A stretch of 36,105 nucleotides of DNA from Tannerella sp. (lineage in GTDB: Bacteria > Bacteroidota > Bacteroidia > Bacteroidales > Tannerellaceae): contig JAISXP010000059.1 of NCBI GenBank assembly GCA_031270465.1, positions 1-36,105 on the forward strand, read 5' to 3'. The position numbers were made by a program, and so were the translations under genes. Below, piece by piece: positions 1 to 36,105 of this stretch (position 1 is its first letter; each line of letters starts with the position of its first letter). The notes below the pieces were generated by a model. That model was given only the letters and a program-made list of their open reading frames with translations. It did not search any database and was not told where the DNA came from.

Positions 1-2
1 AA

Positions 3-182
3 CTTTACATGAATATCTGTCCGTTTAAAAGGAAACCGTGGCAATTAGATGCGGGAAAAGATTATACGTTGCGTTACCGGATTGCAGTATATAGCGGTAA
101 AATGACTCCCGAACGTGCAGAACGCTACTGGCAGGATTTCGCCAATCCGCCTGCCGTATCCGTTAAGAAAATAACTCCGTAA
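3..182 (+). CDS. C-terminal fragment of DUF6807/PmoA-like protein (5' end outside window)
   Basis: Open frame from window start: LYMNICPFKRKPWQLDAGKDYTLRYRIAVYSGKMTPERAERYWQDFANPPAVSVKKITP*, typical C-terminus of PmoA/DUF6807 proteins. Confidence 0.6.
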   Translation, partial: LYMNICPFKRKPWQLDAGKDYTLRYRIAVYSGKMTPERAERYWQDFANPPAVSVKKITP

Positions 183-194
183 AATAAAAACAGT

Positions 195-1457
195 ATGTCG
201 GAACAGAAAAAGACACGCATCCGGTGGTTCATCCTTTCGCTTTTGTTCGTAGCCACCACACTGCTGTACATCGACCGCGCCGCGCTGGGCATCATGGCGC
301 CTTACCTGCAGGAACAAATCGGCTGGACGGAACGTCAGTACGGATACATCACTTCGTCGTTCATGATTGGTTACGCGATTTGTTTTCTCCTGATGGGGCA
401 TTTCATCGACCGTACAGGCACGCGGAAGGGATACGCCATTTCCGTCGGACTGTGGAGCGTGGCGCAGTTGGCACATTCGCTGGTTTCCTCGTGGGTGGGA
501 TTTGCCGTTAGCCGGTTTGGGCTGTCGATCGGGCAGTCGGGAAATTTTCCGGTATCCATCAAGGCCGTTGCCGAATGGTTTCCCAAAAAAGAACGCGCCC
601 TGGCCGTCGGCCTCTTCAACGGCGGAGCCAATGTCGGCACGATGGTGGCGCCGCTGGTCATACCGGTGGTGGTGCTGCTTTTCGATTCGTGGCGCGCCGC
701 TTTCGTGTGGACGTTTCCCCTTTCGCTTGTCTGGATAGTCTGCTGGCTGAAGTTTTATTCCGGACCCGGGCGAAACAGGCGCGTCAACCGCGCCGAACTG
801 GACTACATCCTGAGCGACGCCGAGGAAGCCACCACCGAAAAGGTATCTTACGGAAAACTGCTGGGCGTCCGCGCAACCTGGGCCATCCTGGCTGGAAAAT
901 TCATTGCCGACCCCGTCTGGTGGTTTTATCTGTTCTGGGGAGCAAAATATCTTCATACCCGATTCGGACTGAACCTGTCGGAAATCGGATTGCCGTTCTT
1001 TGCCATTTATTCGGTATCGTGGGGAGGAGGCATTATGCTGGGCTGGCTGTCGTCACGTCTGTTGAAAACCGGCAGCCTGAACCGCGGACGCAAGTTCAGC
1101 ATGTTGGCCTGTGCCGTTTGCGCCCTGCCGGTCATGCTGGTTCCGCATACCGGCAATCTATGGGCGGCGGTAGCGCTGATTGCGCTTGCTGCCGGCGGAC
1201 ACTGCGGCTGGTCGGCCAATATTTTCAGCCTGATGAGCGACGTTTTCCCAAAAAAAGTGACGGCATCCATCTCCGGGCTGGGCGGTTTTGCCGGCGCCAT
1301 GGGAGGATTCATCGCACCGATACTGATTGGCGCTTCGCTGGAAGGCTCCGGTGTGGACGGATATGCCATCCCTTTTACCGTAGCGGCGTTCGCCTATTTT
1401 TTTGCACTGGGCGTCATTCACTGGCTGGTACCGCATATCCGTCCGATTAAAATGTAA
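195..1457 (+). CDS. MFS transporter, anion:cation symporter (hexuronate transporter-like) family
   Basis: 420 aa, 12-TM-like hydrophobicity, 'LLYIDRAALGIMAPYLQEQIGWTERQYGYITSSFMIGYAI' and 'GQSGNFPVSIKAVAEWFPKKERALAVGLFNGGANVG' typical of the ExuT-like ACS family. Confidence 0.88.
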   Translation: MSEQKKTRIRWFILSLLFVATTLLYIDRAALGIMAPYLQEQIGWTERQYGYITSSFMIGYAICFLLMGHFIDRTGTRKGYAISVGLWSVAQLAHSLVSSWVGFAVSRFGLSIGQSGNFPVSIKAVAEWFPKKERALAVGLFNGGANVGTMVAPLVIPVVVLLFDSWRAAFVWTFPLSLVWIVCWLKFYSGPGRNRRVNRAELDYILSDAEEATTEKVSYGKLLGVRATWAILAGKFIADPVWWFYLFWGAKYLHTRFGLNLSEIGLPFFAIYSVSWGGGIMLGWLSSRLLKTGSLNRGRKFSMLACAVCALPVMLVPHTGNLWAAVALIALAAGGHCGWSANIFSLMSDVFPKKVTASISGLGGFAGAMGGFIAPILIGASLEGSGVDGYAIPFTVAAFAYFFALGVIHWLVPHIRPIKM

Positions 1458-1498
1458 ACTATTTACCGTATCAAATTATCACCATAAAATAAAAAGAC

Positions 1499-2662
1499 AT
1501 GACTGGAAAAGAACGAATACAAACGACGTTGAACCATCAGGAACCCGACCGGATTCCCTACGACCTGTCGGGAACAAACGTCACCGCCATCACGAAAAAC
1601 GCCTATCGGCGGGCGATGGAATTTAGAGAGCTGTCCACGGAATACAATCCCGAAATCATAGACCCCATTCAGCAAATCATCACTCCTTCGGAGGAAAACC
1701 TGCTGAAACTGAAATCGGACACACGGAGAATCGGCGCCGCCCGTATCTTTCAATATGAAAAGAACAGGATCATCGAAGGCGACGTCATCAGCGTGTACGA
1801 CTTCTACGGATGCAAGTGGACGTACAATCCCGAACAGGACATATATTTCAACTTGGCAAGCTCACCCCTGGCCGGGTACGACGACATCCTGCACCATCTG
1901 GACAGGTTGCCGCGTCCCGACTGGGAAAGCTACATCGCCGACCTCGAAGACTGCCTGAACCGGCAGATACGGATGGCAGGCGATTTCTGCTGCATCGCCG
2001 ACCGCAATACGGCCGGTTTTACGGAAAATTCGCAGCGTATCCGCGGATACGAAAGCTGGTTTATGGACACCGTGCTTGATTCGAAAGGTGTGGAAGCCTT
2101 GTTGGAAATCGTTCTGGAAGACAAGATAAAATATTGGGACGCCGTCATCGACTGGGCAATAAAAACAGGTAACGCCGACAAAATACAGATAGTCTCCGAA
2201 GGCGACGACCTCGGCGCGCAGGATTCTACCATACTTGCGCCCGACATGTTGCGGGCGACGGTCATTCCGCGCATGAAACGCCTGTTTACCCATGTCAGAC
2301 AACGCCTGCCGCATGTAAGAATCTTTCTGCACAGCTGCGGCTCCATCCGTCCCCTCATTCCCGACCTGATCGACGCGGGAGTGGACATCCTGAATCCGGT
2401 GCAGTTCACGGCCAAAGACATGGAACTGGAAGGACTGAAGAAGGATTTCGGGAAAGACCTCACGTTCTGGGGAGGCGGCGTCGATACACAGTCGACGCTG
2501 AACAGGGGTACACCTGCACAGGTACGCGACGAGGTGAAACGCATCATCGACCTGATGGCGCCCGGTGGAGGCTTTGTATTTGCGCCGGTGCACAACGTGC
2601 AGGAAGACGTCCCGCCTGCAAACTTTTGGGCCATGTGGGATGCCCTGAATGAATATTGCTAA
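1499..2662 (+). CDS. uroporphyrinogen decarboxylase (URO-D) family protein, probable methyltransferase-like or sugar-cluster-associated subtype
   Basis: 387 aa; 'RIQTTLNHQEPDRIPYDLSGTNVTAI', 'FLHSCGSIRPLIPDLIDAGVDILNPVQ', 'LTFWGGGVDTQSTL' are hallmarks of the non-heme URO-D-like family. Confidence 0.85.
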   Translation: MTGKERIQTTLNHQEPDRIPYDLSGTNVTAITKNAYRRAMEFRELSTEYNPEIIDPIQQIITPSEENLLKLKSDTRRIGAARIFQYEKNRIIEGDVISVYDFYGCKWTYNPEQDIYFNLASSPLAGYDDILHHLDRLPRPDWESYIADLEDCLNRQIRMAGDFCCIADRNTAGFTENSQRIRGYESWFMDTVLDSKGVEALLEIVLEDKIKYWDAVIDWAIKTGNADKIQIVSEGDDLGAQDSTILAPDMLRATVIPRMKRLFTHVRQRLPHVRIFLHSCGSIRPLIPDLIDAGVDILNPVQFTAKDMELEGLKKDFGKDLTFWGGGVDTQSTLNRGTPAQVRDEVKRIIDLMAPGGGFVFAPVHNVQEDVPPANFWAMWDALNEYC

Positions 2663-2678
2663 TTTAATACATATCATC

Positions 2679-3998
2679 ATGAATCAGAGAAGAAGTTTTT
2701 TAAAGAAAAGTGCCATGCTGGCGGCAGGAAGTTTTCTGGCGCCGGCGATTGTCCCGGCATCGGTATTCGGGAAGAATGCGCCAAGCAACCGTATCACGGT
2801 AGCCTGCATCGGGCTGGGACGGCAAATGGTCAACCCGAACATTCCGCAGTTGCTCAAGTCGCCACACGCGCAGATCGTAGCAGTATGCGACGTGGACAGT
2901 TGGCGACTGGAGAAAGCCCGCGCACAGGTGGACGAGTATTACGGAAAAGAGCGGGGCGCCACATATCAGGCGTGCCGGACATATTCCGATTACCGGGAAA
3001 TATTGCAGGACAAAAGCGTCGACGCTGTGATGCTGTCGCTGCCCGACCACTGGCATGTGCCGATGGCCGTCGAAGCGATACGCGCCGGAAAACACGTATC
3101 GCTCGAAAAACCCGTGTCCACCTGCATCGGTCACGGACGCCGCCTGGTGGAAGCCATCCGGAAATCCAAAGTGATTACCCGCAACGACAGCGAGTTTCGC
3201 ACCCTGCCCGATATATGGAAAGCCGTCGAAGCAGTTCGCAACGGCCGTATCGGAAAGGTGCAACGGATTTATGTGGCCGTGCCGCCCGAACTGAACGGCG
3301 ACCCGCTGCCCCCACAACCCACCATGCCCGTGCCGCCCGAACTGAATTATGATTTCTGGCTGGGACCCGCCTGGGAAGCGCCCTATACCGAAAAGCGCGT
3401 CCATGCCGTCAAAGGTTACGGACGTCCGGGCTGGATGCGCGTAAGCGACTACTGCAACGGGATGATTTCGAACTGGGGAGCGCACCTGGTCGGCATCGTG
3501 CAGTGGGGTAACAACACGGAATACACCGGACCCGTCGAAATCGAAGGAACGGGCGACTTCGACCGGGGACTGTGGAATACCATGAACCGTTTCGACATAC
3601 GCTACCGGTTTGCCGACGGTGTAGAGGTGTTCTACAAAATCGAACGTCCGTATGTGCGTTTTGAAGGAACCGGCGGATGGGTGGAGATAGAATATCCCGA
3701 CAAACTGTCGGCCTCGTCGCCGGACATCCTGAACACGCCGCTGGGAGCAAACGAAAAATCCTTCCGCGTGGACTTGAGCGACAAGGATGATTTCCTTATG
3801 GCCATCAAGGAAAACCGCCCCTCGCTCGAACCGCTGGAAACGGCACACCGAACCATCTCGATTTGCCAACTGGGTCTGATTGCCGTGAAAATCGGCGCCA
3901 AACTGCAATGGGATCCCGAAAAAGAAGATTTTATCGGCGACAATGCGGCTTCGGCAATGCTGGATATTCCGGTAAGGGAAAAATATTTCAGGTGGTGA
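2679..3998 (+). CDS. Gfo/Idh/MocA family oxidoreductase with Tat signal
   Basis: Start refined to the internal ATG at 2679 (MNQRRSFLKKSAMLAAGSFLAPAIVPASVFG); Rossmann 'VACIGLGRQ', 'SLPDHWHVPMAVEAIRAGKHVSLEKPV' motif. Confidence 0.87.
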   Translation: MNQRRSFLKKSAMLAAGSFLAPAIVPASVFGKNAPSNRITVACIGLGRQMVNPNIPQLLKSPHAQIVAVCDVDSWRLEKARAQVDEYYGKERGATYQACRTYSDYREILQDKSVDAVMLSLPDHWHVPMAVEAIRAGKHVSLEKPVSTCIGHGRRLVEAIRKSKVITRNDSEFRTLPDIWKAVEAVRNGRIGKVQRIYVAVPPELNGDPLPPQPTMPVPPELNYDFWLGPAWEAPYTEKRVHAVKGYGRPGWMRVSDYCNGMISNWGAHLVGIVQWGNNTEYTGPVEIEGTGDFDRGLWNTMNRFDIRYRFADGVEVFYKIERPYVRFEGTGGWVEIEYPDKLSASSPDILNTPLGANEKSFRVDLSDKDDFLMAIKENRPSLEPLETAHRTISICQLGLIAVKIGAKLQWDPEKEDFIGDNAASAMLDIPVREKYFRW

Positions 3999-4024
3999 CG
4001 ATAAACCGTTAGAGACTGGTGGAC

Positions 4025-4360
4025 ATGACACAGTTTGACGCTTCGCGTGAACTGACTTTTCCGGTATCGGGCTTCCCCGCCGTTACCCGCATGGTGGAAG
4101 CGGGCGAAAGTATTCAGGAAATATACACGCCCGCGCTGCCTGCCGGAAAAAACTCAAAAAGCCGATTTCACGATACGGCATGGAAATGAAACGCTGTACC
4201 GGTGTGCGACATAATCCGTTCACCCTCGCCGCTGCACAAATATGCCGACGATGAGGATTTGCTCATCAGCGCCGGCAACTCGCACTGGATGTTCAATTCG
4301 TCACCCTGCCTGCCGTTCAGCATGATGCAGATTGCGCCCGACAATCAGGATGAAATATGA
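4025..4360 (+). pseudogene. degraded 5' gene remnant, possibly N-terminal part of a GH92-like glycosidase
   Basis: MTQFDASRELTFPVSGFPAVTRMVEAGESIQEIYTPALPAGKN(sk)... then after frame change(s) 'HKYADDEDLLISAGNSHWMFNSSPCLPFSMMQIAPDNQDEI*'; protein-like segments in more than one frame separated by stops, A-rich homopolymers at 4146-4160. Confidence 0.35.
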
Positions 4361-4499
4361 AAGGCGGATTGACTTGTCCTGAAAAAACTTTACGGATTCG
4401 CTTTACTCTTACCGTTTTCGGCTCGTAAGTATAAATGTTCAGACGTGCCAATGTAGCATATTGTCCGGACGTGGTTTTCTGGAATCATGATACAGACCG

Positions 4500-5012
4500 C
4501 TATTCACTGTAACCGGCCGTTTTTTCCAGTTTCTTCACCAGACGGTGTAAAAAATACAGGGGTATGAATCCCACTATCCCGAAAGAACAGTCTATCAGTC
4601 TCCAGTAAAACGGGATATGCCGGATTTCACCGCATATCAAGGCCAGGGGGATAACCCCCGCACAGGAAATCATTCCAAAATAAATAATCCATTTATTGCG
4701 GACCGGTTTCCGGTAAACACCCGCAAAAGCAACCGCAATGAGCAAATGGGCAAATGCCAGCCAGTCCGTGCCATAAGCCAGAAACGGATAGTCGGAATTT
4801 GTTTGAACGATACCTTCCCTGACTGTGGCAATCCATGCTTTTATACCGGAATAAGTTTCCGGAGGAACTTCCGGGGAGATGCCCAATACGGAAGACAGCA
4901 ACCGTATTTCCGTTTCAAGAGGAAATGTGGTGACTCCCCAGAATATGAGTGACAGCATGTAGAAAACAACCGTCACTCGAACTGTCAATAATAACTTGCG
5001 TTCTCTGTTCAT
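4500..5012 (-). CDS. hypothetical integral membrane protein (about 4 TM)
   Basis: 170 aa with hydrophobic segments 'VTVVFYMLSLIFWGVTTF', 'WLAFAHLLIAVAFAGVY', 'WIIYFGMISCAGVIPLALICG', 'CSFGIVGFIPLYFLHRL'. Confidence 0.65.
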   Translation of the reverse strand: MNRERKLLLTVRVTVVFYMLSLIFWGVTTFPLETEIRLLSSVLGISPEVPPETYSGIKAWIATVREGIVQTNSDYPFLAYGTDWLAFAHLLIAVAFAGVYRKPVRNKWIIYFGMISCAGVIPLALICGEIRHIPFYWRLIDCSFGIVGFIPLYFLHRLVKKLEKTAGYSE

Positions 5013-5137
5013 CTTTCTTTTCGATTTAAAGCGTCATGAACTTTCATTTCTCTGCTATCCTTATCCTTACTGTTCTCAACAGGTGTGCTTTTATGCAGTC
5101 CGGACGTTTTACGCTGTTTTCAGCCCTGTCTTCATTC

Positions 5138-6544
5138 TCAATTTTCGCATTTTCTCCCCGCATCCTTTACACGGAAAGCAGAGGTATACGCCCCTGCGAT
5201 GCAAAGAATTGCGCATACAATAAACGTCGTACGGAAACTTTTCATCAGCAGCGGATACAGTTCGGGCACAATCAGCCGGTTACCCAGATGCAGCGATGTC
5301 GCCATCATGGCAATTCCCATGCTGAACGACTGTCCGACCTGCCGCACCGTTCCCATTGTGGCCGATGCCTGCCCGTAGAATCTCTTCTCGACCGAGCCCA
5401 TGATAATCGTTGCATTGGGCGACGAAAACAGTCCGAACCCCACACCCAGCAGCGCAAGCAGGACGACAACGACCATCATCGGCGTATCGCCGGCGATGAA
5501 AACAAGCCCGCACAGTCCGCACACAATCACGCACATCCCTGCGGTAGCGAGAGCGGCCGGATTCAGTCTGTCGGACAGCCTGCCGGCGTAAAGTGAAACC
5601 AGACATTGCACGCCTGCCTGCACAATCAGCACCATCCCTGCATCCTGCGCATTGAAGCCGCGGACATATTGCAGATACAGGCTCATGATGTATGTTACCG
5701 CATACGTGCAGGCATAGTTAATTAGCGACGAAAGGTTAGACAGTCCGAAGACTCTGTTTCCCGAAAAGATGCGGACGTCGAACACCGGCTGCCTGTCTTT
5801 CAATTCATAACACACGAAAAGGACAAAAGCCGCCATTCCCAGCCCGATGCTGACAAACGAAATCGCTTGCGGCAGCCTGGAGAACCCGAAAATCAGACCG
5901 AACAGACCTGCCGCGTAGATAACCGACCCCGCATAGTCGAACTTTTCGCCCTTCGACTCCGTCCATTCACCTTTAAGCGCGAGCAGCGAACCGGCGACAA
6001 CAAAAAATCCAAATATTCCGGTCAGAAAAAAAAGGCTTTTCCATCCCCAGTAATGCGTCAGCAGGCCGCCGATGCAGGGTCCCGAGGCCAGCGCCGAATA
6101 GACGACGGCCGTATTGATTCCGATGACTTTACCCCGTTCCTGCGGAGGGAAGACAGCTGTAAGGATGGCCATATTCGTCCCGAACATCATGGCACAGCCC
6201 AGTCCCGAAAGTCCGCGGAACACAATCAGTACGCTTCCCGACGGCGCCAGTCCGCACAGAAAAGTGAATATGCTAAAAATCGCTATGCCGCAGATAAAGA
6301 CCCTTTTCCGTCCGATCAGATCGCCCAGACGCGCAAACGGCACCTGAAAAATAGCCGTCGTAATCAAGTAGGCCGTCGCTATCCAGCCGAGCGATACGGC
6401 TTTCATCGAAAAAGCCTCGCCTATCTGCGGCAGAGACAGATTGATGGACGAACCCATGAAGGGCACCAGAAAGGAGACAAGACAAATGAACGCAAGCGTC
6501 GTTTTTTTTCGCATGGATACTGTCGATTCAAAAATTTTCGGCAA
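5138..6544 (-). CDS. MFS transporter, DHA2/EmrB-QacA-like drug exporter family
   Basis: 468 aa; 'SLVPFMGSSINLSLPQIGEAFSMKAVSLGWIATAYLITTAIFQVPFARLGDLIGRKRVF' signature. Confidence 0.88.
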   Translation of the reverse strand: MPKIFESTVSMRKKTTLAFICLVSFLVPFMGSSINLSLPQIGEAFSMKAVSLGWIATAYLITTAIFQVPFARLGDLIGRKRVFICGIAIFSIFTFLCGLAPSGSVLIVFRGLSGLGCAMMFGTNMAILTAVFPPQERGKVIGINTAVVYSALASGPCIGGLLTHYWGWKSLFFLTGIFGFFVVAGSLLALKGEWTESKGEKFDYAGSVIYAAGLFGLIFGFSRLPQAISFVSIGLGMAAFVLFVCYELKDRQPVFDVRIFSGNRVFGLSNLSSLINYACTYAVTYIMSLYLQYVRGFNAQDAGMVLIVQAGVQCLVSLYAGRLSDRLNPAALATAGMCVIVCGLCGLVFIAGDTPMMVVVVLLALLGVGFGLFSSPNATIIMGSVEKRFYGQASATMGTVRQVGQSFSMGIAMMATSLHLGNRLIVPELYPLLMKSFRTTFIVCAILCIAGAYTSAFRVKDAGRKCEN

Positions 6545-6552
6545 GAGATTGA

Positions 6553-7254
6553 CTAACCCAGACGGCTGATTTTCCGCAATCGCTCTTCGTCAATGATTTT
6601 CACCTTCCGCCCGTCGAGGGCAATGATGCGTTCCGAGACGAAATTGGACAGTGTACGGATGGCGTTCGACGTCGTCATGTTCGACAGGTTGGCCAGGTCT
6701 TCGCGCGAGAGATAGATGCTGATGGTTGCACCGTCCGTCTCAAGGCCATAGCAGTCCACCAAAAACAAAAGCGATTCGGCCAGACGCCCGCGAATATGCT
6801 TTTGCGTCAGATTGACGGTGCGTTCGTCGGCAATACCCAAATCAATGGACAACTGGTGGATGAAGAACATCGCCAGTTTCAGATTGGCACGAATCAGACT
6901 GTCGACCACCGTCATCGGGATGATGCACACCGTCGACATTTCAAAGGCATACGCATCCGTCAGATATTTTTCCCCCGCGAAGTATGCACGGTAGGCAAAA
7001 TACTGAATCGGCTTTATCATGCGGATGATCTGACTGCGTCCACCCACTCCCTGTTTGGAAATTTTCACCTTGCCCTTGAGCAGGCACATCATATCTTGCG
7101 GCTCATCTCCTTCGCTGTAGATTTTTTCACTCCTTTTGAAATGCCGAATGATTGAATTAGCCCTCAGAATCTCACGCTCATGCTCCGTCAGAACGCGCCA
7201 AACCTCTGACAAACTGGATGATATATCTATTTCTTTCCTTTCCTGTTTTACCAC
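6553..7254 (-). CDS. Crp/Fnr family transcriptional regulator
   Basis: cNMP-binding-like N-terminus ('EKIYSEGDEPQDMMCLLKGKVKIS') and Crp-type HTH ('LSREDLANLSNMTTSNAIRTLSNFVSERIIALDGRKVKIID'). Confidence 0.88.
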   Translation of the reverse strand: MVKQERKEIDISSSLSEVWRVLTEHEREILRANSIIRHFKRSEKIYSEGDEPQDMMCLLKGKVKISKQGVGGRSQIIRMIKPIQYFAYRAYFAGEKYLTDAYAFEMSTVCIIPMTVVDSLIRANLKLAMFFIHQLSIDLGIADERTVNLTQKHIRGRLAESLLFLVDCYGLETDGATISIYLSREDLANLSNMTTSNAIRTLSNFVSERIIALDGRKVKIIDEERLRKISRLG

Positions 7255-7284
7255 AACCTGTTATACAACATAATTTATGAAGCA

Positions 7285-7316
7285 CAAATTTACAACATGT
7301 TTTTCGATGCGACAAA
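7285..7316 (-). promoter_or_regulatory. predicted Bacteroidetes-type promoter for the Crp/Fnr regulator
   Basis: On the minus strand: TTTG (7313-7316), N20, TAAATTTG (7285-7292); matches TTTG/TAnnTTTG consensus, 30 nt upstream of the start. Confidence 0.6.
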
Positions 7317-7361
7317 CATTTTTACAAAAATTCTCGTTAAAAAAAAAGGGGTGACCCGATT

Positions 7362-8234
7362 TTATTGCATGATCCGCACAATCATCACACCGGCGGAAGT
7401 CCTGGCGGCCGATGCAAAAACCTGCAACGGACGTTCGTCGATCATCACCTTCCTGCCCGTCGAAGAGGCGTGCACAAGTCTCAAAGCGCCGTCCTGCCGG
7501 TAGACGAATCCGACATGAGACACGTCCAGCCCCTCGATATTTGTCACGAAACAGACGATATCGCCGTTTTTAATCCCTTCGGCGCAGTCGTGAATACGCT
7601 CCGGCGGAATCATGGCATATCCCGTGCGCAACGATATTTCTTCTTCCTTTTCGCGCATCGTCCGTATCCTGCCGGGCTGCGATTTCAACTGGCGGTAACT
7701 GTCCGGATGCGTAGACATGTACGACAGTTTTAGCGACAGCGGCTCGCCTCCGAGCGATTGCGTCACGTCGCGGACGAAACCTTTGCGGCTGTTTTCGAAA
7801 ATCCAGTCCGAAAAGTAATGCAGCCTGTCCGTGTAGTCGTTTATCGTGCCGTTCCGGTATCGCAGTTTCTGCAGATAACGGCAAAATGATTCGAACGAGG
7901 GATTTGTTTCTTTCATGGCAAGCGCCACGGCGACAACCGTTTCTACAAAGGTAGTGCAGTCAAGTTCGCGCAGGTTCACAATCAGCCTCTCGGGTTCTTT
8001 TTCGAGCGTCGATGCCACATAAGGCCTGTCTGCGAAGCAATGGGCGGCTTCGATAATCAGGTCGCCTGTCGGAAGCGTCTTTTTATCCGCAAGGATTGCC
8101 GCACACCGGTTCCATATCTCGATATCCCCGTCCGTATAATCCGCGTATCCCGTCAGCGCCTGCCCCAGGCAGTTACCCGTCATCGACAGCGCTGTCAGAA
8201 TCAGTATTATTCGTAAATACATGTGCATAATCAC
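7362..8234 (-). CDS. DUF1460 domain protein (secreted; amidase/NlpC-like fold expected)
   Basis: Signal peptide 'MYLRIILILTALSMTGNCLG'; 'VNLRELDCTTFVETVVAVAL' and 'LHYFSDWIFENSRKGFVRDVTQSLGG' typical of DUF1460. Confidence 0.8.
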   Translation of the reverse strand: MIMHMYLRIILILTALSMTGNCLGQALTGYADYTDGDIEIWNRCAAILADKKTLPTGDLIIEAAHCFADRPYVASTLEKEPERLIVNLRELDCTTFVETVVAVALAMKETNPSFESFCRYLQKLRYRNGTINDYTDRLHYFSDWIFENSRKGFVRDVTQSLGGEPLSLKLSYMSTHPDSYRQLKSQPGRIRTMREKEEEISLRTGYAMIPPERIHDCAEGIKNGDIVCFVTNIEGLDVSHVGFVYRQDGALRLVHASSTGRKVMIDERPLQVFASAARTSAGVMIVRIMQ

Positions 8235-10255
8235 TCCTTTTTGTCGGCCAGGTACTGCAATTTGATCATCTCGTCCCGATATTGCGCCGCTTCGATGAAA
8301 TCCATCCGTTTGGCGGCTTCGGCCATCAACTTTTTCGACCGTTCGATGGCCTTTTCCAATTGCTCGCGGTTCATGTATTGCAGGACGGGATCGGCGACAA
8401 GCACCGGTTCGGGTTCCGTGTATGCATACTTTTCTATGGGCTTGGGGGGTTGCCTTTCGCTCAGGATCGAAACGGTGTTCTTTACGATTTGTTTCGGCGT
8501 GATACCGTGTTTAAGATTGTAGGCCAACTGTTTTTCGCGCCGGCGGTTGGTTTCGTCGATAGTCCGCCGCATGCTGTCCGTGATTTTGTCTGCATAAAAA
8601 ATCACCTTGCCGTTCACATTGCGTGCCGCCCGGCCGGCCGTTTGCGTCAACGAACGGTGTGAACGCAGAAAACCCTCCTTGTCGGCATCCAGCACTACAA
8701 CCAGCGAAACCATGGGCAAGTCCAATCCTTCGCGAAGAAGATTGACGCCCACAAGCACGTCGAACAGTCCGTTTCGCAAGTCGTCCATAATCCGTACGCG
8801 TTCCAGTGTTTCCACATCACTGTGGATATACCTGCACCGTATATCCATCCGTTCCAGATAGATCGTCAGTTCTTCCGCCATCCGTTTGGTGAGCGTCGTC
8901 ACCAGTACGCGCTCGTCTACCGCTGTCCGCTGTGCGATTTCTTCCATCAGGTCGTCGATCTGATTCAGGCTCGGACGCACTTCGATCACGGGATCAAGCA
9001 ATCCTGTCGGGCGGATAACCTGATCGACGACAACGCCTTCGCACCGCTGCAACTCAAATTCCGCGGGAGTGGCGCTTACGTATATCACATGCGGCGTCAG
9101 CGAATCGAACTCGGCAAACGTCAGAGGGCGGTTGTCCTTCGCCGCGGGAAGACGGAAGCCGTACTCAATCAGCGTCTCCTTGCGGGAATGGTCGCCGCCG
9201 TACATCGCCCTGATTTGCGGCACCGTGACGTGACTCTCGTCCACAATCAGCAGGAAGTCTCTCGGAAAATAGTCCAGCAGACAATACGGCCGCTCGCCCT
9301 CCGCCCGACCGTCGAAATACCGTGAATAATTCTCTATGCCCGTGCAGTGTCCCAGTTCCTGAATCATTTCCAGATCGAAAGAGACTCTTTCCTGCAACCG
9401 TTTTGCTTCCAGGTTTTTTCCCTGTCCGTGGAGATATTCGACCTGATGTCCCAGATCGACATGTATCTGTCCGAGTGCCATATTGATGCGTTCCTGTGTG
9501 GTCACGAAGAGGTTGGTCGGATAGATGTTCAACTGGCGCTGTTCGTCATATTCCTGCCCTGTCAGCGGATTGAACGAGGCAATCCGGTCGATCCGGTCGC
9601 CCCAAAACTCGATATGATAGGCCATCCCGTCGTAACTTTCGATGGAAGGGAAAATATCGACCGTATCGCCGTTTACTCTGAAACTGCCGCTCTTAAAATC
9701 GACCTTGTTGTTTACGTACAGCGCATTGACGAGCAGCCGCAACATGTTGTCGCGCGCTATATTCATCCCTGTTTCGAGATAAACGACTTTTTCGGCGAAG
9801 GCGCTTGGGTCGGCCATACCGTACAGACAGGAAACCGACGAAACGACAATCACATCCTTGCGTCCCGACAGCAGTGATGCCGTCGCTCGCAGACGCAGCT
9901 TGTCTATTTCGGCATTGATGGCGAGGTCTTTCTCGATGTAGGTATCCGTGCTCGGTATGTAGGCTTCGGGCTGATAATAATCGTAGTAGGAAACGAAATA
10001 CTCGACCGCGTTGCGGGGAAAGAAACTCTTGAACTCGCTGTACAGCTGGGCAGCCAGCGTTTTGTTGTGACTGAGTATAAGCGCGGGTTTCTGTACGTTG
10101 GCGATGACGTTGGCTATCGTAAATGTTTTGCCCGAACCCGTCACTCCCAGCAACGTCTGATACGGAATGCTGTGCATAATGCCCTCGGACAGTGCCTTGA
10201 TGGCTTCCGGCTGGTCGCCCGTGGGTTTAAATGGCGATTCGACTTTGAAACTCAT
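8231..10255 (-). CDS. uvrB: UvrABC system protein B (excinuclease ABC subunit B)
   Basis: 674 aa; 'LLGVTGSGKTFTIANVIA', 'YFVSYYDYYQPEAYIPSTDTYIEKD', 'LVGVNLLREGLDLPMVSLVVVLDADKEGFLRS', C-terminal UVR motif. Confidence 0.98.
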   Translation of the reverse strand: MSFKVESPFKPTGDQPEAIKALSEGIMHSIPYQTLLGVTGSGKTFTIANVIANVQKPALILSHNKTLAAQLYSEFKSFFPRNAVEYFVSYYDYYQPEAYIPSTDTYIEKDLAINAEIDKLRLRATASLLSGRKDVIVVSSVSCLYGMADPSAFAEKVVYLETGMNIARDNMLRLLVNALYVNNKVDFKSGSFRVNGDTVDIFPSIESYDGMAYHIEFWGDRIDRIASFNPLTGQEYDEQRQLNIYPTNLFVTTQERINMALGQIHVDLGHQVEYLHGQGKNLEAKRLQERVSFDLEMIQELGHCTGIENYSRYFDGRAEGERPYCLLDYFPRDFLLIVDESHVTVPQIRAMYGGDHSRKETLIEYGFRLPAAKDNRPLTFAEFDSLTPHVIYVSATPAEFELQRCEGVVVDQVIRPTGLLDPVIEVRPSLNQIDDLMEEIAQRTAVDERVLVTTLTKRMAEELTIYLERMDIRCRYIHSDVETLERVRIMDDLRNGLFDVLVGVNLLREGLDLPMVSLVVVLDADKEGFLRSHRSLTQTAGRAARNVNGKVIFYADKITDSMRRTIDETNRRREKQLAYNLKHGITPKQIVKNTVSILSERQPPKPIEKYAYTEPEPVLVADPVLQYMNREQLEKAIERSKKLMAEAAKRMDFIEAAQYRDEMIKLQYLADKKE

Positions 10256-10258
10256 CTC

Positions 10259-10459
10259 TCAATTCTTTTTTTTCTGCGGAATGACTATCCATAATATCAG
10301 ATATGCCAGAAATCCCGAAAAAACCGTAAAAAGACTCAGCAGGATGTATCCGACCCGCACAAGTACAGGGTCAAGCCCGAAATACTCCGCAATGCCGCCA
10401 CATACGCCGGCTATCATTTTCTCTTCGTCCGAACGGTATAACCTTTTTGATGTATCCAT
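10259..10459 (-). CDS. PspC domain protein
   Basis: 66 aa 'KRLYRSDEEKMIAGVCGGIAEYFGLDPVLVRVGYILLSLFTVFSGFLAYLILWIVIP', canonical PspC. Confidence 0.93.
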   Translation of the reverse strand: MDTSKRLYRSDEEKMIAGVCGGIAEYFGLDPVLVRVGYILLSLFTVFSGFLAYLILWIVIPQKKKN

Positions 10460-10481
10460 GCTCTTTTTATTTTTTAAATGA

Positions 10482-10512
10482 CAAAATTACAACAAGGAAT
10501 AGACATCTCAAA
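10482..10512 (-). promoter_or_regulatory. predicted Bacteroidetes-type promoter for pspC-uvrB-DUF1460
   Basis: Minus strand TTTG (10509-10512), N19, TAATTTTG (10482-10489), about 23 nt upstream of the PspC start. Confidence 0.6.
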
Positions 10513-10811
10513 ATTCGACACGATTTTTTTTGTTTACCGTGACGTGTTAGATTCAGGATTTTTAAAAAAATAAATTGTTCCGTTATTCAGTCATTCAGAC
10601 ATTTAATACCCAATCAGCATTTCAAAATACGCATCGGGATCGGAATCCGGCAGAAGATCGTACAGCAATCATTCTCCGGATGAAGACAAAACTTTTGAGA
10701 CAGCCCCGTTCGGTTTCGAAACATTCGCTTATTGTTTATTTTAACATTCTTGAAAAGCAGTAATTGCCTTGCCGTAAAAGTGCCTTGCAGTTGATTTTTC
10801 ATTATGTTAAA

Positions 10812-10844
10812 GAGACAATAAGAATAATGGCCTTATTGTGTCTC
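10812..10844. promoter_or_regulatory. imperfect inverted repeat upstream of the xylose regulator (candidate operator)
   Basis: GAGACAATAAG (10812-10822) / CTTATTGTGTCTC (10832-10844); revcomp match except for one inserted dinucleotide. Confidence 0.4.
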
Positions 10845-10924
10845 ATACAATTTGCAATTTATTACGTTTCATATATTTAACATGATTTTATTCAGCAATG
10901 TATCGGACGTATGGTTTTTATGCA

Positions 10925-10932
10925 TACATTTG
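10925..10932 (+). promoter_or_regulatory. candidate -7 element of the xylose operon
   Basis: TACATTTG matches TAnnTTTG 35 nt upstream of ATG 10967; no clear -33 TTTG. Confidence 0.4.
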
Positions 10933-10966
10933 CATCCAAGTTTAAACAGTGAAAGGATGCTTCGCC

Positions 10967-11707
10967 ATGAAGACTAATTTTATTCATACTTATGTTTCTG
11001 TGGACTGTATCGTGCTGGGTTTCGACAACGACCAGTTGAATGTGTTGCTGGTGCAACTCGACCGTGAAAAAATCGGGGATAAAAGCCTGAAACTTCCAGG
11101 TAGCCTGATATACGATCACGAAGACGTGGACGATGCCGCCCAACGGATACTGTTTGAGTTGACGGGTATTAAACGGATGAACCTTAGGCAATTTAGATGT
11201 TTTGCCTCGCCTGACCGCGCCAGTCATCCCGACGACATCAAATGGATGGACAAAGCGTATCATCCGAATATAAACCGCCTGATAACAGTCGCATACCTGT
11301 CTTTATGCAAGATTGACAAAAAACTGAACAACGTCTCGAAGTACAAATCTACGCAGTGGCGGCGGTTAAACGATCTGCCGCAGATGCCGTTTGACCATAA
11401 CCTGATTGTGAAAGCGGCGCGCAGGGAAATCGAACGCTGGGTGGAACACGACCCCGCCATCGTGTTCGAGCTGTTGCCGCACAAGTTTACAATCAGCCAG
11501 TTTCATGCGCTGCACGAAGCCGTTTACAATCGAAAAATCGACATCCGCAATTTCCACAAAAAGGTAAAAAACATGCCGTATATCGTGGCGCTGGACGAGA
11601 AGCAAAAAAACGTGACACATCGTGCGGCGCGTTACTACAAGTTTGACAAGACAATCTACAAAACGACTAAAAAACAATTTATCATACTTAATTTTACACA
11701 TTTATGA
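10967..11707 (+). CDS. NUDIX-domain transcriptional regulator (NrtR-type; probable xylose/pentose regulator)
   Basis: NUDIX-like 'VDCIVLGFDNDQLNVLLVQLDREKIGDKSLKLPGSLIYDHEDVDDAAQRILFELTGI' with C-terminal winged-helix 'LLPHKFTISQFHALHEAVYNRKIDIRNFHKKV'; start placed at the second ATG (10967). Confidence 0.85.
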   Translation: MKTNFIHTYVSVDCIVLGFDNDQLNVLLVQLDREKIGDKSLKLPGSLIYDHEDVDDAAQRILFELTGIKRMNLRQFRCFASPDRASHPDDIKWMDKAYHPNINRLITVAYLSLCKIDKKLNNVSKYKSTQWRRLNDLPQMPFDHNLIVKAARREIERWVEHDPAIVFELLPHKFTISQFHALHEAVYNRKIDIRNFHKKVKNMPYIVALDEKQKNVTHRAARYYKFDKTIYKTTKKQFIILNFTHL

Positions 11708-13200
11708 AATACTTATCCGGTTATGACATAGGAAGTTCGTCCGTCAAGGCGTGTCTGGTAGACGCGGAAAGCGGTAAAATAGTGGCTTCGGATTTCTTTC
11801 CGAAGGAAGAGATGAAAATTACGGCGGTACAATCCGGCTGGGCTGAACAGGAGCCGTCCGAGTGGTGGACGAATCTGGCACTTGCGCACCGTTCCGTGAT
11901 GCAAAAGGCCGGCGCCAGGGGAGACGAGATACTGGCTATCGGCGTGACATGGCAGATGCACGGACTGGTGCTGACCGACAGGGACAAACGGGTTCTTCGC
12001 CCGTCCATTATCTGGTGCGACAGCCGCGCTGTTCCGTACGGCGAGAAAGCGTTCGACGCCATCGGCCGGGAGAAATGCCTGTCGCGACTGCTGAACTCGC
12101 CGGGCAATTTCACGGCATCCAAACTCGCATGGGTGAAAGAGCATGAGCCGCATGTGTTTGAGCGAATCGACAAACTGATGCTGCCCGGCGACTATATCGC
12201 CATGAAACTGACGGGCGATGCAGCGGTGACCGTCGAAGGCCTGTCGGAAGGTATTTTCTGGGATTTCAAAACGAACACGCTCTCGGACGACGTGCTGAAT
12301 CATTACGGCATACCGCGCAGCTTTTTCCCCGAAATAAAACCTGTTTTCGGCATACAGGGATACGTTTCGGCCGAGGCGGCAAGAGAACTCGGACTGAAAG
12401 AAGGCATCCCCGTGACCTACCGCGCGGGTGACCAGCCAAACAATGCGCTGTCGCTAAACGTTTTTGAGCCGGGCGAAATCGCTTCCACGGCGGGGACGTC
12501 GGGCGTAGTCTACGGGATTCTGGACAAACTGAACTACGACGTGCAGTCTCGCGTAAACACTTTTGCACATGTGAATTATACTCCCGAACAAATCCGTCTC
12601 GGCGTGCTACTCTGCATCAACGGAACGGGAATTCTAAATTCATGGATGAAGCGGAATCTGGCGGTCGAAGGGCTTTCGTACGACGGGATGAATCACCTCG
12701 CCGCACAGTCGCCCATCGGAGCCAAAGGGCTGTCCGTTATCCCGTTCGGCAACGGCGCAGAGCGCGTACTGGGTAACAGGGACATCAACTGTTCGCTGCA
12801 CGGCATCAATTTCAATATACACGACAGGCGGGATGTCCTGCGCGCATCGCAGGAAGGCATCGTTTTCTCGTACGAATACGGCATGGAGATTATGCGCGAA
12901 ATGGGCATACAGATACATACCGTCAGGGCCGGACGCGCGAATATGTTCCTCAGTCCTGTTTTTGTACAGACCCTGTCGGGGCTGAGCGGCGCAACAATAG
13001 AATTGTACAATACCGACGGAGCCGCGGGCGCAGCCAAAGGCGCAGGTATCGGCGCAGGATTCTACGCTTCGCACAATGAAGCATTTGCGAGCCTTGAGAA
13101 ACTGTCGGTCGTCGAACCCGATGTTCACAGCAGGGAGGCATACCGCGAAGCGTACGAAAAATGGAAAAGATTAGTCGCAATACATAAACAGTCAACATGA
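11704..13200 (+). CDS. xylB: xylulokinase (FGGY family)
   Basis: 498 aa; 'GYDIGSSSVKACLVDAESG', 'GVTWQMHGLVLTDRD', 'IIWCDSRAV', 'GEIASTAGTSGVVYG'; located with xylA and a xylose transporter; ATGA overlap with the regulator. Confidence 0.93.
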   Translation: MKYLSGYDIGSSSVKACLVDAESGKIVASDFFPKEEMKITAVQSGWAEQEPSEWWTNLALAHRSVMQKAGARGDEILAIGVTWQMHGLVLTDRDKRVLRPSIIWCDSRAVPYGEKAFDAIGREKCLSRLLNSPGNFTASKLAWVKEHEPHVFERIDKLMLPGDYIAMKLTGDAAVTVEGLSEGIFWDFKTNTLSDDVLNHYGIPRSFFPEIKPVFGIQGYVSAEAARELGLKEGIPVTYRAGDQPNNALSLNVFEPGEIASTAGTSGVVYGILDKLNYDVQSRVNTFAHVNYTPEQIRLGVLLCINGTGILNSWMKRNLAVEGLSYDGMNHLAAQSPIGAKGLSVIPFGNGAERVLGNRDINCSLHGINFNIHDRRDVLRASQEGIVFSYEYGMEIMREMGIQIHTVRAGRANMFLSPVFVQTLSGLSGATIELYNTDGAAGAAKGAGIGAGFYASHNEAFASLEKLSVVEPDVHSREAYREAYEKWKRLVAIHKQST

Positions 13201-14606
13201 TGAGAAAAACAGTTCTTATTATCGGAGTGGCCTGCCTGGTCGCCGCCTGCGAGGAGGTTGAGGAGGCGGGATGGGTAAGCACAACGCCCGAAAGCAGCTT
13301 TGCCGAACAGCCCGCCCTCACACTGTTCTCGACGACGGAGAATATGATAACAGACGTGACAGTCCATACGGACAGGAAGCTGCAGAAAATCGAGGGCTTC
13401 GGCGGATGTTTCAACGAACTGGGCTGGGTGACGATTTCGTCGCTGAACGAAGCCGATCGCGACATCGTCATCAGAGACCTGTTCAGCCCGGCAGGGATGA
13501 ATTTCACGTTCTGCCGGATGCCTGTCGGGGCAAACGATTTTGCGCGCGACTGGTATTCGTACAATGAAACGGACGGCGATTTCGAGATGAAGAATTTCTC
13601 GATCGACAACGACCGTGAAACGCTGATACCCTTCATCCGCGCCGCCCGGAAAGTCAACCGCTCCCTCCGCATCTGGGCGTCGCCGTGGAGTCCGCCGACG
13701 TGGATGAAATACGGCAGGCATTACGCCTGTCGCGCGGGCGGCGAACTGAACGGCCTCGAGGGCGACCCCGGCGCCTCGCAGGAAGGCACAAACATGTTTA
13801 TCCAGAAAGCGGAATATTTCGAAGCCTACGCGCTGTATTTCCGCAAGTTCATCGAGGCATACCGCCGCGAAGGCATCAAAATCGAAATGGTCGCCCCGCA
13901 AAACGAATTCAACTCGTGCCAGATATTCCCCTCGTGCACATGGACGGCCGACGGGCTGAGCACCTTTATCGGCGACTATCTCGGCCCGCAGATGAAGAAA
14001 ACCGGCGTCAGGGTTATGCTCGGCACGATGGAACGCCCCAATCATCTGCTGGTCGACACCGTCATGCAGCGCAAAAGCGGCACGTACATCACCGACATCG
14101 GGTTCCAGTGGGCAGGCAAGGATGCCATCGCCAAGATACACGAGACGTATCCGGACATCCGCCTGATGCAGAGCGAAAGCGAGTGCGGAAACGGTAAAAA
14201 CTCCTGGGAATACTGCTTCTACACCTGGGAACTGATGAAGCATTACTTTAACCACGGCATCTCGTCGTACATGTACTGGAACATCTCGCTCGATGCGGAC
14301 GCCGCCGACAATCGCTGGAAATGGCCGCAAAATTCGCTGATATCCGTGGATATGCAGAATAAAACGTATCGATACAACCCCGAATATTACCTGATGAAGC
14401 ATCTCAGCCATTTTGTGAAACCGGGGGCGCGACGGCTTGCGACGGAAGGCGACGACAACGTCCTCGCATTCGTCAATCCGAACAGATCAATCGTCCTGCT
14501 GACTGCCAATGCGACGGCGAAAACGAAGAGAATGACCGTCAAGGCCGGCAAGCGGATGTTTGCCGTCACGGTTGCCCCGCAGTCGATCAATACATTTATA
14601 TTATAA
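13197..14606 (+). CDS. GH30 family glycoside hydrolase, lipoprotein
   Basis: Lipobox 'VACLVAACEE'; 'KIEGFGGCFNELGW', 'RIWASPWSPPTWMKYG', 'MVAPQNEF', 'LMQSESECGNGKNSWEYCFYTWELMKHYFNHGISSYMYWNISLD' characteristic of GH30. Confidence 0.9.
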   Translation: MMRKTVLIIGVACLVAACEEVEEAGWVSTTPESSFAEQPALTLFSTTENMITDVTVHTDRKLQKIEGFGGCFNELGWVTISSLNEADRDIVIRDLFSPAGMNFTFCRMPVGANDFARDWYSYNETDGDFEMKNFSIDNDRETLIPFIRAARKVNRSLRIWASPWSPPTWMKYGRHYACRAGGELNGLEGDPGASQEGTNMFIQKAEYFEAYALYFRKFIEAYRREGIKIEMVAPQNEFNSCQIFPSCTWTADGLSTFIGDYLGPQMKKTGVRVMLGTMERPNHLLVDTVMQRKSGTYITDIGFQWAGKDAIAKIHETYPDIRLMQSESECGNGKNSWEYCFYTWELMKHYFNHGISSYMYWNISLDADAADNRWKWPQNSLISVDMQNKTYRYNPEYYLMKHLSHFVKPGARRLATEGDDNVLAFVNPNRSIVLLTANATAKTKRMTVKAGKRMFAVTVAPQSINTFIL

Positions 14607-14675
14607 AACCGGCTCCGCGATGAACAGGAAGGCATATTCGGCACCCGGCTCAAGACACGGATTGAGGTTTCATAC

Positions 14676-14714
14676 TCCCGGTGTCAGGGGAAGCCGTCTT
14701 CCCGGCGTCAGGGG
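14676..14714. repeat. short 24-bp-period direct repeat in the GH30-xylA intergenic region
   Basis: TCCCGGTGTCAGGGG (14676-14690) and TCCCGGCGTCAGGGG (14700-14714). Confidence 0.7.
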
Positions 14715-14787
14715 CAGAGTCGCAAGAGTTAAAAGATTTGGCATTAATAAACAAATAACATATTATTCATTTTAAATATAGACAATT

Positions 14788-16116
14788 ATGAAAGTTTTGA
14801 AAGGAAGTAAAGAGTTTTTTCCCGGAATCGGGACAATCACATTTGAAGGAAGAGAGAGCAGGAATCCGCTGGCATTTCACTGGTATGACGAAAGCCGGAC
14901 TGTGCTGGGCAGGAGCATGAAGGACTGGTTTCGTTTTTCGATGGCATACTGGCATACGCTGTGTGCCGAGGGCGGCGACCCGTTTGGCCCGGGCACGAAG
15001 AAGTTCCCGTGGAACGATGCCCCGGACGCCATCAGCCGCGCCAAATACAAGATGGATGCGGCGTTCGAGTTCATGACAAAAATCGGCATTCCGTTCTACT
15101 GTTTCCATGACGTTGATCTGGTGGACGAAGGCAGCAGTTTCGCCGAATACGAAAGCAATCTGGCTAAAATCGTGGACTATGCAAAGGAGAAACAGGCGGC
15201 ATCGGGCATCAAACTGCTGTGGGGTACCGCCAACGTGTTCAGCAATCCGCGCTACATGAACGGCGCCGCGACGAATCCCAACTTCGCCTCCGCAGCATGG
15301 GCGGGCGGACAAATCAAGAACGCCATCGATGCTACCATCGCGCTGGGCGGCTCGAACTACGTCTTCTGGGGTGGACGCGAAGGATACATGAGCCTGCTCA
15401 ATACTGACATGAAACGCGAAAAAGATCACCTGGCCATGATGCTCGGCATCGCCCGCGACTACGGACGCCGAAACGGCTTCGAGGGCACGTTCCTCATCGA
15501 ACCCAAACCGATGGAACCGACCAAGCATCAGTATGACTTCGATAGCGAAACGGTCATCGGATTCCTGCGCCACTACGGACTGGACAGGGATTTCAAGGTC
15601 AACATCGAGGTAAATCATGCGACGCTGGCTGGCCACACGTTCGAACATGAACTGCAGACGGCAGCCGACGCCGGACTGCTCGGCTCGATCGACGCCAACC
15701 GCGGCGACTACCAGAATGGCTGGGATACAGACCAGTTCCCGGTGAACCTCTACGAACTCGTACAAGCCATGCTCGTCATCGTCGAATACGGCGGATTCAC
15801 GACCGGCGGCACGAACTTCGACGCCAAGACGCGTCGGAACTCGACCGACCTCGAAGACATCTTCATCGCCCACATCTCCGGCATGGATGCGTTTGCCCGC
15901 GCACTGGTCGTGGCAGCCGACGTGCTCGAGAAATCGGACTACGCCAAATGGCGCAAGGCACGCTACGCCTCGTACGACGCGGGCGACGGCAAGGCGTTCG
16001 AAGAAGGCAAACTGACCCTCGAAGACCTGCGCGACATCGCAGCCCGAAGCGGCGAGCCGGCGCAAATCAGCGGCAAGCAGGAACTGTATGAAGCACTCAT
16101 CAACCTCTACATCTAA
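14788..16116 (+). CDS. xylA: xylose isomerase
   Basis: 442 aa; '[30 protein letters not shown]', '[12 protein letters not shown]', '[21 protein letters not shown]', '[16 protein letters not shown]'. Confidence 0.98.
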
Positions 16117-16128
16117 AATGCAAGCAAA

Positions 16129-17526
16129 ATGTCTGACGCTGAAAACGGAAACAAACTGTATCTCTACGCCATCACGCTCGTAGCCGTTCTGGGAGGCCTG
16201 CTCTTCGGATACGATACGGCCGTCATATCGGGAGCCGAGAAGGGACTGGAGGTATTCTTCTCGCGGGCAACCGATTTCGAGTACAACAAACTGCTGCACG
16301 GCCTGGCGTCGTCGAGCGCGCTGATAGGATGCGTGCTTGGAGGCGCCATTTCGGGCATGCTCGCCTCCCGCCTGGGACGGCGAAACTCGTTGCGCCTCGC
16401 CGCCGTGCTGTTCTTCCTCTCGGCACTGGGGTCGTACCGTCCCGAATTTCTCTTCTTCGAGAAGGGCGTGCCCACGTTCGAACTGTTCGTCGCCTTCAAC
16501 CTCTACCGCATACTGGGAGGTATCGGCGTCGGACTGGCATCGGCCGTATGCCCGATGTACATCGCCGAAATTGCACCGTCGAACATCCGCGGCACGCTGG
16601 TTTCATGGAACCAGTTTGCCATCATCTTCGGTATGCTGGTCGTGTATTTCGTCAACTACCTCATACTTGGCGGTCACGACGCGGCCGACGAATGGTCTGC
16701 CACGGTCGGCTGGCGGCAAATGTTCGTTTCCGAAGCCTGGCCTGCCGCCCTGTTCGGGATTCTCCTCTTCTTTGTTCCCAGGACGCCGCGCTATCTCGTC
16801 CTGATACAGCAGGAAACGAAAGCGCTCGACATATTGACAAGAATCAACGGAGCATCGAAGGCCGGCGAAATACTCTCGGAAATCAGAGACACGCTGAAGG
16901 AGAAAACCGAAAAGATATTCACCTACGGCGTCACTGTGATTATAATCGGCATCCTGCTGTCCGTCTTCCAGCAGGCCATCGGAATCAATGCCGTACTCTA
17001 CTACGCTCCCCGCATCTTCGAAAGCGCAGGTGCCGAAGGTGGCGGCATGATGCAAACCGTCATCATGGGCGTGGTGAACATCACCTTCACGCTGGTAGCC
17101 ATTTTCACTGTCGACCGTTTCGGGCGCAAGCCGCTGCTTATCATCGGCTCCATCGGAATGGCCGCCGGCGCCTTTGCAGTAGCCGTTTCCGACCATCTGG
17201 GGTTGCAGGGACTCATTCCGGTTCTCTCCGTAATCATTTATGCCGCCTTCTTCATGATGTCGTGGGGGCCGATATGCTGGGTGCTGATCTCCGAAATATT
17301 TCCGAACACCATCCGCGGCCAGGCCATAGCCATTGCCGTCGCCTTCCAGTGGATATTCAACTACATCGTATCATCCACTTTCCCGGCGCTCTACGTCTTC
17401 AGCCCGATGGTAGCCTACGGACTTTACGGCACCATCTGCCTCGGCGCAGCCTTCTTCGTCTGGAAATGGGTGCCCGAGACGAAAGGCAAGACGCTGGAAG
17501 ACATGACGCGCCTCTGGCGTAAATAA
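16129..17526 (+). CDS. D-xylose:H+ symporter, sugar porter MFS family
   Basis: 465 aa; 'GGLLFGYDTAVISGAEK', 'ASRLGRRNSL', 'QQAIGINAVLYYAPRIFESAG', 'VPETKGKTLEDM'; adjacent to xylA/xylB. Confidence 0.92.
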   Translation: MSDAENGNKLYLYAITLVAVLGGLLFGYDTAVISGAEKGLEVFFSRATDFEYNKLLHGLASSSALIGCVLGGAISGMLASRLGRRNSLRLAAVLFFLSALGSYRPEFLFFEKGVPTFELFVAFNLYRILGGIGVGLASAVCPMYIAEIAPSNIRGTLVSWNQFAIIFGMLVVYFVNYLILGGHDAADEWSATVGWRQMFVSEAWPAALFGILLFFVPRTPRYLVLIQQETKALDILTRINGASKAGEILSEIRDTLKEKTEKIFTYGVTVIIIGILLSVFQQAIGINAVLYYAPRIFESAGAEGGGMMQTVIMGVVNITFTLVAIFTVDRFGRKPLLIIGSIGMAAGAFAVAVSDHLGLQGLIPVLSVIIYAAFFMMSWGPICWVLISEIFPNTIRGQAIAIAVAFQWIFNYIVSSTFPALYVFSPMVAYGLYGTICLGAAFFVWKWVPETKGKTLEDMTRLWRK

Positions 17527-17540
17527 CGTCTCCGGATCGC

Positions 17541-17606
17541 CGTGTCCCTCCGTGTCTCTCCGTGTAAGAAACAATTACACGGAGTTGCACGGAGAAGAGA
17601 CACGGA
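17541..17606. repeat. dispersed palindromic (REP-like) element, copy 1
   Basis: CCGTGTCCCTCCGTGTCTCTCCGTGTAA-gaaacaa-TTACACGGAGTTGCACGGAGAAGAGACACGG; core repeated at 35270-35316. Confidence 0.75.
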
Positions 17607-17695
17607 GAACCGCAGAGAAACCGGCTTTTCCGCCGGGCGAGGCATCCCCGACAGGATGCTCCCTGAATCGTTGAATTTTTGAATCTTTGAACTGC

Positions 17696-17720
17696 CGGTG
17701 CAATTCACGAAATTGCACCG
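17696..17720 (-). terminator. perfect 10-bp hairpin downstream of terC
   Basis: CGGTGCAATT-cacga-AATTGCACCG, immediately 3' of the terC stop codon (minus strand); no strong U tract. Confidence 0.5.
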
Positions 17721-17734
17721 CGCAGTATTAAACG

Positions 17735-18694
17735 CTACTTCTTCGTCTTCATCAACGAGATGACAACCCCCAGCGCCAAAATGGAAAATGTGAAAACGAG
17801 CGATTGCTCCGACCTGATTTCAAGCCCGAAATGAGGCGAAAAGATCTTGCAGCCGATAAAGACAAGGATGATTGCCAGGGCATGCTTCAGGTACACAAAG
17901 CGATTGACGGCGGCGGCCAGCAGAAAGTACAGCGAACGCAATCCCAGTATGGCAAAAATATTGCTGGTGTAAATCACGAACGTGTCCTGCGTAATGAGAA
18001 ATATGGCGGGAATGCTGTCGATGGCAAAAATCACATCCATGATTTCTATCAGCAACAGAGCCAGAAACAGGGGAGTGATATAATTCTTTTCATCTTTCTT
18101 TACAAAAAAGTGCTCGCCGGACAGGTCGGGCGTGATCCGGAACCTTTGTGACAGAAAACGGAACAGTTTGCCCTCTTTAATATCGGATTTTTCTTTTTCG
18201 GGAAACAGGAATTTGATTCCCGTGAATATCAGAAATATCGAAAACAGGTACAAAATCCAGTGAAACCTGGCAACCAGTGCCGCCCCGATAAATATCATGA
18301 CCGCACGCATGACGACCGCGCCCATAATACCCCAGAACAGTACGCCGTGCTGGTATCTGACCGGTATGGTCAGAGACGTGAATATAAGCGAAATCACGAA
18401 AATGTTATCCATCGAAAGGCTAAGCTCGACCAGATAGCCGGTATAAAACAGCATACCGGTCTCGCTGCCTTTTTCGTAAATGACAAACAGCCCGAAAAGA
18501 AGCGCTATCAAAACATAGCTGGCGCAGATTATGAGGATTTTCCTGATTTTCTGCTCTTCGTCCTTCCTGTGAAAGACGAACAGATCCAGATAAAGCAAAA
18601 CGGAGACAACCGTTACGAAAATCACCCACATCCATCCCTGAGGTAAAACCGGATGTCCGGCTTCGAGCAGCGTTACAGTTTCCATACAAGTCAT
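17735..18694 (-). CDS. TerC family integral membrane protein
   Basis: 'VELSLSMDNIFVISLIFTSLTIPVRYQHGVLFWGIMGAVVMRA', 'LLIEIMDVIFAIDSIPAIFLITQDTFVIYTSNIFAILGLRSLYF'; start refined to the ATG overlapping the upstream stop (ATGA at 18694-18691). Confidence 0.92.
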   Translation of the reverse strand: MTCMETVTLLEAGHPVLPQGWMWVIFVTVVSVLLYLDLFVFHRKDEEQKIRKILIICASYVLIALLFGLFVIYEKGSETGMLFYTGYLVELSLSMDNIFVISLIFTSLTIPVRYQHGVLFWGIMGAVVMRAVMIFIGAALVARFHWILYLFSIFLIFTGIKFLFPEKEKSDIKEGKLFRFLSQRFRITPDLSGEHFFVKKDEKNYITPLFLALLLIEIMDVIFAIDSIPAIFLITQDTFVIYTSNIFAILGLRSLYFLLAAAVNRFVYLKHALAIILVFIGCKIFSPHFGLEIRSEQSLVFTFSILALGVVISLMKTKK

Positions 18695-19572
18695 TTCAGT
18701 TTTTCCGTTATTTCTTTCATCCATTCGGCGGCATCCTGCACCGTCTCGCCGTTTTCGTTGTATGCCCCGACGATGTACTGTCCTTTCCATACGGCAGGGA
18801 TATCGCCATTGTACCGGTCTTTGACGACAATGCTGCCTTCGTCCGTGACAGCCTGTTGCCCGGTAAATTCAGCGTAACGGTCCAATACCTTGCGGGCGCC
18901 GTCTTTCGTTTTGCCGTCGACGACAAAAAGCAGGAACGTCTGTCCTTCGTGCCCGTATCTTGCCGAATAGACGGACTTCAAAAACTCGTGGCCGATAAAA
19001 CCTTTCGTCGTGTAGGATTCCGACCATGCGCGTTTCCCTTTCGCCGGAAACAGTTTTGCCACGGGCGGATATGTGGCGCCGGCATCGATCCTGTCCGACA
19101 GTCGCCGGCCAATCGCACGGAGAGTTTCTTCCGCATCGCCGGCGCTGCTGCTCCACATCTTCACGTAAATACATCCTGCGAAGAAGAACAGGTTTTGAGC
19201 ATCGCCCTGTGCCTCGCCTCCGATGTCGAAATGCGCCAGTTCGTCCGAACGTTCCGATGCGTACATGCCGAAAGCATCTTCGGGCGTGGCATGGCGATAC
19301 GCCTGTATTGTGATGTAATCATCGCCTTTCCTGTACTCCAGAGAAGTCATTTCCTCAAAATTGTTCTCTATGAACAGGGGCGCCGCGCCGTTGATGCGGT
19401 CGAAAAGATTGTCGGGGTTGAAGACTTCCGTTTCGTCCGACAGCGTCCATCCCGGGAAATCGGCCAGCCACGATTTCAACTGTCCGGGCGTCTGGGCGAC
19501 GAGCAGTTGAACGGACATCAGCACAAGAATGGCAAAGATTGTCTGTCTGAAATATTTCATCCGTATATACAT
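18691..19572 (-). CDS. DUF6599-like secreted protein
   Basis: Signal-like N-terminus 'MKYFRQTIFAILVLMSVQLLVAQ'; 'NLFDRINGAAPLFIENNFEEMTSLEYRKGDDYITIQAYRHATPEDAFGMYASER'. Confidence 0.65.
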   Translation of the reverse strand: MYIRMKYFRQTIFAILVLMSVQLLVAQTPGQLKSWLADFPGWTLSDETEVFNPDNLFDRINGAAPLFIENNFEEMTSLEYRKGDDYITIQAYRHATPEDAFGMYASERSDELAHFDIGGEAQGDAQNLFFFAGCIYVKMWSSSAGDAEETLRAIGRRLSDRIDAGATYPPVAKLFPAKGKRAWSESYTTKGFIGHEFLKSVYSARYGHEGQTFLLFVVDGKTKDGARKVLDRYAEFTGQQAVTDEGSIVVKDRYNGDIPAVWKGQYIVGAYNENGETVQDAAEWMKEITEKLK

Positions 19573-19593
19573 TTATACTTGCAATCTGTGTGT

Positions 19594-20790
19594 TCAACTC
19601 AGAAGTACGTCGGGGACATGCAGTACGGGCGTGACTGCGGCTATTTTCCGTGCGACGTCGAAGCCGGACGTACATTTCACCCTGCATCCTCCGTTGCCGC
19701 AACTGCGGCACATCCTGTCGGGCAGGCGCAGTTCCTGCAGTGTCTCTTTGGAAAGGGTTGCGTTTTTGTAGCCGTAGGCATACATGTAGGCACGCATCAT
19801 GTCGGGGATTGGCAGGTGTTCGACACACATTTCGCTGCATTTCCCGCATTGCTGGCAAAACATCATCTCCTGCGTGCTGAGCATGGCGAGATATTTCCTT
19901 TCACTTTCCGTCAGGACAGGGTCTTTGACGGCGGCCAGACATTCGTCGAACTCGTCGAAATTGCTGAATCCGGGGATGACGGTTGTGATGTTTTCGTTTT
20001 GCCATGCCCACTTCAGGCAGGCTTGCGAATTGATTTTCTTCTTTCCTTCCGCATCTTCGACGGCGCCTGTCATCGTCTTCATGGCAACAAAGCCGACGCC
20101 GGCTTCGACGCCGCGCGCGATGGCCTCGTCCGTTTCCTTCAGATTGGCAAGTTTGAAGTTGTACGACAGGAGTATCACGTCGTATGCGCCCGTTTCGACG
20201 GCGGCATCAATCAGCGCAGGGTTCAGCGCATGTGTAGAAAAGCCGATGTGGCGGATTTTGCCGTCGGCTCTGAATTTTTTCAGCAGGTTGATGATTCTTT
20301 CGTCCGTCACCTGTTCGATCCTGTTGAGCGCGTGCGTGTAGAAAATTTCCACATGATCCATCTGCAGGCGTTTCAGGCTAAGGTCCAGCAGCGCCGTAAA
20401 GTCGTTTTCAAAACTGTCTTTCAGCGGGAAGTCAAATTTGCCCTTCGTTGCGATACAGAACGAATCGCGGGGTTTGTCCTTGAAAAAATTGCCGAGCATC
20501 ACTTCGTTTTGACCGTTCTGGTATCCGTGAGCCGTGTCGAAGAATGTGATACCGGCGTTGTAGGCCGCTCTGACCACATTGGGATTGTCTGCCCGCATCA
20601 CTCCCATGCTGAGGATGGGTATCGTAATGCCCGTTCTTCCCAGCGTACGCTGGGGAAATTCATTTACCTTACGGTATGCATGATTGATTTTCAGCGAGGC
20701 GGCTGCTGTATCCGGCATGAACAGCGCACCTGCTCCGGCGGTTGCCGTCAGGCGAAAAAAGTCACGTCTGTTTAATTTCTTTGTGTCCAT
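19594..20790 (-). CDS. aldo/keto reductase with Tat signal and C-terminal Fe-S cysteine motifs
   Basis: 'KKLNRRDFFRLTATAGAGAL' twin-Arg; AKR 'RTLGRTGITIPILSMGVMRADNPNVVRAAYNAGITFFDTAHGYQNGQNE'; 'CQQCGKCSEMC' and 'CRSCGNGGCRVKC'. Confidence 0.9.
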   Translation of the reverse strand: MDTKKLNRRDFFRLTATAGAGALFMPDTAAASLKINHAYRKVNEFPQRTLGRTGITIPILSMGVMRADNPNVVRAAYNAGITFFDTAHGYQNGQNEVMLGNFFKDKPRDSFCIATKGKFDFPLKDSFENDFTALLDLSLKRLQMDHVEIFYTHALNRIEQVTDERIINLLKKFRADGKIRHIGFSTHALNPALIDAAVETGAYDVILLSYNFKLANLKETDEAIARGVEAGVGFVAMKTMTGAVEDAEGKKKINSQACLKWAWQNENITTVIPGFSNFDEFDECLAAVKDPVLTESERKYLAMLSTQEMMFCQQCGKCSEMCVEHLPIPDMMRAYMYAYGYKNATLSKETLQELRLPDRMCRSCGNGGCRVKCTSGFDVARKIAAVTPVLHVPDVLLS

Positions 20791-20901
20791 TGTTAAAACG
20801 ATTTTGATTTGATAACACTAAATATTTTTGAAACCTTTGATTTCACAAAATTGGCGTTTTTTGTTGAGAGAAACAAATAAACTTACATTATTATGCATTT
20901 T

Positions 20902-22695
20902 TCACATCCGGTTGGGCACATCTATCCCCAGCAGCGACATCCCTGAACGGATAACTTTTGCCGTATTGGCAGACAGCATCAGACGCAGGTTTTTTGTTTC
21001 CGTATCCGGTTCGTTCAAAATCGAATAGTCATGATAGAACTGATTAAATTCTTTCACCAGATCGTATACATAGTTGGCGATGCAGGCGGGACTGCAGGTC
21101 TCTCCCGCTTCGCAGACAGTGGCGGCATATTCCGCAAGCCGCTGTATCAATGCTTCTTCTTTGGGCGAAAGAGGTGTGGACAGAGGCAACTGTCCGGGCA
21201 ATACCAGTTCCTGTTCTTTGGCCTTGCGCAGGACGGAACATATCCGCGCATGGGTGTACTGAATGAATGAAGCCGTGTTTCCGTTGAAATCAATGGATTC
21301 TTTCGGATTGAAGACCATGTTTTTGCGCGGGTCGACCTTCAGGATAAAGTATTTCAGCGCTCCCAAGCCGATCATGCGTATGATTTCGCCGGCTTCTTCG
21401 TCGCTCAGTCCGTCGAGTTTGCCCAGTTCGCCGGAAATCTCGCGGGCGGCGGCGATCATTTCATCCATCAGGTCGTCGGCGTCGACTACTGTTCCCTCGC
21501 GACTTTTCATCTTGCCTTCGGGCAATTCCACCATCCCGTACGAGAAATGAACCAGATTCTTGCCGAAAGCAAAGCCAAGTTTGTCCAGCAGAACCGAAAG
21601 CACCTGAAAGTGGTAGTTCTGTTCGTTTCCTACCACATAAATCATCTGTTCGATCGGGTAATCGTCGAAGCGCAGTTTGGCTGTCCCGATGTCCTGCGTC
21701 ATGTAGACGGATGTGCCGTCGGAGCGGAGCAGGAGTTTCTCGTCGAGTCCTTCGCCTGTCAGGTCAGCCCATACGGAGCCGTCGTCGCGACGGTAGAAGA
21801 TGCCTCTCTCAAGCCCGTCCAGCACTGTTTTCCGGCCTTCGAGGTAGGTTTGCGATTCGTAATAGATGCGGTCGAAATCGACTCCCAGGCGGCGGTATGT
21901 TTCGTCGAAACCTTCGTAGACCCAGTTGTTCATCGTTTCCCACAGCGCGACGACTTCCGGGTCGCCGGCTTCCCATGCGCGCAGCATTTCGCGTGCTTCG
22001 ATCATCAGTACAGACCGCGCCTCGGCTTCAGCGCAGTTCAGACCCTGCTTTTCGATATTTTGGAGTTCTTCCTTGTAATGTCTGTCGAACAGGACGTAAA
22101 AGTCTCCGACCAGATGGTCGCCTTTCCTGCCCGAAGACGCGGGAGTCACACCCTCGCCCCATTTCTTCCAGGCCAGCATGGATTTGCAGATATGGATTCC
22201 GCGGTCGTTGACGATGTTCGTCCTGACTACCTTCCGTCCGTTTGCAGTCAGAATATTCGAGAGGCTGAATCCTAACAGATTGTTGCGCACATGTCCCAGG
22301 TGGAGCGGCTTGTTGGTGTTCGGAGAGGAATATTCTACCATCACCAATGGCGAACGTTCGGTGACAGGCCGGATACCGTATTGCGGGTCGGCGTTCATTT
22401 CGTTGAGCAGCGCAATCCAGCAGGGTGTGGCAACCGTCAGGTTGAGAAAGCCCTTAATTACGTTGAATCCGGCAACGATTTCCTCGTTTTGCAGCAAACA
22501 GAGACCGATGTCGTGCGCCGTCTCTTCGGGCGATTTCTTCGAAATGCGGAGAAGAGGAAACACGACCAGGGTCTGATGTCCCTGAAATTCTTTTTTCGTT
22601 TTCTGCAATTGTAGCAGTCCTGCAGGCACATCAGCATCATACAGCATCTTGATGGCCGAAACTACGGCGTCCGAAAGTCTTTGTTCGATATTCAT
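20902..22695 (-). CDS. argS: arginyl-tRNA synthetase
   Basis: 597 aa; 'VEYSSPNTNKPLHLGHVRNNLLG' (HIGH-like), 'LPEGKMKSREGTVVDADDLMDEM', C-terminal 'LRLMLSANTAKVIRSGMSLLGIDVPNRM'. Confidence 0.97.
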   Translation of the reverse strand: MNIEQRLSDAVVSAIKMLYDADVPAGLLQLQKTKKEFQGHQTLVVFPLLRISKKSPEETAHDIGLCLLQNEEIVAGFNVIKGFLNLTVATPCWIALLNEMNADPQYGIRPVTERSPLVMVEYSSPNTNKPLHLGHVRNNLLGFSLSNILTANGRKVVRTNIVNDRGIHICKSMLAWKKWGEGVTPASSGRKGDHLVGDFYVLFDRHYKEELQNIEKQGLNCAEAEARSVLMIEAREMLRAWEAGDPEVVALWETMNNWVYEGFDETYRRLGVDFDRIYYESQTYLEGRKTVLDGLERGIFYRRDDGSVWADLTGEGLDEKLLLRSDGTSVYMTQDIGTAKLRFDDYPIEQMIYVVGNEQNYHFQVLSVLLDKLGFAFGKNLVHFSYGMVELPEGKMKSREGTVVDADDLMDEMIAAAREISGELGKLDGLSDEEAGEIIRMIGLGALKYFILKVDPRKNMVFNPKESIDFNGNTASFIQYTHARICSVLRKAKEQELVLPGQLPLSTPLSPKEEALIQRLAEYAATVCEAGETCSPACIANYVYDLVKEFNQFYHDYSILNEPDTETKNLRLMLSANTAKVIRSGMSLLGIDVPNRM

Positions 22696-22712
22696 TGCGA
22701 TGAATTTTTCCG

Positions 22713-22745
22713 CAAAGTTACGAAAAGATATTCGATAAATTGAAA
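22713..22745 (-). promoter_or_regulatory. candidate promoter for argS
   Basis: Minus strand TTTC (22742-22745), N21, TAACTTTG (22713-22720), 18 nt upstream of the argS ATG; -33 element imperfect. Confidence 0.45.
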
Positions 22746-22772
22746 TCCTGCCGCCTGTCGAACGGGATTCGA

Positions 22773-25700
22773 TTATTCGTTATTCATTAACAACTGTTCC
22801 ATTTCTTCCTTTGTCAGTTTATTTTTCTCGAGGAGGCGTTCGACGAGCCGGTCGATTGCAGGTTTCTGTTCACGAAGGGTTTCGATGGCCAGGGCAAGTT
22901 CGCGGCGGATGATGGCGGAGATGCGTTCGGCGATTTTGCCGGCGAGAGGGCCGCGGGTAGCTTCGTCGTCGGAGAGGAAGACGGGGCCGGTTTCGTCGTC
23001 CATGCCGTAGGAGCAGATCATGGCGCGGGCGATGCGGGTAGCGCTTTGCAGGTCGCCTGATGCGCCGCTCGAGATGCCGTCGTCGTCGCCGTAGTAGACG
23101 ATTTCGGCCGCCCGTCCGCCGAGTGCGGTACGGATGCGGGCGAGGAGTTCGTCGCGCGTCTTGAGCGGAGTGTCTTCGTCGGCCGCATGTTCCATATATC
23201 CGCCGTGGCTGCCGCGGGCAACGATGGTGAGATAGGCGGGCGTACGTCCGGCGAGGAAACAGAGGCAGGCGTGTCCCGCTTCGTGCCGTGCGACGCGCTG
23301 GAGATAATCCTTTCCCCAGTCACGCTTTTCACCGTGCCGGTTGAGTTCGAAGGCCTCTTCGAGCGTGTCGTCGTCGAGTGGCTGTTCCTTTTTAGCAGCC
23401 ATGCGGAAGGCGAGTTCGAGCACCGTTTCCAGACCGGCAAGGCTGTATCCGGCAGAGCGTTCGGCCAGGCGCTGAATCATTGATTCGGCGACTTTGTTCG
23501 GTCGCTTGCCGAGCATGAGTGTCAGGTATCGCGCCCGGTCGTCTCTGTCGGGCAGGTCTACGAGGATTTTGCGGTCGAAGCGGCGAGCGAGGGCGGGATC
23601 GATCGTGCCGGTGGCGCGCCGTCCTTCCTCGATGTCGAAATTGGTGGCGGCGAGCACGAAAACAGGGCGCTTGAGATCGACGGTGAATCCGTCCATTTCG
23701 GTGAGCAGTGCGTTGAGCGCCATTTCTTCGCCGTGTCCGGTGTGTCCTGCACCGCGCGTGCGGCCTATGGCGTCGATTTCGTCGATGAAGATGATGGCCG
23801 GGGCGTACCGGCGTGCACGGGCGAAAAGATTGCGTACGGCTTCGGGGCCGCTGCCCTGCCATTTGGTTACGAAGCTGCTTGCGGCGGCGGGGATAAAGGC
23901 GACGTCGGACTCGCCGGCCATGGCGCGCGCAAGCATCGTCTTGCCGGTGCCCGGCGGGCCGTAGAGCAGTACCCCTTTGGGTAGCCGGTAGCCCGATGCA
24001 GCAGTTTTTTTCGGATCCTTGAGGAAATTGATGAAGTATTGCAGTTCGCTTTTTGCGTCGGCGGCGCCGATGACGTCGTCGAAGCGGGCGTCGGGCTTTT
24101 CGATTTCATTGAGCACATCACGGCTGTCGTCGGCCGCAACGATGCGGCGGAGTGAAAATTCGCGCAGGCGGATGATTGCCTGCGTCCTGTCGGGCGAGAG
24201 AATGGGCGCGGTTTCGAACGAGAGCGCCTTGCGCTGCATGGCCAGGGCTGCGGCAGCGCCCTGCAGGCAGGCTTGCGCGCAGATGTTTTTGATTTCTTCG
24301 GCAATAATGCCACTGTCGCCCTCCGACAGCGCAAGTTTGCCTCTGGCTCCGGCGCGGACGAAAGCTGTAAGCAATTCTTCGTCGATACCAAATCTATCCG
24401 ATTCAAGCAGATAGACAGGCATGTCGGGCAGGCGTTCGCGCAGGGTCTTGAAGAAGTTGCGCGAGGTTTTCAGCGACGATGCGCCGGGAGGTATGTAATT
24501 GAATGCGCCAATGGTAGCGAGCGGATTCGGCAGGGCTACGCCGGGTTCGGCCACGGTAGCCAGCGGGTCGAGTTTCTTTCGCGTCTCTCCCGACAGTTCC
24601 ACGAGCACGAGATGAATGTCTTTTTCGCTCAACAGTTTCAGAGCTTCGTCCGTCTCGGTGGAATGATGAATTTCGACATCCGGCAATGCGTCGCGCAATT
24701 TTTCGAGGCACGCTTCGTCGCCGAAGAAAAGGATTTCCGGCCGTTCCGGAGTTGAGAACAGCGGTTTTACGTCGTCCGGCAGGCTATCGGTTTCCACGCC
24801 GAAACGAATGGTCTGCATCCGTTCGAGTGCCTGTTCGAGGCCTGTATCCCAGAGGCGGAAAAGTTTGAAGAGTTCGTTTTTGAAAAACAGTTCAGTGCGT
24901 GCACAAAGAGTACGCGCATCGACCTGCCCTCCTTCGGCAAAAAGGAGTACGGAGGCAAGCAGTTCACCGCCTTCTATCCTGATGCCGTACTGTTTTTCAA
25001 AGAGCGCGCAAAGGCGTTGAAATTCGGTTGAACTGATTTTCTCGAGATGATGCGCCTGCAGATGATTGAACATCATGGGATAGCCGGTAGCCAGTCGCGA
25101 GCAGATGGCAGCAGGGAAATAAGGTTTGCCCGTCTGCGGATGAGTATCGGTTTCGAGGGCGCCGAGTATGGCTTGACGCGACAGTCCGGCGGCGCCGGAG
25201 CGGAAATCTCCCTCGTAGAACTGGCGTCCGGCGTTGGTCGTAAAGATGATGACGGTGTCGCGGAAGGAGATGTTCTCGTCGAGAAAATCGTCGTGCAGGA
25301 TGCCGGCATCCAGAATTTGCAGGAAGAGTTGGATAGTGTTCAGATGCGCCTTTTCGATTTCGTCGAAGAGGAGTATGCTGTGCGGATTTTTCTTGACGAA
25401 GCCGGTGAGCAAGCCGGGTTTGGCATCCTTGTAGCTGGCGTTGAATCCTATCAGGTTGGAATGTGCCTGGTGGTCGGCGAAGTTACTCATGTCGAATCGC
25501 CTGAAGGGGGTGCCGAGCACTTCGGCCGCCTGTTCGGCGAGGAAGGTTTTCCCTACGCCCGGAGGTCCGGCGAAGACGAAGATGGCGCGCGGGCGGCGGC
25601 GTTTTTCGTCGGCAGCAGCCAGCACTTCGGCATTGAAAATGCCTTCGGCAAAGGCATGGACGGCGTGGTCTTGCCCGTGTATCTTGTCGAGCAGAGCGTA

Positions 25701-26234
25701 TCGCATCCTGCGGATACGTCCGGTCAGCGAGGGCAGGAAGGAGACGCCTTCGATCTGGGGTGTGGCCGGCTTTTCGGGTGTTGGCTTTTCGGGTGTTGGC
25801 TTTTCGGCCGGTTTTCCGAGAAGGAGAATGGTTTCGAGCATGGGTGTCGGCTCTTCGAGCAAGGCGGACAGCAAGTGTGCGGCCGACAGGGTTTCGCCTG
25901 CGGCTTTCGCGACAGCTTTCGCGTGCAGACCTTCGACCAGCGTTTTTCCGTTGCCCGAAGGCTTTTCGCCGGAGAGAATCCTGCGCAGTTGCGAGCGTAC
26001 CTTGCGCGAATCTATCCCGGCCGCTTTCAGCAGGGTTACCACCTGGCGGATGTCGGCATCGGTCTGTTCGCGATAGCGGGAGTTGGGCGCGATGTCGTCG
26101 GCAGTGATTTCCGACAGTTTGAGCAGTCCCAGAAACAGATGTTCGGGATGCAGTTCCATGGTCAGGGCGACGGCTTCCATCGTGGCGCGTATCCTGACGA
26201 ATGACAGGGATCTTGTTTCTTCAAGTTTTTCCAT
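22773..26234 (-). CDS. Clp_N/ClpB-type AAA+ - receiver-like - FtsH-type AAA+ - M41 metalloprotease fusion
   Basis: 1153 aa continuous frame: Clp_N-like 'AAHLLSALLEEPTPMLETIL'; Walker A1 'GPPGVGKT' (aa 223-230), Walker B1 'SILLFDEIEKAH'; REC-like aa ~499-640; Walker A2 'GPPGTGKT' (aa 759-766), Walker B2 'IIFIDEIDAIGRTRG'; HEAGH (aa 984-988; DNA 23271-23285) and 'SSGASGDLQSATRIAR' (third Zn ligand region of FtsH). Confidence 0.88.
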   Translation of the reverse strand: MEKLEETRSLSFVRIRATMEAVALTMELHPEHLFLGLLKLSEITADDIAPNSRYREQTDADIRQVVTLLKAAGIDSRKVRSQLRRILSGEKPSGNGKTLVEGLHAKAVAKAAGETLSAAHLLSALLEEPTPMLETILLLGKPAEKPTPEKPTPEKPATPQIEGVSFLPSLTGRIRRMRYALLDKIHGQDHAVHAFAEGIFNAEVLAAADEKRRRPRAIFVFAGPPGVGKTFLAEQAAEVLGTPFRRFDMSNFADHQAHSNLIGFNASYKDAKPGLLTGFVKKNPHSILLFDEIEKAHLNTIQLFLQILDAGILHDDFLDENISFRDTVIIFTTNAGRQFYEGDFRSGAAGLSRQAILGALETDTHPQTGKPYFPAAICSRLATGYPMMFNHLQAHHLEKISSTEFQRLCALFEKQYGIRIEGGELLASVLLFAEGGQVDARTLCARTELFFKNELFKLFRLWDTGLEQALERMQTIRFGVETDSLPDDVKPLFSTPERPEILFFGDEACLEKLRDALPDVEIHHSTETDEALKLLSEKDIHLVLVELSGETRKKLDPLATVAEPGVALPNPLATIGAFNYIPPGASSLKTSRNFFKTLRERLPDMPVYLLESDRFGIDEELLTAFVRAGARGKLALSEGDSGIIAEEIKNICAQACLQGAAAALAMQRKALSFETAPILSPDRTQAIIRLREFSLRRIVAADDSRDVLNEIEKPDARFDDVIGAADAKSELQYFINFLKDPKKTAASGYRLPKGVLLYGPPGTGKTMLARAMAGESDVAFIPAAASSFVTKWQGSGPEAVRNLFARARRYAPAIIFIDEIDAIGRTRGAGHTGHGEEMALNALLTEMDGFTVDLKRPVFVLAATNFDIEEGRRATGTIDPALARRFDRKILVDLPDRDDRARYLTLMLGKRPNKVAESMIQRLAERSAGYSLAGLETVLELAFRMAAKKEQPLDDDTLEEAFELNRHGEKRDWGKDYLQRVARHEAGHACLCFLAGRTPAYLTIVARGSHGGYMEHAADEDTPLKTRDELLARIRTALGGRAAEIVYYGDDDGISSGASGDLQSATRIARAMICSYGMDDETGPVFLSDDEATRGPLAGKIAERISAIIRRELALAIETLREQKPAIDRLVERLLEKNKLTKEEMEQLLMNNE
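25771..25807. repeat. 15-bp tandem repeat encoding a PTPEK linker
   Basis: TTTTCGGGTGTTGGC x2 plus partial third; encodes KPTPEKPTPEKP between Clp_N and first AAA domain. Confidence 0.85.
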
Positions 26235-26259
26235 GTTTTATTTATATTTTTGTTTTTAT

Positions 26260-28905
26260 TTAATGAACGGTACGGTACATTTCTAAAACCAGTCCGAATA
26301 ATGCATGAACAATTTCCATTGTAGACGGAATCCTGCCCAAAGGAATTGCTTCAGCAATCAATGATTTGCCGCGTTCGATCAGCAGTTTTGCCTGTTCTCT
26401 GTCTTTCCATCTATAAGAATCAAAATTTTCATTAAACATTATTACATACTGTTCGCCACCTGTTGGCGTCATTTCAAGCACAAACTTCTGTTCGACGATT
26501 TTATAGGTAACTTCCTTTGTCTTTCTAATATTTTTCTCGCGACTGATTGTTTCTTTATTCCCGGGAAAATCATTGCATGTTGCTTCTGCTGCAGCCAGAT
26601 ACTTTTCATCATATCCGGGCATTCTGTTGATTCCTTTGCTTTTGATTATATATATCATCGTGTCCAGTTCGTAAAAGGCCTCCGTCATTTCCTTTTCTGC
26701 TTTCCGGTATCTCATCTGTGCTTTGACAGGGTACAATTCGAACAGTTGCCTGCGGAGGTTGTTGTGAATTTCCAGTCTTTTGAAGAGGTCGCTTTCCCCG
26801 GCTTTCAAACTTTTTTCGAGTTCGGAAAGTCGTTCGCTGACTTTGGCCGCGGTTTGCCTGTCTGCTTCCGGGATTTCGCCGGTAGCATTTATTTCATGTA
26901 TGTCCTGTCTGGCTGCCGAGATTTTTTTTAAAATATCTTCTTCCGAAGGAACTTCGGCCTGCTTGATTTCAATGTCCAGTTCTTTGGTATAATCCAGTAA
27001 CGGGAAAAAAGCTTTGAAGTGCATGGTTTGCGCCTTGTCTACCTTTATGGTAATCTCCACATCGCTGTTTTGGGGTAATGTATACGGAATGTCTTCGCCG
27101 GTTATGATCACTTCGCGGATCAGGTCGTTCAATTCTGGGTCAGCGCCTACGGCATTACAGTCTCCCTGATAGATGCCGATACAAAACCAGTCATCTTTTT
27201 CTCCTTTACGTATTTTACACGTGGTCTTCAGACCTTTGACGACACCCGTAGCCGGCAGATTTCTGTTTTTTTCCAGTCCCTTGACGGGAAAGAAACCAAG
27301 GCCATCCTTGTTTTCGAAATACTTGGCAATGCCGACATGATAAGATAAAACCTGCGTTTTGGGAAAGTCGATACTTTGAATGATATTGAATTGATCGGGT
27401 TCGCAGTCCAGCCGGTTTCCTTTTTCGTCGAATACCTGTATCTCGAACGAATTGGAACGATTTTCAAGCAGAAGGACTTCAATGAGGGTTGCTTTCCTGT
27501 CGCTGATGCGCTTCAATCCGCTTGACCAGGCTTCGTCGACACGCCTAATGCCGACAAAGATCTCGTTTGGAAAGCGTTCGGTTGATTTTTCTTTCAACGC
27601 CTTGATGGAAACCAGTGCATTCTTTTCCATGCCTGTCGCTTCATATTTGACGTCCAGTCGGAGTTTATCTGCGTAAGGTGTCGAACCGCCATCGCCGCCT
27701 CCCTGCTGTACGGTTTTGGGGTCTTCAGCAACAGCGGGGATATCCACATCCACAGTAGAAGCGTAGATCGCAGCTCCCTGTGCTACGACTGTCATCGGAT
27801 CTTTGGACGTGTCTACGTGCTCGGTGATTTGTTCGCGCAACATGCACCGCAGGATGGGCGAATGGGTGGGTCCGCCCACCGGAATAAGCGCGTCGAGGTC
27901 GGCGCCCTGCAGGTTGTTGCGCTTCAGCAGTCCTTTCGCAATGTCGATGGCTTTCTGAAAGATGGGCGAGAGGACGCGCTCCATGTCTTTCTGCGTGACG
28001 GTTACGTCTACTTCGGGAGCTTCGCCTTCTTCGTCCTCAAAGGGCAGGTCGCCCAGATCGGTAAGGATATTGTGCTTGTCCCTGAACGACATTTGAATCT
28101 TGGCTTCTTCGGCCAGCCGCTTGACGCCGTTTCGCAAAATCTCTCTCCTGTCGGGGTCGTTAAGAATACCTTCGATGACAAAATTTTTCTGGAGGTACGG
28201 CAGGATAATCTGGTCGACGATGGCTTCGTCGAGGTTTTTGCCGCCGAGCCAGTTATCTCCGTCGGTATCTTTGACGGACAGGATTCCTTCTTCGGCTTTT
28301 ACGAGTGTGGCGTCGAAGGTGCCGTCGCCAAAGTCGAATACGAGCCAGTATCCGTCTTTTTTTTCGGCGTCCAGGCCGTAAGCAGTTGCCGCAGCAACCG
28401 GTTCCTGAAGCAAAACGACCTGCTTGAATCCGGCCAGTTTGGCTGCCTTGATGGTTGCTTCGTTTTGTGGACTGAGGAATTTGGCGGGCACGGTGATTAC
28501 TATCGACGAGAGATTTTCGTCCAGTACCAGTGATTTCAGTTTTTTCAGTACTTCGGCCGACAGTTCTTCCGAAGGAATTTCCCTGTTCATGTGGCTGCTT
28601 CGATAGGTATGTGTGGTACCCATTGTGCGTTTAAATTCGATATATGAATTGGTTTCGCCCTTTTTGAAATCCTTCATCGCCCTCATTACATTCAAATCCT
28701 TCATCGCCCTCGTTGTGTCGTTTTTCATCACATTCATTGCCGGGTCGCCGACCTGCACGACCTGTTTTTTGTTGAAATATACGCAGGAAGGCACGATATC
28801 CTTCAGTATGTCGGATTTTATGATTCTGGGGACGCCGTTTTCCATCCGGGCGATGGCTGAATTGGTTGTGCCCAGGTCGATGCCGTAGTCAATTTTCGTT
28901 CTCAT
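26260..28905 (-). CDS. Hsp70-family protein, paralogue B (DnaK-like NBD and SBD with novel C-terminal helical domain; G-to-D in phosphate-2 loop)
   Basis: 'DYGIDLGTTNSAIA', 'EPVAAATAYGLDAEKKDGYWLVFDFGDGTFDATLV', 'IPVGGPTHSPILR'; 881 aa; C-terminus unrelated to DnaK lid in sequence. Confidence 0.92.
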   Translation of the reverse strand: MRTKIDYGIDLGTTNSAIARMENGVPRIIKSDILKDIVPSCVYFNKKQVVQVGDPAMNVMKNDTTRAMKDLNVMRAMKDFKKGETNSYIEFKRTMGTTHTYRSSHMNREIPSEELSAEVLKKLKSLVLDENLSSIVITVPAKFLSPQNEATIKAAKLAGFKQVVLLQEPVAAATAYGLDAEKKDGYWLVFDFGDGTFDATLVKAEEGILSVKDTDGDNWLGGKNLDEAIVDQIILPYLQKNFVIEGILNDPDRREILRNGVKRLAEEAKIQMSFRDKHNILTDLGDLPFEDEEGEAPEVDVTVTQKDMERVLSPIFQKAIDIAKGLLKRNNLQGADLDALIPVGGPTHSPILRCMLREQITEHVDTSKDPMTVVAQGAAIYASTVDVDIPAVAEDPKTVQQGGGDGGSTPYADKLRLDVKYEATGMEKNALVSIKALKEKSTERFPNEIFVGIRRVDEAWSSGLKRISDRKATLIEVLLLENRSNSFEIQVFDEKGNRLDCEPDQFNIIQSIDFPKTQVLSYHVGIAKYFENKDGLGFFPVKGLEKNRNLPATGVVKGLKTTCKIRKGEKDDWFCIGIYQGDCNAVGADPELNDLIREVIITGEDIPYTLPQNSDVEITIKVDKAQTMHFKAFFPLLDYTKELDIEIKQAEVPSEEDILKKISAARQDIHEINATGEIPEADRQTAAKVSERLSELEKSLKAGESDLFKRLEIHNNLRRQLFELYPVKAQMRYRKAEKEMTEAFYELDTMIYIIKSKGINRMPGYDEKYLAAAEATCNDFPGNKETISREKNIRKTKEVTYKIVEQKFVLEMTPTGGEQYVIMFNENFDSYRWKDREQAKLLIERGKSLIAEAIPLGRIPSTMEIVHALFGLVLEMYRTVH
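28667..28720. repeat. 27-bp in-frame tandem duplication in Hsp70 B
   Basis: AAATCCTTCATCGCCCTC at 28667-28684 and 28694-28711 (period 27); encodes AMKDLNVMRAMKDF; Hsp70 A has only one unit. Confidence 0.8.
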
Positions 28906-28924
28906 CTTTTCATTCGTTTGGGGA

Positions 28925-28963
28925 ATATCCCCTTCTCCGCCTTGCGGGGGAGAAGGGGGATAT
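28925..28963 (-). other. GC-rich hairpin between the two Hsp70 genes
   Basis: ATATCCCCTTCTCCGC-ctt-GCGGGGGAGAAGGGGGATAT, imperfect stem with C bulges, ends about 20 nt before the Hsp70 B ATG. Confidence 0.6.
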
Positions 28964-28988
28964 CCGTAACAAGTGACTGTTATGAATA

Positions 28989-31565
28989 CTATTTCAAAGT
29001 GCCTCCACCGGGTGTTTCATCGTCAGGAAGCATTTGATGCAATGCCAAGACAATAGCCCGAACTTCGGAAGTTCTACCCAAAGCGACCAGTTGATTGCCT
29101 TTTTCAATCAACTGTTTTGCCATTGCAGGATTAGACCAGTGGAGTGAGTGGAAGTTTTGGGCATAGTGATTCAGGAACTGCACAAACATCAGGCCTCCGG
29201 TTACTGTATCGACAAGTTGAAAGTGCAATCCTTTCATTTCCTGCGTCAATTTCTTTGCTTCCTTCACATCTTTAGCAGGGATGATTTGCCTCATCTTTCT
29301 GTTAAAGTCATCCACCATGGCTTTCAATTTGCCCATATCCAGGTTATTTGCGCTGTCGCCAATTTTTTCTATCAACTCATTTAATTCAAGACTGGCGTCT
29401 TTCATTTCCCTTTCTGCTTCCGGCCATTTATCCTCCGAACTGCCGGCGGCACCTAATTTGAGCATTTGCTTGCGGAGACTGTTTTGAATGTTCATTTTCC
29501 CGTCGGCGCTGCCTTTTTCGTTTTCCAGTTTTCCTTCGAGTCTGTCAAGTTCTTCGACGACTTCGGCTGCTCCTGCCTTTATTGCCTTCGCTTTTGCATC
29601 GGCGATTTGTTTTGAAAGGTCTGTTACCGAAGGCATCGCGGTTTGCTTGATTTCAATGTCCAGTTCTTCGGCATAATCCAGTGACGGGAAATAAGCTTTG
29701 AAGTGCATGGATTGCGATTCGTCTATCTTGATGGTAATATCCACGTTGCTGTTTTCCGGCAACAAATTGGGAATGGTATCGCCGGTTATGATTACTTCGC
29801 AGATCAGGTCGTTCAGCGCCGGGTCGGTGCCTTTGGCATTGTAGTCGCCCTGATAGATTGGAATGCGTATCCTGTCCTGCGAATTGCGGGGTCTGATTTT
29901 TTTTCGGGTTTTGAGGCCGTTTACCACACCCGTAGCCGGTAAGGTCTTGCTTTTTTCCAATCCTTTGACGGGAAAGAACAGGTCGGCTTCCTCGTCTTCG
30001 AAATACTTGGCAATGCCGACATGATAAGATAAAACCTGCATTTTGGTCACGCCGCCGATACCTTGAATGATATTGAACTGATCGGGTTCGCAGCTCAGCC
30101 TGTTTCCTTCTTCGTCGAATACCTGTATATCGAACGAGTTGGAACGATTTTCAAGCAGAAGGACTTCTACAAGGGATGCTTTCCTGTCGCTGATGCGCTT
30201 CAAACCGCTTGACCAGGCTTCGTCGGCACGCTTGATGTCGACAAAGATCTCGTTTGGAAAGTGTCCGGTTGATTTTTCTCTCAGCGCCTTGATGGAAACC
30301 AGTTCATTCTTTTCCACGCTTGTTGCTTCATATTTGACGTCCAGTCGGAGTTTATCCGCGTGAGGTGTCGAACCGCTATCGCCGCCTCCCTGCTGTCCGG
30401 TTTTGGGGTCTTCAGCAACAGCGGGGATATCCACATCCACAGTAGAAGCGTAGAGCGCAGCTCCCTGTGCTACGACTGTCATCGGATCTTTGGACGTGTC
30501 TACGTGCTCGGTGATTTGTTCGCGCAACATGCGCCGCAGGATGGGCGAATGGGTGGGTCCGCCCACCGGAATAAGCGCGTCGAGGTCGGCGCCCCGCAGG
30601 TTGTTGCGCTTCAGCAGTCCTTTCGCAATGTCGATGGCTTTCTGAAAGATGGGCGAGAGGACGCGCTCCATGTCTTTCTGCGTGACGGTTACGTCTACTT
30701 CGGGAGTTTCGCCGTATTCGTCCTCAAAGGGCAGGTCGCCCAGATCGGTAAGGATATTGTGCGCGTCCTTGAACGACATTTGAATCTTGGCTTCTTCGGC
30801 CAGCCGCTTGACGCCGTTTCGCAAAATCTCTCTCCTGTCGGGGTCGTTAAGAATACCCTCGATGGCAAAATTTTTCTGGAGGTGCGGCAGGATAATCTGG
30901 TCGACGATGGCTTCGTCGAGGTTTTTGCCGCCGAGCCAGTTATCTCCGTCGGTATCTTTGACGGACAGGATTCCTTCTTCGGCTTTTACGAGTGCGGCGT
31001 CGAAGGTGCCGCCGCCAAAGTCGAATACGAGCCAGTATCCGTCTTTTTTTTCGGCATCCAGGCCGTAAGCAGTTGCCGCAGCAACCGGTTCCTGAAGCAA
31101 AACGACCTGCTTGAATCCGGCCAGTTTGGCTGCCTGGATGGTTGCTTCGTTTTGTGGACTGAGGAATTTGGCGGGCACGGTGATTACTATCGACGAGAGG
31201 TTTTCGTCCAGTACCAGTGATTTCAGTTTTTTCAGTACTTCGGCCGACAGTTCTTCCGAAGGAAATTCCCTGTTCATGTACCTGCTCCGATAGGTATGTG
31301 TGGTACCCATTGTGCGTTTAAATTCGATATATGTATTGGTTTCGCCCTTTAGGAAAATCTTCAATATCCTCGTTATGTCGTTTTTCATCGCATTCACTGC
31401 CGGGTCGCCGACCAGCACGGCCTGTTTTTTGTTGAAATGTACGCAGGAAGGCACGGTATCCTTCAGCGTGTCGGATTTTATGATTCTGGGGACGCCTCTT
31501 TCCATCCGGGCGATGGCTGAATTGGTTGTGCCCAGGTCGATGCCGTAGTCAATTTTAATTCTCAT
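28989..31565 (-). CDS. Hsp70-family protein, paralogue A (DnaK-like NBD and SBD with novel C-terminal helical domain)
   Basis: 858 aa; 'DYGIDLGTTNSAIA', 'LVFDFGGGTFDAALV', 'IPVGGPTHSPILRRMLREQITEHV'; near-identical to B over N-terminal ~2/3. Confidence 0.93.
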   Translation of the reverse strand: MRIKIDYGIDLGTTNSAIARMERGVPRIIKSDTLKDTVPSCVHFNKKQAVLVGDPAVNAMKNDITRILKIFLKGETNTYIEFKRTMGTTHTYRSRYMNREFPSEELSAEVLKKLKSLVLDENLSSIVITVPAKFLSPQNEATIQAAKLAGFKQVVLLQEPVAAATAYGLDAEKKDGYWLVFDFGGGTFDAALVKAEEGILSVKDTDGDNWLGGKNLDEAIVDQIILPHLQKNFAIEGILNDPDRREILRNGVKRLAEEAKIQMSFKDAHNILTDLGDLPFEDEYGETPEVDVTVTQKDMERVLSPIFQKAIDIAKGLLKRNNLRGADLDALIPVGGPTHSPILRRMLREQITEHVDTSKDPMTVVAQGAALYASTVDVDIPAVAEDPKTGQQGGGDSGSTPHADKLRLDVKYEATSVEKNELVSIKALREKSTGHFPNEIFVDIKRADEAWSSGLKRISDRKASLVEVLLLENRSNSFDIQVFDEEGNRLSCEPDQFNIIQGIGGVTKMQVLSYHVGIAKYFEDEEADLFFPVKGLEKSKTLPATGVVNGLKTRKKIRPRNSQDRIRIPIYQGDYNAKGTDPALNDLICEVIITGDTIPNLLPENSNVDITIKIDESQSMHFKAYFPSLDYAEELDIEIKQTAMPSVTDLSKQIADAKAKAIKAGAAEVVEELDRLEGKLENEKGSADGKMNIQNSLRKQMLKLGAAGSSEDKWPEAEREMKDASLELNELIEKIGDSANNLDMGKLKAMVDDFNRKMRQIIPAKDVKEAKKLTQEMKGLHFQLVDTVTGGLMFVQFLNHYAQNFHSLHWSNPAMAKQLIEKGNQLVALGRTSEVRAIVLALHQMLPDDETPGGGTLK

Positions 31566-32524
31566 GATTGTACTGTATTTGTAATATTATTGTTGTTAAT
31601 GGATGAATCCTGACTGTCGTCGTCCTGCGGACCTACGGATACTTCGATTTGTGCGGACTGAATCATTTTGCCGTTGTAGTTGACTTGCGGGACTATCACT
31701 TTCGTGATGACTTCGGCGCCGGCCTCGAGGTTCTCGTCGGGGATGGAGTTGACTACGGTTACTTTCATGCCTTCGTGGAATTCTTTTCCGAGCAGTTGGG
31801 GCACTTCGTATCCGTTGGCGGCAAGGTTGTCTTTCAATGTGCCTACCGAGCGTTTCAACTGTTTCAGGCCTTTGGTGCCTTCGCTCATCAGGCTGATGTT
31901 TCGTTCGATCACGTTGATTTCGCTTGCCACCTTCAGCGCCAGCGAATGGTCGATTTCGGGTTCGGGCGTATCCGATTCAACCGGTACCTGATTTTCCAGC
32001 TTTTTGACCAGAAGCTGTATTTCCCGGTCAAACTCGTTCACCAGTTTTTCTTCGATTTCGTCTTTCGTTTTGCCCACCTGTTCGATGATGGCGGACTTGT
32101 CGGTTTTCTGCCGCCTGCTCAGGAACCAGTAGACCAGCACGGAGAGGATGATGGCCATGAGGAGGACAATCACGACGTAGAGGGTGGTGTTGCTTACCGA
32201 GCGGCCGACTTCCTGAAACCGCTGGTTGGCGGAGGCTTCGGTGGTCGAGATTTTTACGCCGAGCTGGTCTGCCGTTTCGCGGATGGCCTGGCTGTTGCTT
32301 TGTGTCGACTGCCGGAGTGTCTCGATGGTTTCGCCGGCGGCCTTGAGCCGGGTCTGCAGGGCGGTTACTTCGCCGCGCAGTTTTCGCGTTTCCGTACGGA
32401 GCGTCTGCAGTTCGCTTTTTACGGTCTGCAACTCCTTTTTCAGTTCATCCGTTGCCGGATTGCCGTTCTGTGCCGACGCTGCTGCGCCTGCCAGAAGGAA
32501 TAGAGCCAATACAATTTTTTTCAT
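31562..32524 (-). CDS. membrane-anchored GrpE-like protein: signal peptide, periplasmic coiled coil, TM, cytosolic GrpE-like head
   Basis: Signal 'MKKIVLALFLLAGAAASAQ'; coiled coil aa ~25-105; TM 'LYVVIVLLMAIILSVLVYWFL'; C-terminal 'LKRSVGTLKDNLAANGYEVPQLLGKEFHEGMKVTVVNSIPDENLEAGAEVITKVIVPQVNYNGKMIQSAQIEVSVG' resembles GrpE 'GxEPFDPNLHEAVxxVPxxDxxxGTVxxVLQKGYxLNGRVLRPAxVxVS'; ATGA overlap with Hsp70 A. Confidence 0.7.
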   Translation of the reverse strand: MKKIVLALFLLAGAAASAQNGNPATDELKKELQTVKSELQTLRTETRKLRGEVTALQTRLKAAGETIETLRQSTQSNSQAIRETADQLGVKISTTEASANQRFQEVGRSVSNTTLYVVIVLLMAIILSVLVYWFLSRRQKTDKSAIIEQVGKTKDEIEEKLVNEFDREIQLLVKKLENQVPVESDTPEPEIDHSLALKVASEINVIERNISLMSEGTKGLKQLKRSVGTLKDNLAANGYEVPQLLGKEFHEGMKVTVVNSIPDENLEAGAEVITKVIVPQVNYNGKMIQSAQIEVSVGPQDDDSQDSSINNNNITNTVQS

Positions 32525-32572
32525 CGTTCTTTTATTTTAAATGTGTGTTATAAATTTGTTTTGAGATCTTTT

Positions 32573-34996
32573 TCATCTTTCTTTCATTGTCAACATGCCG
32601 AGGGCCGACAGCAGCCAGAAGAATCCGTACACGATGAGCGTGCCCGATACCCACCTGGGCATCGGCAGCCAGTCGAAATACCAGATCAGGAACAGCGCCA
32701 GTTCGGGCAGAAAGAGTATCAGATGCTGCGAGTGCCAGAAGCGCGACATCTTCGAGCGGTTCAGCCGCCGCGTGTTGCACAGCAGCATCATCCGTATGTT
32801 GTCGTATGCCCAGAAGAATCCGTAGATGCTGAATATGGCGTGCCATACGGAGTTGACGGAGAGATTGCCCAGGTCGATGATGCAGACGGCGATGAGCGGC
32901 AGGAGCAGCGAGCGGAAGAAATAGGTCCAGTACATCACTCCGGGCGAGCCGTTGAGGCGAAACATGGTCGATGCCAGGTGGCCTCCGGGATTCATGGCTT
33001 TCAGTTGCTGGATTTTGAACATTGCATAAAACAGTATGCCGAAGGCAAGCACCCAGAAGCTTATGCTGTCGAGAAGCGAGAGGGCTGTTTTTTCCTGCAC
33101 GATCATGTAGGTATTTTTATATATATAGAAAAGCCACATGTTCGCAAGGAAAGTGATGAATACGCCGAAGGCGGGCATTCGCCGCTTCACGAGGCTGGCG
33201 ATGCCGTAGGATGTGCAGAAGAACCAGAACATGACGAGGGAGTACGGCAGGCTGCGGACAAATTTGCCGACGGCGGCGGGGTCGGACACGACATGCCACC
33301 GGTATTCGAGCAGCGCGAACAGGGCGACGGGTATGATCGTGGTCCAGAAGAAGTATTTCACGGCAGCCCATGCCGTACCGCCGCGAAACGTCAGTCCGTT
33401 GATTGTCGTACGGCGCTTTGGCGCGGGCTGTCTTTTTCCGGCCGGCTTTGGTGCGGGGGGTTTTTGGCCGGAAGCTTTTTGTTCGAAAACCGTTTTCGCG
33501 GGTGTCCTCTGTACGGGTGCCCTCTGTACGGGCTGTTCACTGTTTCCGCTCTGCTTTCCGCCCGACAGCGCTTCCCTGTTTTTTTCCAGTCGGGCGCGAA
33601 CTTCGGAGTTGAGTTCCATTTTTTCGATTTCTGCCATCAGCGTGTGCGCCTCGTTTATCTTCTTTATAAGGACTGTCACGTTCGGACGGTTTTCAATCAT
33701 GCTGTTCACGTCGGCAATCGTCATGTCCAGCGCCTTGTCTGCAATGAGGGAGCTTAGTGTCCGGTAATGCCCTCCGGCGCCCGAACTGCCGCCCATGTTC
33801 GCCAGCGTTTTTCTGCTGTCTTCGAATCTTTTCCTGAGCGCGCTCCCGACGACGAGCGACTGTCCCTTGAGGAGGAGGCTTTCGGCGACATCTTTTTTCG
33901 ATTTGCCCGTCGCGGGCGAGTTGTCGTCAGCGTTTTTCAGCATTTTGAGGAGCGGCTTTGTTTCGTTCAGCAGTTCTTGTGCGTCTTCTACGGTTTGGTT
34001 TCTTTCTTTTTTCAGCATCTGTGCGAGCATGGCCAGCGCCATCATTGTTTCGAGGTTTTCCTGCTGGCCTTCGCTGTCTGCCTTGCTGTTGTTGTAGTAG
34101 TCGATGGAGCACAGGAGGATTTCTTCGGCGACGCTGTCGGTGGCCGACGTGTATTTGAGGTCGTTGGCGCCGGTGAGGTTTTTCAGCGTCGCGAGGTCGC
34201 CCGACGTGTCGTCGTAGAGTTTGCTGCCGATGCTGTCGGCTCTGGCGGGATTATCCTTTCGTTTCCGTGCGGCGTCTTCTGCCTTGCGTTCGATTTCGGC
34301 AGCAAATCCTTTGGCAAATTCTTCCATGAAGTCGCTTTTGGCGGCAAAGCTGAGCGTCGACAGCGCTTTTATCGCTCTGGCCGTGGTGATGTTTCGTTTG
34401 TTTGCGCTCTCGATGTCTTTCATGAGCGTGCGCAAGAAGGAGAGTTCGAGTTCGGCTGCCGTCACTCTGAAGGTTTTGTCGGTTGTCCGTGTGACGAAGT
34501 CGCGGAGGCAGTCGCTTTCGAGGAATTTGATTTTGAGCGCAAGCGCCTGTTCGAAAGCGGCGACGGCGCCCGACTTCATCTGCTGGCTGCGGCAGAGGAG
34601 CAGAGTGGAGAGGTTGTGGAAGGCGGAACTGTTGCGCGGCGTGACCGTGCCGGAGGCGGTGAGTTTCGTCCATATTTCGGCGGCGTAGTCGGGGTCGTTG
34701 TCTGCCAGGGCGTCGAAGGCAGGCTCGTCCGTGATGTCGTTGCCGGTATAGAACCAGAAGAGAGCGGCATTCATGCGGTCGCTGTCGAGGTCGAGGCGCG
34801 AGGCGGCTTCGCTTACCGCGGTGTCGGTGCGCGAGAGTGTGCCGAGCGCCGGGAAGGCACAGTCTTCTCCCCGTGGCGGCTCCTGACCTGCTTCCAGGTA
34901 CATTAGCAGCCGGCTTATCTTCGCATTGCGTTCTCTTGCGGTTGCCCCGGCAAGCAGACCGATTACGCGGTACGGGTTGTTCAGAATGCTTTTCAT
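32573..34996 (-). CDS. large polytopic membrane protein with degenerate J-domain-like N-terminus, helical-repeat middle and ~8 C-terminal TM helices
   Basis: 807 aa; N-terminus 'LNNPYRVIGLLAGATARERNAKISRLLMYLEAGQ' (J-like NPYxVLGL... without HPD), Pro-rich linker 'PVQRAPVQRTPAKTVFEQKASGQKPPAPKPAGKRQPAPKRR', then hydrophobic helices such as 'YFFWTTIIPVALFALLEY' and 'HLILFLPELALFLIWYFDWL'. Confidence 0.7.
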   Translation of the reverse strand: MKSILNNPYRVIGLLAGATARERNAKISRLLMYLEAGQEPPRGEDCAFPALGTLSRTDTAVSEAASRLDLDSDRMNAALFWFYTGNDITDEPAFDALADNDPDYAAEIWTKLTASGTVTPRNSSAFHNLSTLLLCRSQQMKSGAVAAFEQALALKIKFLESDCLRDFVTRTTDKTFRVTAAELELSFLRTLMKDIESANKRNITTARAIKALSTLSFAAKSDFMEEFAKGFAAEIERKAEDAARKRKDNPARADSIGSKLYDDTSGDLATLKNLTGANDLKYTSATDSVAEEILLCSIDYYNNSKADSEGQQENLETMMALAMLAQMLKKERNQTVEDAQELLNETKPLLKMLKNADDNSPATGKSKKDVAESLLLKGQSLVVGSALRKRFEDSRKTLANMGGSSGAGGHYRTLSSLIADKALDMTIADVNSMIENRPNVTVLIKKINEAHTLMAEIEKMELNSEVRARLEKNREALSGGKQSGNSEQPVQRAPVQRTPAKTVFEQKASGQKPPAPKPAGKRQPAPKRRTTINGLTFRGGTAWAAVKYFFWTTIIPVALFALLEYRWHVVSDPAAVGKFVRSLPYSLVMFWFFCTSYGIASLVKRRMPAFGVFITFLANMWLFYIYKNTYMIVQEKTALSLLDSISFWVLAFGILFYAMFKIQQLKAMNPGGHLASTMFRLNGSPGVMYWTYFFRSLLLPLIAVCIIDLGNLSVNSVWHAIFSIYGFFWAYDNIRMMLLCNTRRLNRSKMSRFWHSQHLILFLPELALFLIWYFDWLPMPRWVSGTLIVYGFFWLLSALGMLTMKER
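33500..33535. repeat. 15-bp tandem repeat in the Pro-rich linker of the 807-aa membrane protein
   Basis: GGGTGTCCTCTGTAC GGGTGCCCTCTGTAC GGGCTG; encodes PVQRAPVQRTP. Confidence 0.8.
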
Positions 34997-35156
34997 TTGT
35001 CTTGCTTTTTTTATTTTATCTTTTTACTGTTACCGTTTTTTTATTTTTTCATAGTCTGCCATGTCTTTTTCCGTTCGGACGGCTCTACTGTTATGTATAG
35101 AGTGGGTTATAATGCCGAAATCTATCACCCGGTACCGTCTTTTTTACTGTCGGGCG

Positions 35157-35188
35157 CAAAATTAAAACAATAAACACAAAATCGCAAA
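35157..35188 (-). promoter_or_regulatory. predicted Bacteroidetes-type promoter of the Hsp70/Clp-FtsH operon
   Basis: Minus strand TTTG (35185-35188), N20, TAATTTTG (35157-35164); ~155 nt long 5' UTR before ATG 34996. Confidence 0.6.
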
Positions 35189-35269
35189 TAATTTTTTCTT
35201 AATGTCCGGACGGGGATGTTTTTTATTTCGTCGCGGAGATATGGGGGGACTGAATGACTGTAATATGTT

Positions 35270-35316
35270 CTGTGTCTCTCCGTGTAACTTTTTTTTACAC
35301 GGAGAGAGACACACAG
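35270..35316. repeat. dispersed palindromic (REP-like) element, copy 2
   Basis: CTGTGTCTCTCCGTGTAA-ctttttt-TTACACGGAGAGAGACACACAG; shares TCTCTCCGTGTAA core with 17541-17606. Confidence 0.75.
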
Positions 35317-35325
35317 AGGGAAATG

Positions 35326-36105
35326 CTATGATGTGCCGTGGTACGCAAGGAGTATTTTTACCGTTTCGGTATGGCCATTCCTGGCCGCTTTTTTCAGTGC
35401 GGTTTCGCCATATTCGTCACTGATATTTACATCGGCGCCATGCGCAAGAAGGACCTTTACCGTTTCGGTATGGCCATTCTCTGACGCCTTCATCAGTGCA
35501 GTATCGCCATCGTAAATATAATCTGTGCCGGTACTCTCGTTGATATAATCGCCATAGTGTTCGTTCACGGCGTTTATATCCGCACCGTGCGCAAGGAGAA
35601 CTTTTACTGTTTCGGTATGGCCGTCTTCGGCTGCCACTATCAGCGGGGTATTGTTATACCATTCACTGTCTCTTGCATTCACATCGACGCCGTGTGCAAG
35701 GAGAGCTTTTACGGTTTCGACGAAGCCTTCTTTGGCTGCCAGTATCAGCGCTCTTTCGTCTCCTTCCGAGTTCATGTTTTCGACGTTTACATCAACGCCC
35801 TGCGCAAGGAGAAATTCGATCATATCGCCGCTGAGTACATCGTCCGCATCGTATATTTCCTTTATATCATTTATATTGGCGCCGTGTGCAAGGAGCAATT
35901 TCATCATTTCGACACAGTTTCCACAGTCTTCACAGTATGCATACATCAGTGCGGTGTTGCCCTCTTCGTCACGTGCATTTATATCGGCGCCATGCTCAAG
36001 GAGTATCTTTACCGTTTCGAGCCTCCAGGAACAGGATGCATACATCAGTGCGGTTTCGCCATATTCGTCACTGATATTTACATCGGCGCCATGCTCAAGG
36101 AGTAT
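35326..36105 (-). CDS. ankyrin-repeat protein, partial (5' end beyond window)
   Basis: Repeated 'TETVKVLLAHGADVNxxD...GxTALMKAxENGH'; frame stays open to 36105 (ILLEHGADVNISDEYGETALMYASCSWRL upstream of the listed ORF start). Confidence 0.92.
   Translation of the reverse strand: MLLEHGADVNISDEYGETALMYASCSWRLETVKILLEHGADINARDEEGNTALMYAYCEDCGNCVEMMKLLLAHGANINDIKEIYDADDVLSGDMIEFLLAQGVDVNVENMNSEGDERALILAAKEGFVETVKALLAHGVDVNARDSEWYNNTPLIVAAEDGHTETVKVLLAHGADINAVNEHYGDYINESTGTDYIYDGDTALMKASENGHTETVKVLLAHGADVNISDEYGETALKKAARNGHTETVKILLAYHGTS
35395..36094. repeat. long near-identical DNA repeats within ankyrin gene
   Basis: Identical 49 bp CAGTGCGGTTTCGCCATATTCGTCACTGATATTTACATCGGCGCCATGC at 35395-35443 and 36046-36094; also 24-bp identity 35357-35380 / 35456-35479 (99-bp = 33-aa period). 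Confidence 0.9.

What the first reader, a model, noticed from the sequence alone, without database searches (positions are those of the whole stretch)
31631..31912. GrpE-like head on a transmembrane protein with a periplasmic coiled coil
Seen: C-terminal ~95 aa (from 'NVIERNISLM' to 'AQIEVSVG') matches the GrpE pattern of a helix followed by a beta domain ('GKEFHEGMKVTVVNSIPDENLEAGAEVITKVIVPQVNYNGKMIQSAQIEVS'). N-terminus has a signal peptide, ~80 aa of heptad-like coiled coil and one TM (about 32114-32191). Inference: nucleotide exchange on the operon's Hsp70s is tethered at the inner membrane and may be controlled by a periplasmic sensor coil. A membrane-spanning GrpE would be unusual.
Basis: partly seen in the sequence, partly recalled or inferred. 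Interest (0 to 1): 0.85.

Follow-up and report, generated by a model that had tools for sequence, protein, structure and literature searches.

The report
Membrane-spanning GrpE-like Hsp70 co-chaperone
A bacterial gene encodes an inner-membrane protein whose inside-facing end is a distant version of GrpE, the normally soluble factor that resets Hsp70 chaperones; it sits in a conserved, undescribed operon with its own Hsp70, often beside anti-phage genes, which suggests membrane-tethered chaperone machinery, perhaps used in defence.

Summary
The gene (31562-32524, minus strand, 320 aa) has a signal peptide, a periplasmic coiled coil (0 of 300 shuffles as regular), one TM helix and a cytosolic domain that Pfam misses. 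Profile-profile alignment matches that domain to canonical GrpE along nearly its whole length (score 37.9, P 1.7e-5; reversed control 12.2, best of 150 shuffles 15.7). In an AlphaFold model (pLDDT 73.5) the top nine PDB matches are all GrpE/GrpEL1. The genome has a separate canonical GrpE. In 22 of 26 informative relatives the next gene is an Hsp70 that keeps the long lobe-IIB loop where I could compare it. The usual operon is J-like protein (no HPD), GrpE-TM, Hsp70, kinase-AAA, TerB. The window's version has two Hsp70s and a Clp-FtsH/M41 fusion. The operon lies inside one BREX locus and beside BREX, TOTE, NACHT or restriction genes in others. Most likely it is a membrane-anchored GrpE variant acting as exchange factor for a dedicated Hsp70. 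A defence role is likely by association only. Nucleotide exchange, Hsp70 binding and periplasmic sensing were not tested.

The parts
31562..32524 (-). GrpE-TM gene (320 aa): signal peptide, periplasmic coil, TM, cytosolic GrpE-like head
32468..32524 (-). signal-peptide-like N-terminus, residues 1-19 (AXA|Q)
   Evidence: sequence shows directly; N-terminal hydrophobic segment in most relatives
32201..32449 (-). periplasmic coiled coil, residues 26-108
   Evidence: heptad score 4.35 against 1.80 +/- 0.33 shuffled, 0/300
32117..32185 (-). transmembrane helix, residues 114-136, followed by RRQKTDK
31994..32098 (-). predicted long cytosolic stalk helix, residues 143-177 (low to moderate confidence)
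31631..31951 (-). GrpE-like head: two helices plus beta-wing, residues 192-298
28989..31565 (-). Hsp70 copy 1 (858 aa); start codon overlaps the GrpE-TM stop by 4 bases; intact ATPase motifs and long lobe-IIB loop
26260..28905 (-). Hsp70 copy 2 (881 aa), 70% identical to copy 1, with GDGTFD in the phosphate-2 motif
32573..34996 (-). NPYR protein (807 aa): J-domain-like N-terminus without HPD, C-terminal hydrophobic helices; upstream gene
   Evidence: the fold search was negative
22773..26234 (-). Clp-type AAA + FtsH AAA + M41 protease in one chain (1153 aa), two Walker A motifs and HEAGH

Best explanation
The gene encodes a membrane-anchored, highly divergent GrpE: a nucleotide-exchange factor dedicated to the Hsp70 encoded next to it. 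Shown (by computation): a GrpE-like head with stalk helix, two bundle helices and beta-wing; signal peptide, coil and TM architecture; close linkage to an Hsp70 with intact ATPase motifs. Inferred: the head forms a dimer on its stalk, wedges into the Hsp70 NBD and opens lobe IIB so that ADP leaves and client is released. This would happen only at the inner membrane, with the membrane-associated J-like protein delivering clients. An AAA motor (kinase-AAA in most relatives, Clp-FtsH protease here) would act downstream. Further inferred, weaker: the periplasmic coil anchors or gates the stalk, and the system serves envelope surveillance or phage defence.
For: Profile-profile match to canonical GrpE over 99 columns, P 1.7e-5, with shuffled and reversed controls far lower. 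The family profile weakly picks out canonical GrpEs in whole genomes: G128 at E 0.005, and three more at E 5.8e-5 to 6.8e-4, confirmed as GrpE at E 2.7e-52 to 6.7e-48. AlphaFold model H-H-H-E-E-E-E; Foldseek top 9 are all GrpE/GrpEL1, best E 6.1e-4. Hsp70 is the next gene in 22 of 26 informative relatives, spacing -20 to 103 bases, 4-base overlap in the window. A stand-alone soluble head lies between the NPYR gene and Hsp70 in L012. Hsp70 copy 1 keeps phosphate-1, phosphate-2 and adenosine motifs and a IIB loop at least as long as in DnaK. Head and Hsp70 NBD distances correlate at r 0.86, 0/2000 permutations, consistent with inheritance as a unit. The genome has its own canonical GrpE, so this is an extra, specialised factor.
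Against: No curated GrpE model detects it. The profile alone does not reach significance in PDB (1dkg_A at E 0.71). Foldseek TM-scores are only 0.28-0.41 with large rmsd, and pTM is 0.41. The position aligned with E. coli GrpE Arg183 (a DnaK contact, from my own knowledge) is Lys in most members but Val, Ser, Glu or Arg in others. Four relatives (L013, L074, L075, L076) have no Hsp70 next to them. Exchange, dimerisation and Hsp70 binding were not tested.
Confidence: 0.74

Rival explanations
1. The head is GrpE-derived but works as a static membrane tether or adaptor that holds the Hsp70 at the membrane, without speeding nucleotide exchange; the canonical GrpE of the cell does the exchange.
For: Strong divergence (no Pfam hit); a near-invariant QxNYxGKMIQ stretch in the last hairpin, where canonical GrpE has GYxLxxRVIR; a canonical GrpE exists in the same genome.
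Against: The beta-wing, the part that acts in exchange, is the most conserved stretch; the Hsp70 keeps intact ATPase motifs and the long IIB loop.
Confidence: 0.16
2. The GrpE-like fold serves a non-Hsp70 partner, for instance an envelope motor, and its place beside Hsp70 reflects co-transfer only.
For: Relatives L074 and L076 with a SPOR-like periplasmic segment have no Hsp70 nearby; L074 sits beside GldL/GldM-like genes, and L076 has similar-sized neighbours; L013 and L075 have no Hsp70 neighbour either.
Against: 22 of 26 informative relatives have the Hsp70 immediately downstream, and L012 keeps only the head and still lies next to Hsp70.
Confidence: 0.06
3. An ordinary coiled-coil membrane protein (FtsL/DivIC type; one plasmid record calls it 'septum formation initiator') whose GrpE resemblance is chance.
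For: NCBI annotation of the plasmid relative in L053; library hits of the full protein are coiled-coil noise.
Against: Similarity sits in the non-coil wing as well, exceeds shuffled controls, and an independent structure search returns GrpE nine times on top.
Confidence: 0.02

Closest known systems
GrpE (PF01025): E. coli 1DKG, Geobacillus 4ANI, human GRPEL1 9BLS
   Same: Order of long helix, two bundle helices and C-terminal beta-wing; profile and fold matches; next to an Hsp70 gene
   Different: Canonical GrpE is soluble and detected by Pfam; here there is a signal peptide, periplasmic coil and TM, a different wing motif, and it is an additional copy in a genome that already has GrpE
GAP1-N2 GTPase conflict systems with HSP70, GrpE and DnaJ-fused proteins (PMC7159879)
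   Same: An Hsp70, its exchange factor and a J-type protein recruited as a set into a conflict-type operon
   Different: No GTPase or FNIII protein was found here; the paper's only GrpE passage does not mention a membrane-spanning form; partners here are kinase-AAA and TerB, or Clp-FtsH
Snl1 (yeast membrane-anchored BAG-domain exchange factor)
   Same: From my own knowledge: an Hsp70 exchange factor fixed in a membrane
   Different: BAG fold, eukaryotic ER/nuclear envelope; unrelated to GrpE
bNACHT25 and DnaJ (PMC12169576)
   Same: Shows that a host chaperone component can be required for phage sensing (abstract read)
   Different: Uses the housekeeping DnaJ, not a dedicated membrane chaperone operon

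Membership tests
GrpE (PF01025) | Match to curated sequence model | tested here: not met
   No hit with full protein or cytosolic part
GrpE (PF01025) | Homology by profile-profile comparison | tested here: met
   Score 37.9, P 1.7e-5; reversed 12.2, best of 150 shuffles 15.7
GrpE (PF01025) | Fold: long helix, helix pair, C-terminal beta-wing | tested here: met
   Model helices 6-40, 57-75, 83-99 and four strands; PDB top 9 GrpE, best E 6.1e-4, but low TM-scores
GrpE (PF01025) | NBD-contacting basic residue in the wing (E. coli Arg183) | tested here: inconclusive
   Lys aligns there in most members, not all; the residue's role is from my own knowledge
GrpE (PF01025) | Dimer through stalk helices | not testable with these tools
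   Monomer model only
GrpE (PF01025) | Accelerates ADP release from Hsp70 | not testable with these tools
   Needs biochemistry
J-domain protein (upstream NPYR protein) | HPD motif between helices II and III | tested here: not met
   Absent in all aligned members
J-domain protein (upstream NPYR protein) | J-domain fold | tested here: inconclusive
   hhalign 27.5 over 32 columns, P 1.1e-4, best of 100 shuffles 16.9; low-confidence model gives no J-domain match
Anti-phage defence system | Location among known defence genes | tested here: inconclusive
   Met for relatives: inside brxA-brxB-brxC...pglX (L071), beside brxL/pglZ (L053), TOTE (L070), NACHT (L068), type I methyltransferase (L066); no background rate computed and not seen for the window itself
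Anti-phage defence system | Protects against phage | not testable with these tools
   Needs plaque assays

The most novel reading that the evidence does not exclude
A previously undescribed, patchily distributed defence or envelope-surveillance system in which a complete Hsp70 cycle is rebuilt at the inner membrane: an HPD-less J-like membrane protein, a transmembrane GrpE whose exchange activity is gated through its periplasmic coil, a dedicated Hsp70, and a kinase-AAA with TerB (or a Clp-FtsH protease) as effector. It would turn a transmembrane signal into chaperone cycling.
Probability: 0.4. Interest if true: 0.88.

Novelty: new variant of a known kind. Interest (0 to 1): 0.74.

Why it matters
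A 2015 review states that eubacterial genomes encode a single Hsp70 exchange factor, GrpE (PMC4753570). Here is a second, membrane-spanning lineage in genomes that already have GrpE, tied to its own Hsp70 and repeatedly found near defence genes. It would give bacteria a way to confine Hsp70 cycling to the membrane and perhaps couple it to periplasmic events, and it names a testable candidate defence system whose core proteins (NPYR, GrpE-TM, Hsp70, TerB) have no specific model in the PADLOC library used here.

Tried and rejected
Single-sequence Pfam, NCBIfam and PADLOC scans gave only coiled-coil noise for this protein. Phmmer of the full protein against PDB gave nothing useful, and the profile search was not significant on its own. 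Phage records and viral contigs: no relative. Plasmids: one. Fold search of the NPYR N-terminus: no meaningful match, model pLDDT 61. Weak hit L077 (E 0.006) has the coil, TM and helix pattern but no beta-wing and was not counted as a member. Literature searches found no membrane-spanning GrpE or this operon; the library lacks most subscription papers. Chance coiled-coil resemblance was considered and rejected because the wing itself matches.

Full report
What is there. The flagged stretch is the C-terminal domain of a 320-aa protein on the minus strand, 31562-32524. From the N-terminus it has a signal-peptide-like segment ending ASA|Q, a periplasmic coil (residues 26-108), one strong hydrophobic helix (residues 114-136) followed by RRQKTDK, a helical linker, and a conserved domain at residues 192-298. 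The coil's heptad pattern was not reached by any of 300 shuffles. The stop codon of this gene overlaps the start of the next gene, an Hsp70, by four bases.

Is it GrpE-like? Curated models do not see it: neither Pfam nor NCBIfam reports GrpE for the whole protein, nor Pfam for the cytosolic part. Thirteen relatives were found in genome contigs. A profile of 16 family members, aligned to a profile of canonical GrpE proteins taken from genomes of the same phylum, gave score 37.9, P 1.7e-5, over 99 columns that run through the helix pair and the beta-wing. The same GrpE alignment reversed gave 12.2, and 150 column shuffles peaked at 15.7. In whole genomes the family profile found its own members and also, weakly, a canonical GrpE in four genomes. 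An AlphaFold model built from the family alignment (pLDDT 73.5, pTM 0.41) has helices 6-40, 57-75, 83-99 and four strands. Its nine best PDB matches are all GrpE or GRPEL1, best E 6.1e-4; other folds start at E 0.31. TM-scores are low (0.28-0.41), which I attribute to the free angle between stalk and wing; that attribution is inference.

Topology. In 26 of the 29 sequences scored, a strong internal TM peak has positive charges on the head side; of the other three, L010 is a fragment, L012 is a head-only form, and L077 is not counted as a member. L074 carries a SPOR-like segment before the TM (E 0.0074, below Pfam's cut-off), and L076 has a similar segment by eye. SPOR domains act in the periplasm (own knowledge), so this fits an outer N-terminus. 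None of this is an experiment.

The operon. Of 27 credible relatives outside the window, one (L078) is cut by the contig end. Of the remaining 26, 22 have an Hsp70 immediately downstream on the same strand. The usual order is NPYR protein, GrpE-TM, Hsp70, kinase-AAA, TerB. In L012 the GrpE domain is a soluble 110-aa protein between the NPYR gene and Hsp70. The window belongs to a sub-type seen also in L002: tandem Hsp70s followed by a Clp-FtsH/M41 fusion, 75% identical between the two, with two Walker A motifs and HExxH intact. Hsp70 copy 1 has the phosphate-1, phosphate-2 and adenosine motifs and a long lobe-IIB loop; specialised E. coli Hsp70s HscA and HscC are independent of GrpE (PMC4753570), so dependence here has to be tested. 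Distances among heads track distances among Hsp70 NBDs (r 0.86) and NPYR proteins (r 0.72), none of 2000 permutations reaching either value, which shows joint inheritance rather than binding.

The NPYR protein. Its first 40 residues match J-domain helices I-II (27.5, P 1.1e-4, best of 100 shuffles 16.9; unrelated cross-controls 8.9 and 9.7), but the HPD motif is missing in every member, and a low-confidence model found no J-domain structure. I call it J-like, not a J-protein. Many members end in hydrophobic helices, judged by eye.

Where it occurs. Six of 396 genomes of the window's phylum, and 9 of 198 genomes of its order, carry a strong match, own genome included. Others lie in contigs labelled Hydrogenedentota, Clostridia and Succinivibrio (the Clostridia bin may be misassigned). 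Surroundings of relatives include a BREX locus in which the operon sits between brxA-brxB-brxC and pglX (L071), brxL and pglZ (L053, a plasmid), TOTE conflict genes (L070), a NACHT protein (L068), a UvrD-type helicase and a NERD helicase (L005), a type I methyltransferase (L066) and a phage integrase (L067). No background frequency was computed, and the window's own neighbours are mostly housekeeping or transport genes.

Mechanism. Shown by computation: a GrpE-type head, membrane-anchoring architecture, and tight linkage to an Hsp70 with intact ATPase motifs. Inferred: it is that Hsp70's exchange factor, working only at the inner face of the membrane. In canonical GrpE the wing opens the NBD and the stalk unfolds on heat, switching the factor off (PMC4753570). 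A stalk joined to a TM and a periplasmic coil could respond to envelope state instead; that step is speculation. The AAA motor would then unfold or degrade released clients. A defence role is supported only by gene neighbourhoods of relatives.

Verdict. The larger finding is the conserved operon. The protein is filed as a GrpE-fold variant; it fails the curated sequence test, so membership in PF01025 as defined is not claimed.

Noticed in passing
window:26260-28905: The second Hsp70 copy has GDGTFD instead of GGGTFD in the phosphate-2 motif; possibly a regulatory or impaired paralogue (or a sequencing error).
   Followed up: partly
window:22773-26234 and L002:5635-9081: Single 1150-residue chain joining a Clp-type N-terminus and AAA domain to an FtsH AAA plus M41 protease, Walker A and zinc motifs intact.
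   Followed up: partly
window:32573-34996: J-domain-like N-terminus lacking HPD on a protein with C-terminal hydrophobic helices, recurrent upstream partner of the GrpE-TM gene.
   Followed up: yes
L074:458-7968, L076:8173-15700: Sub-family of GrpE-TM with a SPOR-like periplasmic segment; in L074 beside GldL-like and two GldM-like genes, no Hsp70 nearby.
   Followed up: partly
L001:1978-5541: Kinase-TPR-WD40 protein directly upstream of the NPYR gene in a close relative, perhaps replacing the kinase-AAA.
   Followed up: partly
L069:1674-5672: Two NPYR genes in tandem with near-identical starts and different C-terminal ends.
   Followed up: no
window:17735-18787: TerC-family gene about 4 kb from the operon, which in relatives usually contains TerB.
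   Followed up: no
window:35326-36105: Ankyrin-repeat protein upstream of the operon, running off the window end.
   Followed up: no
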